In this document: one piece after another, positions 1 through 64,000 of the stretch
Numbering within the stretch: position 1 is the first letter of the stretch
Layout of the letters: each line of letters begins with the position of its first letter
Origin: Paracoccus chinensis
GTDB lineage: Bacteria; Pseudomonadota; Alphaproteobacteria; Rhodobacterales; Rhodobacteraceae
DNA: 64,000 nucleotides
Direction: 5' to 3'
NCBI RefSeq assembly: GCF_900102885.1
Contig: NZ_FNGE01000003.1
Location: 62,001 to 126,000 of the forward strand
The notes under the pieces: generated by a model
Seen by the model: only the letters and a program-made list of their open reading frames with translations
Databases searched by the model: none
What the model was told of the DNA's origin: nothing
Program-made: the position numbers and the translations under genes

Positions 1-1343
<1,343 letters not shown>

Positions 1344-1419
1344 GTCGGGAGGCCTGTGTTCGATTTTGGCGCCGACTAACCCAGCCAGCCCCCAAGCGCC
1401 ACCCGCAAAACCGGCAAAG

Positions 1420-1447
1420 ATGGAAACGGGCCGCACAGGGGCGGCCC
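1420..1447 (-). terminator. Possible rho-independent terminator after the 379-residue-class membrane protein gene
   Basis: Perfect 7-bp stem GGGCCGC (1428-1434) and GCGGCCC (1441-1447) with a 6-nt loop. Read leftward it is followed only by a weak T-containing stretch (GTTTCCATC). It lies between the leftward membrane protein gene and typA, so it would end transcription of the former. Moderate support only. Confidence 0.45.
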
Positions 1448-1468
1448 GCCCGGTCATGCGGCGGTTCC

Positions 1469-2605
1469 TCAGCGGGGCCGCAGGGGCCGGTGGGTGAGCC
1501 CGCCCCAGATGCGGCCCTCGTCGCGGGCCCGGCCGCCCTTCTGCGCGCCGATGAAGGCCGCGGCCGCCGCGATCAGGGCCGAGGCCGCCAGCGCAAAGGC
1601 CGACAGGACGCCCGCACGGCGCGCGGTTTCCGCCGCCTCGATGGCCTGCTGCTTCAGCTGCTCGGCCTGGGCCGCTGCCTCGTCGCGCAGGCGCTGCGCC
1701 TCGGCGCGTGCCTCCTCCACCGCGCGCTCGGCGTCGGAACGCAACTGCTGGGCCGATGTCACGGCCTGGTCGATTCGGGCGGTGACCTCGGGCTGGCTCA
1801 GGTTGGTGCGCGCGGCGATGGCGCTTTCCAGATAGGCGCGGTCCTGGTCGGTGATCTCGCCCGTGCGGATGACATTGGCCAGGATGTTGCCGATCTCGCT
1901 CCGGATGTTCTCGTTCGAGAACTGGTCGGGCGCGGCGGCCTGGCTGCGCAGCAGGTTGTCGGTGACATAGTCGACGGGATTGGGCAGGCCGGACAGCAGG
2001 TCCCCACCGCCTTCTCCACCGGCGGCGCTCGCCGCGCCCGCCCCGGCGGCCGCACCGCCAAGTGCCTGCGCGGCGCCGCCGACCAACTGGCCCGCACCCT
2101 GCACCACGCCGCCCGCGACGGCGCCCGCGCCCTGCGCGACGCCGCCCACGGCGGAGCCTGCGGCCTCGACTGCGGTGGAGGCGGCCGAGCCCGCGGCGTT
2201 CAGCGTTCCGGACACGACGCTCGCCAGCATGATCGAGCCGATGATCGTGCCCACGCCCCAGACGGCAAGGCCATGGATGCCGTCGCGCGCGGCCGATTCC
2301 TCGGGCGAGGCGCCGTCCACGCGCCGCCGCATCCGTCCGGCGATGTAGCCGCCCGCCATGTAGGCCAGCACCATTGTCACGACGATGAACAACCCGGCCA
2401 GAATGACCGAGCCGAAGCCCAGCCCTTCACCGGGCTGCGCCGAGATCGAGCCAAGGCCGACCGCCGCCCCGAAGGCCGTAAAGACGGCCGACAGCGCCAC
2501 GGCGATCACAGTGCCCGCCAGGATCGCGCCCCAATCGACATAGGATCTGTCAGAGGCGGCAGCGGGCGCGGCCGCCGACCGGATCCTCTGCTCGTCCCGG
2601 TCCAT
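1469..2605 (-). CDS. Multi-pass membrane protein with Gly/Ala-rich centre and coiled coil, function unknown
   Basis: A protein of about 378 residues that I cannot assign to a characterised family. The N-terminal part has hydrophobic segments near residues 27-50, 65-90 and 110-130. A strongly Gly/Ala/Val-rich low-complexity stretch follows. Next is a charged alpha-helical region rich in Glu, Ala, Gln and Arg (around residues 280-335) that looks like a coiled coil, then one more hydrophobic segment and a basic tail. Many alphaproteobacteria carry similar unnamed proteins. The ATG at 2605 overlaps the TGA of the upstream 24-codon gene (TGATG), so the two are probably translationally coupled. A GTG one codon upstream is an alternative start. 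Confidence 0.75.
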
Positions 2606-2679
2606 CACCGCAGGCCCAGAAGCGACAGGATGAACAGGACGACGACGACCAGGCCGACAAGATAGATGATCGAGTTCAT
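2605..2679 (-). CDS. 24-residue single-pass membrane peptide
   Basis: A very small gene, MNSIIYLVGLVVVV... ending in LLGLR, which is essentially one transmembrane helix with a terminal Arg. A good ribosome-binding site (GAAAAGGAAAG) lies just before the ATG, and the stop overlaps the next ATG as TGATG. That coding arrangement, together with the hydrophobic composition, is why I call it real despite its length. Similar tiny membrane peptides occur in alphaproteobacteria without known function. It may act with the membrane protein encoded immediately downstream. Confidence 0.7.
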   Translation of the reverse strand: MNSIIYLVGLVVVVLFILSLLGLR

Positions 2680-2721
2680 GACGGCTTTCCTTTTCTCATG
2701 AGAGGCTTGCTTCGTCATGCC

Positions 2722-2747
2722 AACCGCGCGAGGCAGCGCAGGGTTCC
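2722..2747 (-). promoter_or_regulatory. Candidate ECF/EcfG-type promoter for the small membrane peptide operon
   Basis: On the minus strand GGAAC (2747-2743) is followed after exactly 17 nt by GGTT (2725-2722). The alphaproteobacterial general-stress sigma EcfG recognises GGAAC-N16/17-CGTT, so one of nine specified bases differs. The -10 is about 40 nt upstream of the ATG at 2679. This is a motif match only. Confidence 0.35.
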
Positions 2748-2850
2748 GGCGGCAAGGATCGGAAAGGCGGTTCAAGGCCCCGGAAGCGGACCGGCACCAC
2801 GCCACAGGCCGCCTGCGGTTGCCATTTCAAGCTGTCATTCAGGGGGAAGC

Positions 2851-2927
2851 TGGCGCACCCGACAGGATTCGAACCTGTGACCTCTGCCTTCGGAGGGCAG
2901 CACTCTATCCAGCTGAGCTACGGGTGC
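2851..2927 (-). tRNA. tRNA-Arg (anticodon CCG)
   Basis: Reverse-complement cloverleaf of 77 nt including an encoded CCA. The acceptor stem GCACCCG pairs with CGGGTGC, with discriminator G. The anticodon stem CTGCC/GGCAG holds the loop CTCCGAA (anticodon CCG), and the T arm carries the usual GGTTCGAATCC. It reads arginine codon CGG, common in a high-G+C genome. Confidence 0.95.
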
Positions 2928-2936
2928 AGTGGGGTC

Positions 2937-2965
2937 CGTTTAGTGCAAGGCTGTCCCCCTCGCAA
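2937..2965 (-). promoter_or_regulatory. Possible promoter of tRNA-Arg
   Basis: Minus-strand TTGCGA (2965-2960), 17-nt spacer, TAAACG (2942-2937), ending 10 nt before the mature tRNA 5' end. The spacing is ideal and the -10 is poor; it is a plausible stable-RNA promoter. Confidence 0.35.
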
Positions 2966-2990
2966 GCCCTGATGAAGGGCAGAGGAGCGC

Positions 2991-3019
2991 TTGCAATTCC
3001 CGCCGTTTGCCCCTATCTG
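2991..3019 (+). promoter_or_regulatory. Candidate promoter of rpsB-tsf
   Basis: TTGCAA (2991-2996), 17-nt spacer, TATCTG (3014-3019). It would give a leader of about 110 nt before rpsB, in keeping with a ribosomal-protein operon whose leader may be a target for S2 autoregulation. No conserved leader structure was recognised. Confidence 0.45.
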
Positions 3020-3136
3020 GCGCGCACTTCACAGGCGAGGGCGGGCCTTGGACGGGAGAAATCCGTCCGGGTCCACCGGTTGGGGGCGCTGCCCCTGAGA
3101 TCCCTTGCCCCAGGCGCAAACCGGAAAGGAATGGAC

Positions 3137-3934
3137 ATGGCGCTTCCTGAATACTCCATGCGTCAGCTCTTGGAAGCTGGCGTTCACTACGGTCACCAGA
3201 CCCAGCGCTGGAACCCGCGGATGGCCGAATACATCTACGGCGACCGCAACGGCATCCACATCCTCGACCTGACGCAGACCGTTCCGCTGCTGGACCGCGC
3301 GCTGCAGGTGATCCGTGACACCGTCGCTAAGGGCGGCCGTGTGCTGTTCGTCGGCACCAAGCGCCAGGCGCAGCGCGCCGTGGCCGATGCGGCCGAGAAA
3401 TCGGCGCAGTTCTACATGAACCACCGCTGGCTCGGCGGCACGCTGACCAACTGGAAGACCGTTTCGCAGTCGATCCAGCGCCTCAAGGCGATCGACGAGG
3501 CGATGGCGGCCGGTGCCGAGGGCCTGACCAAGAAAGAGCGTCTCGGGATGGAGCGCGAGCAGGCCAAGCTGCAGGCCAGCCTCGGCGGCATCCGCGACAT
3601 GGGCGGCCTGCCGGACCTGCTGTTCGTGATCGACGTGAACAAGGAAGACCTGGCCGTCCAGGAAGCCAACAAGCTGGGCATCCCGGTGGTCGCCATCGTC
3701 GACACCAACTGCTCGCCCAAGGGCATCGACCACGTGATCCCGGGCAACGACGACGCGGCCCGCGCGATTGCGCTGTATTGCGACCTGGTCGCCCGCGCCG
3801 CGCTGGACGGCATGACCGCGCAGATGGGCGCCGCCGGCGTTGACCTGGGCGCGCTGACCGACGCCCCGGTCGAGGAACTCGACGGCATCGACGCGGAAGA
3901 TCCCGCGGCCGAGCAGACCGCCGCCGACGCCTGA
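3137..3934 (+). CDS. rpsB: 30S ribosomal protein S2
   Basis: Ribosomal protein S2, needed for S1 docking on the 30S subunit. Family hallmarks are [12 protein letters not shown] at the N-terminus, the FVGTKRQAQ block, [10 protein letters not shown], the central coiled-coil insertion and [12 protein letters not shown]. At 265 residues it is of normal alphaproteobacterial length, with an acidic Ala-rich tail ([12 protein letters not shown]). I chose the ATG at 3137 because AAAGGA (3125-3130) sits six bases before it; the ATG at 3131 would touch that site. It forms an operon with tsf, 77 bp downstream. Confidence 0.97.
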
Positions 3935-4011
3935 TCGGCCTTCATCACCAGACCTTCATCAGGCGGGGATATGCCCCGCCTGACCTGTTCCAAGACAAGG
4001 GAGACAACCAC

Positions 4012-4899
4012 ATGGCTATCTCGGCCGCGATGGTGAAAGAGCTGCGCGAATCGACCGGCGCGGGCATGATGGACGCCAAGAAGGCGCTCGAGGAAACCTC
4101 GGGCGACATGGAAGCCGCCGTTGACTGGCTGCGCACCAAGGGCCTGGCGAAGGCCGCCAAGAAATCCGGCCGCATCGCCGCCGAAGGCCTGGTCGCGGTC
4201 GCCGTCGAGGGTGGCAAGGGCGTGGCCGTCGAGGTGAACTCGGAAACCGACTTCGTCGCCAAGAACGAAGCCTTCCAGGGCATGGTCCGCGACATCGCGC
4301 AGGTTGGCCTGACGGCTGACTCGACCGAAGCGCTGGCCGCGGTCCAGCTGAACGGCAAGCCCGTCAGCGAGGTCCTGACCGACGCCATCGCCAAGATCGG
4401 CGAGAACATGACCCTGCGCCGTCTGGTCACAGTCGAGGGCGAGAACGTGGTTTCCTACGTCCACAACGCCGCTGCCCCGAACATGGGCAAGATCGGCGTT
4501 CTGGTCGCGCTGAAGGGCGACGCCGCCAAGGCGCAGGAGATCGGCAAGCAGATCGCCATGCACATCGCCGCGACCTCGCCCGCCTCGCTGTCCGAGGCTG
4601 ACCTGGACCCGGCGCTGGTCGAGCGCGAGAAGACCGTCCTGACCGAGCAGGCGCGCGAGTCGGGCAAGCCCGAGGCCGTCATCGAGAAGATGATCGTGGG
4701 CCGCATGTCCAAGTTCTTCGAGGAAGTGACCCTGCTGGGCCAGAAGTTCGTCATCAACCCCGATGTCACCGTGGCCCAGGCCGCGAAGGACGCGGGCGTC
4801 GAGGTGACCGCTTACGCCCGCGTCGCCGTGGGCGAGGGCATCGAGAAGAAAGAGGAAGACTTCGCCGCCGAGGTCGCCAAGACCCTCAAGGGCGCCTGA
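4012..4899 (+). CDS. tsf: Elongation factor Ts
   Basis: Guanine-nucleotide exchange factor for EF-Tu. The N-terminal UBA-like domain ([20 protein letters not shown]) is diagnostic. The EF-Tu contact motif [10 protein letters not shown] follows at residues 79-88, then the core and C-terminal module ending [15 protein letters not shown]. At 295 residues the length is typical. A GGGAGA ribosome-binding site precedes the ATG. Gene order rpsB-tsf is the universal bacterial arrangement, and a strong terminator follows. Confidence 0.97.
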
Positions 4900-4920
4900 G
4901 TTTCCCTCAGCATGACAGAA

Positions 4921-4948
4921 AGGCCGGTCCTTCGGGGCCGGCCTTTTT
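4921..4948 (+). terminator. Rho-independent terminator after tsf
   Basis: Stem AGGCCGG/CCGGCCT around the loop TCCTTCGGGG, followed directly by a run of T. It separates the rpsB-tsf operon from the pqq genes. Confidence 0.9.
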
Positions 4949-5064
4949 CATTGGCGGGTTGCCCCGAACGACCCTGCGACCAAAGGCTGAGGCTTTTTCA
5001 CGGCGATTGACAACGGGCGGTCCCGCCCCGACCCTGCAGCCTCATGCCATAGGAGGAGCAACGC

Positions 5065-5166
5065 ATGACCTGGTCGAAACCCAAGGCGCGCGAAGTGAAG
5101 TGCGGGATGGAAATCAACATGTACGGTCCGGCCGAGGATGACCGCGACGCCCGCGACGTTCTCTGA
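5065..5166 (+). CDS. pqqA: PQQ precursor peptide PqqA
   Basis: A 33-residue ribosomally made precursor of pyrroloquinoline quinone. Glu16 and Tyr20 lie in EINMY, the E-x3-Y pair that PqqE cross-links and that ends up as the cofactor skeleton. An excellent ribosome-binding site, AGGAGGA (5051-5057), precedes the ATG, so high translation is expected for a precursor. The C-terminal tail (AEDDRDARDVL) is longer and more acidic than in the classic ~24-residue PqqA. It is the first gene of pqqABCDE; a TTGACA at 5007-5012 might be part of its promoter, but no good -10 follows. No pqqF protease gene is in the window. Confidence 0.93.
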   Translation: MTWSKPKAREVKCGMEINMYGPAEDDRDARDVL

Positions 5167-5178
5167 CGCGCCTTCGGA

Positions 5179-6060
5179 ATGAAGCTCACGATACTTGGGG
5201 CAGCCGCCGGTGGGGGGCTGCCCCAATGGAATTGCGGCTGTGCGAATTGCAATGACGCGCGCGCGGGCCGCATCGCGCCGATGACGCAGTCCTCGGTCGC
5301 TGTCAGTTCGGGCGGGCAGGCCGTGGTCCTGAACGCCTCGCCCGACATCCGCGCGCAGCTTGAAACCTGTGGCCTGCATCCGCCCGCCTTGCGCGGCAGT
5401 CCGGTGAAGTCCGTGGTGCTGACGAACGGCGACGTCGATCACGTCGCGGGGCTGCTGAGCCTGCGCGAAAGCACGCCCTTCACGGTCCATGCCACGCCCA
5501 CGACGCTGGAGATCCTGGACCAGCCCATCTTCCGCGTGCTGAACCCCGATCACGTCTGCAAGTCCCCGATCGCGCTGGCCGAGGCCTTCGAGCCGCTGCC
5601 GGGCCTGCGCGTCACCGCCTTTGCCGTCCCCGGAAAGGTCGCGCTGTATCTTGAGGAAGGCGCGCCCGACACCGCCCTGCTGGGCGAGCAGACGGTGGGC
5701 CTGATGCTCGAAGCTTTGGGCCGCCGCGTCTTTTATGTTCCCGGCTGCGCCCGGGTGACGGACGAGCTGCTGGCGCGGCTCAAGGGCGCCGACCTGCTGC
5801 TGTTCGACGGCACCGTCTGGGCCGATGATGACATGGCCCGCAGCGGGACGGGCGCCAAAACCGGGGCGCGCATGGGGCATCTGGCGATGTCCGGTCCCGA
5901 GGGCAGCATCGCGCGGCTGGCGGGCCTGACTGGCACTCGCCGCATCTTCGTCCATATCAACAATACCAACCCCGTGCTGCAACCCGGATCGCCCGAACGC
6001 GCCCAACTGGACGCGGCGGGCTGGGAACTCGCCTGTGACGGGATGGAGATCATCCTTTGA
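5179..6060 (+). CDS. pqqB: PQQ biosynthesis protein PqqB
   Basis: Metallo-beta-lactamase-fold oxygenase, proposed to hydroxylate the Glu-Tyr dipeptide during PQQ formation. It opens MKLTILGAAAGGGLPQWNC and carries the structural-zinc cysteines C19, C21 and C24 (NCGCANC). The metal motif NGDVDHVAGLL takes the place of the usual HxHxDH. The C-terminal FVHINNTNP block is conserved in PqqB. Length 293 matches the family (~300). It starts 12 nt after pqqA and ends overlapping pqqC, so one transcript is expected. Confidence 0.95.
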   Translation: MKLTILGAAAGGGLPQWNCGCANCNDARAGRIAPMTQSSVAVSSGGQAVVLNASPDIRAQLETCGLHPPALRGSPVKSVVLTNGDVDHVAGLLSLRESTPFTVHATPTTLEILDQPIFRVLNPDHVCKSPIALAEAFEPLPGLRVTAFAVPGKVALYLEEGAPDTALLGEQTVGLMLEALGRRVFYVPGCARVTDELLARLKGADLLLFDGTVWADDDMARSGTGAKTGARMGHLAMSGPEGSIARLAGLTGTRRIFVHINNTNPVLQPGSPERAQLDAAGWELACDGMEIIL

Positions 6061-6812
6061 ACGACGCCACGCCCGACCGCTCGGCCTTCGAGGCCCGCCT
6101 GCGCCGCATCGGCGCCGAGCGCTATCATGACAAGCACCCCTTTCATGCGCTGCTGCACGGCGGCGGCTGCACCATCGACCAGGTGCGGGCCTGGGTCATC
6201 AACCGCTATTACTATCAGTCCCGCATCCCCATGAAGGACGCGGCCTTCATGAGCCGCGTGGAGGACCCCCGGCTGCGGTGCGCCTGGCGGTCGCGGATCG
6301 AGGATCACGACGGCACCGCCGACCAGCCGGGCGGCATCTGGCGCTGGCTGCGGCTGGCCGAGGGGGTGGGGCTCGACCCCGATTACGTCGCCTCGACGCG
6401 CTGCGTCCTGCCCGCGACCCGCTTTGCCGTGGATGCCTATGTGCGCTATGTCCGCGAACAGCCGCTGCTGGCGGCAGTGGCCTCGTCGCTGACGGAACTT
6501 TTCGCGCCCGCGATCCACGAACAGCGCATCGCCGGGTTGCTGGCGCATTACGATTTCGCCAATCCGCAGACGATCAGCTATTTCCAGCACCGCCTGTCCG
6601 AGGCACCCAAGGACGTGGCCTTCGGCCTTGCCTGGGTGCTGGAGAACGCCCGCACCAGCGAGCAGCAGGACATGGCCGCTGCCGCGCTGACCTTCAAGAC
6701 GGATGTGCTGTGGGCGCAGCTCGACGCGCTGCATTCGGCCTATGTGGCGCCGGGCCGCATCCCGCCGGGCGGCTGGCAGCCCGGCGAGGGGCTGCTGGAG
6801 GGCAGGGGATGA
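6057..6812 (+). CDS. pqqC: PQQ synthase PqqC
   Basis: Cofactor-free oxidase that performs the last ring closure and eight-electron oxidation to PQQ. All-helical heme-oxygenase-like fold, 251 residues. Conserved blocks are YHDKHPFH, the WVINRYYYQSRIPMKD active-site stretch, RIEDHDG and TELFAPAIHEQR. The likely start is TTG at 6057 overlapping the pqqB stop (TTGA); no ATG lies upstream of the conserved region, so the start is unusual but well forced. The 3' end overlaps pqqD. Confidence 0.95.
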   Translation: MNDATPDRSAFEARLRRIGAERYHDKHPFHALLHGGGCTIDQVRAWVINRYYYQSRIPMKDAAFMSRVEDPRLRCAWRSRIEDHDGTADQPGGIWRWLRLAEGVGLDPDYVASTRCVLPATRFAVDAYVRYVREQPLLAAVASSLTELFAPAIHEQRIAGLLAHYDFANPQTISYFQHRLSEAPKDVAFGLAWVLENARTSEQQDMAAAALTFKTDVLWAQLDALHSAYVAPGRIPPGGWQPGEGLLEGRG

Positions 6813-7081
6813 CACCCGCCGACCGCCCCTTCCTGCCCCGGGGGGTGCGGTTGCACCACGATCGGGTGCGCGGCGTGCCGGTCCTCTTGGGCCCGGAAAC
6901 CGCGCTGATCCTCGATCAGGTGGGGCAGGCGGTGCTGGGCGAGGTTGACGGAACGCGCGACATCGCCACAATCAGCGCGGCCCTTGCGGAACGCTATGCC
7001 GCGCCGGTCGAGATGATCGAGGCCGACGTGATCGAGTTCCTCGACGACATGGCCGCGCGCCGGCTGGTGGAGGCGACATGA
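6809..7081 (+). CDS. pqqD: PqqA-binding chaperone PqqD
   Basis: A 90-residue RiPP recognition element that presents PqqA to the radical-SAM enzyme PqqE. It contains the PqqD features PFLPRGVRLHHDRVRG, a middle LGPETALILDQ strand-helix unit and the C-terminal helix IEFLDDMAARRLV. The ATG at 6809 overlaps the TGA of pqqC, and the 3' end overlaps pqqE by 4 bp, fixing the gene inside the operon. Confidence 0.94.
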   Translation: MTPADRPFLPRGVRLHHDRVRGVPVLLGPETALILDQVGQAVLGEVDGTRDIATISAALAERYAAPVEMIEADVIEFLDDMAARRLVEAT

Positions 7082-8208
7082 CCGTGGTGCATCCCACTCC
7101 CATCCCTGTTCAGCCGGTCAGGCCCCGGCCCGAGCCTCCGCTGGCGATGCTCGCCGAACTGACCCACCGCTGCCCGCTGGCCTGCCCCTATTGCTCGAAC
7201 CCGCTGGAATTGACGCGGCGCGAAGGCGAGCTGACGACCGAGCAATGGGCCGAGGTCTTCCGGCAGGCCGCCGACCTCGGTGTGCTGCAACTGCATCTCT
7301 CGGGTGGAGAGCCGGCCTCACGTCCCGACCTCGTCCAGATCGTCGCGGCGGCGCGGCAGGCGGGACTTTACACGAACCTCATCACCTCGGGGATCGGGCT
7401 GACGGGCAGGCGGCTGGACGAACTGGATGCGGCCGGGCTCGACCACGTGCAACTGTCGGTGCAGGGGGTGAACGCCGGGATCGCGGATCATGTCGGCGGC
7501 TACAAGGGCGGCTTCGACCGCAAGATGATGGTTGCCGCCGAAATCGCCCGGATCGGCTTTCCGCTGACGATCAACGCGGTGATGCACCGCCACAACCTCG
7601 GCGACCTGGCCGCCACCATTGCGCTGGCGCACCAGCTCGGTGCCCGGCGGATCGAGATCGCCTGCGTGCAGTTCCAGGGCTGGGCTCTGCGGAACCGCGC
7701 CGCCCTGCAGCCCACGCGCGAGCAGGTCGAGGAAGCCAAGCGCACCGTCGCGCAGGCGCGGGTGGATTATGCCGGCAGGCTCGCCATCGACTTCGTGCCG
7801 CCGGATTACTTCGCCGACTTCCCCAAGGCCTGCATGAACGGCTGGGGCTCGACCGGGCTGAACATCGCCCCCGATGGCAAGGTGCTGCCCTGTCACGCGG
7901 CCGAGATCATTCCGGGGCTTCAGTTCCAGAACGTCCTGACGACTCCGCTGGCCGAGATCTGGAACGGTGGCCCGGCCTTCAATGCCTTCCGCGGCACCGA
8001 CTGGATGCCCGAACTGTGCCAAGCCTGCGACCGGCGCGACATCGACTATGGCGGCTGCCGCTGTCAGGCGATGGCAATCGCCGGGGACGCACGGGCGACC
8101 GATCCGGTCTGCCGCCGCTCTCCCCACCGCGCGGCGCTGGATGCGCTGATCGCGGCGGAAACCAGCGTGGCGCCACCACCCTTCGAATATCGCCGGATGC
8201 CGCGCTAG
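7078..8208 (+). CDS. pqqE: PqqA peptide cyclase PqqE (radical SAM)
   Basis: Radical-SAM enzyme that makes the Glu-Tyr carbon-carbon bond in PqqA. The [4Fe-4S]-SAM motif CPLACPYC gives C32, C36 and C39. HLSGGEPASRPDL is the SAM-binding GGE region. The C-terminal SPASM domain carries further cysteines (around CHAAEI and CQACDRRDIDYGGCRC) for auxiliary clusters. At 376 residues it is normal. It is the last gene of pqqABCDE, and its stop overlaps the convergent nnrS stop by 4 bp. Confidence 0.96.
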   Translation: MTVVHPTPIPVQPVRPRPEPPLAMLAELTHRCPLACPYCSNPLELTRREGELTTEQWAEVFRQAADLGVLQLHLSGGEPASRPDLVQIVAAARQAGLYTNLITSGIGLTGRRLDELDAAGLDHVQLSVQGVNAGIADHVGGYKGGFDRKMMVAAEIARIGFPLTINAVMHRHNLGDLAATIALAHQLGARRIEIACVQFQGWALRNRAALQPTREQVEEAKRTVAQARVDYAGRLAIDFVPPDYFADFPKACMNGWGSTGLNIAPDGKVLPCHAAEIIPGLQFQNVLTTPLAEIWNGGPAFNAFRGTDWMPELCQACDRRDIDYGGCRCQAMAIAGDARATDPVCRRSPHRAALDALIAAETSVAPPPFEYRRMPR

Positions 8209-9398
8209 CGCATCCGGCGGGTCGCAGCCAACAGATGGGCGTGGCCAAGGGTGAAAAGCCCGAAGGCCGCGAGCCATGACAGCCCTGCCACCATGACAAG
8301 GGCATCGTAAGCCATGAAATCCGCCGCCGCTCTCGCCACGGCGGCGAGGATGATGGCGACGAAGCTGAGGATCGCGAGCAGGTCGGCGTCGGTGTCCGCG
8401 CCCGTATGGCTGCGGCTGGCGCGGGTCATCACGGCCAGCATCTCGCCGCCGATCCCGCCGATGGCGAAGACATGCAGGGCTGCGGCATGGCTCATCCCGC
8501 CGAGGGCGGCAGCGGCAATGGCCGCGAAGCCGAGGGCGACCATCAGGTAGCCCCCGTGCAGCGCCAGCACCATCGGCTCGGCGACGCGCCAGCCCTGCCA
8601 GCGCGCCAGCCGCAGCAGGTTCAGCGCCGCCGCCGCAAGCCCGCCCAAGCCGACCGCCACGCTGTCGGGCCGGACCACCCACAGCGTCAGCACCGCCGAG
8701 GACAGCGCCACTGTCATTGCATCCAGGCGGCCTGCCTGGGTCGGCCGCGCCTTGCGCCGGTTCTTCGCCAGCCAGTTGCGGGTGAAGCTGGGCGTGATCC
8801 GCCCGCCGACGATCAGGATCAGGACCACAAACCCTGCGACAGCTGCGCGAGCGGCAAGCCTCGGGTCGCCTCCGCCAAGGACCGCTGCGTGAAAGCCGAA
8901 GTTGGTCAAGGCGATCAGCGCCATCAGCGCCACGACCTTGAGGTCACGCCATTTCCGGCCCGCGACGATCTGGGTCAGGAACACCGCTGCCATGACCGGC
9001 AGGAACAGCGCCTCGACGGCGAGCGCCAGCCATAATGCATCCAGCGGAACGGCCAGCATCAGCCGCCCGGCCAGCCACAGTGCGGCCAGTGCCGCCAGAG
9101 GCGCCCCGGACACCGGCATCCGCCCTGTCCAGTTCGGCACCGCCGTCATAAGGAACCCTGCCAGCCCGGCCGAGGCGAATCCGAACAGCATCTCGTGCAT
9201 GTGCCAGTTCGCGGCGCCGTAGGCTCCGCCCGGCTGCGGTCCGCCTGACAGCGCCCAGATCCACAGCGCCATCGCCGCGACGGCCCATATCCCAGCGCCC
9301 AGGAAAAAGGGCCGGAAGCCGTAGGACAACAGCACCGGCCCGCCCTGCGCCAGCCCGCGAGGGATGCCGCCCGAAGGACGCCTGGGTGCGCTTGCCAT
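8205..9398 (-). CDS. nnrS: NnrS family heme- and copper-containing membrane protein
   Basis: A protein of about 397 residues with around 12 predicted membrane helices. NnrS proteins are induced by nitric oxide and are proposed to protect iron proteins from NO-derived complexes. Diagnostic blocks are LLSYGFRPFFLGAG at the N-terminus, ANWHMHEMLFGFASAGLAGF with its conserved histidines, and MTRASRSHTGAD in the second half. I start at ATG 9398, at the natural N-terminus before APRRPSGG; a longer GTG/ATG extension to 9455 lacks family character. It lies 71 bp downstream of pseudoazurin on the same strand, probably in one NO-responsive unit. Confidence 0.88.
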   Translation of the reverse strand: MASAPRRPSGGIPRGLAQGGPVLLSYGFRPFFLGAGIWAVAAMALWIWALSGGPQPGGAYGAANWHMHEMLFGFASAGLAGFLMTAVPNWTGRMPVSGAPLAALAALWLAGRLMLAVPLDALWLALAVEALFLPVMAAVFLTQIVAGRKWRDLKVVALMALIALTNFGFHAAVLGGGDPRLAARAAVAGFVVLILIVGGRITPSFTRNWLAKNRRKARPTQAGRLDAMTVALSSAVLTLWVVRPDSVAVGLGGLAAAALNLLRLARWQGWRVAEPMVLALHGGYLMVALGFAAIAAAALGGMSHAAALHVFAIGGIGGEMLAVMTRASRSHTGADTDADLLAILSFVAIILAAVARAAADFMAYDALVMVAGLSWLAAFGLFTLGHAHLLAATRRMR

Positions 9399-9469
9399 TG
9401 CCGTCAACCTGCCCTGCAAAGACGCGAAAGCGACCCCGAAGGGCCGCTCCTGCATTCCACCGAAAGGGC

Positions 9470-9904
9470 TCAGCGCGTGACCTTGGCCAACTGCGCGTCC
9501 AGCCGCTCGCGGGCGCGCTTGGGCAGCTTGCCTTCGGTCAGCGCGTCATAGTTCGAAGCATCGCCGCCAGCCTGGATCAGCGCGACCATCCCCATGGGAG
9601 TGTGGGGCGTGCAGCGGACGCCATAAAGGCCGGGCTCGCTGACGGTCAGGACATATTCCTCGTTCACCTTGGATTTGAACTCCTCGACCCCCTCGGGCAG
9701 CATGCCCTTGATCGAGGCGACGTCATGGCTCTTGTCCGTGGGCACGAAGGTGATGGTGTCACCGACCTCGGCCTGCACGAAGGCGGGCTGGAAGACCATC
9801 GGACCGTCCTCGCCCTTGTTCAGCATCTCGACGCGGTGGTCGGCAGCCATGACCGGAGCGGCGAACAAAGCCAGCGCCAGCGCGACGGGAATGGAACGTT
9901 TCAT
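9470..9904 (-). CDS. Pseudoazurin (periplasmic type 1 copper protein)
   Basis: Blue-copper electron carrier that donates electrons to nitrite and nitrous oxide reductases in Paracoccus. A 20-residue signal peptide ends at VMA-ADHRV. The copper ligands in the precursor are H60, C98, H101 and M106, which become H40, C78, H81 and M86 after cleavage, exactly the pseudoazurin numbering. The start at 9904 is supported by GGAGAC just upstream. A perfect NnrR-type box lies about 77 bp upstream. Length 144 including signal is normal for the family. Confidence 0.95.
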
Positions 9905-9974
9905 TCGTCTTGTCTCCTTCATACGGGGAATCACCCGTTGCGAAGGACCATAGGCCTTTGAGGTCGGCCCTTGA

Positions 9975-9988
9975 TTGCGCTGCCGCAA
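9975..9988. promoter_or_regulatory. NnrR/Dnr-type operator upstream of pseudoazurin
   Basis: Perfect dyad TTGCG-CTGC-CGCAA. This is the consensus of NO-responsive NnrR/Nnr/Dnr regulators (FNR family: TTGAT-N4-ATCAA). Its centre is 77 bp upstream of the pseudoazurin ATG, so a class II (-41.5) site would put the transcript start near 9940. It begins 2 bp beyond the stop of the adjacent Crp/Fnr gene. Confidence 0.8.
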
Positions 9989-9989
9989 A

Positions 9990-10685
9990 CTAGTCGTCGA
10001 ATCCTGCAAGCTGCTTCAGCGCATCCAGGTCGGCGATCACGACCTTGCGCCGGCCGCGTCCCAGAACGCCCTGCGTTTCCCAGGCGGCCATGATGCGGGA
10101 CACGGTGTGCAGGGTATTGCCGCTCATGTCGGCGATGTCCTGGCGGGTCAGGGGATAGGGCAGCTCGATCCCGCCGTCGGTGTCCAGGGCACTCTCGCCC
10201 GCCTCGGACCAGAGCCGCAGCAGCAGGTTCGCGACCCGGCGGGCGGCTTCCTCGGTCGTCATCTCGCGCAGGCGGACATGGGCCTCGTCCAGCTTGCGCC
10301 CGATCGCCTGCACGATCGACAGCGTGACCGAGGGGGCGGCTCCCAGGACGGCCTTCCAGCGGTTGCGCGGCCAGACCAGCGCCACGCTGTCCACGATGGC
10401 CTCGCAGCTGCCGGGATACTCGTCGCGCTGCAGCGCCGGGGCGAAGCCGAAGAACTCGCCTGGGTGAACTATGCGGACGATCAGCTTCTGGCCGTCGGCC
10501 GTGACCTGCGTGACCTTCAGCCAGCCCTGCTTGAGCAGGAAGAAGCGGTCGGCCGGGTCGCCCTGCAGGAACAGCAGATCGCCGGGCGCCAGCCGGACGG
10601 TGCTGGTGCCCGACAGGATCGTGCGGACCTCTTCGGGGCTGAGGCCCTCGAACGCGCCGAGGTCGCTGGTCTGGTCATTGGGCAT
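9990..10685 (-). CDS. Crp/Fnr family regulator, NnrR/Dnr-like
   Basis: 231 residues: an N-terminal cyclic-nucleotide-type beta-roll ([23 protein letters not shown]), a long dimerisation helix, and a C-terminal winged helix with recognition helix [13 protein letters not shown]. It has no N-terminal cysteine cluster, so it is not an oxygen-sensing FNR. That and the nos/pseudoazurin/NnrS setting suggest the NO-sensing Nnr/Dnr branch, where heme is the probable sensor. SR in TVSR is shared with FNR, where it contacts the TTG half-site, matching the TTGCG box next door. Assignment to NnrR rather than another subgroup is inference. Confidence 0.85.
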
Positions 10686-10760
10686 GGAAGGGCCGCAGCC
10701 TCGCCGCTGGGAACTGACGCGCCCCTTTTAGCCCGCACGAAAAGGAAAAGTAACCGTGGC

Positions 10761-11039
10761 TCAGGCGCGCATCCGCGACACGTCCCAGGGCGGGTCCCAG
10801 GTCAGGTTGACCCGCGCGGTCCGAATGCCGGGCACCGAGAGCAGCGCGTGTTCGACGCCGGTGGACAGCAGCCCGGTCAAAGGACAGCCGCGCGTCGTGG
10901 TGGTCATCGTGACCTCGACCTCGGCTCCCCTGATTTGCGTGTCGTAGATCAGGCCCATCGCGGGCAGGCTGAGGCCGGTTTCAGGGTCCATGACGGATTC
11001 CAGCGCCACAGACACGGCGCGCCGCAGCGTTTCAGGCAT
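10761..11039 (-). CDS. DUF59/MIP18-family protein (SufT/PaaD-like)
   Basis: 92 residues. Recognisable features are LESVMDPETGLSLPAMGLIYD near the N-terminus, VTMTTTTRGCPLTGLL with a conserved cysteine, and the closing VNLTWDPPWDVSRMR. DUF59 proteins assist iron-sulfur cluster maturation (SufT, MIP18) or act within multi-component oxygenase assembly (PaaD). It is the last of three genes following nosX, overlapping the preceding DUF2249 gene by 8 bp. A role in supplying or repairing Fe-S clusters during denitrification is my inference. Start: the only ATG in the right place, inside the end of the upstream gene. Confidence 0.85.
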   Translation of the reverse strand: MPETLRRAVSVALESVMDPETGLSLPAMGLIYDTQIRGAEVEVTMTTTTRGCPLTGLLSTGVEHALLSVPGIRTARVNLTWDPPWDVSRMRA

Positions 11040-11535
11040 TGGCCCCCCTCCGCACCAGCAGCCGATAACCGCTGGCATCGGCGGCGTGGTTGCCGACCCA
11101 GGCGTGACCGCGCGCCTTGAGCTGAGGCAGCAGGAACAGTGGCTCCCGGTCCAGAAGGGCGAAGACCACCTCGCCGGGCTGCGCCGCCTCAAGTGCGGCA
11201 AGGATCCGGGTCATCGGCTCGGGCGGCTCGAGCCCCGTCAGGTCCAGAAGCTGCGAGGGCGCCGGCCAGTCTGCCGCCTCGAGCGAACTGCCCGCCGACA
11301 GCGCGCCGGGGGGCGGGCTGAAATCGACCTGCCAGACGTCGCCGCCAAGCGGATGCTCGGCAAAGGAAAAGCCGCGCTGGCGCATGACGCCGATCAGCGG
11401 CACGGGCCGGAAGGGCGCGATCAGGCGCAGCGTCTGGTCGGGCCCGAGCGCGTCGGCGGCCTGCATGATGGCCGAGAAGGGCTCTTGCCCCGAGGCGAGC
11501 ATCGCGCGCACGTCCAGGGTGACGATCGTGCTCAT
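11032..11535 (-). CDS. Tandem DUF2249 domain protein
   Basis: 167 residues forming two TusA-like DUF2249 units. The first, around residues 5-75, has LDVRAMLASGQEPF and the end motif GGDVWQVDFSPP. The second, around residues 90-160, has LLDLTGLEPPEPMTRILAAL and YRLLVRRG. DUF2249 proteins are frequent near nitric oxide and denitrification genes but none has a settled function. I start at ATG 11535 because CCGGAGGACC immediately precedes it; an ATG at 11556 that overlaps the upstream stop as ATGA is the alternative. No cysteine pair typical of sulfur carriers is seen. Confidence 0.8.
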   Translation of the reverse strand: MSTIVTLDVRAMLASGQEPFSAIMQAADALGPDQTLRLIAPFRPVPLIGVMRQRGFSFAEHPLGGDVWQVDFSPPPGALSAGSSLEAADWPAPSQLLDLTGLEPPEPMTRILAALEAAQPGEVVFALLDREPLFLLPQLKARGHAWVGNHAADASGYRLLVRRGANA

Positions 11536-11552
11536 CTGGTCCTCCGGTCGGG

Positions 11553-12827
11553 TCATGGGGTGATCTGCAGGATGCGGGGCGGGATGGACAAGGGGTCGGG
11601 CGGCAGATGCGCCAGGCGCCGCACGGCCAGGGTTTCCCGCGCGATCACGCCCGCGCCTGCCAGCAGCAGGATCGTGGCGCCTTGAGCGGGTACGGAAAGG
11701 CCAAGCGCAAGCGAGGCGGCAAGGACCGCAGTTCCCATGGCCCAGAGGGAAAGCCCAAGCGCGATGCGACGGGCGTCGGTCAGGGCGGCCGTGGGCGGAA
11801 CTGGGCCGAGGCCCATGCGGGGACCGAAAACCTCCATCCAGGTCAGGAAGCCGATGATCTTCGGAATGAAGGCCAGCGTCAGCCCCGACAGCCAGCCCAG
11901 CAGCAGAAGCGCGCCGCCCGCCACCGCCAGCGCCTGCGATCCGGCAAGCGCGGCCGCGACCAGCACCATCGCCGCAGGTCCGAGCGTGACCGCAGCCCAC
12001 AGGCCGCCGCGCAGCGACACGTCGGGCTTCTTCAGCTTGCGCTGCCTGTTCATGCGCGCGCCCGTTCCAAGATACTGCCCCACCGCCGCGACGGCGGCGC
12101 CCAGCATGGGCCACGGCCCGACCGCAGGCAAGGCAAGGGCGGCCAGCGTTGCGATGGCTGCAAGCGCCCCCGGCGCCGCAAGGCTTCGGCGCGAGGGCTG
12201 AGGGGCAAGGCCGAACATGGCAAGGAACTGGAACGATACCGCCATTGCGCCAAGCGTGAACCACAACCCCAGCCCGAGAAAGCCGTGCAGCAGGCGCAGC
12301 GCAGGGCCGGGCGCCAGCGGGACGACTCCTGCGCGCGCCAGGGCGAAGGCCACGCCTAGCGCCACCGCCGCGGCCATGCCTGCCAGAGACAGCGCCAGTA
12401 GGCGGGACAGCGGCAGGCGGGCAAGCGCATGGGCCACGCAGGGCGCCAGCATCGCCAGCGCCATGGCCGCCGCCATTGCCAGCAGCACCGCAGCCAGCGT
12501 GAAGGGGCCGGGCTGGGCCTTCCAGAAGCCCAGCGCCAGCGACAGGGCGCCGCCGCTCCAAAAGCCCAGTGCCAAGGGCGACAGCCAGTCCAGCGCCAAG
12601 GGGACTGCGGTCAGCACCGGCACGAACTGCAGCGAGGCGCCGATCATCAGCGTCCCGATCCACCCCACGGCCAGCAGATGCAGGATGGCGCGGCTCTCGC
12701 CGGCTTCCCAGGCGGCGAAGGGGGCGCCGTGGCCCGTGGCCATCAGGGCAAGCGCCAGGAACAGCATTCCGAGACCCGCTGCGAACCAGGCGGGCGTCCA
12801 GCGGGCCATGTGGATCTCGCCCGACAT
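11553..12827 (-). CDS. Polytopic membrane protein of a denitrification cluster, function unknown
   Basis: 424 residues, almost wholly hydrophobic, with about 12 membrane helices. Possible heme or metal ligands include the histidine in RAILHLLAVGWIG and the pair near RLLHGFLGLGLWF. A conserved-looking block FIPKIIGFLTWMEVFGP follows. It recalls NnrS and heme-copper oxidase subunit I in general topology, but I could not place it in a named family. It starts 7 nt after nosX and overlaps the next gene, so it is an extension of the nos operon. It could serve as a heme/copper protein or transporter in NO defence; this is inference. Confidence 0.75.
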   Translation of the reverse strand: MSGEIHMARWTPAWFAAGLGMLFLALALMATGHGAPFAAWEAGESRAILHLLAVGWIGTLMIGASLQFVPVLTAVPLALDWLSPLALGFWSGGALSLALGFWKAQPGPFTLAAVLLAMAAAMALAMLAPCVAHALARLPLSRLLALSLAGMAAAVALGVAFALARAGVVPLAPGPALRLLHGFLGLGLWFTLGAMAVSFQFLAMFGLAPQPSRRSLAAPGALAAIATLAALALPAVGPWPMLGAAVAAVGQYLGTGARMNRQRKLKKPDVSLRGGLWAAVTLGPAAMVLVAAALAGSQALAVAGGALLLLGWLSGLTLAFIPKIIGFLTWMEVFGPRMGLGPVPPTAALTDARRIALGLSLWAMGTAVLAASLALGLSVPAQGATILLLAGAGVIARETLAVRRLAHLPPDPLSIPPRILQITP

Positions 12828-12834
12828 GGTGGCC

Positions 12835-13764
12835 TCAGCCGAACAGGCTCTCGCGGCCCTGCGCGTCCAGCGCGCGGACCTGGATGCCAGGCAGGGTGCC
12901 GACGGCCTTACCGATCACGGGTGCCGGGGCGAGGGCCAGACCCGTGGACAGGGCATCGGCCAGCCCCGCCTGAGACGCGATCACGGCGACCCGCCGCCAC
13001 TCGGCCCGAGGGGCGCCCGAGGCGGGATCGATGAGGTGGGGCAAGTGGCCTTCGGCGTCGAAGGTGAAGCCCGAGGGCTCGGTCACGGCCAGCGCGCGGT
13101 CGGCAAGCTCGACCTCTCCGCCGCCCGACAGGCCGACCCGCCAGGGGGCTGCGGCGCTGCGGCCGCCTATGGCGCTGATCTCGCCCATGTTCACCAGCGT
13201 GTTCACCGCGCCTTCCGCCCGCAGCATCGCGGCAATGCGGTCGGAAATGTAGCCCTGCGCGATGCCGTTCAGCGTCAGTTCCATCCCGCGCGGCAAAACG
13301 ACGCGGTCGCCGCCCATGGTGATGCGATGGAAGCCGACCAGGCTGCGTGCGCGAGTCAGGGCCGCTGCATCCGCGCCCGTCGCGTAAGCGCGCCACAGCG
13401 GCTGGATGGTCGGATCGAAGCGCCCGCCCGTCGCCTCATGCGCGGTTTGCGCCAGCCGCAGCGCCTCGACCAGTTCGGGCGAGGGGGCAGCCAGCGCGCC
13501 TGTCCGGTTCAGTTGCGACAGCTCGGACTCGGCGCGGTAAAGCGTGAAGATGCCTTCCAGCCGCCGCAGCTCGGCTTCCACCCGTCGCAGGATGGCGGCG
13601 GCGCGGGCAGGATCGGGATGGCTCAGGATCAGCGTGGCCTCGGCCCCCATCGCCTGACCGCGCCATGTGACAGGCTGCGGCGCGGCGAGGACAGGGCGCC
13701 CGGCCAGCGCCACGCCCATGGCGGCGGCGATGGTGATGAACCGGCGGCGGTCAATGCGCGGCAT
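12835..13764 (-). CDS. nosX: NosX, periplasmic FAD:protein FMN transferase (ApbE family)
   Basis: 309 residues with a Tat-type leader (RRRFITIAAAMGVALAG) ending near VLAAP. ApbE-fold landmarks are VEAELRRLEGIFTLY, ATGGRFDPTIQPLW, LNGIAQGYISDRIA, NMGEISAIGG and a C-terminal ADALSTGLAL. NosX attaches FMN covalently to a threonine of NosR, which supports nitrous oxide reduction. It overlaps nosL by 14 bp and is the last classical nos gene here. Confidence 0.93.
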   Translation of the reverse strand: MPRIDRRRFITIAAAMGVALAGRPVLAAPQPVTWRGQAMGAEATLILSHPDPARAAAILRRVEAELRRLEGIFTLYRAESELSQLNRTGALAAPSPELVEALRLAQTAHEATGGRFDPTIQPLWRAYATGADAAALTRARSLVGFHRITMGGDRVVLPRGMELTLNGIAQGYISDRIAAMLRAEGAVNTLVNMGEISAIGGRSAAAPWRVGLSGGGEVELADRALAVTEPSGFTFDAEGHLPHLIDPASGAPRAEWRRVAVIASQAGLADALSTGLALAPAPVIGKAVGTLPGIQVRALDAQGRESLFG

Positions 13765-14299
13765 GGGCCTGCTCCTCGGGATCGTCCATCGGCGCGTCGC
13801 CGTTCTCGTCGCCGCCGCCCAGAACCTGCTCGGGCGTCAGCTCGGCATAGGCTAGGACCGTGCCGCCCTGCTCGGCGGCAAAGGCCTCGGCGGCCTCGCG
13901 GGTGGAAAAGGGCACGATCTCGGACCCGCCCATGCCGCCCCGCGCCTCCGATCCCTCGACATAGAAGGCCTGCCGCGCCTCGACCCAGTTGTCGGCGCCC
14001 GGCTCGGCCCAGCTTGCCGCGCGGCCCATGTCCGAGACATAGACGGCGGCATAGTCCTTGGGCTCGTCCGGCATCATGGTGAAGGCCAGCGTGTCGCGGG
14101 CCGAGGAGAACCAGAAGGGATCGTGCCCCTCGGCCAGGATCACCTGCCCCTTGGGGCCCTCGTGCTCGGACAGGTTCATGCCGCAGTAGCGGCCGACCGC
14201 GTCCGCCGTCAGCGTCACCGGCGGGGCCGAGGCCACGGTCTCCTCGCGGCAGCCAGCCAGCGAGAGGGCCAGAAGCGCGGCAAGGGCAAGGCGTTTCAT
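13751..14299 (-). CDS. nosL: NosL copper-chaperone lipoprotein
   Basis: 182-residue outer-periplasm lipoprotein that carries Cu(I) to nascent NosZ. The lipobox LSLAGC puts the lipidated cysteine at residue 17. YCGMNL places C39 and M41 in the copper-binding CxM motif. The GHDPFWFSSARDTLAF and VPFSTREAAEAFA blocks are typical of NosL. The C-terminus is acidic and ends HAAH, perhaps an additional metal site. Its ATG touches the nosY stop (1-bp overlap). Confidence 0.92.
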   Translation of the reverse strand: MKRLALAALLALSLAGCREETVASAPPVTLTADAVGRYCGMNLSEHEGPKGQVILAEGHDPFWFSSARDTLAFTMMPDEPKDYAAVYVSDMGRAASWAEPGADNWVEARQAFYVEGSEARGGMGGSEIVPFSTREAAEAFAAEQGGTVLAYAELTPEQVLGGGDENGDAPMDDPEEQAHAAH

Positions 14300-15177
14300 C
14301 AGAGGTTCCTTCGCGAAAAGACGGCCATCGCAAGGCCAAGCGGCAGGGCGCACCACAGCACCAGCGCGCCGACCAGGATGCCGGGGGTCAGGGCCGAGTT
14401 GTCGAAGACCCCGCCCATGCCCGACAGCATCGCCGACGAGCCCTCGCCCAAGGTCAGCAGCCGGTAGGCGTCGGTCGGGTTCAGCACCAGTGCCAGGTCC
14501 ATGGTCCAGCCGGGGATCGCATGGCCCCCTTGGGCCACCAGCACCGCCAGCAGCGCCATGTCGTAGATCGCCACGAACAGCAGCCACAGGCCGATGGAAA
14601 TGCCGGCGGCGGTCGAGCTTTCCTGAACCGAGGCCGAGGCCAGCAGCCCAAGCGACAGGAACACCGCGCCCAGCAGGATCGAGGCCCCGGTCATGGCGCC
14701 GAAGGCCTGCCAGCCCTCGGTCCCGTGCTGCCAGACGACGAAGCCGGCGGCGAAGGTGAAGCCGATGACCGTGGCGAAAGCCATGATGCCAAGCTGGCCC
14801 AGGAACTTGCCCGCGATCACCTGCCAGCGCGACAGCGGGTGGCTGAGCAGCAGCAGCAGCGTGCCGCCCTCGGCCTCACGCGTGATGGCGTTGTGCGAGA
14901 TCAGCAGCGCGATCAGCGGCACAAGGAAGATGGTCAGGCTGGCAAGCCCCACGACGACAACGTCAAGCGCCCCCGTCGAGGTCGAGCCGGTCGGCGCCGA
15001 TCCCAGCGCCGCGATGGCTGAGGCCAGCGCCGCCAGCAGGACGGTGGTGGACACGACCCACCGATTGCGGAGGCCTTCGGCGAGTTCGCGTCGGGCGATG
15101 GTCAGGACGGGCGAGGTCGGCATGGTAGGGCGGCGTGTCGCAGCGGGCAGGGCGAAGGATGTGGTCTCGGTGGTCAT
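14299..15177 (-). CDS. nosY: NosY, ABC transporter membrane subunit
   Basis: 292 residues with six membrane helices. NosY pairs with the ATPase NosF and periplasmic NosD to mature the CuZ centre of NosZ, now thought to move copper via NosL. The pattern LTIARRELAEGLRNRWVV, the first helix, and the ISHNAITREAEGGTLLLLLSHP elbow are typical. It overlaps nosF by 4 bp and abuts nosL. Confidence 0.93.
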   Translation of the reverse strand: MTTETTSFALPAATRRPTMPTSPVLTIARRELAEGLRNRWVVSTTVLLAALASAIAALGSAPTGSTSTGALDVVVVGLASLTIFLVPLIALLISHNAITREAEGGTLLLLLSHPLSRWQVIAGKFLGQLGIMAFATVIGFTFAAGFVVWQHGTEGWQAFGAMTGASILLGAVFLSLGLLASASVQESSTAAGISIGLWLLFVAIYDMALLAVLVAQGGHAIPGWTMDLALVLNPTDAYRLLTLGEGSSAMLSGMGGVFDNSALTPGILVGALVLWCALPLGLAMAVFSRRNL

Positions 15178-16046
15178 GCGGCCTCCCGGCGCAGGAAATG
15201 CGCGTAGATGTCGTCGAGGCTGGGGTCTTCCAGCGTGATGTCGCGCGCGCCTGCGTCAAGCGCGGCGCGCAGGGCGGCGGATTTCTCGGACTCGGACAGT
15301 TCGACTTGCCAGTGATCGCCGATGCGGGTGCCCGCTCGCGGCGCGGCCTCGCTGCGGAAACGCAGGACCGAGGGCAACCCGGCCAGCCGGCGCAACTCCT
15401 CCATCGTGCCGTCGGCGATCAGGCGGCCGCGGTTCATCACGAGGACGCGACCCGCCTCACCTTCCAGTTCGGTCAGCGCGTGCGAGGACAGAAGGACCGT
15501 CGCGCCCTCGCGGGCGAGGTCGGCGACGATCCCGTAAAGCTCGCGCCTGAGCGCGGGGTCGAGGCCCGAGGTCGGCTCGTCCAGCAAAAGCAGGCGCGGC
15601 TGGCCCAGGATAGCCTGTGCGAGGCCCAGCCGCTGCCGCATCCCCTTGGAATAGCCGCGCACCGGCCGGTCGGCGGCATCGGCCAGCCCCACGCGGGCAA
15701 ACAGCGCGTCATGGCCCTGCGCGGGCAGGCCCTTGAGGCGGGCATAGAAAGCCAGCGTCTCGCGGGCGGTGAAGCTGGGATGGAACTGGACGCTTTCGGG
15801 CAGGTAGCCCAAGGCCTGCCGGGCATGGCGGCCCTGCGCGGGATCGGCGCCCAGCACCTGCAGCAGCCCTCCGTCGGGGCGGACAAGGCCCAACATCATC
15901 TTGATCTGCGTGGTTTTTCCCGCGCCATTATGGCCGACCAGCGCCACCACCTCGCCCGGCGACAGCCGGTAGCTGAGATCGTGGACCACCTCGCGCCCGC
16001 CATAGGACTTGCGGACGCCGTCGAGGATCACGGTTGCATCGCTCAT
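15174..16046 (-). CDS. nosF: NosF, ABC transporter ATPase
   Basis: 290 residues. Walker A GHNGAGKT is at about residues 39-46, the signature reads YSKGMRQRLGLAQ, Walker B is LLLLDEPTSGLD, and the switch histidine lies in SSHALTE. It energises the NosDFY complex that builds the copper centre of nitrous oxide reductase. I start at ATG 16046 ([11 protein letters not shown]), which overlaps the nosD stop by 4 bp. Confidence 0.94.
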   Translation of the reverse strand: MSDATVILDGVRKSYGGREVVHDLSYRLSPGEVVALVGHNGAGKTTQIKMMLGLVRPDGGLLQVLGADPAQGRHARQALGYLPESVQFHPSFTARETLAFYARLKGLPAQGHDALFARVGLADAADRPVRGYSKGMRQRLGLAQAILGQPRLLLLDEPTSGLDPALRRELYGIVADLAREGATVLLSSHALTELEGEAGRVLVMNRGRLIADGTMEELRRLAGLPSVLRFRSEAAPRAGTRIGDHWQVELSESEKSAALRAALDAGARDITLEDPSLDDIYAHFLRREAA

Positions 16047-17380
16047 GGCAGCGGCCTTTCGGAGTTGGGGAACATCAGGGGCGCGCTGTCGGTGACACCC
16101 CCCGGCAGCACGGCGGGAAAGCGGCTTTGCGCGAAGCGGATGATCTGCACGGCGGGGCTGGTCAGCAGCATCCGCGCCTGCGGGGCCGTCCACATCACCT
16201 TGTCCACCATGTCGTTCGGGCGGTAGACCGAATCCGCCAGCCCGTCGCCGTCCAGGTCGAAGGCCGCATTGTCGGACCAGTAGTTGCCCACGCCATCCTC
16301 GGACCATTCGAGGGTCCGGGTGCCCACGTATTTCACCTGCACCCGGTTGTTCACGAAGTCATTGCGCGAGACCTTGTTGCCCTCGGCCCCGGCAGTGAAG
16401 TGGATGCCGGTGCCGCAACCCTGAAAGCGGTTGCCGGTGAACCTGTTCTTGTTGGCGTTGTAGATGAAGACGCATTTCTGCGGCGCGACATGGTCGCTGC
16501 CGGGTTCCGCGGCGGGCACGCCTTCCTCGCTCGACTGTCCCATGTCGCGCCACCGGTCGGGCGAGGCGGGATGGCCGATCACCGTGTTGCCGGTCAGGAC
16601 CGAGCGGTTGGCCGAGTTGAACAGGAAGCCGTAATCGCGGTCGTTCTCGCTGCGGTTGCCGGTCACGCGCAGCCGGTCCGAGAACATGATCGCGTAGCCC
16701 ATGCTGTTGTCGCGCGAGTCGTTGTCGATCACCTCGCTGTCCGAGGTGTTCATGTAGTGGATGGCGAAGCGGGTGTTCCGCATCCGGTTGGCACGGAAGA
16801 CGTTCTTCTTGGACACCGTGACGAAGATGCCGTCGCGCCCCTGGGTGATGTCGTTTTCCTCGATCACCGCGCCGGGGGCGTTCCAGACGGTGACGCCATT
16901 GCCAAGCTCGGCCTGCCGCCCCAACCGCCCCACGATGGTGTTGCGCGCGACCAGCGAGTCCTTTGCGCCCTGCACGCGGATGCCATGCAGGTTGTCGGTC
17001 AGGCGGTTGCCCTCGACCCGCGCCCGCGTGGCCTTCTTCGTCAGGAAGACGCCGGAATCCATCCGGTCGAGGTCGGCGCCGGAACGGGTGATCTCCAGCC
17101 CCGTGACGGTGCTGTCGGGGGCATCGACCTCGATGACATGGCCTGCATGGCCACCATCCACCACCGCGCCGGGCTCTCCCTTCAGGACCAGCGGCTTGTC
17201 GAGAACGAGGGGGCCGGACCACCGGCCCTCTCGCAGGATGATTTCGTCGCCCGCCGCCGCCCCGGCCAGCGCGTCCGCCAGTTCGGCGTCCGAGCCGGGC
17301 CGCCAGGTGGCGGCTGCCAGCGGGGCGGCCCAGAGGACCGCGGCCGTCAGCATCAGGGCAAGGGGGGACAAGCGGGTCAT
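16043..17380 (-). CDS. nosD: NosD, periplasmic beta-helix maturation protein
   Basis: 445 residues with a signal peptide ending near LAAAT. The mature part is a right-handed parallel beta-helix of the CASH/pectate-lyase type with many repeated NxF/GNR turns (for example [30 protein letters not shown]). NosD docks on NosFY and hands copper to NosZ. The ATG at 17380 overlaps the nosZ stop (ATGA). Length and position are standard. Confidence 0.94.
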
Positions 17381-19326
17381 GCCGAGGCAGGCTCCACCAG
17401 CATGCGGCCCTTCATCTCCATGTGCATCGCATGGCAGAACCACGAGCAGTAGTACCAGTAGACGCCGGGCCGGTCGGCCTTGAACGTCACCGAGGCCGTG
17501 GCCTGCGGCGCCACCTCGAAGTTGATGCCGTAGTTCACGATCGAGAAGCCGTGGGTGAGGTCCTCGATCTCGTCGATGTTGGTGATGTAGACCGTCACCT
17601 CGTCGCCCTGCCGGACGTTGAAGCTGTCCAGCCCGAAGGCCGGCGCGGACGAGGTCATGTAGACGCGGACCTTGCTCGGGTCGGCCGCGTCGCGGATCAC
17701 CTCGCTGTCCATGGTCAGGTCGATGCCATCCGCCTCGGCCTGCTTTACCGCATCCGCGAAGAAGGGGTCGTTGCGGTCCCAGACATGGACGGGGTTGATC
17801 TTCGACGCATGGACGATGGTCGCGTCATGGGGTTCGGCAAAGGTCGGGTTGTCGTGGACGATCCGCATCTCGTCGCCCGAGATGTCGATCAGCTGGTCGC
17901 ATTCCGGCTTCAGCGGGCCCACGTTCAGGAAGCGGTCCTTCGAGAACTTGTTGAGCGAAATGAGCCACTTGCCATCCGCCTCCTTGGTCTGGCCCATCGA
18001 GGTGTGGTTGTGGCCCGGCTGGTAGTGAACGTCCAGCTTCTGCCGGATGGGGTCCACCTGCTCGCCGTTGTAGGCGCGGATCGCGTCCTCGATGTTCCAC
18101 TTGCAGACCTGGCTGTCGATGAACAGCGTGGTATAGGCGTTGCCGCGCCCGTCATAGGCGGTGTGCAGCGGGCCGAGGCCCAGTTCGGGTTCCGCCACCA
18201 CGCAGTCGCGCCCGCTGATCTTGCCCGCGAACAGGTCGTCGAAGCGGCGCACGTCGAAGACGGTCACGGTCGGGGCCAGCTTGCCGTTTGCCACGATGTG
18301 GATGCCGTCGGGCGCCGTGTTGATCCCGTGCGGCCCGTTCGAGACGGGGATGTAGCGGGTCAGCTTGTTGTTCTCGCCCCGCCCGTCCAGCACGCGCACG
18401 CCGTTCAGCATCTGGCCTTCGCCCGCAGCCACCGCATCTTCGATGGCCTTGAGGTTGAAGATGGTCAGCCAGTCCTGCTCCTTTTCCATCATCTCGGGCA
18501 GGGTCACGCCCTTCTCCGAGTTGTAGCAGGTCGCGAAGGCGTACTTGCCCTGATAGTCGGCGTCCACGTTGTCGAGGTTGCCGTCCACGATGATTTGCCA
18601 GGCGACCTCCATCGTGTCGCCGTCGATGGCCGAGAAGATCGAATAGTACTGCGACGGATCGTCCAGCACCGAGCCGTCGTTCTGCAGCGGCACCCCGTCC
18701 TCGCCATTGGCGAAGACATAGCCGGTGCGCGGGTATTTCTGCACGCGCAGCCCGTGGACCGTGTGCTGGTTCGGCAACTGGATGATCTTGTCGGTCTTCA
18801 TCACGTCCAGCCGGATGCGGGCGACGCGGGTGTTGGCCTTGTCGTTGATGAAGAGATAGCGCCCGTCATAGGTCCCGTCGGTGAAGGACGGATGCGGGTG
18901 GTGGGCGTCGCCGTTCAGGTAGATGCCGCCCTTGTCCTCGAGATAGGCGCGGGTTTCGGGCGTCAGGCCGTCGGTCAGGATCTTGCGCGACTCGTTGGTC
19001 TGGCCCCAGCCGGTGGCGCTTTCGCGGTTGAAGACGGGGATGCGGATCAGTTCGCGCATCGAGGGCGCGCCGACGACGCGGACCTCGCCCGAATGGCCGC
19101 CGGACAGGAAGACGTAGTATTCGTCAAGCTCGCCCGGGCCCACGTGATAGGGCTGGCCGCCGGCCTCGCCCTGCGCGGCGGCCTGGGTGGCGATGCCGCC
19201 CGCGACAAGCCCCGCACCTGCGCCCAGCAGGGCGCGCGGCGCCACGGTGCCCGCGCCTGCGGCCAGCGCCATCGTGCTGCCCAGCAGTTGGCGGCGGTTC
19301 AGCCCCGTTCTGGTTTCTTCGGTCAT
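17377..19326 (-). CDS. nosZ: Nitrous oxide reductase NosZ
   Basis: 649-residue periplasmic copper enzyme reducing N2O to N2. It has a Tat leader ([17 protein letters not shown]) typical of clade I NosZ. A seven-bladed propeller follows with conserved histidine blocks that bind the CuZ cluster ([28 protein letters not shown]). The C-terminal cupredoxin domain has the CuA motif C-x3-C-x3-H-x2-M at C627, C631, H635 and M638. AAGGAG precedes the ATG. It sits between nosR and nosD in one operon. Confidence 0.98.
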
Positions 19327-19327
19327 C

Positions 19328-21685
19328 TCAAGCTCCTTGAGGGTTTGGAGTGGTGGGTTCCGCCGCCTGCTCGGCCAGACGCTTCTGCGCCCGGAAGGCC
19401 GGAGGCTCCTTGCCGGCAGGCTTAGGGGTGGTGGTTCTGGCGACGGGAGTGCCGCCGACGGCGCCGGTCGCGGGCTTCAGCGCGGGCTTGGCGCCCTTGA
19501 GGTCAGGCATCTTCGGGCCGGCGCTGCGGGCGATCTTCTCGCGCCGCGCCTTGACGGTCATCATGTGCGGGCAGCGTTCATCGTCGTGGTAAAGCACCTG
19601 GCAATGCATGCAGTAGATGCATTCGTTGACGTTGATGTTGCCTTCCGGGTGGATCGCCTGCACCGGGCATTCCTTGGCGCAGCGGTGGCAGGGCGAGCCG
19701 CATTCCGGCCAGCGTTTGAGCCATTCGAACATCCGCATCCGTCCCGGGATCGCCAGCGCCGCGCCCAGCGGGCACATGTAGCGGCAGTAGAAGCGCTCGA
19801 TGAACAGCCCCGGCAGCAGGCAGGCCAGCGCGAACAGCACGAACCACCATTCCCGCATGAAGTTCAGGATGATCGCGGTCTTGAAGGGCTCGACCTCGGC
19901 ATAAACTTCGGCGCGGGCAAGGGAATACAGCGACAGCCCGAAGAGGCCGAGGAAGATCATGTATTTCAGCGGCCAGAGCCGTTCGTGCAGCGCCCAAGGA
20001 ACGGTGAACTGGGGCACGCGCAGCTTGCGGGCGATGGTGTTCGATAGTTCCTGCAGTGCGCCGAAGGGGCAGAGCCAGCCGCAGAACGGTCCCCGGCCCC
20101 AGAACAGCAGCCCCGCCGCCACGGCGACCCACAGGATGAAGACCAAGGGCGCGGTCAGGAAATATTCCCACGAGAAATTGCCCGACAGCAGCGAGTTGAA
20201 GAACGTCAGCACGTTCACGACGGACAGCTGCGCGTTCACCAGCCAGCCCAGCCAGACCAGCGTGAAGGTCAGGTAGGCCCGGCGGACCCAGGTGAACAGC
20301 ACGGGGCGGCGCACCAGCAGGTCCTGGAAGAAGAAGATCAGCGTCAGCACGCCCAGTGCCACGGCCGCGATGGCGACATTGACGCGGTTCATGTCCCAGA
20401 TCGTCTTCCACAGCGCGGGGCCGTCGTCCTCGGGGAGGGGCTCGCCCACGGTGGTCTGGGTGGCGGGCTCGGGGACAGGCTGCGCCACCGGCTCAGGCTC
20501 GGGCGCGGGCAGCAGGTACTGCTCGGGCAGTTGGTAGCCGAGGTTGAAGGGCAGGGTGGCCTTGTCGCGGCCCTGCGTTGTCCGCTGCACCAGCAGTTGA
20601 AGCTCGAAAGGCTTGGTTACGTCGAGGCCGGCGCCCTCGGGGACGACGAACAGGGCGATCTCGCGCAGGCGCGGGGCGCCCTTGGCGGCCAGCGCGGGCA
20701 GGCGGGTGTGGTCGCGGTCGTGGAAGCGGATGCCCTGGCCGTCCTGCAGGATCTCGATGCGGTCGAAGATGCCGCCGCGCACATAGCCCGAGCCCTTGAA
20801 GGAATAGGCCCCGTCGCCCGCGACAAGGATCGCCGCCTGGCCGGGTTTCAGCCGCTGGGCCAGGCGCTCATAACCCTGCTGGCCCAGCAGGCTGGTGCCG
20901 ATGGCGGGCACCGACACGGGCGCCATGTAAAGCTGGATGAAGCTGTCCTCGGGGGTCTTTGTCTCGGGGTGGGCAGCGGCCTGGGGCTGGCCTGCGGCCT
21001 GAAAGGCTTCGCTGACCTCGCCCACGGTCATCACCAGCGACCGGACCGAGCCGTCGCCGACCAGCGTTTCCCAGTCGTCGGGGGCGGTCGCGCCGGGGTC
21101 CAGTTCGCGCTGCACCTCGGGCGCGACGGTGGCGGGCTCCACGCCGCCCAGCCGCCCCGAGCGGATCAGCTGCACGGCCGAGCGCACGACGCTGTCGCCC
21201 ATCACCAGAACGGTCACGGTCGCGCCCGCGACGATGTCCACCTGCGGCGGGCGAGCCTCGCTGGCCGCGACGCGGCCCAGGTCGGCGCCGATCAGGCCGT
21301 TGATGGCCTTCAGAACCCGCTCCTCGGGGATGCCGATCAGGACGATGGGCTCGTGATGCTCGATCAGGCTGAGGCCCTGCACGACGCCCTTGGGGTCGAT
21401 GCCGACAAGGATATGGATGGGCTTGCCGGAATAGCCGGTCGAGGCCGTGAAGTCCGAGGCGAGATAGGCGTAGCCCAGCGTCTCGGTCCCGCGCATGACC
21501 GGCACGATGGCGGGGCTGCCCTGCGGTGTGCCATACGCATCGGCCCCCTGAAACAACGCCGAGACCGGCGTCTTGGCAAGCGCCTCGGCCAGCGTCGCCG
21601 CCTGCGCGGCCGAGACGAAGCCCAGCCCTGCCACCACGAGAATCATCATGCGGAGCAGGCAGAGAAGGGCAGGGCGAATGGGCAT
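19328..21685 (-). CDS. nosR: NosR, membrane flavo-iron-sulfur protein for N2O reduction
   Basis: 785 residues. A signal region is followed by the periplasmic FMN-binding domain with AGATVT near residues 153-158, whose threonine is the FMN site modified by NosX. Then come several membrane helices, the cytoplasmic cysteine motif [20 protein letters not shown], and two ferredoxin-type clusters around CHRCAKECP and CIYCMHC. NosR passes electrons to NosZ and is needed for nos expression. The start at 21685 has GGAG nine bases upstream. First gene of nosRZDFYLX; nosC is not present. Confidence 0.96.
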
Positions 21686-21743
21686 CACGGACTCCGGCCA
21701 GGTCTTGGCTGCCCGCTTCTCGCGCAGTCCGGCGCGCCAAACG

Positions 21744-21757
21744 TTGCGATGGGGCAA
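21744..21757. promoter_or_regulatory. NnrR/FNR-type operator upstream of nosR
   Basis: TTGCG-ATGG-GGCAA, one mismatch from the TTGCG-N4-CGCAA dyad found ahead of pseudoazurin. Its centre is 65 bp upstream of the nosR start, compatible with activation of the nos operon by NO- or oxygen-sensing FNR-family proteins. Confidence 0.65.
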
Positions 21758-21794
21758 TGTTCGGGAGAAAGGCTGGCCCGAACGGGCGCGGGGT

Positions 21795-22628
21795 TCAACC
21801 CATGGAGTTGTTGCGCCGGATCTGGCGCTGCCTGCGGTAGAAGGCGGCGACAAAGATCGCGGACAGGATCAGGATGATCGTGGGGGCGGGCGCGCTGTCC
21901 AGGAAGAAGCTGGCGTAAACGCCGCCCAGCATCGCCGCCATGCAGACGGCCACCGCGACGGCCAGCATCCGCCCGAAGCTGCGCGCCAGCAGGAAGGCGA
22001 TGGCGCCGGGCGCGATCAGCAACCCGACGGCCAGGATCAGCCCGGTCGCGGTCAGCGTCGCCACGATGGTCAGCGAGAGGATCGTCAGCAGTCCGTAATG
22101 CAGCAGCCCCACCGGCAGCCCCGAGGCTCTCGCCTGCGCCGGGTCGAAGGCGTGCAGCATCAGGTCCTTCCATTTCAGGACCAAGGCCCCTGCGACGGCG
22201 GCCGAGATCACCCCCGCCGTCCACAGGTCGGCGGGCTGCACCCCCAGCATGTTGCCGAACAGGATGTGATCCAGGTGCACGTCCGAGGTGATCGCCGTGT
22301 AAAGCACGATGCCCAGTCCGAACATGCCGGAAAAGACGACGCCCATCACGGTGTCCTGCTTGATCCTGCTGTTCTCGGCCAGAAAGCCCGTCGCAACCGC
22401 CGTCAGCATCCCCGCGCCAAATGCGCCGAGCATCAGGGGCAGCCCCAAGACATAGGCCAGCACGATTCCGGGCAGGACCGCGTGGCTGACCGCGTCGCCC
22501 ATCAGCGCCCAGCCCTTCAGCACCAGGAAGCAGGACAGAAGAGCGGTCGGCACCGACACGATCAGCGCGATCAGGAAGGCGCTGCGCATGAACTCGAAGT
22601 GAAAGGGCAGCAGCAGCGTCTCGATCAC
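21795..22628 (-). CDS. sitD: Manganese/iron ABC transporter permease (SitD)
   Basis: 277 residues, eight or nine membrane helices of the ZnuB/MntB family. The LKGWALMGDAVSHAVLPGI block is the conserved cytoplasmic loop of these permeases. It starts with GTG overlapping the sitC stop (GTGA), which I prefer over the internal ATG at MRSAFL because the extra residues continue family similarity. Second permease of the pair, as in SitABCD systems. Confidence 0.88.
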   Translation of the reverse strand: MIETLLLPFHFEFMRSAFLIALIVSVPTALLSCFLVLKGWALMGDAVSHAVLPGIVLAYVLGLPLMLGAFGAGMLTAVATGFLAENSRIKQDTVMGVVFSGMFGLGIVLYTAITSDVHLDHILFGNMLGVQPADLWTAGVISAAVAGALVLKWKDLMLHAFDPAQARASGLPVGLLHYGLLTILSLTIVATLTATGLILAVGLLIAPGAIAFLLARSFGRMLAVAVAVCMAAMLGGVYASFFLDSAPAPTIILILSAIFVAAFYRRQRQIRRNNSMG

Positions 22629-23485
22629 GGCGCGGCCCCGTCCCTCAGGGCCGCTGCAGCCTTGGCGCGCGAGGCCAGCAGCCCGTGCTTGGGCGCCCAG
22701 ACGAAGGCCGCGAGGAACACCAGCGTCTGCAGGCAGACGATGATCCCCCCCGTGGCGCCGTCCAGGAAATAGCTGAGATAGGCGCCGACGAAGCTGGTCA
22801 CAGTTCCGATGGCGACCGACAGCGCGATCAGGCGCGGGAAGCGGTCGCAGAGCAGATAGGCCGTGGCGCCGGGCGTCACGACCATGGCGATGACCAGGAA
22901 GGCGCCGACCGTCTGCATCGCCGCCACCACGCAGGCCGACAGCAGGACGAAGAAGACGCCCTTCAGCAGACCCGGCCGCAGACCGATGGACCGCGCGTGG
23001 GTTTCGTCGAAGAAGACGACCATCAGATCCTTCCACTTCGCCAGCAGCACGGCCAGCGAGACGAAGCCGATGATGGCCAGTTGAGCCGTGTCCCCCGGCG
23101 TGATCGCCAGAATGTTGCCCATGGTGATCGTCTGGACCGAGATCGCCACCGGATTCAGCGAGACCATGAACAGCCCCAGCCCGAAGAAGCTGGTGAAGAT
23201 CAGCCCGATCACCACGTCGGGCTTGAGCCCCGAGCGGTCTGACAGGAACAGCATCGCCGCCGCCGCCAGCCCACCGGACAGGAAGGCTCCCAGCGCGAAG
23301 GGCAGGCCCAGCATGTAGGCCCCGGCGACGCCGGGCACGACGGAATGGGACAGCGCGTCCCCGATCAGCGACCAGCCCTTCAGCATCAGGTAGGCCGAGA
23401 GGAAGGCGCAGACGCCCCCGACCAGCGCGGAAACCCACATGGCCGTGGTCATGTAGCTGTAGTCGAAAGGCTCCAGCAGGATCAC
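22625..23485 (-). CDS. sitC: Manganese/iron ABC transporter permease (SitC)
   Basis: 286 residues, polytopic, with the family loop [19 protein letters not shown] and a cytosolic C-terminus. It would form a heterodimeric channel with SitD. It overlaps both neighbours (sitB and sitD) by 4 bp. Two non-identical permeases plus ATPase and binding protein is the SitABCD/YfeABCD layout, rather than ZnuABC, which has one permease. Confidence 0.9.
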
Positions 23486-24360
23486 GGTCCGTCCCCCGGC
23501 TCGCGCGTGCGGGTGCGGTTGCCGTAGCGCACCAGCGGGCGTTCGTCGTCGGTCAGGATGGTGACGTGGCGGGGGTCGTCGTCATCGTGCAGCACGTCCC
23601 CGCCCAGCGTGAAATGCCGCAGGACGCCGCCGAAGGCGCGTTCGAGGTTTTCCCGCGTGAAGGTCGTCTCGGTCGGGCCGTGAGCCAGGACGGTGCCCTT
23701 GACCAGCACCACGCGGTCGCAGAACTCGGGCACCGAGCCGAGGTTGTGGGTGGACACCAGCATTACCCGGCCCTCGTCCCGCAGCTCGCGCAGAAGAGCG
23801 ATGATCTGGTCCTCGGTTCCCACGTCAACGCCGGTGAAGGGTTCATCCAGCAGGATCACGCGGCCGTCCTGCGCCAGTGCGCGGGCCAGGAAGACGCGCT
23901 TGCGCTGCCCGCCCGACAGCTCGCCGATCTGGCGGTGGCGCAGGTCGGCCATCCCGACGCGGACCAGCGCCGCCTCCACCGCCGCGCGGTCGGCGGCCGA
24001 GGGACGGCGCAAAAAGCCCATGTGGCCATATCGGCCCATCATCACCACGTCCTCGACTAGCACGGGGAAGGACCAGTCCACCTCTTCGGACTGCGGCACA
24101 TAGGCGACGAGGTTGCGTTTCAGCGCCTGCGGCACCGTCATGCCCAGCAGCCGGATCTCGCCCGAAGCCACGGGGACGAAGCCCATGATCGCCTTGAACA
24201 GCGTGGACTTGCCCGCGCCGTTCACCCCCACCAGCGCCGTGACGGTCCCCTGCGGGATCTCGAAGCTCGCATGGCGCAGCGCCGTATGGCCGTTGCGATA
24301 GGTCACGGTCACGTCGCGGGCGGCGATCCCCTGGCCGGCGGTAGGGAGTGGGGCGAGCAT
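23482..24360 (-). CDS. sitB: Manganese/iron ABC transporter ATPase (SitB)
   Basis: 292 residues. Walker A GVNGAGKS, signature [15 protein letters not shown], Walker [12 protein letters not shown] and switch VSTHNLG are all present. The tail after residue 230 ([17 protein letters not shown]) is longer than average and acidic. ATG 24360 lies 4 nt after the sitA stop; an upstream start would overlap sitA without better support. Confidence 0.93.
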
Positions 24361-24364
24361 GGGG

Positions 24365-25270
24365 TCAGTCCTGTTCCGCAATCCCGGCGGCCAGCCCGTC
24401 CGCGATCGTCCGGGTCGTGACGCGCATCAGGTCCAGATAGCTCGGCACCGGCCCGTCCGGTTCCGACAGGCTGTCCACGTAAAGGACGCCGCCGTAATGC
24501 GCGCCCGTCTCGCGGGCGACCTGCTGGGCGGGGGCCTGGCTGACGGTGCTTTCACAGAAGACGGCGGGGATGTCGTTCTCGCGCACCGTGTCTATGACGG
24601 TCCGGACCTGCCGGGGCGTGCCCATCTGGTCGGCGTTGATCGGCCACAGGTAAAGCTCGCGCAGCCCAAGGTCGCGGGCGAGATAGCTGAAGGCGCCCTC
24701 GCAGGTGACAAGCCAGCGCTGCGCCTCGGGGATCTCGGCGATCTCGGCGCGCAGGGGTTCCAGTGCGGCGGCCAGTTCGGCCTTGTAGGCGTCAGCGTTG
24801 GCCTTGTAGGTCGCGGCATTCGCCGGGTCGGCTCCGGCCATGGCTGCCGTGATGTTGTCCACGTAGATGCGGGCGTTCTCCAGTCCCATCCAGGCATGGG
24901 GGTTGGGCTTGCCCTCGTAGTCGCCGCCCGAGATTGGCAGCGGCTCGATCCCCTCGCTGACCGTGGCCGAGGGCACGTCCTTCAGGTTCCCCAGGAACTG
25001 CTCGAACCAGCGTTCCAGGTTCAGCCCGTTCCACAGGATCAGGTCGGCGTCCTGCGCCCCCACAATGTCGCGGGGCGTCGGCTCATAACCATGCACCTCG
25101 GCGCCGGGACGGGTGATGGACACGACGTCGGCCGCGTCACCCGCCACGTTGCGGGCCATGTCGGCGATGACGGTGAAGGTGGTCGCGACCTTCAGGCGGT
25201 CCTGCGCCTGGACCGGCCCGGCGCCCAGCACCAGCGTTGCGGCGAGAAGACCAGCCACGCGGAAAGTCAT
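24365..25270 (-). CDS. sitA: Manganese/iron-binding periplasmic protein (SitA)
   Basis: 301 residues with a signal peptide ending near VQAQD. The metal ligands visible are His in [10 protein letters not shown], His in NPHAWMG, Glu in TCEGAFSYL and Asp in [10 protein letters not shown]. The H-H-E-D set marks the Mn/Fe branch; zinc-binding ZnuA has a third His and a His-rich loop, both missing here. The ATG at 25270 has AGGAG five bases before it. It is divergent from a Fur-family gene and behind two repeats likely to be its operator. Confidence 0.92.
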
Positions 25271-25303
25271 GTTCACTCCTCTGCAAACTCTCCTCGACGT
25301 AAA

Positions 25304-25348
25304 TGCAACGCATTCTCATCTGTCAAGTTCCTTGCGAACCATTCTCAT
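25304..25348. promoter_or_regulatory. Paired Fur-family (Mur) boxes between sitA and mur
   Basis: Two direct repeats 29 bp apart: TGCAACGCATTCTCAT (25304-25319) and TGCGAACCATTCTCAT (25333-25348), identical at 13 of 16 positions. The minus strand reads ATGAGAAT in each, resembling Fur/Mur half-sites. They lie 34-78 bp upstream of sitA and 61-105 bp upstream of mur, well placed to repress sit with metal-loaded Mur. Confidence 0.6.
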
Positions 25349-25408
25349 TTACTTGCCCCGACCGGGGGACCGGGCTACATTCCGGCCATTGGCAGCAGGA
25401 AAGGCGGG

Positions 25409-25831
25409 ATGAGCGCCCATACGACCGATTTTGCCCAGGCCCTGCGAGATGCAGGGCTGCGCGTGACGCCGCAGCGGCTGGTGCTGCTGGCGATCCTGAT
25501 GGATTCGGCCGACCACCCGAACGCCGACGAGCTGCTGGCGCGGGCGCGGGCGGTGGACGACTCCGTCTCGCTGGCGACGGTCTACCGCACGCTTTCGGCG
25601 CTGGAAGAAGCCGGGCTCATCCGCAAGCTGACGCTGGAAAGCGAGTCCTCGCGTTACGAGATCACGCCCTTGGCCGAACACGACCACGTGGTGGACATCG
25701 ACACCGGCGAGGTCATCGAAATCCCCAACGACGAGATCGCCCGCCTGCGCCGCGAGGCGCTGGAGCGTCTGGGCTACGAAATCGTCAGCCAGCACACGCT
25801 GATCCGCGCCCGCCGGATCCGGAAAAGCTGA
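25409..25831 (+). CDS. mur: Fur-family regulator, probably manganese-responsive Mur
   Basis: 140 residues. N-terminal winged helix (LRVTPQRLVLLAILMDSADHPNADELLARA, cut short here, and VSLATVYRTLSALEEAGLI) and a C-terminal metal domain with EHDHVVDIDTGEVIEI. There is no cysteine at all, so the structural CxxC zinc site of Fur, Zur and PerR is missing, as expected for alphaproteobacterial Mur/Fur. Divergence from sitABCD points to manganese sensing. ATG 25409 follows AGGAAAGG. Confidence 0.85.
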   Translation: MSAHTTDFAQALRDAGLRVTPQRLVLLAILMDSADHPNADELLARARAVDDSVSLATVYRTLSALEEAGLIRKLTLESESSRYEITPLAEHDHVVDIDTGEVIEIPNDEIARLRREALERLGYEIVSQHTLIRARRIRKS

Positions 25832-25876
25832 GCTCCCGCCGAAGTCTTTCTTCTTTGTCCAAATATCCTCGGGGGT

Positions 25877-25897
25877 CCGGGGGCAGACAGCCCCCGG
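25877..25897. terminator. Strong GC hairpin between mur and pxpA (Rhodobacterales-type element)
   Basis: Perfect 8-bp stem CCGGGGGC/GCCCCCGG with loop AGACA, preceded by TTTCTTCTTTGTCC and a second GGGGGTCC. It lies between two converging genes and could terminate both. I recall many near-copies of this arrangement between genes of Rhodobacteraceae, so it is also a repeat candidate. Confidence 0.6.
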
Positions 25898-25922
25898 TCC
25901 AGCCGTGCCAGAAGGCGCAAGC

Positions 25923-26699
25923 TCAGCCGAGCGGAACCCCCTCGAAGCGCGCAATGGTCATTCCCGCCCCGGTCAGCGCCTCCCGCACCGCCCGCGCGAT
26001 CTCCACCGCGCCCGGCGTGTCGCCATGCAGGCAGATCGTGTCGATGCGGGTGGGGATCGGGCCGCCTTCGTCCGGCAGGATCGCGCCCGCGCTGACCATG
26101 CGGAGCATCCGCTCGGCCGCCTGCGCGGGATCGTGGATCACCGCGCCGGGCAGGCGGCGGTCCACCAGCGTCGCGTCGGTGTTGTAGGCACGATCCGCGA
26201 AGATCTCGCAGGCGACCCGGGCACCAAGCTTCCGTGCCGCTTTCTGCTGCGCGGTTCCGGCCAGCACCACAAGGATGAGGTCAGGTGCGGCTGACAGCGC
26301 GCCCTCGAAGCAGGCGGCGGCCAGCGCCTCGTCGCGCGCGGCCATGTTGGCCAGCGCCCCGTGCAGCTTCAGGTGGCGCACCTCGCCGCCCACCGCCCGC
26401 GCCATGGCCTGCGCCGCGCCAAGCTGCCAACGGACGAGGTTAGCGGCGCTGGGCAAGGGCATCTGCATCTCGCGCCGACCGAAGCCCTGCAGGTCGGGAA
26501 AGCCCGGATGCGCGCCGATGCCGACGCTGTTCCGCACCGCCCGCGCCATCGTCTGCGCCATCACGTCCCAGTCGCCCGCATGGACCCCGCAGGCCACGTT
26601 GGCCGAGGAGATCACCTCCAGCAGCGCTTCGTCATTGCCCATGGGCCAGGGGCCGAAGCTTTCGCCAAGGTCCGCGTTCAGGTCCACCGACAGGGTCAT
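25923..26699 (-). CDS. pxpA: 5-oxoprolinase subunit A (LamB/YcsF family)
   Basis: 258 residues. PxpA with PxpBC hydrolyses 5-oxoproline to glutamate using ATP. Hallmarks are DLNADLGESFGPW at the start, SANVACGVHAGD, GAHPGFPDLQGFGRR, VRHLKLHGALANM and EIFADRAYN. The ATG at 26699 overlaps the pxpC stop by 4 bp. Order pxpB-pxpC-pxpA is a usual variant. Confidence 0.94.
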   Translation of the reverse strand: MTLSVDLNADLGESFGPWPMGNDEALLEVISSANVACGVHAGDWDVMAQTMARAVRNSVGIGAHPGFPDLQGFGRREMQMPLPSAANLVRWQLGAAQAMARAVGGEVRHLKLHGALANMAARDEALAAACFEGALSAAPDLILVVLAGTAQQKAARKLGARVACEIFADRAYNTDATLVDRRLPGAVIHDPAQAAERMLRMVSAGAILPDEGGPIPTRIDTICLHGDTPGAVEIARAVREALTGAGMTIARFEGVPLG

Positions 26700-27724
26700 G
26701 GGGCGTCCTCGTGATGATGGGCGCTGACCACGCCGCCGATGAGATTGTAGCTGAGCAGGTCGGCCATCGCCGCCGGATCGCGCAGCCTCGGCCGCAGGCT
26801 GTCGCGCAGCGAGGCCAATGCCCGCGCATGGTCTGCCATGGCCTCCCGGCCCTCGGCGCGGCTGACGAAGCGGAAACTCAGCGCCGCGCCGGGGGGCGCC
26901 TGCGCGACGCGCGGCAGGTCGCAGGGCAGGACGGTGGCGATGCGGGGATAGCCGCCGGTCGTCTGGCATTCGCACAGCAGGACATAGGGCGTGCCGTCGC
27001 CGGTGATCTGGATGTCGCCGGGCTGGACGATCTCGGACAGGATCGACAATCCGCCCGGTGCCTCGAAGCCCATGCCGTTCTCCGGGTTCAGCCGGACGCC
27101 CATGCGGTTCCCCCGCGCGTCGCGCCGGAAGGTGGTGCGGCGGAACCGTTCCATCTGCTCGGGCGGGAAGGCCGAGGTCTGGAGGCTTTCGACGACACGG
27201 ACTTCCCCGCCGCCGAAGCGGGGCAATGGCTCCAGCACCATGTCCACGGGTCCGCCCGGATCGGGGCCGAGGGCCAGTTCCTCCTCAGCCTTCAGCGCCC
27301 TGCCGATCCCGGCCGCGAGATGCGCCGACCGGGCGCCAAGGACCAGCGGCGCCTCGATCCCACCCGCCGGGGCGAGATAGGCAAAGCCGCCCTCGGCGGG
27401 ACTTAGGGACAATTCCGCGCCGGGCGGCAGGGCGTGGCTCGTGTTCCAGGTTAGGGGCCGGTCCTCGCCGCTCTCGCGCAGGGTCGCGCGGAAAGGGGCG
27501 CCTGTCAGCGCGATCCGCAGCGTCTTGGTCGTCCGGAAGCGGGCGGGAACATTGGCCAGTTCGACCACGGCCAGGCCCGTGGACTGGCCCAGCAGGGCCG
27601 CGCCCTCGGCCAGAGCCACGGGATCGGCGGCGCCTCCGCGCGACAGGCCCTGTGCCAGCCAGCCCGGCCGGCCCTCGTCCTGCAGCGTGACGCCCGCCGA
27701 GGAGGCAAGGACGATCAGGCCCAT
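26696..27724 (-). CDS. pxpC: 5-oxoprolinase subunit C (biotin-dependent carboxyltransferase-like)
   Basis: 342 residues; AHS2/KipA-type domain. Typical blocks are LQDEGRPGWLAQGLSRGGAAD near the N-terminus, MGVRLNPENG, SEIVQPGDIQITGDGTPYVL and QTTGGYPRIATVL. It forms the catalytic pair with PxpB. ATG 27724 overlaps the end of pxpB by 10 bp; a longer reading frame upstream runs antisense to nothing useful and is only open by base composition. Confidence 0.93.
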   Translation of the reverse strand: MGLIVLASSAGVTLQDEGRPGWLAQGLSRGGAADPVALAEGAALLGQSTGLAVVELANVPARFRTTKTLRIALTGAPFRATLRESGEDRPLTWNTSHALPPGAELSLSPAEGGFAYLAPAGGIEAPLVLGARSAHLAAGIGRALKAEEELALGPDPGGPVDMVLEPLPRFGGGEVRVVESLQTSAFPPEQMERFRRTTFRRDARGNRMGVRLNPENGMGFEAPGGLSILSEIVQPGDIQITGDGTPYVLLCECQTTGGYPRIATVLPCDLPRVAQAPPGAALSFRFVSRAEGREAMADHARALASLRDSLRPRLRDPAAMADLLSYNLIGGVVSAHHHEDAP

Positions 27725-28446
27725 GCCGTGGGCTCGATACTGATCCCGCCGCTGGGGTCGCGCATCAGCGCGGCCAGCCGGTCGGCATCGACCGGCGGGA
27801 AGGCCACCGCGTCCCCCGGCCGCAGCAAAAAGGGTTGCGCGGCGGCAGGATCGAACAGCCGCGCCGCTGTCTGGCCCACCTGCCGCCATCCCGTCTGCGC
27901 CGCGACCGCGAACAGCACCAGTTGTCGGATCGCCACCGTCAGCGCGCCCGCCTTCACGCGCGGCGTCAGCTGGCGCAGGCGCGGAATGTCCCATTCGGAC
28001 GGAAGCTCTCCGATATAGGGCTGGCCGGGGGCGAAGCCGATGGTCAGCACGCGGAGGGGAGCGCTCGCCAGCGCGTCGACGGCCTGGGCGCGGGTCAGCC
28101 CGGCCATTTCGGCGGCCTCGTCCAGTTGAGGCGCATGGTCGCCGTCGTAGCAGGTCGGGATGCGGATCAGACGGCGCTCGCCCGGCAAGGGCTCGGCCAT
28201 CCAGTCGCGCGCGCCGACCAGCCGCCGCAGCCGTTCCTCCAGCCCCGAGGGATCGGCCAGCGGGTCCAGCCGCAGGTAGGTGGAGACCAGCGACACGGCG
28301 GTTTCCTGCACCTCGGGCCAGCGGGCCGCCTCGATGGCTCCCCGCAGGGCCAGCGCCGCGCGGTTGGCAGGCTCGCTGAGCCGGGGGGCGAAGGTGACGA
28401 CCATGCCGTCCACGCCCGCAGGCGCGATCCTGGGCCAGTCGCTCAT
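27715..28446 (-). CDS. pxpB: 5-oxoprolinase subunit B (KipI/AHS1 family)
   Basis: 243 residues. Family marks are VSLVSTYLRLDPL, IPTCYDGDHAPQLDE and FAPGQPYIGELP (the GFxPGxPYLG motif) followed by TPRVKAGALTVAIRQ. The Asp-rich loop before DEAAEMAGL matches the substrate site. It is the promoter-proximal gene of pxpBCA, with 36 bp separating it from the downstream end of the tesA-like gene. Confidence 0.93.
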   Translation of the reverse strand: MSDWPRIAPAGVDGMVVTFAPRLSEPANRAALALRGAIEAARWPEVQETAVSLVSTYLRLDPLADPSGLEERLRRLVGARDWMAEPLPGERRLIRIPTCYDGDHAPQLDEAAEMAGLTRAQAVDALASAPLRVLTIGFAPGQPYIGELPSEWDIPRLRQLTPRVKAGALTVAIRQLVLFAVAAQTGWRQVGQTAARLFDPAAAQPFLLRPGDAVAFPPVDADRLAALMRDPSGGISIEPTAWA

Positions 28447-28482
28447 CGCAAAGTGAGATCAATCCGCGTCATGTGGGCAGGA

Positions 28483-29139
28483 TCACGATCCCGAGGCCGG
28501 ACGGCAAGGCCCCTCGCAGGCGCCGAGCGCTTCCACGAACTCCAGCACCTGCGGGCCGATGGCCTGCACGACCAGTTGAACCCCGCGGGCATTGGGATGA
28601 ATGCCGTCGGGCTGCATGAGCGACAGGGGATCGCGCGCTGCTGCGATGGCACCCAGCATCGAGGGGATCACGGGAATGTCATAGGCGGCGCCAAGCTCGG
28701 GGTAGATGGCGTTGAAGGCCGTTCGATATTCGCCCCCATAGTTCGGCGGTGCCTCGAGCCCGACCAGCAGCGCCGGAACTTGGGCCTTTCGGGCGGCGCC
28801 CAGGATGCCCGAAAGGTTCGCACGCGTCACCTCGGGGTCGATGCCGCGCAGCAGGTCGTTCCCGCCCAAGGCCACGATCAGCCCGTCCACCTCGGGCGCC
28901 AGCGTCCAGTCCACGCGGCTGAGCCCGCCCGCCGAGGTGTCGCCCGATACCCCCGCGTTGATCAGCGTCACCTCGGCCCCGCTTTCGCGCAGCCATGCCT
29001 GCAGTTGGGGGACCAGCCCCTCATCTTGGGGCAGGCCATAGCCCTGTGTCAGGCTGTCGCCCAGCGCGGCCACGGTGACGGGCTGGGCAAAGGCGGGCAG
29101 GGCGGTCAACAGCAGCGCGGCGAGACTTCTGGCGAACAT
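28483..29139 (-). CDS. Periplasmic SGNH/GDSL esterase, TesA-like
   Basis: 218 residues with a signal peptide ending at FAQPV. The GDSL serine is S29 (LGDSLTQGYG). The oxyanion Gly lies in NAGVSGDTSAGG, the Asn in GGNDLLRG, and the catalytic Asp/His in DGIHPN. TesA-type enzymes hydrolyse acyl-thioesters, lysophospholipids or aryl esters. I start at ATG 29139, which has AGAGGA six bases before it. Divergent to an ABC ATPase/FtsX permease pair, exactly as E. coli tesA is beside ybbA-ybbP. Confidence 0.9.
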   Translation of the reverse strand: MFARSLAALLLTALPAFAQPVTVAALGDSLTQGYGLPQDEGLVPQLQAWLRESGAEVTLINAGVSGDTSAGGLSRVDWTLAPEVDGLIVALGGNDLLRGIDPEVTRANLSGILGAARKAQVPALLVGLEAPPNYGGEYRTAFNAIYPELGAAYDIPVIPSMLGAIAAARDPLSLMQPDGIHPNARGVQLVVQAIGPQVLEFVEALGACEGPCRPASGS

Positions 29140-29234
29140 TGCGGTCCTCTGCATTTCCTTGTGATCTGTTGGCGCCGCGACGGGCTTGGGGGCGTTGTCG
29201 TCCATCCGCCGCGGCCCCTGAAAGGAAACGCCCG

Positions 29235-29912
29235 ATGCCCGAACCGGTTCTGTCGCTGGACGACGTGCGCCTGACACTGCGGTCGAACGCAGGCCCTGTC
29301 GAGATCCTGCGCGGCCTTACCTTGGCGGTGGACAAGGCCGAGACGGTCGGGCTGGTCGGGCCCTCGGGCTCTGGCAAGTCGTCGCTGCTGATGCTGATGG
29401 GGGGCTTGGAACGCGCGACCGGGGGCCGGGTCCGCGCGCTGGGCCAGGACCTGTCCGCGATGGGAGAGGACGCGCTGGCGCGGTTCCGCCGCGACAACCT
29501 CAGCGTCGTGTTCCAGAGCTTTCACCTGATCCCGACCATGACCGCGCTGGAAAACGTCGCGATCCCGCTGGAGCTGGCCCGGCGCACAGATGCGATGGAG
29601 CAGGCGACGGCGGGACTTGAGGCCGTGGGCCTGCGCGACCGTGCCCACCATTACCCGTCCCAGCTTTCGGGCGGCGAGCAGCAGCGCGTGGCGCTGGCCC
29701 GCGCGCTGGCGCCGCGTCCGGCGATCCTGCTGGCGGACGAACCGACGGGGAACCTCGACGAGGCCACGGGTCGGCAGATCTCGGACCTGCTGTTCGGCAT
29801 GGTGCGGGACAGCGGCACGACGCTTGTGCTGGTCACCCACGCGCCGGAACTGGCCGCCCGCTGCGACCGCACCATCCGCCTGCGCGACGGCCGGCTGGAG
29901 CAGGCGGCGTGA
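29235..29912 (+). CDS. ABC transporter ATPase, LolD/MacB type (YbbA-like)
   Basis: 225 residues. Walker A GPSGSGKSS, Q-loop VFQSFHLIPTMTALENV (the LolD/FtsE type), signature LSGGEQQRVALARAL, Walker B ILLADEPTGNLDE. It probably drives mechanotransmission with the FtsX-like partner that follows with a 4-bp overlap. ATG 29235 follows AAAGGAAA. Confidence 0.92.
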   Translation: MPEPVLSLDDVRLTLRSNAGPVEILRGLTLAVDKAETVGLVGPSGSGKSSLLMLMGGLERATGGRVRALGQDLSAMGEDALARFRRDNLSVVFQSFHLIPTMTALENVAIPLELARRTDAMEQATAGLEAVGLRDRAHHYPSQLSGGEQQRVALARALAPRPAILLADEPTGNLDEATGRQISDLLFGMVRDSGTTLVLVTHAPELAARCDRTIRLRDGRLEQAA

Positions 29913-32428
29913 GCGGCCTGTCCCTGGCATGGCGCATCGCCGCGCGCGAGATGCGGGGCGGCCTGCGCGGCTTCGGCGTCTTCCTGACCTGCCTTGCGCT
30001 GGCTGTTGCGGCGCTGGCGGCGGTCGGAACGGTGCGCGCGGCCATCCAGGCGGGGCTGGAGCGCGACGGCGCGGCGCTGCTGGGCGGCGACGCCGAGGTG
30101 CAGCTGACCTACCGTTTCGCCAGCAAGGACGAGCGGGCGGTGCTGGACCGCCTCGCCACCGCCGTCTCGGAAACGGCCGAGTTCCGGTCCATGGCCACTG
30201 TCGAGGGGGGCGAGCGCGCGCTGACGCAGGTCAAGGCCGTGGACGACGCCTATCCGCTGGTCGGTGCCGTCACGCTGTCGCCGCCGATCCCGCTGGATCA
30301 GGCGCTTGCGTCCGATGGCGGCATTCCCGGCGCGGTGATGAAGCAGGCGCTCGCCACGCGGCTGGGTCTGTCGGTGGGCGACCGCTTCCGGCTGGGGGTG
30401 CAGGATTTCACCCTGACCGCGATCCTTGACCGCTTCCCGGACGACACGGGCGAGGGCCTCGCTCTGGGGCCCGTCACCATCGTGCGGACCGCCGACCTTG
30501 CGGATAGCGGGCTGCTGGGGCCGGGGACGCTGTTTTCCTCGCAATACCGGCTGCTGCTGCCGCCGGGTACCGACCTGGACGCCGCGCAGGCCGAGGTGAC
30601 AGAGGCACTGGGAAACGCCGCCCCGCGCTGGCGGGACGCGCGGGAAGGTGCGCCGGGGCTTTCGACCTTTGTCGAGCGGCTGGGGTCCTTTCTGGTCCTG
30701 ATCGGGCTCTCCGGCCTTGCCGTGGGCGGCGTGGGCGTGGCTGCGGCGGTGCGCGCCTACCTGGATGAAAAGCTGCCGGTGATCGCCACGCTCAAGACGC
30801 TGGGGGCCAGCCGGGGCACGGTCTTCCTTGTCTACCTGCTGCAGGTTGGCCTTCTGACGCTGGCGGGCGTCGCCATCGGCCTTGTGCTGGGCGCGGGCCT
30901 GCCGCTGGCGCTGGCGTCGCTGATCCAGTCGCGCCTGCCCATGCCCGCTTCTTTCGGGATCTACCCCGGGCCGCTGGCCGAGGCCGCGCTTTACGGCATC
31001 CTGGCCGCGCTGGTCTTCGCCCTGTGGCCGCTGGCGCTGGCGGCCGAGACGCGGGCAGCAGTGCTGTTCCGATCGGCCGTCGCGGGCGGGCGCCGCCTGC
31101 CGCGCGCACCCTATCTGGCGATGACCGGCGCCGCCGCCCTGGCGCTGGTGGTGGTTGCGGCCGTGTTCTCGGGCAACTGGCGGCTGACGCTGTGGACGCT
31201 GGGCGGTATCGCGGGCGCCTTGGGCCTGCTCGCGCTGTCGGCCCAGCTTGCGGCCCCGCTGGCGCGCGCGCTGATGCGGCTGGCCCGTGCCCGCCCGGCG
31301 CTGCGGCTGGCGCTGGGCGCGGTCAGGACACGGCGGGCCGAGGCTTCGGCCGTGGTCCTGTCGCTGGGACTGGGTCTGGCGGTGCTGGCCGCCGTGGGGC
31401 AGATCGACGGCACCCTGCGCGGCGCCATCGCGCGCGAGATGCCGGAGGTCGCGCCCTCGTTCTTCTTCGTGGACCTGCAGCCCGACCAGATCGACGGCTT
31501 CAGCGCCATGATGGCCGAGAATCCCGCCGTCAGCCGCGTCGAGGCCGCCCCCATGATGCGGGGCGTCGTCACCCGGATCAACGGCCGCCCGGCCGAGGAG
31601 GTCGCGGGCGACCATTGGGTCGTCCGGGGCGACCGGGGCGTGACCTATTCCGACAACCCGCCCGCGCGCACCACGATCACGGCGGGCGAATGGTGGCCGG
31701 CCGATTATAACGGCCCGCCTCTGATCAGCTTCGCGGAAGAGGAAGCCGCCGAGATCGGTCTGTCCCTGGGCGACACCCTGACCGTCAACATCATGGGCCG
31801 CGACATCACGGGCATCATCGGCTCGTTCCGCAAGGTGGACTTCCGCAACGCGGGGATCGGCTTCGTCATGTCCATGAACCCCGCCGCACTTCGGGGAGCG
31901 CCGCACACCTGGATTGCCACCGTCTATGCCGAGCCCCGGGCCGAGGACGCCATCCTGCGCGATGTCACCAACCGCTGGCCCAATGTCACGGGCATCCCCG
32001 TGGGCGAGGCGATCGAGCGGGCCTCGGACCTGCTGGGCGGGATCGCGGTCGCGGTGCGCTGGGGGGCGGCGGCCACGCTGGTCACGGGCTTCGCCGTGCT
32101 GGTCGGCACCGCCCTGGCGGGGGCGCGTTCGCGCCGCTACGAGGCTGCGATCCTCAAGGCCCTTGGCGCGAGCCGCGCCGTGATCCTGGCCAGCTTCGCC
32201 CTGCGGGCGGCGATCCTCGGCGCACTGGCGGGCCTTGCCGCCATCGCCGCCGGCGTGGTTGCGGGCTGGGCCGTAGCGCGATTCGTGCTCGAGGTGGACC
32301 ATGCCGTGATCTGGTCCAGCGCCATCCTTCTGGTCGTCGGCGGCGTGATTGCGGCACTGGCGGCGGAACTGGGCTTCGCGCTGCGGGCGTTAGGGGTCAA
32401 GCCCGCCACGCTGCTGAAATCCGAGTGA
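29909..32428 (+). CDS. FtsX-like ABC permease (YbbP family)
   Basis: 839 residues with the YbbP layout: a first helix, a large periplasmic domain (roughly residues 45-250), three helices, an intermediate segment and a second FtsX unit near residues 700-835. The two FtsX halves contain KTLGASRGTVFLVYLLQ and KALGASRAVILASFAL. It starts with GTG overlapping the ATPase stop. Function is unproven; YbbAP-TesA complexes are thought to act on hydrophobic compounds or lipids at the envelope. Confidence 0.9.
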   Translation: MSGLSLAWRIAAREMRGGLRGFGVFLTCLALAVAALAAVGTVRAAIQAGLERDGAALLGGDAEVQLTYRFASKDERAVLDRLATAVSETAEFRSMATVEGGERALTQVKAVDDAYPLVGAVTLSPPIPLDQALASDGGIPGAVMKQALATRLGLSVGDRFRLGVQDFTLTAILDRFPDDTGEGLALGPVTIVRTADLADSGLLGPGTLFSSQYRLLLPPGTDLDAAQAEVTEALGNAAPRWRDAREGAPGLSTFVERLGSFLVLIGLSGLAVGGVGVAAAVRAYLDEKLPVIATLKTLGASRGTVFLVYLLQVGLLTLAGVAIGLVLGAGLPLALASLIQSRLPMPASFGIYPGPLAEAALYGILAALVFALWPLALAAETRAAVLFRSAVAGGRRLPRAPYLAMTGAAALALVVVAAVFSGNWRLTLWTLGGIAGALGLLALSAQLAAPLARALMRLARARPALRLALGAVRTRRAEASAVVLSLGLGLAVLAAVGQIDGTLRGAIAREMPEVAPSFFFVDLQPDQIDGFSAMMAENPAVSRVEAAPMMRGVVTRINGRPAEEVAGDHWVVRGDRGVTYSDNPPARTTITAGEWWPADYNGPPLISFAEEEAAEIGLSLGDTLTVNIMGRDITGIIGSFRKVDFRNAGIGFVMSMNPAALRGAPHTWIATVYAEPRAEDAILRDVTNRWPNVTGIPVGEAIERASDLLGGIAVAVRWGAAATLVTGFAVLVGTALAGARSRRYEAAILKALGASRAVILASFALRAAILGALAGLAAIAAGVVAGWAVARFVLEVDHAVIWSSAILLVVGGVIAALAAELGFALRALGVKPATLLKSE

Positions 32429-32474
32429 GCGGCCCGAACCCAAGCCCCGCAACCTGCAAGGAGGGCGTTCCCCT

Positions 32475-33068
32475 TTGCATTTCGACGACATGAACCGCCG
32501 CGCCCGGCTGGCGCCGCCCCCCTCGCTGGGATCGTTCCCGGCCAGCCCGGCAGTCACGTTGTGCCTGGGCATCCTGCTGGTGAACGGCGCCGTCGTGCTG
32601 TGGCTGCTGATGCTGGGCCGCGGTTTCCTGCCTGCGGCCGTTCCGCTGGAATGGTGGAGCGCGAGCACGCTGGCCGACCACAACTCGCAGCACCTGACGG
32701 ATTACTACTCGGCGCTGCACGCCATCTCGGGGGCGGGGCTCTACTTCGCCGCGTGCTGGGTGTGTCCGCTCTGGCCGCTGCACAAGCGGCTGGTCATGGT
32801 CCTCGCCTGCAGCGGCGTGTGGGAGGTGGTCGAGAACACCCCTTGGGTCATTGCCATGTTCAACGACCCGGGCAGCCTCGGCGTTTATCGCGGCGACAGC
32901 ATCGTCAATGCGCTCAGCGACACCGCGTTTGTGGCCTTGGGCTTCATTGCGGCGCATGTGTTGCCGCGCCGGGTCCTTGTCATGGCGGGCATCATGGCCG
33001 AAATCGGCGTGGCGGTGATGATCCATGACGGCTTCATCCTGGGCACGGCCCGGATCGTCCTGCGTTGA
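32475..33068 (+). CDS. DUF2585 (UPF0314) membrane protein
   Basis: 197 residues, about five membrane helices, belonging to an alphaproteobacterial family of unknown function. The motifs WSASTLADHNSQHLTDYYS and VWEVVENTPWVIAMFN are typical of it. TTG at 32475 is taken as start because AAGGAGGG lies about ten bases upstream; the next ATG (32490) would be too far from that site. No link with the carotenoid genes downstream is evident beyond orientation. Confidence 0.85.
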   Translation: MHFDDMNRRARLAPPPSLGSFPASPAVTLCLGILLVNGAVVLWLLMLGRGFLPAAVPLEWWSASTLADHNSQHLTDYYSALHAISGAGLYFAACWVCPLWPLHKRLVMVLACSGVWEVVENTPWVIAMFNDPGSLGVYRGDSIVNALSDTAFVALGFIAAHVLPRRVLVMAGIMAEIGVAVMIHDGFILGTARIVLR

Positions 33069-33110
33069 GAAACCGGAAAGGCGGCCAAGGGGCCGGGAAA
33101 GGACGACGGG

Positions 33111-33731
33111 GTGAGGTCAAAGGGCGCCCGCAATGCGCGCTTCGACGAGCGCCGGGCCGAGCTTCTGGACCGGCTCAGGGCGCGGCTGACGCAGCGCGGC
33201 GCCATGCGGCCGACGCTGCGGGAACTGGCAATGTCGGCCGAGTGCAGCGTCTCGACGCTGAACCACTATTTCGGGCGGCGCGACGACATCGTCATGGCCG
33301 TGTTCGAGGATTCGGGCCAGCGCGGGCAGGGGCAGTTCCAGGTCACCCGCAAGGCCGGGCCGGAGTTCGAGAACTCGATCCGAGACGCGGTGATCCTGTC
33401 CTGGACGGTCATGACGCGCCACGGCGTCGCCGCGATGCTGGCGATGGGCATGGTCGAGGGGATGCGCGACGACCTGCTGGGACCCGCCTTCATCGACACC
33501 ATGTTCGAGCCCTTCGTGATCGCCCTGGCCGAGCGGCTGGATACCCATGTGGCGCGGGGCCAGATGCGCGACGTGGACACCCGCATGGCCGCGCTGGCGC
33601 TGGCATCTCCGCTGCTGCTGGGGGCGCTGCACCAGGGAGAACTGGGCGGGGCGAAGGCTTATCCGCTCGACGGCGAGGCTTTCGTGGATCATGTGGTGCA
33701 GGGCTTCGTGCGCGCCTATCGTGCGGACTGA
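33111..33731 (+). CDS. TetR-family regulator at the head of the carotenoid cluster
   Basis: 206 residues. N-terminal helix-turn-helix (MRPTLRELAMSAECSVSTLNHYF, shortened: TLRELAMSAECSVSTLNHYF) is clear, with a helical ligand domain after it. It starts with GTG at 33111 behind GGAAAGGA. Only about 18 bp separate its stop from the idi ATG, so it is probably cotranscribed with idi. It may be a feedback repressor of carotenoid or isoprenoid synthesis; this is inference from position alone, and the ligand is unknown. Confidence 0.85.
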   Translation: MRSKGARNARFDERRAELLDRLRARLTQRGAMRPTLRELAMSAECSVSTLNHYFGRRDDIVMAVFEDSGQRGQGQFQVTRKAGPEFENSIRDAVILSWTVMTRHGVAAMLAMGMVEGMRDDLLGPAFIDTMFEPFVIALAERLDTHVARGQMRDVDTRMAALALASPLLLGALHQGELGGAKAYPLDGEAFVDHVVQGFVRAYRAD

Positions 33732-33749
33732 GGGGCATCCGGGGTGTGC

Positions 33750-34769
33750 ATGGACGACATCGCTGACCGCAAGTCCGAGCATCTGGCGATCGTAACCGAA
33801 GGGCGCGGCGTGCAGGAAACACGCGGCACCGGCTTCGATGCCGTGCGCTTCGTCCATGACGCGCTGCCCGAGTTGTCCTTCGACGCCATCGACATGGGGA
33901 CGACCTTCCTTGGCCGCAGCCTGTCCGCGCCGCTGATGGTGTCCGCAATGACCGGCGGCACGGCCGAGGCCGGGCGCATCAACCTGTCCATTGCCGAGGC
34001 CTGCGGCGCGCTGGGGCTGGCGCTGGCCGTGGGGTCGCAGCGCATCGCCATCGAGGGGCGCGGCACGGGCGGCCTCGGGGCCGAACTTCGGGCGCGGGCG
34101 CCCAGTGTCCCGATCCTCGGCAACCTCGGCGCGGTGCAGCTTGCGCGCGGCATGGGCGTGGACGAGGCGCGCCGCGCCGTCGAGATGCTGGAAGCCGACG
34201 CGCTGATGCTGCATCTTAACCCCCTGCAGGAGGCGATCCAGCCCGGCGGCGACCGCGATTTTTCGGGCCTGCTGGCGCGGATCGAGGCGCTGGCCCGCGC
34301 GCTGCCGGTGCCGCTTGGCGTCAAGGAGGTCGGTGCGGGCCTGTCCGCCGCCGTGGGGCGGCGGCTTCTGGATGCGGGCGTGGTGATCCTGGACGTGGCC
34401 GGTGTCGGGGGCACGAGCTGGGCGCGGGTCGAGGCCGAGCGCGGCGATGACCGCCTGCGCCGCATCGCTGCGCCCTTCTTCGACTGGGGGATTCCTACCG
34501 CCGAGGCCGTGGCCGCGCTGGCGCCGCTGATGCCCTCGGACGCGACGCTGATTGCCTCGGGCGGGCTGCGGCACGGGCTGGACGTGGCCCGCGCGATCCG
34601 GCTGGGCGCGGACCTTGCCGGGCAGGCGGCCGGCGCGCTGCCCGCCGCACGCGAGGGCGCCGAGGCGCTGGCCGCGCATCTGTCCGAGGTCGTCGAGCAG
34701 CTTCGCATCGCCATGTTCTGCACCGGCTCGCGCGATCTTGCGGCACTGCGCCGCGCCCCTTTTGCGTGA
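33750..34769 (+). CDS. idi: Type 2 isopentenyl-diphosphate isomerase (FMN-dependent)
   Basis: 339 residues. Interconverts IPP and DMAPP to supply C5 units to CrtE. Type 2 marks are DRKSEHL at the start, SAPLMVSAMTGGT, LALAVGSQR, LHLNPLQEAIQPGGDRDF, GVKEVGAG, DVAGVGGTSWARVE and ASGGLRHG. ATG 33750 is chosen; a GTG two codons upstream (33744) is equally compatible with the weak AGGGG site. Placing idi next to crt genes increases precursor flow. Confidence 0.94.
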   Translation: MDDIADRKSEHLAIVTEGRGVQETRGTGFDAVRFVHDALPELSFDAIDMGTTFLGRSLSAPLMVSAMTGGTAEAGRINLSIAEACGALGLALAVGSQRIAIEGRGTGGLGAELRARAPSVPILGNLGAVQLARGMGVDEARRAVEMLEADALMLHLNPLQEAIQPGGDRDFSGLLARIEALARALPVPLGVKEVGAGLSAAVGRRLLDAGVVILDVAGVGGTSWARVEAERGDDRLRRIAAPFFDWGIPTAEAVAALAPLMPSDATLIASGGLRHGLDVARAIRLGADLAGQAAGALPAAREGAEALAAHLSEVVEQLRIAMFCTGSRDLAALRRAPFA

Positions 34770-34788
34770 CAGCCGGCACAGGTGACTA

Positions 34789-34816
34789 CTGGAAGCGGTC
34801 GGGCTGCTGCTATACT
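34789..34816 (+). promoter_or_regulatory. Candidate internal promoter for crtW
   Basis: Extended -10 TGC-TATACT (34808-34816) with a weak -35 CTGGAA (34789-34794), spacer 16, in the 86-bp gap between idi and crtW. TATACT is the best -10 hexamer in this gene cluster. Confidence 0.5.
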
Positions 34817-34855
34817 CTGGCACAAACGTTACAGGATGAAGAAGGGAGAGCCGGC

Positions 34856-35578
34856 TTGTCCCAGGCGTTGCGACGACCCCTTGCCACCAGTCTTGTCAGC
34901 CTGACCCTTTCGGCAGGGGTGATCGGCGCATGGCTGGCCCTGCACATCTTTGCCGTCTGGCACTTGGACGCTGTGACGCATCCGCTGCTGGCGGTCCTGT
35001 GCCTTGTCGGCCTGACCTGGCTGTCCGTCGGGCTGTTCATCGTCGCCCATGACGCCATGCACGGGGCGGTCGCGCCGGGGCGCCCGCGCCTGAATGCAGC
35101 CGTGGGCGGGCTGGCTCTGATGCTCTATGCCGGGTTTTCCTGGCGCAAGCTGATCGTCAAGCACATGGCCCACCACCGCCACGCGGGCACCGACGACGAC
35201 CCCGACTTCGGCCATGGCGGCCCGGTGCGCTGGTATGCGGATTTCGTCCGCACCTATTTCGGACTGCGAGAGGTGCTGGTGCTGGGCGGCTCGGTCATCC
35301 TCTACGCGCTGATCCTCGGCCCGCGCTGGCCCTATGTGGCCTTCTGGTCGGTGCCTTCGATCCTCGCGTCCATGCAGCTTTTCGTCTTCGGCACTTGGCT
35401 GCCGCACCGGCCTGGCCATGACGAGTTCCCCGACCGCCACAACGCGCGGTCCACCCGCGTCAGCGATCCGGTGTCGCTGCTGACCTGCTTCCACTTCGGC
35501 GGCTATCACCACGAACACCACCTGCACCCCTCGGTGCCGTGGTGGCGGCTGCCCTCGACCCGCAAGACGCGCGCATGA
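34856..35578 (+). CDS. crtW: Beta-carotene ketolase CrtW
   Basis: 240-residue membrane diiron oxygenase that adds 4-keto groups to beta-ionone rings (beta-carotene to canthaxanthin, zeaxanthin to astaxanthin). Histidine clusters: HDAMH (65-69), HMAHHRH (103-109) and HHEHH near the C-terminus. WRLPSTR closes the protein, as in marine Paracoccus CrtW (~242 residues). Start is TTG at 34856, six bases after GAAGGGAGAG; no ATG fits. The 3' end overlaps crtZ by 4 bp. Confidence 0.96.
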   Translation: MSQALRRPLATSLVSLTLSAGVIGAWLALHIFAVWHLDAVTHPLLAVLCLVGLTWLSVGLFIVAHDAMHGAVAPGRPRLNAAVGGLALMLYAGFSWRKLIVKHMAHHRHAGTDDDPDFGHGGPVRWYADFVRTYFGLREVLVLGGSVILYALILGPRWPYVAFWSVPSILASMQLFVFGTWLPHRPGHDEFPDRHNARSTRVSDPVSLLTCFHFGGYHHEHHLHPSVPWWRLPSTRKTRA

Positions 35579-36102
35579 GCATTCTCGGCCCCGCCCTGAT
35601 CGTTGTCATGACCGTCGTCGTGATGGAGGCCGTGGCCTATTCCGTCCACCGCTGGATCATGCACGGTCCCCTGGGCTGGGGCTGGCACAAGTCCCATCAC
35701 GAGGACCGCCACGGCCCCTTCGAGAAGAACGACCTCTACGCCGTCGTCTTCGCGGGGCTTTCGATCGTCCTGTTCATGGTGGGCAGCCACTGGTGGCCCT
35801 GGCTCTGGTGGGTCGCCGTGGGGATGAGCGTCTATGGCGTGATCTATTTCATCGTCCACGACGGGCTGGTGCACCAGCGCTGGCCCTTCCGCTATGTCCC
35901 CCGGCGCGGCTATTTCCGCAGGCTCTATCAGGCGCACCGGCTGCATCACGCGGTGGAAGGCCGCGACGACTGCGTTTCCTTCGGCTTTGTCTATGCGCCG
36001 CCGGTGGACGACCTCAAGGCGCGGCTGAAGGCCTCGGGCGTTCTTGCGCAGCGCCAGTCGCGCCACCAGGATGCCTGGCGGCCCGACCGCGGCGAAGACT
36101 GA
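35575..36102 (+). CDS. crtZ: Beta-carotene hydroxylase CrtZ
   Basis: 175-residue diiron fatty-acid-hydroxylase-type enzyme that adds 3-OH groups to the rings. Histidine motifs HRWIMH (25-30), HKSHHE (38-43), HDGLVH and HRLHHA are all present. ATG overlaps the crtW stop. It is somewhat longer than the ~162-residue Paracoccus prototypes because of a C-terminal tail ending RPDRGED. With CrtW it yields astaxanthin. Confidence 0.96.
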   Translation: MSILGPALIVVMTVVVMEAVAYSVHRWIMHGPLGWGWHKSHHEDRHGPFEKNDLYAVVFAGLSIVLFMVGSHWWPWLWWVAVGMSVYGVIYFIVHDGLVHQRWPFRYVPRRGYFRRLYQAHRLHHAVEGRDDCVSFGFVYAPPVDDLKARLKASGVLAQRQSRHQDAWRPDRGED

Positions 36103-36110
36103 CAACCAGC

Positions 36111-37319
36111 ATGGCCCGCATCGCCTTCTGCCTGCCCGCCCTGTCCAGCCACGCCGCCGTCCACGGGGCACTCGCCCGGGTTCTGGCAAGGCGCGGGCAT
36201 GACTGCCGTATGGTCGGTGGCGAAGGTCTTGGGCCTCTGGCTGCGCGTGAGGGCTTGCGGTTCGAGAGCCTCGGAACGCGCGAGCCGGACCTGCACAATG
36301 CCGGGCTTCTGCGGACGCTGACGGCCACTGCCGCCGCCACCCGCGCCTTCGTCCGCCACGGACCCGAGGCGCTGGGTCGCCTGAGCCCCGACCTCGTGGT
36401 GGCCGATCAGGCGGAACCGGGCGCCAGCCTTGCCGCCGAGGCGGCGGGCATCCCCCGCGTGACGCTCGCCTCGGCGCTGCCATTGGACCGGGACGAGGCG
36501 ATCCCGCCGCCCTTCGTCGGCTGGCCCTTTCTTGCTGGCGCGGAAGGCCGCAAGCGCAACCGGGGCGGCTGGCGGGTGTCGGATGCGCTGATGGTGCTGC
36601 AAGCGGGCGCCTTGGCGCAGGGCTGCCGCGATTACCGGCTGCCGATGCGGCAGCGGATCGACGACTGGATCTCGCCCGACCTCGACCTGCGGCAGATGGT
36701 GCCTTCGCTGGACTTTCCCCATGCGGTAGGTGCGGGGGCAAGGGCGGTCGGGCCGCTGCGCGACGGGGCACCCGACGAGTTCGACTTGAACACCGGGGGC
36801 AGGCCGCTGGTCTTTGCCTCGCTTGGGACGCTGCAGGGCGGCAGGCGGGCGCTGCTTGCCGCCATCGCCGGGGCCACCGAGGACCTGAACGTCTGCCTCG
36901 CGCTTGCCCATTGCGGCGGGCTGACCGAGGCCGAGGCGCAGGCGCTGCCCGGCCGCGCCATCGTCCGCGACTTCTTCCCGCAGCGCGCGGTGCTGGCCCG
37001 GGCGGATGCCTGCGTCACCCATGCCGGGCTGAATACGGTGTTGGACTGCGCGGCGGCTCAGGTGCCCATGGTGGCGATCCCGCTGGCCTTCGAGCAGCCC
37101 GCCACCGCCGCCCGGCTGGCCTTCCACGGCGCGGCCCGCGTCCTGCCTCCGCGCCGCGCCAACCGCGCCACGATCCGCGAGGCGCTGAAGGCGGTCCTGT
37201 CCGATCCCTCCTATCGCGCCGCACTGGCGGGCCCCGCCGCCGAGATCGCCGTTGCAGGTGGCGTCACCCGTGCCGCCGACCTGATCGAGGCGCGGCTTGT
37301 CCGCAGGGCGGCCGCATGA
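36111..37319 (+). CDS. crtX: Carotenoid glycosyltransferase CrtX
   Basis: 402-residue GT1-type enzyme that transfers glucose from UDP-glucose to 3-hydroxyl groups of zeaxanthin, adonixanthin or astaxanthin. The donor-site signature region is CVTHAGLNTVLDCAAAQVP, followed by PLAFEQPATAARL. The N-terminus MARIAFCLPALSSHAAVH is typical of MGT-fold enzymes. It starts 8 nt after crtZ and overlaps crtY by 4 bp. Presence predicts glycosylated xanthophylls. Confidence 0.93.
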   Translation: MARIAFCLPALSSHAAVHGALARVLARRGHDCRMVGGEGLGPLAAREGLRFESLGTREPDLHNAGLLRTLTATAAATRAFVRHGPEALGRLSPDLVVADQAEPGASLAAEAAGIPRVTLASALPLDRDEAIPPPFVGWPFLAGAEGRKRNRGGWRVSDALMVLQAGALAQGCRDYRLPMRQRIDDWISPDLDLRQMVPSLDFPHAVGAGARAVGPLRDGAPDEFDLNTGGRPLVFASLGTLQGGRRALLAAIAGATEDLNVCLALAHCGGLTEAEAQALPGRAIVRDFFPQRAVLARADACVTHAGLNTVLDCAAAQVPMVAIPLAFEQPATAARLAFHGAARVLPPRRANRATIREALKAVLSDPSYRAALAGPAAEIAVAGGVTRAADLIEARLVRRAAA

Positions 37320-38470
37320 ACCCGGACCTGATCCTCGCCGGCGCGGGCCTCGCCAATGCGCTGATCGCCTTGGCGGTGGCAGAACGGCGACCGGGCACGC
37401 GCATCCTGATGCTGGACCGGGCGCCGGGCCCGTCTGACTCTCATACCTGGTCCTTTCACGACCCCGACCTGCGGCTTTCCTGGCACCGCCGCCTTGCCCC
37501 CGCGATCCGCTGCCGCTGGCAGGGGCAGGAGGTCCGCTTTCCCGACCACGCCCGAATCCTGCGAGCAGGCTATGCCTCGCTGGACGGCGCTGGGCTGGCG
37601 CGGCTTCTGGAGGAGACCCCCGGCGTCACGCTGCGCTGGAATGCCGAGATCACCACGCTGGACTCGGGCGGCGCGACCCTTGGTGGCGAACGGATCGAGG
37701 CGCCCTGCGTGATCGATGGACGGGGGGCCGTGCTCTCGCGCCATCTTGTCACCGGCTATCAGAAGTTCGTGGGACTCGAGTTCGAGATGGACGCCCCCCA
37801 CGGTGTCACCCGCCCGGTGATCATGGACGCAACCGTGCCCCAGCAGGACGGCTATCGCTTCGTCTACCTGCTGCCCTTTTCCCCCACGCGCCTGCTGATC
37901 GAGGACACGCGCTACAGCGACGGCGCGGCGCTGGACGAGGTGGCGCTTGCCCGCGCCATTGTCGACTATGCCAAGGACAAGGGCTGGCGCGGCCGCGAGG
38001 TGCGACGCGAGCGCGGCGTCCTGCCCATCGCGCTGGCCCATGACGCGTCCAACCTGTGGGCCGAGGCACAGGGCGGATCCGTGCCCGTGGGGATGCGCGC
38101 GGGCCTGTTCCACCCTGTCACCGGCTATTCGTTGCCGGTTGCCGCGCAGGTGGCGGATGTGGTCGCCGCCAGCGAACCAACCACCGCCGCCGTCTTCCGC
38201 GCCGTCCGCGCCCATGCGCTGGCTCGTGCCGGGGACGACCGCTTCCTGCGCCTGCTGAACCGGATGCTGTTCCATGGCTGCGCGCCAGAGGAACGCCACC
38301 GCGTGTTGTCCCGCTTCTACCGCTTGCCCGAGCCGCTGATCGAACGCTTCTATGCCGGCAAGCTGACCCGGCTGGACCGGCTGCGGATCGTCACCGGCAA
38401 GCCCCCCATTCCCATCCGCGACGCGCTGCCCTGCCTGCGCGAAGCGCCGCTGCTGAAGGAAACTACGTGA
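37316..38470 (+). CDS. crtY: Lycopene beta-cyclase CrtY
   Basis: 384-residue flavoprotein that cyclises both ends of lycopene to beta-carotene. The N-terminal dinucleotide-binding motif is DLILAGAGLANALIAL. Further marks are VIDGRGA, QKFVGLEFEMDAPHG, FVYLLPFSPTRLLIEDTRYS (20 residues) and GLFHPVTGYSLP. ATG overlaps crtX, GTG of crtI overlaps its stop. Confidence 0.95.
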   Translation: MNPDLILAGAGLANALIALAVAERRPGTRILMLDRAPGPSDSHTWSFHDPDLRLSWHRRLAPAIRCRWQGQEVRFPDHARILRAGYASLDGAGLARLLEETPGVTLRWNAEITTLDSGGATLGGERIEAPCVIDGRGAVLSRHLVTGYQKFVGLEFEMDAPHGVTRPVIMDATVPQQDGYRFVYLLPFSPTRLLIEDTRYSDGAALDEVALARAIVDYAKDKGWRGREVRRERGVLPIALAHDASNLWAEAQGGSVPVGMRAGLFHPVTGYSLPVAAQVADVVAASEPTTAAVFRAVRAHALARAGDDRFLRLLNRMLFHGCAPEERHRVLSRFYRLPEPLIERFYAGKLTRLDRLRIVTGKPPIPIRDALPCLREAPLLKETT

Positions 38471-39969
38471 CGTCAGGCACCTCTCCCCGCTCGGCCATCG
38501 TGATCGGCGCGGGCTTCGGCGGGCTCGCGCTCGCCATCCGCCTGCAGTCGGCGGGCATCGCCACGACGCTGCTGGAAGCGCGCGACAAGCCCGGCGGCCG
38601 CGCCTATGTCTGGCGCGAGGAAGGCCATGTGTTCGATGCCGGCCCAACTGTCATCACTGATCCAGATGCCCTGCGCGAACTCTGGGCGCTGTCAGGACAG
38701 GACATGGCGCGGGACGTGACCCTGCTGCCGGTCAGCCCCTTCTACCGGCTGCTCTGGCCCGACGGGAAACGCTTCGACTACGTCAACGACGGCGACGCGC
38801 TGGAGCGTGAGATCGCCGCTTTCAACCCCGCCGACCTCGACGGCTACCGCCGCTTCCACGACTATTCGGAGCAGGTTTACCAGGAAGGCTACCTGCGCTT
38901 GGGCACGGTGCCCTTCCTGAAGCTGGGCCAGATGCTGCAGGCTGCGCCTGCGCTGGTGCGGCTGGAGGCCTATCGCTCGGTCCACAGCGTCGTCGCACGC
39001 TTCATCAAGGACCCGCACCTACGGCAGGCCTTTTCCTTCCACACGCTGCTGGTGGGGGGCAATCCGTTCTCGACTAGTTCCATCTATGCGCTGATCCACG
39101 CACTGGAACGGCGCGGGGGCGTCTGGTTCGCCAAGGGCGGCACCAATGCGCTGGTCTCTGGCATGGTCGCACTGTTCGAACGCTTGGGCGGCACGCTGCG
39201 CCTGAACGCCAAGGTGGCGCGGATCGAGACGGAAGGTGCGCGGGCCACCGGCGTCACGCTGGCGGACGGCACGCGCCTGAGCGCCGACATGGTCGCCAGC
39301 AATGCCGACGTGATGCACAGCTACCGCGACCTTCTGGGCGGCACCCGGCGCGGCCGCACCAAGGCCGCGCTGCTGAAACGCCAGCGCTGGTCCATGTCGC
39401 TGTTCGTGATCCATTTCGGTCTGTCGCAGCGCCCTGAAGGGCTGGCACACCACACGATCCTCTTCGGCCCCCGCTATCGCGAACTGGTCAACGAGATCTT
39501 CCGCGGCCCGAAGCTGGCCGAGGATTTCTCGCTCTACCTCCACTCGCCCAGCGTGACCGACGACAGCCTTGCCCCGCCGGGGATGTCCACGCATTACGTC
39601 CTCGCCCCCGTCCCGCACCTGGGCCGCGCGGCGATCGACTGGGCGAGCGAGGGCGAGGCCTATGCCGACCGCATCCTCGCCAGTCTGGAAGACCGGCTGA
39701 TCCCGAACCTGCGCGCCAACCTGCGGGTAAAGCGCATCTTCTCTCCCTCCGATTTCGCGTCGGAACTGAACGCCCATCACGGCAGCGCCTTCTCGGTCGA
39801 GCCGATCCTCGCCCAATCCGCCTGGTTCCGGCCCCACAACCGTGACCGCAGCATCCGCAACTTCTATATCGTCGGCGCGGGGACGCACCCGGGCGCGGGC
39901 ATCCCTGGAGTCGTGGGTTCCGCCAAGGCCACGGCGGGCGTGATGCTGGCCGACGCGGGCGCGGCATGA
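38467..39969 (+). CDS. crtI: Phytoene desaturase CrtI
   Basis: 500-residue FAD enzyme converting phytoene to lycopene. N-terminal Rossmann motif VIGAGFGGLALAIRLQSAG, the GPTVITDP block and the C-terminal bacterial phytoene-desaturase signature (NFYIVGAGTHPGAGIPGVVG). Start is GTG at 38467, overlapping the crtY stop as GTGA; family N-termini begin right here. Overlaps crtB by 4 bp. Confidence 0.96.
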   Translation: MTSGTSPRSAIVIGAGFGGLALAIRLQSAGIATTLLEARDKPGGRAYVWREEGHVFDAGPTVITDPDALRELWALSGQDMARDVTLLPVSPFYRLLWPDGKRFDYVNDGDALEREIAAFNPADLDGYRRFHDYSEQVYQEGYLRLGTVPFLKLGQMLQAAPALVRLEAYRSVHSVVARFIKDPHLRQAFSFHTLLVGGNPFSTSSIYALIHALERRGGVWFAKGGTNALVSGMVALFERLGGTLRLNAKVARIETEGARATGVTLADGTRLSADMVASNADVMHSYRDLLGGTRRGRTKAALLKRQRWSMSLFVIHFGLSQRPEGLAHHTILFGPRYRELVNEIFRGPKLAEDFSLYLHSPSVTDDSLAPPGMSTHYVLAPVPHLGRAAIDWASEGEAYADRILASLEDRLIPNLRANLRVKRIFSPSDFASELNAHHGSAFSVEPILAQSAWFRPHNRDRSIRNFYIVGAGTHPGAGIPGVVGSAKATAGVMLADAGAA

Positions 39970-40877
39970 GCGCGCCTGTCGCGGAGTCGCAAGCTGCCAT
40001 CGCGGCAGGGTCGCAAAGCTTTGCCGCGGCGGCGAAGCTGATGCCGGCGGGCATCCGCGAGGACACCGTGATGCTTTACGCCTGGTGCCGTCACGCCGAC
40101 GATGTGGTGGACGGGCAGGAGCTTGGCAGCACGCCCGTCGCACAGGGCGACCCGGCCGAGCGGCTCGCGCGGCTCAAGGCCGAGACTTTGGAGGCGCTGC
40201 ATGGCAGCGGCCCGATCAGCCCGCCTTTCGCCGCGCTGCGGGCGGTGGCGCGGCGGCATGACTTCCCTGACCGCTGGCCGCTGGACCTGATCGACGGCTT
40301 TGCAATGGACGTGGCGGGGCGGGACTATCGCACGCTGAACGACACGCTGGATTACAGCTACCACGTCGCGGGGGTCGTGGGGGTGATGATGGCGCGCGTC
40401 ATGGGAGTGCGCGACCCGGCGGTGCTGGACCGGGCCTGCGATCTGGGGCTGGCCTTCCAGCTGACCAACATCGCCCGCGACGTGATCGACGACGCCCGCA
40501 TCGGACGCATCTACCTGCCAGGCGACTGGGTGGAAGAAGCGGGCGCGAAGGTCGAGGGCGACATCCCTTCCCCCGAGCTTTACGCCGTCATCCTGCGCCT
40601 GCTTGACGCGGCCGAGCCCTATTACGCCTCGGCCTTCGCGGGGCTTCCGGCGCTGCCCATGCGCTGCGCCTGGTCGATCGCGGCGGCGGCGCGCATCTAT
40701 CGCGCAATCGGCACGCGCATCCGGCGCGGCGGACCCGAGGCTTATCAGGCGCGCATCGGCACCTCGGGCGCGGCCAAGGCGGGGCTCGCGCTGCGGGCGC
40801 TGGGGGATGCAGGCGTCTCGCGCGTCAGGGCCAGAGCCATGCCGCGCGACGGGTTGTGGACGCGGCCCCGCGCCTAG
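39966..40877 (+). CDS. crtB: Phytoene synthase CrtB
   Basis: 303 residues. Condenses two geranylgeranyl diphosphates to phytoene. The two Asp-rich substrate motifs are YAWCRHADDVVD and NIARDVIDDARIGRIYLP. Trans-isoprenyl-diphosphate synthase fold, length typical. Last gene of the crtWZXYIB run; its TAG overlaps the convergent crtE TAG in a CTAG palindrome. Confidence 0.96.
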   Translation: MSAPVAESQAAIAAGSQSFAAAAKLMPAGIREDTVMLYAWCRHADDVVDGQELGSTPVAQGDPAERLARLKAETLEALHGSGPISPPFAALRAVARRHDFPDRWPLDLIDGFAMDVAGRDYRTLNDTLDYSYHVAGVVGVMMARVMGVRDPAVLDRACDLGLAFQLTNIARDVIDDARIGRIYLPGDWVEEAGAKVEGDIPSPELYAVILRLLDAAEPYYASAFAGLPALPMRCAWSIAAAARIYRAIGTRIRRGGPEAYQARIGTSGAAKAGLALRALGDAGVSRVRARAMPRDGLWTRPRA

Positions 40878-41830
40878 GCGGCGACGCTGGCGCGGCCGGG
40901 CAACACGCGGGCGATATGCGCGGCCAGAGCCAGGCTGTCGAAGCCGCAGCCGCCCAGAAGATCGTCCACCTCGGTCCGCAGGGCGTCGTAATGCGCCTGC
41001 GCCTGTGGCAGGCTGCGGACCGCAAGGACCCCTCGCGCCAGCCCCGGAGCCTGCGTGTCGCGGCGCGTGTCCTTGCCGATCGCGCTCGCCTCGGCCTGCA
41101 CGTCCAGAAGATCGTCGTAGGACTGGAAGGCGCGGCCCAGCGTCTGCCCCAGCGCGGCCAGCCGGTCCATGTCGGCCGCGCCAAGATGCTGCAGCAGGCC
41201 GAACATCTCGAACCCCGCAGCGAACAGGGCGCCGGTCTTGAGATCCTGCTCGCGCTGCACCCCCGCCGCGTCCTTGGGCGCGTGGATGTCGAGGTCCTGG
41301 CCCGCGCAAAGCCCTGCCGGGCCGATGGCGGCGGACAGCAGGGCAACCAGCCGGGCGCGCGTGTCCGGGTCCGCCCCGCGCGCGGTGGCCAGCAGCCGCA
41401 TCGCCTCGGTCACCAGCGCGATCCCCGCCAGGATGGCGCGGCATTCGCCATGGACAAGATGCGTCGTGGGCCGCCCCCGCCGTGCCTGTGCGTTGTCCAT
41501 GCAGGGCAGGTCGTCGAAGACCAGCGAGGCGGTATGCACCAGCTCGATCGCGCAGGCGGCATCGACAAGCGCGGGGGAAACGCCGCCTGTCGCCTCGCCC
41601 GCGATCAGCAGGACCATGGCGCGGAACCGCTTGCCAGGCGCCAGCACCGCCTCGGCCATCGCCCGGCCAAGGGCCGGAGAGGCCATCCCGAAGTCCGCCG
41701 CGACCTCGGCCAGACGGTCATCCACGACACAGCGCCAGTCGGCGGGTCGGGTCACGTCACGCATGCACTTGTCATCCATCCAAACCGCTGCCGCTTTGCT
41801 GTCGCACATCTGATCCAGAATATCAGACAT
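40874..41830 (-). CDS. crtE: Geranylgeranyl diphosphate synthase CrtE
   Basis: 318 residues. Makes GGPP for CrtB. First Asp-rich motif DDLPCMD at 106-112, second FQSYDDLLD; PGKRFRAM and HGECRAILAGIAL are typical. Transcribed toward crtB. The start at ATG 41830 lacks a clear ribosome-binding site; a frame extension of eight residues upstream and an internal ATG (MCDSKAAAV) are alternatives. Separate transcription from crtWZXYIB may let precursor supply be set independently. Confidence 0.94.
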   Translation of the reverse strand: MSDILDQMCDSKAAAVWMDDKCMRDVTRPADWRCVVDDRLAEVAADFGMASPALGRAMAEAVLAPGKRFRAMVLLIAGEATGGVSPALVDAACAIELVHTASLVFDDLPCMDNAQARRGRPTTHLVHGECRAILAGIALVTEAMRLLATARGADPDTRARLVALLSAAIGPAGLCAGQDLDIHAPKDAAGVQREQDLKTGALFAAGFEMFGLLQHLGAADMDRLAALGQTLGRAFQSYDDLLDVQAEASAIGKDTRRDTQAPGLARGVLAVRSLPQAQAHYDALRTEVDDLLGGCGFDSLALAAHIARVLPGRASVAA

Positions 41831-41922
41831 CAGGGGCCGGACGGGAAGCCGCAACCGTGACCCTCGGCAAAGAAAGCGCCGAAGGCCGCCGCCGGTTCAA
41901 TGCGACCTGAAATGCCGTGCCC

Positions 41923-42792
41923 TCAGGCCGCCCGCAGTCCGAGGATCTGCCGCGCCTGCTGCCAGGTGGCGACGGGACGCTCGTGGCGTTCGCACAGTTC
42001 CACCACCCGCCGCACCAGCGCCGCGTTGGACGGGGCAAGGGTGTCGCGGTCCAGGCGGACGTTGTCCTCCATCCCCGTCCTGGTGTGGCCGCCCTTGGCG
42101 ACGGCCCATTCGTTGATCCGCAACTGCTCGGTCCCAATTCCGGCCGCGCACCATTGCGCATCGGGCGCCAGGCGCTTCAGCGTTTCAATGTAGAAGTCGA
42201 AGATCGGCTCGTCGGCGGGCATGGCATTCTTCACCCCCATGACGAACTGCACGTAAAGCGGCCCCCTGAGCCGCCCGTCCCGCGCCATCCGCGCGGCCTG
42301 CACGATATGGGACAGGTCAAAGGCCTCGATCTCTGGCTTGACGTCGTGAACCTTCATTTCCGAGGCGAGCCAGTCCACCAGGTCCGGCGGGTTCTCGTAG
42401 ACGCGGGTCGGGAAGTTGTTGGACCCCACCGACAGCGAAGCCATGTCGGGCCGCAGCGGCAGCATTCCCCCGCGTGCGCGCCCCGCGCCCGAGCGGCCTC
42501 CAGTCGAAAGCTGGATGATCAGGCCGGGGCAGTGCTTCTCCAGCCCTTCCTTCAGCGCCGCGAAGCGGTCGGGGTCCGAGGTGGGCTGGCCCTGGTCGTC
42601 GCGGACATGGCAGTGGACGATGGTGGCGCCGGCCTCGAAGGCCTCCTGTGTCGATTCGATCTGTTCCGCGACCGTGATCGGGACGGCGGGGTTGTTGTCC
42701 TTGGTGGGCAGGCTGCCAGTAATCGCCACGCAGATGATGCAGGGGGTATCGGCAGGATTGGTCGTCTGGGTCATGCTTTCCATTTCCGTCAT
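41923..42792 (-). CDS. BKACE-family beta-keto acid cleavage enzyme (DUF849)
   Basis: 289 residues, TIM-barrel zinc enzyme family that condenses a beta-keto acid with acetyl-CoA to give acetoacetate and a new CoA thioester. Seen: CVAITGSLPTKDNNPAVP at the start, the zinc motif TIVHCHVRDDQGQPTSD, LSTGGRSG and GHTRTGMEDNVRLDRD. ATG 42792 overlaps the benE stop by 4 bp; ATG 42774 is an alternative. Substrate is not readable from sequence. Being in an aromatic-degradation island next to benE, a beta-ketoadipate-type substrate is possible (inference). Confidence 0.88.
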   Translation of the reverse strand: MTEMESMTQTTNPADTPCIICVAITGSLPTKDNNPAVPITVAEQIESTQEAFEAGATIVHCHVRDDQGQPTSDPDRFAALKEGLEKHCPGLIIQLSTGGRSGAGRARGGMLPLRPDMASLSVGSNNFPTRVYENPPDLVDWLASEMKVHDVKPEIEAFDLSHIVQAARMARDGRLRGPLYVQFVMGVKNAMPADEPIFDFYIETLKRLAPDAQWCAAGIGTEQLRINEWAVAKGGHTRTGMEDNVRLDRDTLAPSNAALVRRVVELCERHERPVATWQQARQILGLRAA

Positions 42793-44039
42793 GAGATGCG
42801 TGATGATGCGGGGGACCGTTTCAGCCGCGCGGCCAGCGCCGAAAGCGCCACTGCCGCCATTCCCACGGCGACGCCCCAGAAGGCCGCGCCGATTCCCAGC
42901 AGCGACACGCCCGAGGTCGTGACCATGAAGGCCAGCAGTCCCGCCTGCCGGTCCGAGGGGGTGGTGCCCTCGGGCGACAGGGTGTCGCCGAGGCTTTTCG
43001 CGATCGCCCCCAGCAGCGCGAGGCCCGCCAGCAGCGCGATCACCGCGACCGGCAGTAGGGTCAGCAGCTGGACGATGGTGCCCGCCAGCAGCCCGCCGAC
43101 GCAGAAGAACAGCCCGCAGGCCACGCCCGCCGCGTATCGCCGCGAGGCGTCAGGATGGGCATCGGGTGCCGCGCAAAGCGCCAGCGTGATCGAGGCCAGC
43201 GCCGTCGTGATCCCCCCGAACAGCGCCGAGGGCAGGGACGCCAGCGCGCAGATCACCACAATGGGCCGCGCCGCCACCTGGTAGCCATTGGCCCGCAGGA
43301 TCGCCATGCCGGGCAGGAACTGCCCCGTCAGCGTGGTCAGGATCAGAGGCAGCGCCAGCCCCGCGAGTGCCTGAACCGAGAAGGTGGGCCAGGTCAGGAC
43401 AGGATGGGCAAGCGACAGGCGGATCTCACCCATCGGGACGCCCTCGACCAGCCAGGCGAGCAGCAGCCCCACCGCCAGCATGATGACCACGGCATAGCGC
43501 GGCAGCAGCACGGTGAAGACCAGGTAGGCCGTGACCAGCACCGCGAAGATCACCGGCGCGCTGCCGATGGCGCCCATGGCCGTCAGCCCGAAGCCGAACA
43601 GGATGCCCGCCATCATGCCGCTGGCGACAGGCTTCGGGATTGCCGCGACCAGCCGGTCAAACAGGCCCGTGATCCCCAGCGCAAGGATCACCAGCGCCGA
43701 CACGAGGAAGGCGCCCACGACATCGGAAAAGGGCAGGTCCGACCCGATCGAGATCAGCAGTACCGTACCCGGCGCCGACCAGGCGGTGACGATGGGCGCG
43801 CGGGTCAGCAGGCTCAGCCCGATGCTGGTCACGCCGGCTGCAATCGAGATCGCCATCACCCAGGAAGAGAACCCGGCGTCGCTTGCCCCCATCGCGCGGG
43901 CGGCCTGAAGATAGATCAGCAGCGGCCCGGCATAGGAGACCAGCACCGACAGGAACCCCGCCGTGACGGTCGAAGGCGACATGGCCGCCGCAGCCTCGCG
44001 CCAGGCGGGCAGGGCGGTTCGTTCGCCGGCCACGGCCAT
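42789..44039 (-). CDS. benE: BenE-family benzoate/H+ symporter
   Basis: 416 residues, about 11-12 membrane helices. BenE marks are MSPSTVTAGFLSVLVSYAGP, FSSWVMAISIAAGV, TAWSAPGTVLL and GMMAGILFGFGL. It likely imports benzoate with a proton. The start at ATG 44039 (MAVAGERTALPAW) precedes the conserved region by about 20 residues; the longer upstream frame enters the intergenic region shared with catA. Overlaps the BKACE gene by 4 bp. Confidence 0.9.
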   Translation of the reverse strand: MAVAGERTALPAWREAAAAMSPSTVTAGFLSVLVSYAGPLLIYLQAARAMGASDAGFSSWVMAISIAAGVTSIGLSLLTRAPIVTAWSAPGTVLLISIGSDLPFSDVVGAFLVSALVILALGITGLFDRLVAAIPKPVASGMMAGILFGFGLTAMGAIGSAPVIFAVLVTAYLVFTVLLPRYAVVIMLAVGLLLAWLVEGVPMGEIRLSLAHPVLTWPTFSVQALAGLALPLILTTLTGQFLPGMAILRANGYQVAARPIVVICALASLPSALFGGITTALASITLALCAAPDAHPDASRRYAAGVACGLFFCVGGLLAGTIVQLLTLLPVAVIALLAGLALLGAIAKSLGDTLSPEGTTPSDRQAGLLAFMVTTSGVSLLGIGAAFWGVAVGMAAVALSALAARLKRSPASSRIS

Positions 44040-44178
44040 CGGCTCAGTGCCCCGCCGGGGCGACAAGCGCCCGTGCCTGCAATCCTGCCCGCAATTCCGT
44101 TCCTCCCGCTTGCCCGCAAGGCGCGCAACAGGGCCCGAGACTGGTCCGCCCCCCGCCGCCGCGGCAATGACGCGGGAA

Positions 44179-44205
44179 GTATCCCCCGATACCCGGCGCG
44201 GCATT
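44179..44205. promoter_or_regulatory. Candidate LysR (CatR/BenM-like) operator between benE and catA
   Basis: A perfect dyad GTATC-N4-GATAC (44179-44192) runs into GATACCCGGCGCGGCATT (44188-44205). The latter recurs with one change upstream of catB. Inside it ATACC-N6-GGCAT is a near-dyad like the ATAC-N7-GTAT sites of BenM/CatM. It lies 97 bp before catA and 140 bp before benE, in the 262-bp divergent gap. Confidence 0.6.
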
Positions 44206-44301
44206 GGTGCGGACGGGCTTCATCGGGAATATGGCGGCATGCGGGGGAGGAGAGTGCCACCCGTTTCATTCCGGCCAACCGGACAGGAGGAGGACGCAGC
44301 T

Positions 44302-45174
44302 ATGCGCGACGTGACAATCGACAACGTGACCGACGTGGTGATCGCCTCGCTGGGCGACAAGGCGCCCATCGGCGACCGCCAGCGCGAGGTCATGACCAGC
44401 CTGATCAAACACCTGCACGGGTTCTGCAAGGACGTGAGCCTGACGCATGGCGAGTTCCTGTATGCCTGCGACTACCTGGCCCGCGCGGGCCGGATCTGCG
44501 ATGACAAGCGCCAGGAGTTCATCCTGCTCGGCGACATCCTTGGCGTCGAGGTGCTGGTGGACATGCTGACCCACCCGGTCGAGGGCAACGAAAGCGTCTC
44601 GACGGTGCTGGGCCCGTTCTACCGCGAGAACCCGCCGGTCCTGCCCAAGGGCGCCTCGATCATCCAGAAGCACTTCCCCAACGAGGAAACCGTCTGGTTC
44701 GAGGGTTACGTGCGCGACGCCCAGGGCAAGGGGATCGAGGGCGTGACCCTGGACGTCTGGGAAGACGCGCCGAACGGCCTTTACGAAAACCACGACCCCG
44801 ACCAGCCCGACTACAACCTGCGCGGTCGCCTGGTCACGGACGCGGACGGCCATTTCGCCTTTGTCGCCGTCCGCCCGGTTCCCTATCCGATCCCCGATGA
44901 CGAGACCGCGGGCGAGCTGCTGCGCTTCATGGGCCACCATCCCTACCGGCCCGGCCACATCCACTTCATCCTGGCCAAGGACGGCTATCGCACCCTGGTC
45001 AGCCAGGTGTTCGATGCCGACAGCGACTGGCTGGACGACGACAGCGTCTTCGCCGTCAAGGACAGCCTGGTTGCCCGGTTCGAGCCTGCGAGTGACAGCC
45101 GGACCGACCTGAAGGTGCGCTTCGATTTCGTCATGAAGGCGCAGGCCGCCACCGCCCAGCTGGCGGCCGAATAA
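44302..45174 (+). CDS. catA: Intradiol ring-cleavage dioxygenase (catechol 1,2-dioxygenase, hydroxyquinol-like)
   Basis: 290 residues. Opens catechol between its hydroxyls to cis,cis-muconate. N-terminal dimerisation helices, then the catalytic domain with Fe(III) ligands Y161 (NGLYENHD), Y195 (RPVPYPIP), H219 and H221 (RPGHIHF). The RPVPYPIPDD segment looks more like hydroxyquinol dioxygenases than classic CatA, so substrate is not certain; catB and ben genes argue for catechol. AGGAGG precedes the ATG. Followed by lysR on the same strand. Confidence 0.85.
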   Translation: MRDVTIDNVTDVVIASLGDKAPIGDRQREVMTSLIKHLHGFCKDVSLTHGEFLYACDYLARAGRICDDKRQEFILLGDILGVEVLVDMLTHPVEGNESVSTVLGPFYRENPPVLPKGASIIQKHFPNEETVWFEGYVRDAQGKGIEGVTLDVWEDAPNGLYENHDPDQPDYNLRGRLVTDADGHFAFVAVRPVPYPIPDDETAGELLRFMGHHPYRPGHIHFILAKDGYRTLVSQVFDADSDWLDDDSVFAVKDSLVARFEPASDSRTDLKVRFDFVMKAQAATAQLAAE

Positions 45175-45201
45175 GCGACAAAACGAACCAAATTGATTTG
45201 T

Positions 45202-45218
45202 CCCCGGCCGCGCCGGGG
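45202..45218 (+). terminator. Hairpin between catA and lysR
   Basis: CCCCGG/CCGGGG stem with a short loop, without a T-run (followed by GCATTATG). It may attenuate rather than end transcription from catA into lysR. Confidence 0.35.
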
Positions 45219-45265
45219 GCATTATGCGTTTCAGGGCCGCAGTCGGGGCTTACAGTGAGGACGCA

Positions 45266-46165
45266 TTGAACCTGCGGCAGCTCAGCTATTTCATCGCCGT
45301 GGCCGAGGAACTGCATTTCGGCCGCGCGGCCGAGCGGCTGGACATGGCCCAGCCGCCGCTGAGCCGCCAGATCAAGCAGCTCGAGGACGAGCTTGGCGCA
45401 GTCCTGTTCAACAGGGGCCGCAACGCGATCACGCTGACCCAGGCCGGGTCGAGGCTGCTGGAGCGCGGACGCGCCGTGCTGGCCGAGATCGAGGACATCA
45501 AGCTGGAACTGCGCCGGATCGGGCAGGGGGCCGAAGGGCGGCTGCGGATCGGCTTTGTCGGCTCATCGACCTTCGGGATCATGCCCAACATCATCAAGTC
45601 CTTCCGCGCGAACTATCCGGTGGTGAACCTGACGCTGCTGCCCATGAACAACGCGCGCCTGCACCGCGCCCTGATCTCGCGCGAGATCGACGTGGCCTTC
45701 ACCCGGCCTGCGCTGAAGGACAGCGACTTCGTGACCCGCAAGCTGCTGGAGGAGCCGCTGGTCCTGGCCGCGCCCGACACCTTCGAGACGGCGACGCGCG
45801 GCCAGGTCACGCTGGAAGAGCTGCGCAAGATCGAGCTGGAGATGATCCTTTACCCCGAGTTCCCGCGCCCCAGCTTCGCCGACTCGGTGATCGAGGCCTG
45901 CCGCGCGCAGGGGGTGGACATCCGCCGCCGCAGCTTCACCATGGACCTGCAGACGGCGCTGAGCCTTGTGGCGATCGGTGAGGGTGCGTGCATCGTCCCC
46001 GCCTCGGTCGGCTCGGCCCCGCGCAACGGCATCCGCTTCCTGCGCTTCTCGCCGCATCTGGCGAATACCGAACTGGCGCTGAACCACAGGATCGACGAAC
46101 AGGGCGTGCATCTGAAGAACTTCGTCCGCATCGCCCAGTCGGTCGCGCGCCGGACGCTGGGCTGA
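45266..46165 (+). CDS. LysR-family regulator of aromatic catabolism (CatR/BenM-like)
   Basis: 299 residues from TTG 45266: MNLRQLSYFIAVAEELHFGR, the usual start of CatR/BenM-type proteins. The helix-turn-helix is AAERLDMAQPPLSRQIKQLE. The effector domain contains GFVGSSTFGIMPNIIK. GTGAGG lies 6-11 bases before the TTG; an ATG at 45224 would add 14 atypical residues. Follows catA and converges on livF. Muconate or benzoate is the probable inducer; this is inference from family and context. Confidence 0.88.
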   Translation: MNLRQLSYFIAVAEELHFGRAAERLDMAQPPLSRQIKQLEDELGAVLFNRGRNAITLTQAGSRLLERGRAVLAEIEDIKLELRRIGQGAEGRLRIGFVGSSTFGIMPNIIKSFRANYPVVNLTLLPMNNARLHRALISREIDVAFTRPALKDSDFVTRKLLEEPLVLAAPDTFETATRGQVTLEELRKIELEMILYPEFPRPSFADSVIEACRAQGVDIRRRSFTMDLQTALSLVAIGEGACIVPASVGSAPRNGIRFLRFSPHLANTELALNHRIDEQGVHLKNFVRIAQSVARRTLG

Positions 46166-46184
46166 ACCCCCGGGAAATGGATTG

Positions 46185-46204
46185 GGGGGCAGAACCCTGC
46201 CCCC
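46185..46204. terminator. Bidirectional hairpin between lysR and livF
   Basis: Perfect 8-bp stem GGGGGCAG/CTGCCCCC with loop AACC, at the meeting point of converging transcripts. Same style as the 25877-25897 hairpin. Confidence 0.6.
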
Positions 46205-46258
46205 GGCCCCTCTGCCGCAGGGCGAAGGTCTGCCCGGCCATGACACTTGTGCTGGTCG

Positions 46259-46960
46259 TCAGACCCCCAGCCAGCGGTGCTGCGCCTCGGCGTCGGCGCG
46301 GATCTCGTCGGGGGTGCCGGTCCAGACGACCTGCCCCTTGCTGACGATCACCACGTCGTCGGCCAAGCTGGTGGCGAAGCCGAAGTTCTGCTCCACCAGG
46401 ATCATCGACAGGCCCGTGCGCTTGAGGTCCATCAGCCGGTCGTGGATCAGCTTGACGATGATCGGCGCCAGACCCTCGGTCGGCTCGTCGAGGATCAGAA
46501 GCCGCGGGTTCATCAACAGCGCCCGCGCAATGGCGAGCATCTGCTGCTCGCCCCCCGACAGTTGCATCCCCCCGTTCGCCATCCGCTCGCCCAGACGCGG
46601 GAAGAGTTCCAGCACCCGCGCCATCGTCCAGCCGCCGGGGGGCGCGGGGAAGCGCTTGGCGGCAAGCTCGAGGTTCTCGCGCACGGTCAGCGAACGGAAG
46701 ATGTCGCGCGTCTCGGGCACATAGCCCAGCCCCATGCGAGCGATGTCATAAGGGCGCCCGCTTCCGATCGCGCGGCCCTCGAAGGTGATCTGCCCGGCCT
46801 TGGCAGGCAGCAGGCCCATCACCGTCTTCAGCGTGGTGGACTTGCCCGCGCCGTTGCGGCCCAGGATCGCCAGCACGCGGCCCGCCTGCGCGGTCACGGT
46901 CATGCCGTGCAGGACCTGGGTCTCGCCATAGCCCGAGTCGACTGCGTTCAGTTCAAGCAT
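46259..46960 (-). CDS. livF: Liv-type ABC transporter ATPase (LivF)
   Basis: 233 residues. Walker A GRNGAGKST, signature LSGGEQQMLAIARAL, Walker B LLILDEPTEGLAP and LVEQNFGFA, all of the LivF branch. Second ATPase of a HAAT importer embedded in the ben operon; overlaps livG by 8 bp. The substrate is likely an aromatic acid rather than leucine. Confidence 0.93.
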   Translation of the reverse strand: MLELNAVDSGYGETQVLHGMTVTAQAGRVLAILGRNGAGKSTTLKTVMGLLPAKAGQITFEGRAIGSGRPYDIARMGLGYVPETRDIFRSLTVRENLELAAKRFPAPPGGWTMARVLELFPRLGERMANGGMQLSGGEQQMLAIARALLMNPRLLILDEPTEGLAPIIVKLIHDRLMDLKRTGLSMILVEQNFGFATSLADDVVIVSKGQVVWTGTPDEIRADAEAQHRWLGV

Positions 46961-47696
46961 CTTCCCAGGCTCCCAGATAGATGTCCTTCAGCAGGCTGCT
47001 GCCGCGCGCCTCTTCGGGCGAGCCGTCGAAGACGACCTCGCCATAGTTCAGGACGGTGATGCTGTCGGCCACGGCGAAGGCCAGGTCCATGTCATGCTCG
47101 ATGATCAGCAGCGTCAGGTCGCGCGGCAGGTCGTTAAGCAGATCGTGGAAGCCCTTGGCCATCTCGGGGCCGACGCCCGAGGTCGGCTCGTCCATCAGCA
47201 GGACCAGCGGGCGGGTGGCCAACGCCACGCCGACCTCGAGCTGCCGCCGCACACCGTAGGACACGTCGCTGACGCGGGCGTGCAGATAGGGCATCAGCCG
47301 CACCTGTTCCGCCACTTCGCGCACCGTGTCCTGCACGTCGCGCCGCGTCAGGCTGTCGTAGCGGATGTTGTGCCAATGGCCATGCGTGACCGAGGCGGCA
47401 AGGCCGAGGTTCTCCTCGACCGTCAGGCCGTCGAACAACGTATTCTTCTGGTAGCTGCGCGACAGGCCCCGGCGGGCGCGGGCCTGGACGGACAGCGCGG
47501 TCACGTCCTCGCCCGCCAGGAACACCTGACCCTCGTCGGGGGTGATCTCACCCACCAACTGGTTGAACAGCGTGGTCTTGCCGGCGCCGTTCGGCCCCAG
47601 GATTACCCGCCGCTCGCCGCGTTCCAGCTTCAGCGAGACGTTCCGGGTGACGTGGATGGCCCCGAAGCTTTTCGACAGGTTGCGTGTTTCAAGCAT
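46953..47696 (-). CDS. livG: Liv-type ABC transporter ATPase (LivG)
   Basis: 247 residues. Walker A GPNGAGKTT, LivG-type TRRGLSRSYQ-like stretch (RARRGLSRSYQKNTLF), signature region VSYGVRRQLEVGVALA, which departs from canonical LSGGQ (SYGVR), and Walker B LLMDEPTSGVGP. The degenerate signature is a variation seen in some HAAT ATPases. Overlaps livM by 8 bp. Confidence 0.92.
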   Translation of the reverse strand: MLETRNLSKSFGAIHVTRNVSLKLERGERRVILGPNGAGKTTLFNQLVGEITPDEGQVFLAGEDVTALSVQARARRGLSRSYQKNTLFDGLTVEENLGLAASVTHGHWHNIRYDSLTRRDVQDTVREVAEQVRLMPYLHARVSDVSYGVRRQLEVGVALATRPLVLLMDEPTSGVGPEMAKGFHDLLNDLPRDLTLLIIEHDMDLAFAVADSITVLNYGEVVFDGSPEEARGSSLLKDIYLGAWEDA

Positions 47697-48708
47697 CTTC
47701 CAGCGCTCCTTGAGCGGCGAGGTCCTTGCGGACCTGGTGGGCGATGACGTCGCGGGCAGAACTGGGACGAGCGCGGGACAGGCGCTGTTCCAGCCAGCCG
47801 AAGATCCCGTTGGCGCGGCTCATGACGACGGCGATCAGGATTAGGCCCACGACAAGATGCCAGTAGTCCGTGTGGGCGCTGACCTCGTGCTTGAGCATGA
47901 CAAAGGCGATGGCGCCGATCACCGGGCCGATGATGGTGCCAAGCCCGCCGAGGATGACGACCACCAAGGCCTCGCCCGAGACGGTCCAGTTCAGAAGGCC
48001 GGGCGAGACGAACATGACGTGCTGCGCAGCCAGCGCACCGGCGGCGGCGGCGATCATGCCCGACAGGCCGAACATGTCCGCCTTGATGCGCCAGACGTTG
48101 ACGCCCAGCGCCCGCATCCGCTGCTCGTTGTGCATGATGCCCGTCAGCGTGCGCCCCAGCCCCGCCTGCAGGACATGGGTGGCGAACCAGTAGACGAGGC
48201 CCAGGACGAACAGGCAGGCGAAGGCGAAGGTGCGGGGATCGTTCAGGTCCAGCCCGATCAGGGACAGGTCGATCCGCGGCACGCCCGAGACGCCGTCGTC
48301 GCCGCCGAAGACCGGCTGCTCGAAGACCAGCGAATAACCCATCTGCCCGAAGGCCAGCGTCGCCATGATGAAATAGATGCCGTGGCTGCGGCCGCAGACG
48401 GCCCCGATCAGCCAGGAGGCCGCGCCGGTGATGGCGATGGCGCCCGCAAAGGCGGCCGAGGGCGCCAGCCCGACCTTGACCGTCAGCATGGCATAGGCAT
48501 AGGCCCCCGCCCCCATCAGCGCGCCGTGGCACAGCGACACCATGCCGCCGAAGCCCGCGACCATGTCCAGCGCGATCACCAGGATGGCCAGGATGGCGAT
48601 CTCGGCCACCATCTCGACCCCGAAATATTCGGCCGTCAGCGCCCGCAGCACGGCAGCGGCGGCGATCAGGCCCAGCGCCCAGAAGCGCAGGCTCGTGTGT
48701 CGGAACAT
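47689..48708 (-). CDS. livM: Liv-type ABC permease (LivM)
   Basis: 339 residues with eight or more helices. Marks: NLxMxMVAGFGGMVSLCHGA-like region (LDMVAGFGGMVSLCHGALMG), GRTLTGIMHNEQRMRALGVN and GGLGTIIGPVIGA, typical of LivM. A C-terminal extension after the last helix (residues ~310-339) is hydrophilic. Begins four nt after livH ends. Confidence 0.93.
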   Translation of the reverse strand: MFRHTSLRFWALGLIAAAAVLRALTAEYFGVEMVAEIAILAILVIALDMVAGFGGMVSLCHGALMGAGAYAYAMLTVKVGLAPSAAFAGAIAITGAASWLIGAVCGRSHGIYFIMATLAFGQMGYSLVFEQPVFGGDDGVSGVPRIDLSLIGLDLNDPRTFAFACLFVLGLVYWFATHVLQAGLGRTLTGIMHNEQRMRALGVNVWRIKADMFGLSGMIAAAAGALAAQHVMFVSPGLLNWTVSGEALVVVILGGLGTIIGPVIGAIAFVMLKHEVSAHTDYWHLVVGLILIAVVMSRANGIFGWLEQRLSRARPSSARDVIAHQVRKDLAAQGALEDA

Positions 48709-48712
48709 CGGT

Positions 48713-49582
48713 TCAGCCCTTTGCCGGGAACAGGCCCGCCGGGCGCAGGATCAGCACCGCGGCCAGAAGCCCGTAGATGAGGATCGAGGCGAACTGCGGG
48801 AACAGCACCGCGCCGAAGGTCTGCACGACCCCATAGATCAGCGACCCCGCGATCGCGCCCTTGAGCGAGCCGAGGCCCCCGATCACGATGACGATCAGCG
48901 TCGGGATCAGGATCTGCAGCCCCATGTCGGGCGTGACCGACAGCAGGGGTGCGGCGACCGCGCCCGCCAGCCCCGCCAGCGCGCAGCCCACGCAGAAGAC
49001 GAGGAAGAACATCTTTTCCACGTCGATGCCCATGCAGGCGGCCATCGAGTCGTTGTCCACGCCCGCGCGGATCATCGCGCCGATCTGGGTGCGGCCCAGG
49101 ACCAGCGCCAGCACGCCCCAGATGGCCAGCCCCAGCGCGATCACGAACAGCCGGTAGGCCGGGTATTCGACGCCGAGGATCGTCAGCCGCCCGTCCAGCA
49201 GCGCCGGGACGGGGGCCGACAGCGCCTGCGCGCCCCAGACGATGCGGGTCAGGTCCAGCATGACGAAGATCAGGCCGAAGGTGACCAGCACCTGCGCCAT
49301 CGGCCCCGCCCGCCGCATCCGGCGGATGAAGACCAGATACAGCACCACCCCCAGCGCGGCGACCGCGAAGGGCGCGACCAGAAGCCCGCCCCAGAAGCCG
49401 ATGGCCGCGCCCGCGGTGGCCGCCGCATAGGCGCCCAGCGCGTAAAGCGAGCCATGCGCCAGGTTGACGAAATGCATCAGCCCGAAAATCACCGTCAGGC
49501 CGACCGACAGCAGAAACAGCAGCATGGACAGCTGAAGCGCGTTCAGCCCCTGCAGCACCCAGAAGCCGAGATCGGCCTGCAT
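48713..49582 (-). CDS. livH: Liv-type ABC permease (LivH)
   Basis: 289 residues. Marks: GLNALQLSMLLFLLSVGLTV at the start, IFGLMHFVNLAHGSLYALGA, RAGVDNDSMAACMGI and GGLGSLKGAIAGSLI. ATG 49582 follows GGGGAGGAAAG. Separated from livK by a hairpin with T-run that should lower its expression relative to the binding protein. Confidence 0.93.
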   Translation of the reverse strand: MQADLGFWVLQGLNALQLSMLLFLLSVGLTVIFGLMHFVNLAHGSLYALGAYAAATAGAAIGFWGGLLVAPFAVAALGVVLYLVFIRRMRRAGPMAQVLVTFGLIFVMLDLTRIVWGAQALSAPVPALLDGRLTILGVEYPAYRLFVIALGLAIWGVLALVLGRTQIGAMIRAGVDNDSMAACMGIDVEKMFFLVFCVGCALAGLAGAVAAPLLSVTPDMGLQILIPTLIVIVIGGLGSLKGAIAGSLIYGVVQTFGAVLFPQFASILIYGLLAAVLILRPAGLFPAKG

Positions 49583-49600
49583 GGCGCTTTCCTCCCCTAA

Positions 49601-49640
49601 AAGCGAAAAGGCCCCGCCGGAGCATCTGCTCAGGCGGGGC
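49601..49640 (-). terminator. Intra-operon terminator/attenuator between livK and livH
   Basis: On the minus strand GCCCCGCC (49640-49633) pairs with GGCGGGGC (49618-49611), followed by CTTTTCGCTTTT. A partial terminator after a binding-protein gene is a common way to make more binding protein than permease. Confidence 0.75.
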
Positions 49641-49646
49641 ACGGGA

Positions 49647-50825
49647 TCAGTTGATCAGGGCCATCTCGCAGCCGTTGACCGGGTCGGCCTCGGCCGGCAG
49701 CTGGGACAGGACCTTCTGGGTCTGCGCGCCGCCCTCGCCCGCGACGATCTGGTAGACATAGATCGGCTGGACGATGTTGTTGGTGGCCGGGTCGATGGCG
49801 GTCGCGCCGCGCGGCCCGTCGAAGCTGGTCTTCTGCAGCGCCGCGCCAAGGGTTTCCCGGTCGGTCGCGCCGGACTTGACGGCCTCGACCAGCGCGCGGG
49901 CGGCGTCATAGCCGTGGACCGCGTATTCCGACGGCAGGTGGCCGGCCTTGACCTTGAAGGCCTCGACGAACTGCCTGTTGGCCTCGTTGTCGATGGTGGG
50001 CACGTAATGCAGCGCCGTCACCACGCCCTCGGCCGCACGCCCCTGCGCGTCCACGTAAAGCTGCGAGGTCAGGAAGCCCGCGCCGTACAGCGGCAGCGCG
50101 TCCTTCATCCCGAAGCTGTCGTATTGCTTGACGAAGGAAATCGCCTCGCCGCCCGCGTAGAAGGCATAGACCGCCTGCGCGCCGCTGGATTTCGCTTTGG
50201 CGAGGAACGGGCCGAAGTCCTGCGTCTTCTGGAAGGGCGTGAACTCCTGCCCCACGATCTCGCCGCCCGCCGCCTTGAAGGCCTCGGCGAAGGCGCCGAT
50301 CATCTGCTGGCCCGCGGCATAATCGGCACCGATGGTGAACACCTTGGTGATGCCCTGGTCCACCAGGTACTTGCCCATCGGCCGGTTCACCTGCTGGTTC
50401 GAGAAGGACATGCGCGTGATCCAGGGGCTGCAGGCCTCGCCCGTGGCCTCGTCGTTGCCGGCGTTGGCGACGATCAGCGGCACCTTGGCGCCGTCCACCA
50501 CGTCGCGGATCGCGCCGAGCACGCCCGAGCTGACGACGCCGGCCATCACGTCCACCTTGTCCTGCATGACCAACTTGCGGGTCTTGGCCAGGCCCACCGG
50601 CGGGCTCGCCTCGCTGTCCTCGCGGACGATCTCGAAGCTGGCGCCGCTGCCTTCGCCGAAGGTGTCGAGGCCCAGGCGGAAGCCCGTCTCGATCTCCTCC
50701 CCAAGCGCCGCATAGACGCCCGAGAAGGGCAGCAGCAGGCCGACCTTGATGTCCTCGGCCTGCGCCTGCGCGACGGCAGAGCTTGCGATGACGGCCGCGA
50801 CGGCGGCCTTGACGAAGTTCGACAT
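49647..50825 (-). CDS. livK: Liv-type periplasmic binding protein, probably for an aromatic acid
   Basis: 392 residues; signal peptide MSNFVKAAVAAVIASSAVAQ cleaved near AQAED. Type I periplasmic fold of the HAAT family: IKVGLLLPFSGVYAALGEE, GAIRDVVDGAKVPLIVANA and the ADYAAGQQMI hinge. First gene of livKHMGF, 43 bp after benD, with GGGAGGA before the ATG. Its place in the benzoate operon suggests benzoate or a related aromatic as ligand (inference); liv symbols denote family, not substrate. Confidence 0.9.
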   Translation of the reverse strand: MSNFVKAAVAAVIASSAVAQAQAEDIKVGLLLPFSGVYAALGEEIETGFRLGLDTFGEGSGASFEIVREDSEASPPVGLAKTRKLVMQDKVDVMAGVVSSGVLGAIRDVVDGAKVPLIVANAGNDEATGEACSPWITRMSFSNQQVNRPMGKYLVDQGITKVFTIGADYAAGQQMIGAFAEAFKAAGGEIVGQEFTPFQKTQDFGPFLAKAKSSGAQAVYAFYAGGEAISFVKQYDSFGMKDALPLYGAGFLTSQLYVDAQGRAAEGVVTALHYVPTIDNEANRQFVEAFKVKAGHLPSEYAVHGYDAARALVEAVKSGATDRETLGAALQKTSFDGPRGATAIDPATNNIVQPIYVYQIVAGEGGAQTQKVLSQLPAEADPVNGCEMALIN

Positions 50826-50868
50826 GTTATCCTCCCAGTATGTCGATATTCCTGAAGTTTCCTGCGGA

Positions 50869-51663
50869 TCAGCCTAGGTCGCCGCCCCCCACGGGCAGGG
50901 TGACGCCGGTGATGTAGCTGGCGTCGTCCGAGGCCAGGAACAGGATCGCTCCCGCCTGTTCATCCAGCGTGCCGTAGCGCTTCATCAGGCTGGACTGGAC
51001 CGTCTGATCGACGATGGTCCGGTACCAGTCCTCGCGCTGCTCGGTTTCGGCATTGGGGTTGCGCGGCACGGGGCGCGGCGGCGCCTCGGTCCCGCCGGGA
51101 GCGGTGGCGACCACGCGGATGCCGCGTTCGGCCACTTCCCAGGCGAGGCTCGCCGTGATCGCGTTCACGCCGCCCTTGGCCGCGGCATAGGGCACGCGGT
51201 TCAGCCCGCGCGTGGCGATGGACGAGACGTTGACGATCACGCCGTGCCCTGCCTCCAGCATCGGCTCGATCGCAGCCCGGCAGCAGTAGAGCGTCGGGAA
51301 CAGCGACCGGCGCACCTCGGCGTCGATCTGCTGCGGCTCGTAGAACTCGTAGGGCTTGGCCCAGATCGTGCCGCCGACATTGTTGACCAGGATGTCGATG
51401 CGGCCCCAGCGGGCGACGGCATGGGCGATGGCCTCGCGGCAGCCCTCCCAGGTTTCAAGGTCCACCGAGACGGCTTCCGCCACCCCGCCTGCGGCGCGGA
51501 TGCGCTCGACCACCTCGTCGCGGTGGGGCGAGCGGTCCACGATCAGCACCTCGGCGCCCTCGGCGGCGGCGCGTTCGGCCACGCGCGCGCCGATGCCCTG
51601 GGCCGCGCCCGTCACGACCATGACCTTGCCGGCGAAGCGGCCGGGGAAATGGGTGGCGCTCAT
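50869..51663 (-). CDS. benD: Benzoate cis-diol dehydrogenase BenD
   Basis: 264-residue short-chain dehydrogenase. Oxidises and decarboxylates 1,6-dihydroxycyclohexa-2,4-diene-1-carboxylate to catechol with NAD+. TGAAQGIG is the cofactor loop, NNVGG the structural motif, catalytic Ser in VNVSSIATRG and Y-x3-K in PYAAAKGG. ATG overlaps benC by 4 bp. Confidence 0.93.
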   Translation of the reverse strand: MSATHFPGRFAGKVMVVTGAAQGIGARVAERAAAEGAEVLIVDRSPHRDEVVERIRAAGGVAEAVSVDLETWEGCREAIAHAVARWGRIDILVNNVGGTIWAKPYEFYEPQQIDAEVRRSLFPTLYCCRAAIEPMLEAGHGVIVNVSSIATRGLNRVPYAAAKGGVNAITASLAWEVAERGIRVVATAPGGTEAPPRPVPRNPNAETEQREDWYRTIVDQTVQSSLMKRYGTLDEQAGAILFLASDDASYITGVTLPVGGGDLG

Positions 51664-52685
51664 GCGGCGGCCTCGGCCGGGGCCTCGGTCGGGTTGAACT
51701 TCTCGTAATGGAAGCTGGCGGGGGTCACGCCCGCGTGGCTGAGGTGCTGGCGCACGGCCTCGACCATGGGGGGCGGGCCGCAGAGATAGACGTCCACGTC
51801 GCCGCCATTCAGGTCGCTGCCCGACAGGTGGTCGGTGACGAAGCCCTTGCGATCATGGGCGTCCTCCTCGGCGGCGAGGATGGTAATGACGTTCACTGTG
51901 CCGATGCGATCGGCCAGTGCCATGACCCGGTCCATCTCGACCAGGTCGGCGGCGCGGGTGACGGCGTAATACAGCGTGATCGGCTGGTCGGTGCCCTCGG
52001 CGGCCACCTGTTCCAGCATGGACAGGAAGGGCGCCATGCCTGTGCCGCCCGCCAGCCACAACTGCGGCCGCGTCACGGGGCGCAGGTAGAAGGCGCCCAT
52101 CGGCCCCGTGACCTCGACCCGCGCGCCGGGCTGGGCGGTGTTGGACAGCCAGCCGCTCATCAGCCCGCCGGGCAGGTTGCGGATGAGAAAGCTCGCCTCG
52201 GTCGCGCCGGGGGCCGAGCTGAAGGAATAACTGCGGTGGCGCCCCGAACCGGGCACGTCGATGTTGACATACTGGCCGGCCAGGAAGGGGATCGGCTTGT
52301 CGAGCTTCAGTTGCAGCCCGAACGAGGTTTCCGACAGCCGCTCGACCGCGATCACCTCGGCGCCGACCTTCTCGGCCCCCGTCTTGCAGACGGCGGAGGA
52401 GGCCGGGACCGACACCACGCAGTCGCTGCGGGGCATCATCTGGCAGGTCAGGACATAGCCTTCTGCCGCCTCGTCCTCGGTCATGGCCTCGTCGAGGTAG
52501 AATTCCAGCTCGTACTCGCCCTTCTCGGCGTGGCACTTGCAGGTGCCGCAGACGCCGTCGCGGCAGTCCATGGGAATGTTGATGCGCTGGCGGAAGGCGG
52601 CCTCGGTCACCTTCTCATCCTCGTCGCAGTCGATGATGCGGGTGACGCCGTCCTCGAAGTTCAGCGCGATGCGGTAGGTCGTCAT
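51660..52685 (-). CDS. benC: Benzoate 1,2-dioxygenase reductase BenC
   Basis: 341 residues. N-terminal plant-type [2Fe-2S] domain with C41, C46, C49 and C81, a FAD domain (GSGRHRSYSFSS) and an NAD domain (WLAGGTGMAPFLSML). Passes electrons from NADH to BenAB. GGAGG precedes the ATG. Separated from benB by 92 bp containing a strong hairpin. Confidence 0.95.
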   Translation of the reverse strand: MTTYRIALNFEDGVTRIIDCDEDEKVTEAAFRQRINIPMDCRDGVCGTCKCHAEKGEYELEFYLDEAMTEDEAAEGYVLTCQMMPRSDCVVSVPASSAVCKTGAEKVGAEVIAVERLSETSFGLQLKLDKPIPFLAGQYVNIDVPGSGRHRSYSFSSAPGATEASFLIRNLPGGLMSGWLSNTAQPGARVEVTGPMGAFYLRPVTRPQLWLAGGTGMAPFLSMLEQVAAEGTDQPITLYYAVTRAADLVEMDRVMALADRIGTVNVITILAAEEDAHDRKGFVTDHLSGSDLNGGDVDVYLCGPPPMVEAVRQHLSHAGVTPASFHYEKFNPTEAPAEAAA

Positions 52686-52743
52686 GGGTCAAGCCTCCTC
52701 CGTTCGCGGACGGGCTGGCCGTTCGCGTCCTGTGCGGTCAGCT

Positions 52744-52768
52744 CCGGCCGCCGCTCAGGGGCGGCCGG
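52744..52768. other. Intercistronic hairpin between benB and benC
   Basis: Perfect 9-bp stem CCGGCCGCC/GGCGGCCGG around a 7-nt loop, no T-run. It may stabilise the benAB part of the mRNA or act as a weak terminator. Confidence 0.5.
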
Positions 52769-52777
52769 CTGCGGCGG

Positions 52778-53305
52778 TCAGATGTGGTAGACGTCGATCA
52801 CGTGATGGATGCGGTCGTTCTTCAGCACGACCTTCTTGTCGCGGATCAGCGGCCGCGGTCCGGACAGGTCCAGGGTGTAATAGGACGTGCCCCAGTGCTG
52901 GTCCGTTTCGCCATAGCGGAACGAGAGCGTCAGCCAGTTGAACCGCAGCTTCAGCGAGTCCGAGGTGCGCTCGATGATCTCGATGTTGCTGAGGTTGTGG
53001 TTGGTGCGCGGCTCGGGAAGCGAGGTGGCCGAACTGCGGTCGGTCTTGATGCGGAAGACGCGGTCCTCGATCCCGGAGCGGTCGGGATAGTAGATCAGCG
53101 ACATCTCGTTCCGGGGGTCTTCGGTCAGGGTGTCGAAGTCATCCCAGGCCGGCATCCAGAACTGGCAGTCCGGGTGGTAGAAGGTCAGCCAGTCGTCCCA
53201 CTGGCGGTCATCCAGGGCGCGGGCTTCGGCGTGCAGGAAGGCCTGCACCTGGTCGAAGGTGATCGCACCGGCGGTGGTGGGGGTCATCTCGTTCATCGGC
53301 TTCAC
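52778..53305 (-). CDS. benB: Benzoate 1,2-dioxygenase beta subunit BenB
   Basis: 175 residues, the small non-catalytic subunit of the alpha3beta3 Rieske oxygenase. Family marks are [34 protein letters not shown] and [12 protein letters not shown] 53305 overlaps the benA stop by 4 bp; a second ATG three codons in is possible. Confidence 0.94.
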
Positions 53306-54693
53306 TCCGCGGCGAGGGGCTGTTGCGAGGCCAGCGCGGCGCGCTCATCCTGGATGGCGCGCGCCATCCGTTCCGCCCACTGGCTGTGCTGGATGACGAA
53401 AAGGCCCTCGTCCTCGGTGCGGGCGCCCGACAGGATCGGGTTCATGCCCAGGGCCCTGGCCTCGTCGTCGGGACCGGTGATCCATTGCTTGGCGCCGCGC
53501 GACAGGTCGTTCCACTGGGCGTGCGCCGCGCCGGCATAGCCGCGCTGGGTCGCCCGGAACTCCTCGGTGTCGTCGGGCGTCGCCATGCCCGAGGCGTTGA
53601 AGAAGTCCTCGTACTGGCGGATGCGGCGGGTGCGGGCCTCCTGCGGCTCGCCCTTGGGGGCGATGCAGTAGATCGTGACCTCGGTCTTGTCCACGCTGAT
53701 GGGCCGGAAGACCCGCAGTTGGCTGGAGAACTGGTCCATCAGGAACAGGTTGGGATAAAGGCACAGATTGCGCAGGTAGCCGACCATCCAGTCGGCCTTG
53801 GCCTTGCCGTATTTCGCCTCGAACTCGGCATGGCGGGCATAGACCGGCCGGTTGGTCGGGTCGGCCCAGGTCGTCCACAGCAGCAGGTGGCCGTTGTCGA
53901 AGCTGTAGAAGCCGCCCTTCTGCTTGGCCCATTTCGAGGCGTCGTTGGCCTTGATCTTGTCTTCCTTGCCGTCCGCCTGGCGGTGGCCGGTGGTGGCGAC
54001 ATAGTTCCAGTGGACGGCCGACACGTGGTAGCCATCGGCACCGTTTTCGGCCTGAAGCTTCCAGTTGCCGTCATAGGTATAGGTGGACGAGCCGCGCAGC
54101 ACCTCGAGCCCCTGGTCGGACTGATCGACCACCATGTCGATCATGTGGCGCGCCTCGCCCAGGTAGTCCTGCAGCGAGGAGACGTCCGGGTTCAGGCTGC
54201 CGAACAGGAAGCCGCGATAGTTCTCGAACCGCGCCACGCGGGTCAGATCGTGGCTGCCGTCGCAGTTGAACTGGTCGGGGTAGCCCGCGCCGTTCGGGTC
54301 CTTGACCTTCAGCAGCTTGCCCGTGTTCGAGAAGGTCCAGCCGTGGAAGGGGCAGGTGAAGGTCATCTGGTTGCGCCGCTTGAAGCGGCAGAGCATCGCG
54401 CCCCGGTGCGAGCAGGCGTTGACCAGCGCGTGCAGCTGGCCCTGCTTGTCGCGGGTGATGACGACAGGGGTACGGCCCATGAACAGGGTGAAGTAATCGC
54501 CGGGGTTCGGGATCTGGCTTTCATGGGCCATGTAGATCCAGTTGCCCTCGAAGATGTGCTTCATCTCGAGCTCGAACAGGTCCTCGTCGGTGAACATGTC
54601 CCGGCGGGCGCGGAAGACGCCGCGCTCGGGGTCGTCCTCGACGACGTTCTGCAGGCGGGCCTGCAGCTCGTTCAGGTCGGTGCTGGTGAACAT
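53302..54693 (-). CDS. benA: Benzoate 1,2-dioxygenase alpha subunit BenA
   Basis: 463 residues. Rieske cluster ligands C94, H96, C114 and H117 (CSHRGAMLC ... CPFHGW). Mononuclear iron site in [16 protein letters not shown] and the later Asp. Adds O2 to benzoate giving the cis-diol carboxylate. GGAGGAGAG precedes the ATG. 60 bp downstream of catB in the same operon. Confidence 0.95.
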
Positions 54694-54753
54694 CTTTCTC
54701 TCCTCCCAGATCGATGATGGCCGTGGGTCGCGTGCTGCTGCCTGTGGCGCTGG

Positions 54754-55899
54754 TCAGCTTCCCGTGGGGGCCAGGGTGGCGCCGCGGTCGCGGCGGTAGA
54801 AACGGACCTTGTCGGGGTCCAGGGCCACGCCGATGCCCGGCCCCTGGGGCAGGTGCACGCAGAAATCGGCGTAGCGGATCGGTTCGGCCAGGATCTCGTC
54901 CTTGAGCAGCAGGGGCCCGAACAGCTCGGTCCCCCAGTGCAGCGTCTCGACGGTCGAGAACAGCTGCAGCGCGGCGGCGGTGGATACTCCCGCCTCCAGC
55001 ATGGTCCCGCCATAAAGGCCCAGGCCCGCGGCCTGCCCGATGGCGATCACCTCGGAGCCGCGGCGCAGGCCGCCCGACTGGCCGATCTTGACGGCGAAGA
55101 CATCGGCCGAGCGGTTGGCCGCGACCCGCATCGCGTCGATGGGGCCCTGCAGCACCTCGTCGGCCATGATCGACAGGCGAGAGGTGTCCGTCAGCGCCTT
55201 GAGATCGCGCAGGAACTCGGCCCGGACCGGCTGCTCGGCCAGCTCGACGCCGATCTCCTCCAGCATGGCGACGCCGCGGCGCGCGGTGGCCAGGTCCCAG
55301 GCCTGGTTCACGTCCACCCGGATGCTGGCCCGGTCGCCCACGGCCGCGCAGATCGCGCCCACATGGGCGATGTCGGACTTGAGGTCGCGCTTGCCGATCT
55401 TGAGCTTGAAGATGTTGTGGCGCCGCGCCTCGATCATCGCTTCCGCTTCGGCGATGTCGGTGGTCGAATTGCCGCTGGCCAGCGTCCAGGCGACCGGCAT
55501 TGCCGGGCGCACCGCACCGCCGAAGAGCTGCGCCACCGGCACGCCCAGGCGGCGGCCGAGGCCGTCCCAGAGCGCGATCTCGACGGCGCAGCGCGCGATG
55601 GGGTTGCCGCGCACGGTCCGCTCGATGATGCCGATGGCGCCGTTGATGTCGTTGCCGTCGTGGCCCATCAGGGCGGGCCCGATGTAATGGTCAATGGCCA
55701 GCTTGATGCTTTCGGCGCTTTCGCCGCCATAGCTGAGGCCGCCGATCGAGGTGCCCTCACCGATCCCTTCCGAGCCGTCGTCGAAGCGGACGCGAACCAG
55801 GACGACCGACTGTGCGGTCATGGTGGTCATCGACAGGACGTGGCCCCGGATCGTGGGGATATCCAGCAGCGTGGTTTCGATCAGGTCGATCCTTGGCAT
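54754..55899 (-). CDS. catB: Muconate cycloisomerase CatB
   Basis: 381 residues, enolase-superfamily. Turns cis,cis-muconate into muconolactone. Marks: LLDIPTIRGHVLSMTTM, AVEIALWDGLGRRLGVPV, FKLKIGKRD (catalytic Lys), RVDVNQAWD and IMADE (metal ligands), VFAVKIGQSGGL. Strong resemblance to pseudomonad CatB. ATG 55899 follows GAGG; ATG 55917 is an alternative. First gene of catB-benABCD-livKHMGF; catC is not in the window. Confidence 0.94.
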   Translation of the reverse strand: MPRIDLIETTLLDIPTIRGHVLSMTTMTAQSVVLVRVRFDDGSEGIGEGTSIGGLSYGGESAESIKLAIDHYIGPALMGHDGNDINGAIGIIERTVRGNPIARCAVEIALWDGLGRRLGVPVAQLFGGAVRPAMPVAWTLASGNSTTDIAEAEAMIEARRHNIFKLKIGKRDLKSDIAHVGAICAAVGDRASIRVDVNQAWDLATARRGVAMLEEIGVELAEQPVRAEFLRDLKALTDTSRLSIMADEVLQGPIDAMRVAANRSADVFAVKIGQSGGLRRGSEVIAIGQAAGLGLYGGTMLEAGVSTAAALQLFSTVETLHWGTELFGPLLLKDEILAEPIRYADFCVHLPQGPGIGVALDPDKVRFYRRDRGATLAPTGS

Positions 55900-55974
55900 G
55901 TCGGCACCTCGTGGCATGTGCTGCCACAGTCACGTCCGGGGCCGGTCCTGTCGATAACGCGCCCGGTCTTGCCT

Positions 55975-55992
55975 GATACCCTGCGCGGCATT
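55975..55992. promoter_or_regulatory. Second copy of the cat/ben operator motif
   Basis: GATACCCTGCGCGGCATT, 17 of 18 bases identical to 44188-44205. It lies 76 bp upstream of catB and 60 bp upstream of the divergent glutathione transferase. Best explained as the LysR binding site of the catB-ben-liv operon. Confidence 0.6.
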
Positions 55993-56052
55993 TTCCTTTC
56001 GCCCGGAAGGGCCGACAGCCGGAGTCGCGTCCGCACCTACAGGAGAGACAAG

Positions 56053-56691
56053 ATGCCAACGCTTCACTGGTCCCCGCGCTCGCCCTATGTCCGCAAGGTG
56101 ATGGTTGCGCTGCATGAAAAGGGGCTGGCCTCGCAGGTGACGGTCGTGCGGACCCATGCCGATCCCCTGATCCCGCACGACGGGCTGATGCAGGTGAACC
56201 CGCTGAGCAAGATCCCCACGCTGGAACGCGAGGGGCTGCCGCCGATCTGGGACAGCCGCGTGATCTGCGAATGGGCCGATCAGGAAGGCACCGAAGGCCC
56301 GCGCCTGTTTCCGGCGGATCCCGAGGCGCGGGTTCTCGCGTTGCGGGACGAGGCGACCGGCTCGGGGCTGATGGACATCGCCCTGCCGTGGCTGGTCGAG
56401 ACGCGGATGCGGCCCGAGGAGCAGCGCAGCCCGCAGCAGATCGACGCCTGGCGGCGCAAGGCGGGCAGCACGCTCGACTGGCTGGAGGAGAACATCGGTG
56501 CCATCGCCGCCCGCGACTTCGACATCGGCCATGTCGCCATCGGGGCTGCGCTCAGCTACCTCGATTTTCGCTTCGGCGCCGAGAACTGGCCCAAGGGCCG
56601 CCCCCAGCTGGCGGCCTGGCACACCAGTTTCCGCGCCCGTCCCTCGGTGCAGGCGACCGAGTTCCGGGACGACCCCCGTCCGGCGGGCTGA
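56053..56691 (+). CDS. Glutathione S-transferase family protein
   Basis: 212 residues. Thioredoxin-like N-domain: LHWSPRSPYVRKVMVALHEK (Ser/Pro at the active-site turn), cis-Pro in NPLSKIPTLE and glutathione-binding DSRVICEW. All-helical C-domain with the N-capping box DIGHVAIGAALSYLD. ATG follows AGGAGAGAC. Divergent from catB and sharing its regulatory gap, so it may be coinduced by aromatics; substrate unknown. Confidence 0.9.
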   Translation: MPTLHWSPRSPYVRKVMVALHEKGLASQVTVVRTHADPLIPHDGLMQVNPLSKIPTLEREGLPPIWDSRVICEWADQEGTEGPRLFPADPEARVLALRDEATGSGLMDIALPWLVETRMRPEEQRSPQQIDAWRRKAGSTLDWLEENIGAIAARDFDIGHVAIGAALSYLDFRFGAENWPKGRPQLAAWHTSFRARPSVQATEFRDDPRPAG

Positions 56692-56697
56692 CACGGT

Positions 56698-56726
56698 CCC
56701 GCCTGCGGGGGTGACTCGCAGGCGGG
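56698..56726. terminator. Hairpin after the glutathione transferase gene
   Basis: Perfect 10-bp stem CCCGCCTGCG/CGCAGGCGGG with a 9-nt loop; no T-run follows directly. The rest of the 180-bp gap to the YbjN gene shows no recognisable site. Confidence 0.55.
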
Positions 56727-56871
56727 CCGAAACGGCTGTCGTTAAAAAACTGTTTACAGAAGCGCGTTTTAGCCCGACACCCTGATCCGCAGAAGGCCTG
56801 CCGCCGAATGAGCCGGGGACAGGACCGACAGGCCGGGATCAACCCGGCCGTCAAGGGCAGGGGCAGGACAC

Positions 56872-57375
56872 ATGGCGCAGCTGGATCATCGAATCCAAGC
56901 CGACGAGACTCATCCTATCGACATCGCCGAAGCCGTGGCCCTGCGCCGCGGCTGGGAGTTCCAGCGGATGGCGGACGACCAGATCGCGGTGACGATCCGC
57001 GGACAGTGGCGCGACCATGCGCTGACGCTTGCCTGGTCCGGACGCGACGAGATGCTGCGGCTGATCTGCTGCTTCGACCTCGATCCGCCCGAGGCGCGGA
57101 TGCCGGCGCTTTACCAACTTCTGAACCTTGTCAACGACGAAGTCTGGGACGGCAGCTTCGCCTTCTGGCCGCAGCAGCGCGTGATGGTCTGGCGCTATGG
57201 GCTGGTGCTGTCCGGGCAGGCGCTGGCCGAAGACGGGCAGATCGACTGCATGATCCGCAGCGCCGTCGAAAACTGCGAGCGGTTTCATCCTTCCTTCCAG
57301 TCCGCCTGCCGGGGCGGAGAGCCCGAAGCGGCGCTGGCCCTGGCCCTTCCTGTTGCGCTGGCCCGTGCGGCCTGA
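56872..57375 (+). CDS. YbjN-domain protein
   Basis: 167 residues of the YbjN fold (type III chaperone-like), a widespread family of uncertain role in sensory transduction or stress. Marks: GWEFQRMADDQIAVTIRGQW, LICCFDLDPPEARMPALYQL, LVNDEVWDGSFAFWP. No signal peptide or membrane segment. It lies 69 bp before proC on the same strand, a linkage seen in other alphaproteobacteria as far as I recall. Confidence 0.85.
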   Translation: MAQLDHRIQADETHPIDIAEAVALRRGWEFQRMADDQIAVTIRGQWRDHALTLAWSGRDEMLRLICCFDLDPPEARMPALYQLLNLVNDEVWDGSFAFWPQQRVMVWRYGLVLSGQALAEDGQIDCMIRSAVENCERFHPSFQSACRGGEPEAALALALPVALARAA

Positions 57376-57444
57376 GCGCCGCCTCTGGACAGCGCCGCGC
57401 CGATGGTTACCCCTTGCTGCCGACAATGGCAGGCGAGGGGGCAC

Positions 57445-58254
57445 ATGGATCTGGCGCATCTGAATGACAGGGGGCTTGTGCTCGTGGGGTGCGGGCGCAT
57501 GGGCGGCGCGCTGCTGCAGGGCTGGCTGGCGCGCGGGCTTGCGCCCAAGGCCGTCCATGTCATCGATCCCAAGGTGCCCGGCTGGGTGGCCGAGCGCGGT
57601 GTTTCGGTCGAGGGGCCGGGCCCCGCCGATCCGGCCGTGATCGTGCTGGCGGTCAAGCCGCAGATGATGGGGGACGTGCTGCCGAGCCTTTCCCGTTCAG
57701 GCGGCGCCGACCGGCTGGTGCTGTCGGTGGCGGCGGGCGTGACGCTGGCTGCTTATGGCCGCGCCTTCCCCGGCGCCCCCGTGGTGCGCGCGATGCCGAA
57801 CACCCCCGCCGCGATCGGGCAGGGGATCACCGCCATTGTCGGCAACGATCAGGCGGGTGCGGCCGCGCTGGACATGGCCGAATCACTGATGGCCGCCGTC
57901 GGCCGCGTCGTCCGGCTGACGGACGAATCGCAGATGGACGCGGTGACGGCCGTCTCCGGCTCGGGTCCCGCCTATGTCTTTCACCTGATCGAGACGCTCG
58001 CGGCGGCAGGCGAGGCCGAGGGGCTGCCCGCCGATCTCGCGCTGGACCTTGCCCGCGCGACGGTTGCAGGGGCAGGGGCGCTGGCAATGCACGAGGACGA
58101 GGATCCCGCGAAGCTGCGCGAGGCCGTGACCTCGCCCGCCGGCACGACCGCGGCCGGGCTGGCGCACCTGATGGACCCCGAAACGGGTCTTGCACCCCTG
58201 ATGCGCCGCACCGTGGCGGCGGCTGCGGCGCGTGGGCGGGAGCTTGGCAAATGA
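57445..58254 (+). CDS. proC: Pyrroline-5-carboxylate reductase
   Basis: 269 residues; last step of proline synthesis with NAD(P)H. N-terminal LVGCGRMGGALLQGW cofactor loop, AVKPQMM, RAMPNTPAAIGQG, and the C-terminal signature SGSGPAYVFHLIE ... VTSPAGTTAAGL. ATG 57445 has AGGCGAGGGG upstream. Overlaps csaA by 4 bp. Confidence 0.95.
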   Translation: MDLAHLNDRGLVLVGCGRMGGALLQGWLARGLAPKAVHVIDPKVPGWVAERGVSVEGPGPADPAVIVLAVKPQMMGDVLPSLSRSGGADRLVLSVAAGVTLAAYGRAFPGAPVVRAMPNTPAAIGQGITAIVGNDQAGAAALDMAESLMAAVGRVVRLTDESQMDAVTAVSGSGPAYVFHLIETLAAAGEAEGLPADLALDLARATVAGAGALAMHEDEDPAKLREAVTSPAGTTAAGLAHLMDPETGLAPLMRRTVAAAAARGRELGK

Positions 58255-58601
58255 CCGGGCCTGCCGCGCAGATCGCCTATGACGACTTTGCCCGCGTGGA
58301 CATCCGCGCCGGCACCATCATCCGCGCCGAGCCCTTCCCGGAGGCGCGCGTGCCCGCGATCAGGCTGTGGATCGACTTCGGTCCCGCCATCGGGGAAAAG
58401 CGCAGCTCGGCCCAGATCACGCGTCACTACGAGCCGGCCGGGCTGGTCGGGCGGCAGGTGCTGGCCGTGGTGAACTTCCCGCCGCGCCAGATCGGCAAGG
58501 TCATGTCCGAGGTGCTTGTCCTGGGCCTGCCCGATGCTGACGGCCAAGTCGTGCTGATCGGCCCCGACAGCCCGGTCCCAAACGGAGGACGAATGTATTG
58601 A
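58251..58601 (+). CDS. csaA: CsaA-type tRNA-binding-domain protein
   Basis: 116 residues, a single EMAP/OB-fold domain: YDDFARVDIRAGTIIRAEPF, GEKRSSAQITRHYEP, VLAVVNFPPRQIGKVMSEVL, LGLPDADGQVVLIGPD. CsaA proteins are dimers with chaperone-like or tRNA-binding activity. ATG overlaps proC; its TGA overlaps the next ATG (TGATG). Confidence 0.93.
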   Translation: MTGPAAQIAYDDFARVDIRAGTIIRAEPFPEARVPAIRLWIDFGPAIGEKRSSAQITRHYEPAGLVGRQVLAVVNFPPRQIGKVMSEVLVLGLPDADGQVVLIGPDSPVPNGGRMY

Positions 58602-59551
58602 TGCGCCTGCTTGTCACCCGCCGCATGACGGCCGCCGCCGAAAGGGCGATCTCGGAGGTTTTTGACGCGACCTTCCGCGACTCGACTGCGCCCCTGACCG
58701 AGGCCGAGGCGATCGCGGCCCTGCGCGAGAATGACGCGGTTCTCCCGACGCTCGGCGATCCCTTCAACGCGGCGGTGCTGGGCACGTCCGACCGTCGCGC
58801 GCGGGTGCTCGCGAACTTCGGCGCGGGCTTCAACCACATCGACCTGCAAGCCGCCCGCGCGGCGGGCATCATCGTGACGAACACGCCCGATGTCGTGACC
58901 GACGCCACCGCCGACATCGCGCTGACGCTGATCCTGATGACCGCGCGCCGGGCGGGCGAGGGCGAGCGGCTGGTCCGCGCGGGGCGATGGACCGGCTGGC
59001 ACCCGACGCAGATGCTGGGGATGCACGTCACGAGCCGCACTGTCGGTATCATCGGCATGGGCCGCATCGGGCAGGCCATCGCGCGCCGCTGCCACCATGG
59101 CTTCGGGATGCCGGTGATCTTTCACAACCGCTCGACTGTTACGGACCTCGACCTGCCGGCGCGGCAGGTGCCGCTGGCGGACCTGCTGGCGCAGGCCGAC
59201 ATCGTGGTGACTGCGGTGCCCGGCGGCGCCGCGACCCGCCACCTGATCGGCGCGGCGGAACTGGCGGCGATGAAGCCGGGCGCGATCCTGGTCAACATCG
59301 CCCGCGGTGACGTGGTGGATGAGGCTGCCTTGATCGCGGCGCTGGAGGCGCGCCAGCTCGCCGGTGCGGGCCTTGACGTCTACGAGCGAGAGCCGGAGGT
59401 GCCCGAGGCGCTGCGCGTGCGCGAGGACGTGGTCCTGCTGCCCCATCTCGGCACGGCGACCGAGGAGGTGCGCACCGACATGGCCCTGCGCGCGCTGGAG
59501 AACCTGACGGCCTTCTTCCGGGGCGATGCGCCCCCTGATCGCGTGGCCTGA
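58601..59551 (+). CDS. D-isomer 2-hydroxyacid dehydrogenase (glyoxylate/hydroxypyruvate reductase type)
   Basis: 316 residues. NAD(P)-binding GMGRIGQAIARR near residue 155, catalytic Arg in NIARGDVVDEAAL, Glu in DVYEREPEVPEAL and His in LLPHLGTATEE. FGAGFNHIDLQAARAAGI is typical of GyaR-like enzymes. Substrate is probably glyoxylate or hydroxypyruvate but not certain. Third gene of proC-csaA-dehydrogenase; ATG 58601 coupled by TGATG. Confidence 0.9.
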   Translation: MRLLVTRRMTAAAERAISEVFDATFRDSTAPLTEAEAIAALRENDAVLPTLGDPFNAAVLGTSDRRARVLANFGAGFNHIDLQAARAAGIIVTNTPDVVTDATADIALTLILMTARRAGEGERLVRAGRWTGWHPTQMLGMHVTSRTVGIIGMGRIGQAIARRCHHGFGMPVIFHNRSTVTDLDLPARQVPLADLLAQADIVVTAVPGGAATRHLIGAAELAAMKPGAILVNIARGDVVDEAALIAALEARQLAGAGLDVYEREPEVPEALRVREDVVLLPHLGTATEEVRTDMALRALENLTAFFRGDAPPDRVA

Positions 59552-59571
59552 CGCCCCAAGGGAAACCCAGC

Positions 59572-59596
59572 GGAACCTTGGACTTGGCCCCGCGTT
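59572..59596 (+). promoter_or_regulatory. EcfG-type general stress promoter for csbD
   Basis: GGAAC (59572-59576), exactly 16 nt, CGTT (59593-59596): a full match to the alphaproteobacterial EcfG consensus, 34 nt upstream of the CsbD start. Confidence 0.6.
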
Positions 59597-59629
59597 GTTC
59601 ATGCAGGTTGAAACAACGGAGGCCAGGCA

Positions 59630-59830
59630 ATGAACTGGGATATCATCCAGGGCAGGTGGGACCAGCTGAAGGGTTCGGTGAAGCAGGAATGGGGTGACCT
59701 GACCGACGACGAGGTCACCCAGATCAACGGCGACCGCGACAAGCTGTCGGGCAAGCTGCAGGAACGCTATGGCTGGGCCAAGGCGGATGCGGACGAGAAG
59801 ATGAACGACTTCATGCGCCGCCACGGCTGA
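59630..59830 (+). CDS. CsbD family stress-response protein
   Basis: 66 residues: MNWDIIQGRWDQLKGSVKQE, GDLTDDEVTQINGDRDKLSG and a C-terminal amphipathic helix. Small, hydrophilic CsbD proteins are induced by general stress in many bacteria; molecular role unknown. ACGGAGGCC provides the ribosome-binding site. Preceded by a GGAAC-N16-CGTT promoter and followed by a strong bidirectional terminator. Confidence 0.93.
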   Translation: MNWDIIQGRWDQLKGSVKQEWGDLTDDEVTQINGDRDKLSGKLQERYGWAKADADEKMNDFMRRHG

Positions 59831-59851
59831 CGATATCTGCCGGGGAATGAG

Positions 59852-59877
59852 GAAGGGGCGCCGCGAGGCGCCCCTTC
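59852..59877. terminator. Bidirectional terminator between csbD and the DUF808 gene
   Basis: Perfect 11-bp stem GAAGGGGCGCC/GGCGCCCCTTC with tetraloop GCGA, between converging genes. Confidence 0.75.
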
Positions 59878-59891
59878 TGCGTTGAAGAAGC

Positions 59892-60863
59892 TCAGGCCGT
59901 GCGGCCCAGCAGCCGCTGACCGCCGCGCCACAAGGGCGCCAGGACGTTCGTGGACAGCGGGATCAGCAGAAGCCCCAGCGCCAGACCGAACAGCCCGTCG
60001 AAGAAGGCTGTCACCGCCCAACCGACAAAGCCCTGCGCCGTGGGGACGGCGTGCGCGGCGAACTCGGACCAGTGGTGGATCGTGTCGTACATCAAGCCGA
60101 AGCCAAGCTCATCAAGGCCATGCAGCACGATGTTGCCGCCCACCCACAACATTGCAGCGGTCCCGACGATGGTCAGCGTCTTCATGAAGCCCGGCATCGC
60201 CTTGACGATGGCGCGGCCGGCAGATTCCAGGAACCCCTCGCGCGTGCGGGCCAGCGAGACGCCGTAGTCGTCCGCCTTCACGATCAGCCCCACCGCGCCA
60301 TAAACGGCGGCTGTGATCGCCACGGCCACGGCGAACAGCACAATGGCGCGCATGACGAGTCCCTGATCCGGGGGAATGGTGGAAAGCGCGATGGTCATGA
60401 TCTCGGCCGACAGGATGAAGTCGGTCTTGATCGCGCCCTTCACCTTGGATTCCTCGAGCTGGCAGGGATCGCCGACCTCCTCGCCCTCGTAGCTGTCATG
60501 CCCGGGATGGGGGTTGAGCGCGTGCCAGACCTTTTCGGCCCCCTCGAAGCAGAGATAGGCGCCGCCGATCATCAGCAGCGGCGTGATCGCCCAAGGCGCC
60601 AGTTCCGACAGGATCAGCGCGATCGGCAGCAGGATCACGACCTTGTTGAAGATCGAGCCCTTGGCGATGCGCCACACGATCGGGATCTCGCGCCTGGCAT
60701 CGAAGCCGTGGACGTATTTCGGCGTCACCGCCGCGTCGTCGATCACGGCGCCCGCGGCCTTCATCCCGGCCTTTGCGGACATCCCCGCCACGTCGTCCAC
60801 CGATGCCGCCGCGACCTTGGCGATTCCCGCCACGTCATCCAGTAGTGCGATCAGCCCGCTCAT
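59892..60863 (-). CDS. DUF808 (YedI-like) membrane protein
   Basis: 323 residues with five or six helices. N-terminal MSGLIALLDDVAGIAKVAAA and DDVAGMSAKAGMKAAGAVIDD are the family signature, then GGAYLCFEGAEKVWH and ALSTIPPDQGLVMRAIVLF. Function unknown; often grouped as putative inner-membrane transporters. ATG 60863; AAGGGAACG upstream is a weak ribosome-binding site. Divergent from cobS. Confidence 0.9.
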   Translation of the reverse strand: MSGLIALLDDVAGIAKVAAASVDDVAGMSAKAGMKAAGAVIDDAAVTPKYVHGFDARREIPIVWRIAKGSIFNKVVILLPIALILSELAPWAITPLLMIGGAYLCFEGAEKVWHALNPHPGHDSYEGEEVGDPCQLEESKVKGAIKTDFILSAEIMTIALSTIPPDQGLVMRAIVLFAVAVAITAAVYGAVGLIVKADDYGVSLARTREGFLESAGRAIVKAMPGFMKTLTIVGTAAMLWVGGNIVLHGLDELGFGLMYDTIHHWSEFAAHAVPTAQGFVGWAVTAFFDGLFGLALGLLLIPLSTNVLAPLWRGGQRLLGRTA

Positions 60864-61031
60864 TGCCGTTCCCTTGCCAGTGCGCTTGGTGGCGAACGCC
60901 AGCGGCGGGGTTTCGGTTCGATCAACGTGGAACAGCGGGACTTGGCCCCCCCTTTCATGAGGTGACACGCCTTGCACGCGGCCCAAGGATGTTCCATCAC
61001 CGGCCGGATGGACCGATGGGGGACTGGGGCG

Positions 61032-62009
61032 ATGGCTACTCTGGATCAGAACGCGAAACCGACCGAGGAAATCGACGTCCGCGACGTCTTCGGCCTGGAC
61101 AGCGACATGAAGGTCAAGGGCTTCGCCGAGCGCACCGAACGGGTGCCGGAACTGGACCCCACCTACAAGTTCGACCCCGACACCACCTTGGCGATTCTGG
61201 CAGGCTTTGCCTATAACCGCCGGGTGATGATCCAGGGCTACCACGGCACCGGCAAATCCACGCATATCGAGCAGGTGGCCGCTCGCCTGAACTGGCCGAC
61301 CGTGCGGGTGAACCTGGACAGCCACGTCAGCCGGATCGACCTGATCGGCAAGGACGCGATCAAGCTGGTGGACGGCAAGCAGGTCACCGTCTTCCACGAA
61401 GGCATCCTGCCCTGGGCGCTGCGCAACCCGACCGCCATCGTCTTCGACGAATATGACGCGGGCCGCGCGGACGTCATGTTCGTGATCCAGCGCGTGCTGG
61501 AGGCCGAAGGCAAGCTGACCCTTCTGGACCAGAACGAGGTCATCACCCCGAACCCCTATTTCCGCCTGTTCGCCACCGCGAACACCGTGGGCCTGGGCGA
61601 CACGACCGGCCTTTACCACGGCACCCAGCAGATCAACCAGGGCCAGATGGACCGCTGGAACCTGGTGGCGACGCTGAACTACCTGTCGCATGACGCCGAG
61701 GTCGCCATCGTGCTGGCCAAGGTGCCGCAGATGAACACCGAAAAGGGCCGCAAATGCGTGGCGCAGATGGTGACGCTGGCGGACCTGACCCGCACCGCCT
61801 TCATGCAGGGCGACCTGTCCACGGTCATGTCGCCGCGCACGGTGATCTCCTGGGCGCAGAACAGCCGCATCTTCGACAACGTCGGCTATGCCTTCCGCCT
61901 GACCTTCCTGAACAAGTGCGACGAACTGGAACGCCAGACGGTCGCCGAGTTCTACCAGCGCCTGTTCGACGAGGAACTGCCGGAAAGCGCCGTGGCAAAG
62001 GCCGGGTGA
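61032..62009 (+). CDS. cobS: Aerobic cobaltochelatase subunit CobS
   Basis: 325 residues, AAA+ ATPase. With CobT it forms the hexameric motor that drives CobN to insert Co2+ into hydrogenobyrinate a,c-diamide for cobalamin. Walker A GYHGTGKS at 69-76, Walker B IVFDEYD, and [23 protein letters not shown] 61032 (MATLDQNAK) is favoured over an upstream frame extension to 60972, which lacks family residues. cobT is 1.7 kb downstream on the same strand. Confidence 0.95.
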
Positions 62010-62047
62010 GGGCGCGCGCCTTCCGCGCGTCCCGCACGGCGCGCGGC

Positions 62048-62632
62048 TCAGGCCTCGCGCGCGGCCTTGGTCGCCTTGGTCCACCAGACCAGTTCTTCCA
62101 GCATCGACTTCAGCGAACCTTGCAGCACGCCCTCGATCTCGCTCATGGGGGCGTTCTGGCCGCCGCTCCAGACCTTGAAGAACTCGGACCCGCCGATGTG
62201 GACGGCGTTGCGCAGCGGCACCATCTGCAGCTCGACCGCGACCTGCCGCAGATGTTCGAGCGAGCGGGCCCCGCCCATCGAGCCATAGGCCAGCGCGCCG
62301 ACCGGCTTGCGGTTCCAGCCGACGTAGTCCTGGTCGAAGGCGTTCTTCACCGAGGCGGGCATCCCGTGGTTGTATTCCGCCAGAACGAACAGATAGCCGT
62401 CGAACTCGGCCACCTTCTGCTGCCAGCGCACGGCGCGCGGGTCCTGCGAGGGGACATAGGCGTTCGAGGCCGCCTCGTCGAAGAAGGGCAGGTCATAGTC
62501 GCGCAGGTCCACCAGCTCGAAGTCCAGCTCGGGATGGTCCTTGACCTTGTCCATCAGCCAGGCGGCGGGCTTGTCGGCGAAGCGGGCCTTGCGGGTCGAG
62601 CCGATGATGACGGCGATGCGGGGCTTGGCCAT
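62048..62632 (-). CDS. NAD(P)H-dependent FMN/quinone reductase
   Basis: 194 residues, flavodoxin-like fold. FMN phosphate loop IIGSTRKARFADKPA, LAEYNHGMPASVKNAFD and YGSMGGARSLEHLR are characteristic of the ArsH/ChrR/YieF group. Reduces quinones, azo dyes or chromate. ATG 62632 follows TGGAGACC at the right distance; ATG 62644 is within that site. Divergent from an HxlR regulator with a dyad between them. Confidence 0.92.
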   Translation of the reverse strand: MAKPRIAVIIGSTRKARFADKPAAWLMDKVKDHPELDFELVDLRDYDLPFFDEAASNAYVPSQDPRAVRWQQKVAEFDGYLFVLAEYNHGMPASVKNAFDQDYVGWNRKPVGALAYGSMGGARSLEHLRQVAVELQMVPLRNAVHIGGSEFFKVWSGGQNAPMSEIEGVLQGSLKSMLEELVWWTKATKAAREA

Positions 62633-62647
62633 TATGGTCTCCATGAT

Positions 62648-62682
62648 TAACTAGGTTTCCGAAAGATACTTCGGATCAGTTA
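62648..62682. promoter_or_regulatory. Dyad operator between the FMN reductase and HxlR genes
   Basis: TAACT (62648-62652) and AGTTA (62678-62682) enclose TCCGAA (62658-62663) and TTCGGA (62670-62675): a nested inverted repeat in the 85-bp divergent gap. Probably the HxlR binding site. Confidence 0.6.
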
Positions 62683-62717
62683 GAGAGCGGGAAAAGGCCC
62701 CGCAAGAAGGCACCCTC

Positions 62718-63104
62718 ATGAAACCATGCGACACCCATGACACCGGAACCTGCCAGCGCATCAGCGAGATGCTGTCGCGCATCGGCGACAAGTGGACGCT
62801 GCTGGTGGTCCGCGCCCTCGGACGCGGGCCGCGCCGGTTTTCCGCCCTGCGGCGCCAGCTGGGCAGCATTTCGCAGAAGATGCTGACCCGCACCCTGCGG
62901 AACCTGGAACGCGACGGACTGGTCATCCGCACGGTGACGCCGACCACGCCGCCGCAGGTGGAATATGCGCTGACCACGATGGGCAAGGACCTGTTCGGCC
63001 CCATCGCCGCGCTGGCCGACTGGACGATCACCCATGCTGACTGCATCGACGCAGCGCGGGCGGCCTATGACGGGCGCGAGGCGTCGATTCAGCGCGCCGC
63101 ATAG
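62718..63104 (+). CDS. HxlR-family regulator, probably redox/quinone sensing
   Basis: 128 residues, winged helix: ISEMLSRIGDKWTLLVVRAL, GPRRFSALRRQLGSISQKML, LTRTLRNLERDGLV. Two N-terminal cysteines C4 and C12 recall YodB/HypR-type thiol switches. Divergent from a flavin reductase, like YodB with AzoR in Bacillus. Likely represses the reductase until an electrophile or oxidant modifies a cysteine; inference. Confidence 0.9.
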   Translation: MKPCDTHDTGTCQRISEMLSRIGDKWTLLVVRALGRGPRRFSALRRQLGSISQKMLTRTLRNLERDGLVIRTVTPTTPPQVEYALTTMGKDLFGPIAALADWTITHADCIDAARAAYDGREASIQRAA

Positions 63105-63595
63105 TCCATCAGCGCCCGGAACAACTCGGGAGGCAGGTTCTGCGGATCGGTGATGGTGATGGTCGTCCCGGGCGGCAGGCTGGCCGGGTCCGCGGGGCCG
63201 GCACCGGGGCTGGGAGTGATCGGCGTGGCCGCCGCCATGTCGCGCGGCAGCACGGGCGCGACGCCTCCGCCGGGCGCGGCGGCAAGGGGCGGCATCTGCG
63301 GCATCCCTTCGGCACGGATCGGTCCCTGTTCGGCCAGGGAACGGGCCTGCGCGGCGGCCAGTGCCTCCTCCATCTCGCGGCTGCGGCGCGCTTCGATCTG
63401 GGCAAGCTGGGCATTCACCTGCGCCTGCACGTCCTGCTGCATCTTCGCGGTGACCGCGCCAAGCTGGGCGTTCACGGCCTCGACCCCCTTGGAAAAGCCC
63501 TTGCGATAGGCCTCGTTCAGGGCGGCGGTGCAGTCCTGCGCCAAGGCGGGCAGGGCGGGCAGTATCAGGGTCAGGGCCAAAAGGGTCGGGCGCAT
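63089..63595 (-). CDS. Secreted Ala/Pro-rich protein with a coiled coil, unknown
   Basis: 168 residues. Signal peptide MRPTLLALTLILPALPALAQ, then DCTAALNEAYRKGFSKGVE and a Gln/Ala/Glu-rich helix (KMQQDVQAQVNAQLAQIEAR) that looks like a coiled coil. A Pro/Gly-rich linker and the C-terminal TITDPQNLPPELFRALMDY follow. I do not recognise the family. It overlaps the 3' end of hxlR by 16 bp in convergent orientation and lies between cobS and cobT. Confidence 0.75.
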   Translation of the reverse strand: MRPTLLALTLILPALPALAQDCTAALNEAYRKGFSKGVEAVNAQLGAVTAKMQQDVQAQVNAQLAQIEARRSREMEEALAAAQARSLAEQGPIRAEGMPQMPPLAAAPGGGVAPVLPRDMAAATPITPSPGAGPADPASLPPGTTITITDPQNLPPELFRALMDYAAR

Positions 63596-63710
63596 GGGAA
63601 GCCTTGTCTTGCGGAAACCTGCCCGGCGAACGCCCCGGTGCCGCAAAGGGTTCGCGCAAGGGCGCATGCGACTCATGGACACGGGGCGCAACCTGTCCGA
63701 AAACAGGCGC

Positions 63711-64000
63711 ATGAAGAGATCCGACAACCCCGCCGATCCGTTCAAGAAAGCTCTGGCCGAGGCGACCCGCGCGCTGGCCGACGACCGCGAGCTGAACGTC
63801 ACCTACAGCGCCGACCCCTCGGGCGTCGCGGGCGACACGATGCGCCTGCCGCAGGTCAGCCGGCGCATGACGCGGGACGAGATCGTGCAGGCACGCGGCA
63901 CTGCGGACGCGCTGGCGATGAGGCTGCGCCACCACGACGACGCGACCCATGCCCGCTATGCGCCGACCGGCCCCATGGCGCGCGAGCTTTACGAGGCGAT
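63711..64000 (+). CDS. cobT: Aerobic cobaltochelatase subunit CobT (5' part; cut by window edge)
   Basis: First 96 codons of CobT, the partner of CobS in the AAA+ cobalt-insertion motor. MKRSDNPADPFKKALAEATR, LNVTYSADPSGVAGDTMRLP, QVSRRMTRDEIVQARGTADA and HARYAPTGPMARELYEAM match the N-terminus of the family. Frame open to the right edge; about 85% of a ~630-residue protein is missing. ATG 63711 is the natural start. Confidence 0.92.
   Translation, partial: MKRSDNPADPFKKALAEATRALADDRELNVTYSADPSGVAGDTMRLPQVSRRMTRDEIVQARGTADALAMRLRHHDDATHARYAPTGPMARELYEA

Follow-up and report, generated by a model that had tools for sequence, protein, structure and literature searches.

The window analyzed here, a 64,000-nucleotide stretch of the Paracoccus chinensis genome, contains the genes of a benzoate and catechol pathway together with a gene for a LysR-type regulator (Table 1). 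catB is the first gene of a catB-benABCD-liv run, in which benA, benC, and benD score above the cut-offs of TIGR03229, NF040810, and NF040811, respectively, while benB was assigned by PF00866. In the liv part, the substrate-binding protein matches PF13458, and the other four genes were assigned by eye and from the same order on the annotated plasmid p5SUD7. Because this transporter also follows lysR in 12 of 38 ortholog loci among the matches listed (see below), its substrate may be aromatic. The regulator belongs to the LysR family by both of its domains, with 80.5 bits for PF00126 and 122.2 bits for PF03466, both above cut-off.

Table 1. Features of the locus, with predicted regulatory elements; the last two rows give coordinates in ortholog locus L026.
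Feature	Position	Strand	Basis or remark
BKACE, 3-oxoadipate:acetyl-CoA acetyltransferase family	41923..42792	-	NF053568 above cut-off
benE, benzoate transporter	42789..44039	-	TIGR00843 above cut-off
Predicted benE-direction -10, CAGTCT	44138..44143	-	spacer 18
Predicted benE-direction -35, TTGCCG	44162..44167	-	divergent-side operator comparison
Predicted benE-facing overlapping operator, GGGTATCGGGGGATACTTCCCGCGTCATTGC	44164..44194	-	20.1 bits, second in window
Predicted catA operator, AAGTATCCCCCGATACCCGGCGCGGCATTGG	44177..44207	+	29.3 bits, top match in 64 kb
18-mer copy 1	44188..44205	+	promoter-proximal dyad, right part of catA operator
Predicted catA -35, TTGGTG	44204..44209	+	TTGG in 38/38 rows
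Predicted catA -10, GAATAT	44227..44232	+	spacer 17
catA, intradiol catechol dioxygenase	44302..45174	+	PF00775, PF04444; below named NCBIfam subfamily cut-offs
LysR-type regulator	45266..46165	+	PF00126, PF03466; TTG start, an ATG at 45224
Branched-chain amino acid type ABC transporter (liv), five genes	46259..50825	-	after benD, same direction
benABCD	50869..54693	-	A 53302-54693, B 52778-53305, C 51660-52685, D 50869-51663
catB, muconate cycloisomerase	54754..55899	-	TIGR02534, 491.9 bits, above cut-off
Predicted catB -10, GACTGT	55926..55931	-	offset pattern, window included
Predicted catB -35, TCGACA	55949..55954	-	catB promoter comparison
Predicted catB operator, GGGTATCAGGCAAGACCGGGCGCGTTATCGA	55951..55981	-	22.3 bits at 55964, best in 64 kb
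Weak operator-like sequence facing GST gene, CGGTCTTGCCTGATACCCTGCGCGGCATTTT	55964..55994	+	8.0 bits only
18-mer copy 2	55975..55992	+	elsewhere at catB only 55975-55981 conserved
GST-family gene	56053..56691	+	PF13409; divergent from catB across operator
Alpha/beta hydrolase, L026	7570-8424	-	beside SCP2-fold gene in 35/35 loci, 77-94% identical to L026's
SCP2-fold gene, L026	8424-8813	-	

Two gaps between divergent genes separate these units, one between benE (ATG at about 44039) and catA (ATG at 44302) and one between catB (ATG at 55899) and the GST gene (ATG at 56053). An earlier note on this DNA had reported an 18-mer that recurs in both gaps, and the two copies, GATACCCGGCGCGGCATT and GATACCCTGCGCGGCATT, are indeed located there and differ at a single base. 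A pattern derived from the two 18-mers matched the window three times at up to three mismatches, against 0.19 matches expected from shuffles; the third match carried three mismatches, and the two copies otherwise stood alone in the window. As this pattern was built from both sites, a whole-genome scan is a fairer test than the window count. Scanning the 3.63 Mb of the genome (84 contigs) with GATACCCNGCGCGGCATT, we found no further site at up to one mismatch, in line with the earlier note, whose author had found no other copies, as well as three further sites at two mismatches and a total of 20 sites at up to three mismatches, versus 9 for the same pattern read backward.

For comparison across species, we scanned for the LysR protein, which yielded at least 80 loci, and used 38 of the matches listed (L021-L057 and L074; 62-73% identity), which come from Rhodobacterales and, in some cases, Hyphomicrobiales. 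The more distant LysR proteins L058-L100 (except L074), at 28-42% identity, were left out of the footprints, and two rows were dropped, L049 with no catA in its locus and L037 with catB cut by the contig end. Some of these loci are near copies of one another (e.g., L035/L036/L038, L044/L046, and L050/L051), and p-values overstate significance because the loci are not independent. Among the matches listed, 35 of 38 loci have catA ahead of lysR and co-oriented with it; in L042 and L043, catA is found elsewhere in the locus, away from lysR, and in L049 no catA was seen.

Upstream of catA, a single extended element, RGTATY-N4-RATACC-N6-GGCATTGG, was present in all 37 catA-bearing orthologs among the matches listed and in the window. 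Its right end reads (G)GCATTGG, with the TTGG located 66 to 131 bp upstream of the start codon, and across the 38 catA rows GTA, ATAC, and TTGG are invariant while other positions vary. Each row is the best match in 280 bp, so that this agreement is partly selected, but the rows do match at 13 to 15 of 15 letters. A 31-bp matrix that was trained on the 37 orthologs, with the window excluded, gave its top match in the window at catA and its second at an overlapping copy on the other strand that faces benE, and the two have a common GTATC-N4-GATAC core. Such a reverse operator on the divergent side exceeds 8 bits in 34 of the 38 catA rows. The two divergent operators are separate in most of these 34 rows; five rows (the window, L023, L035, L036, and L038) show an 18-bp overlap, with a single GTAT-N6-ATAC core common to both. 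The operator is also kept where lysR and catA are not neighbours, namely at both catA and catB in L042 and L043 and at catA, the only one of the two seen, in L165.

Upstream of catB, we found a related conserved element, RGTATY-N4-RAGACC...TATTGGAC, on the minus strand of the window. It was present in 29 of the 30 loci with enough sequence, including the window (28 of 29 orthologs), the core not being found in L034; the pattern was widened after L029 and L055 had been viewed, its first form matching 27 of 30 loci and its second 29 of 30. Read along the catB strand, the element consists of RGTATYRNNYRAGACC followed by about GTATTGGAC, 82 to 111 bp upstream of the start. An 18-bp catB matrix, trained without the window, had its best match in the window at this element. 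The next-best match to this matrix (17.3 bits), an operator-like palindrome on both strands at 28935-28952, lies within long open reading frames and probably reflects chance. On the other side of the catB gap, the sequence facing the GST gene reached only the low score listed in Table 1, and the -10 pattern at spacer 17, read by eye, was absent in the GST direction, so that control of the GST gene is a guess. Taken together, the element before catA and catB can be written as RGTATY-N4-RA(T/G)ACC-N5/6-(G)(C/T)AT-TGG.

Each of the two operators terminates at a predicted -35 box, from which a -10-like hexamer is separated by a fixed distance. Taking TTGG as the start of the -35 box and xAnnnT as the hexamer (A at position 2, T at position 6), we observed this hexamer at spacer 17 in 29 of 38 catA promoters, the window included, against 1.4 expected; each of the other spacings between 6 and 29 gave it in four promoters at most. 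For catB, it occurred at either of two adjacent offsets in 28 of 29 promoters (18 and 12; 1.3 expected for each), and for the sites divergent from catA in 20 of 34, with a spacer of 17 or 18 (7 and 13; 1.3 expected for each). The window fits all three patterns, with TTGGTG-17-GAATAT at catA, TCGACA-17-GACTGT at catB, and TTGCCG-18-CAGTCT in the benE direction.

The core of the element is rare in this genome and tracks the regulator across genomes. A scan of the 3.63 Mb with GTATYNNNNRAKACC gave three matches, and none in the backward control: one at catA, one at catB, and one inside an open reading frame (C58:32410) that by eye is thermonuclease-like. Among 394 genomes of the family, 20 encode the LysR protein at E 1e-90 or better, and a 29-bp catA operator with at most one mismatch was found in 18 of these 20 versus 2 of the 374 others (p = 6e-27, with shared ancestry ignored). 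Of the remaining two LysR-bearing genomes, G354 matches at two mismatches and G205 at 28.5 bits, and the two exceptions among the 374, G262 and G378, both carry catA and a LysR protein that is 49% identical; in G378 the close operator match precedes an SCP2-fold gene, not catA. With two mismatches allowed, some operator match is seen in 66 of the 394 genomes, as a raw count. Within the genus, LysR is encoded in 8 of 125 genomes, and the catA operator was seen in five (G000, the window genome, and G102, G080, G124, and G107). For G083 (LysR at 65-66% identity), there was no catA-type site of at least 9 bits in the surrounding 20 kb, and for G004 and G017 (57%) there was none in the stretches around LysR.

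The best-described relatives for comparison are BenM and CatM of Acinetobacter baylyi, which, according to the available part of PMC6628147, bind ATAC-N7-GTAT dyads (T-N11-A) and, as related LysR proteins, control ben and cat genes; at benA, a TTGAAC taken as the -35 box directly follows Site 2. The window system shares LysR-protein ligand-domain motifs and ATAC/GTAT-type half-sites with them and, as at benA in that part of the article, an operator dyad directly before the -35 box, here predicted from sequence. It differs in that the window catA dyad, as in many orthologs, is ATAC-N8-GCAT (T-N12-A), one base wider; in showing no conservation of the outermost half-site, the upstream arm of the first dyad; and in having a single regulator, encoded downstream of catA. 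A number of ortholog catB sites, though not that of the window, read AGAC-N7-GTAT. The resemblance to BenM/CatM sites proposed in the earlier note accordingly holds for the half-site pair against the -35 box and the further half-site upstream, and fails for the spacing within the dyad. At the protein level, the ligand domain of the window LysR aligns to BenM over RIGFVGS--FG--P-II and LYP--P-P-F. Whether R160 of the BenM benzoate site faces a gap or a residue other than Arg depends on the alignment used, and Y293 lies outside the aligned region. Scores against the NCBIfam models for BenM (140.3 of 600) and CatM (128.2 of 580) are far below the cut-offs, and the top NCBIfam model, AlsR-type NF045775, is likewise far from its cut-off (226.9 bits of 430) and belongs to a different pathway. 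Given the LysR domains and the ligand-domain alignment but sub-cut-off scores, we describe the protein as one that would work like BenM/CatM rather than file it as one of them.

A near counterpart of the whole arrangement is found on plasmid p5SUD7 of Sulfitobacter sp. D7, where the order catA-lysR-liv-benDCBA-catB is as in the window and where catA has an operator of 34.8 bits, the divergent gene one of 15.1 bits, and catB a further one upstream; there, however, the divergent operon opens with a hypothetical protein and a hydrolase, whereas that of the window opens with benE. The D7 article names the factor BenM, by annotation, and its available part contains no operator description that we could find (PMC9873259). 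We found no described operator for this LysR in the open-access literature, although one may be in print elsewhere, and the available part of PMC12442348, on aromatics in Roseobacter, gave no catechol genes or regulators under cat terms. A plasmid of Xanthobacter dioxanivorans also carries a site, at 33.5 bits.

From these sequence comparisons, we consider it very probable that the LysR-type regulator whose gene neighbours catA has an operator to which the shared motif belongs. The prediction of the earlier note, that this one protein controls both halves of the pathway, finds good comparative support in an operator before catA in 37 of 37 and before catB in 28 of 29 listed orthologs, in addition to the window, and in a core that is nearly unique in the genome and co-occurs with this LysR. 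Some observations count against the operator reading: the most conserved part is GTAT-N6-ATAC, the catA dyad has N8 and so departs from the T-N11-A rule, and the sites noted above are missing near LysR in G083, G004, and G017 and before catB in L034. It is conceivable, if improbable, that some other transcription factor reads GTATC-N4-GATAC at both promoters and that the LysR gene is a mere neighbour. While the compact palindrome, with its spacing other than T-N11-A, would suit such a factor, and L042, L043, and L165 encode, next to the first, another LysR at 37% identity, the co-occurrence of the operator with this particular LysR across the 394 family genomes, the catA-lysR pairing kept in 35 of 38 listed loci, and a layout that recalls BenM at benA, where the final dyad adjoins the -35 box (available part of PMC6628147), all argue for the neighbouring regulator.

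The 18-mer itself fared less well than the shared control it had suggested. Comparison with the 38 ortholog loci indicates that it is not a conserved unit but a misregistered view of the longer element: the two copies stand in opposite register, one being the promoter-proximal dyad at catA and the other the promoter-distal dyad at catB. On the catB side, only 7 bp (55975-55981; GATACCC, or GGGTATC on the catB strand) fall within the conserved operator, and the other 11 bp lie upstream of it. We rejected the 18-mer as a recognition unit, since the strict dyad pattern stands before catB in the window alone and the other register is the conserved one there; a looser dyad pattern also matches L022 and L023, at other distances. 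The very high identity of the two 18-mers is thus partly luck over a true relation. One could go further and regard the 17/18 identity as chance on top of shared half-sites, in promoter sites that are related and evolved separately. We rate this as very improbable: the opposite register and an outer arm, TGCGCGGCATT, that is not conserved before catB in orthologs speak for it, yet chance leaves the conserved operators and the nearly unique core unexplained, and the idea concerns the extra identity alone and not the shared control. A reading of the element chiefly as a core promoter of one specific sigma factor, with no regulator, fits the TTGG and the -10-like hexamer at fixed spacing but is scarcely credible, as GTAT-N6-ATAC upstream of the -35 box is about equally conserved and the core occurs outside open reading frames only twice in this genome.

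If the element is the operator of the neighbouring LysR protein, a pair of LysR dimers would occupy the neighbouring GTAT, ATAC, and GCAT half-sites, and an inducer would shift the protein on the DNA, such that the shifted pair beside the -35 box would help RNA polymerase. The inducer would most likely be cis,cis-muconate, to which the pathway and the ligand-domain similarity point. The catA-lysR, benE-BKACE, and catB-benABCD-liv units, and perhaps the GST gene, would then be turned on together. The same conserved site at two promoters would tie both halves of the benzoate-to-catechol pathway to the neighbouring LysR-type switch and gives a defined predicted operator for the LysR regulator of many Rhodobacterales benzoate clusters. 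As a regulon, this is ordinary in kind; what makes it useful is the precision of the operator, together with the candidates for a missing step. Used as a tag when searching for pathway members, the operator leads to candidate genes for a CatC gap that is on record in the available part of PMC9873259.

The window genome (99.98% complete) has no match to CatC (PF02426), the muconolactone isomerase expected of a full catechol branch in the beta-ketoadipate pathway, despite carrying catA, catB, benABCD, and a PcaD. Of 27 LysR-bearing genomes tested, a set without G262 and G378, 24 likewise lack CatC and 3 have it. The available part of PMC9873259 reports that benzoate can be the only carbon source for growth of Sulfitobacter D7 and that no CatC was found there; beyond this article, the papers listed gave nothing relevant on an alternative muconolactone isomerase. 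In 35 of the 38 listed loci (all but L028, L045, and L074), a gene for a small protein of 123-138 residues is followed by an alpha/beta hydrolase gene. In the 34 loci that hold both the small-protein gene and catA, the former lies on the strand opposite to catA, and in 33 of these 34 there is a divergent operator above 8 bits. In Sulfitobacter D7, the small gene is B5M07_RS19070, annotated as "hypothetical protein" (NZ_CP020699.1).

The small protein forms a well-conserved family, with 27 invariant columns over 32 aligned sequences, and its L026 member has no Pfam or NCBIfam match. Its predicted fold is that of SCP2 (pLDDT 91.4): the best fold-search match was to 2cx7 (VIA Z 13.3, rmsd 2.7, 118 residues), the best Foldseek match was to UbiJ-SCP2 (E 7.8e-6), and a profile search of PDB sequences gave one weak SCP2-like match (E 1.6). 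This fold carries no information on function, and the absence of a CatC fold among the matches listed has no weight either way. Regarding the adjacent alpha/beta hydrolase, we rejected the idea that it is a missing PcaD, as it scores 72.2 of the required 255.85 and a PcaD above cut-off is present in 29 of 29 genomes.

The small protein is encoded in 25 of 29 genomes and is absent from G000 (the window genome), G004, G017, and G083. G083 has CatC, and G253 and G362 have both CatC and the small protein. In the other three genomes without the small protein, G000, G004, and G017, the cat cluster includes a GST; those of G004 and G017 are 64 and 71% identical to the window GST and are the closest to it among the 29 genomes searched. 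These closest relatives lie between catA and a catB-like gene in the two genus genomes (L167 and L168), and the G017 order, catA-GST-catB-like-pcaD-like-lysR, puts the GST where catC would be expected. GSTs with 43-46% identity to that of the window, encoded somewhere in four genomes that also have the small protein (G296, G342, G362, and G469), were not counted as stand-ins. On this basis, a stand-in is present in 4 of 4 genomes without the small protein versus 2 of 23 with it (27 genomes; p = 0.0009, from few and related genomes and with the GST chosen after viewing the data). We tentatively suggest, with rather less than even confidence, that the regulon does without CatC and that unrelated stand-ins act after muconolactone, an SCP2-fold protein (with the hydrolase) in most relatives and a GST in the window and two congeners. 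We offer the stand-in idea as a hypothesis from gene context; if true, it would explain the benzoate growth of Sulfitobacter D7 without CatC that the available part of PMC9873259 describes. The BKACE gene adjoins benE in the window and the hydrolase gene of the SCP2-fold operon in 16 of the 38 listed ortholog loci, and its enzyme may stand in for pcaIJ and pcaF.
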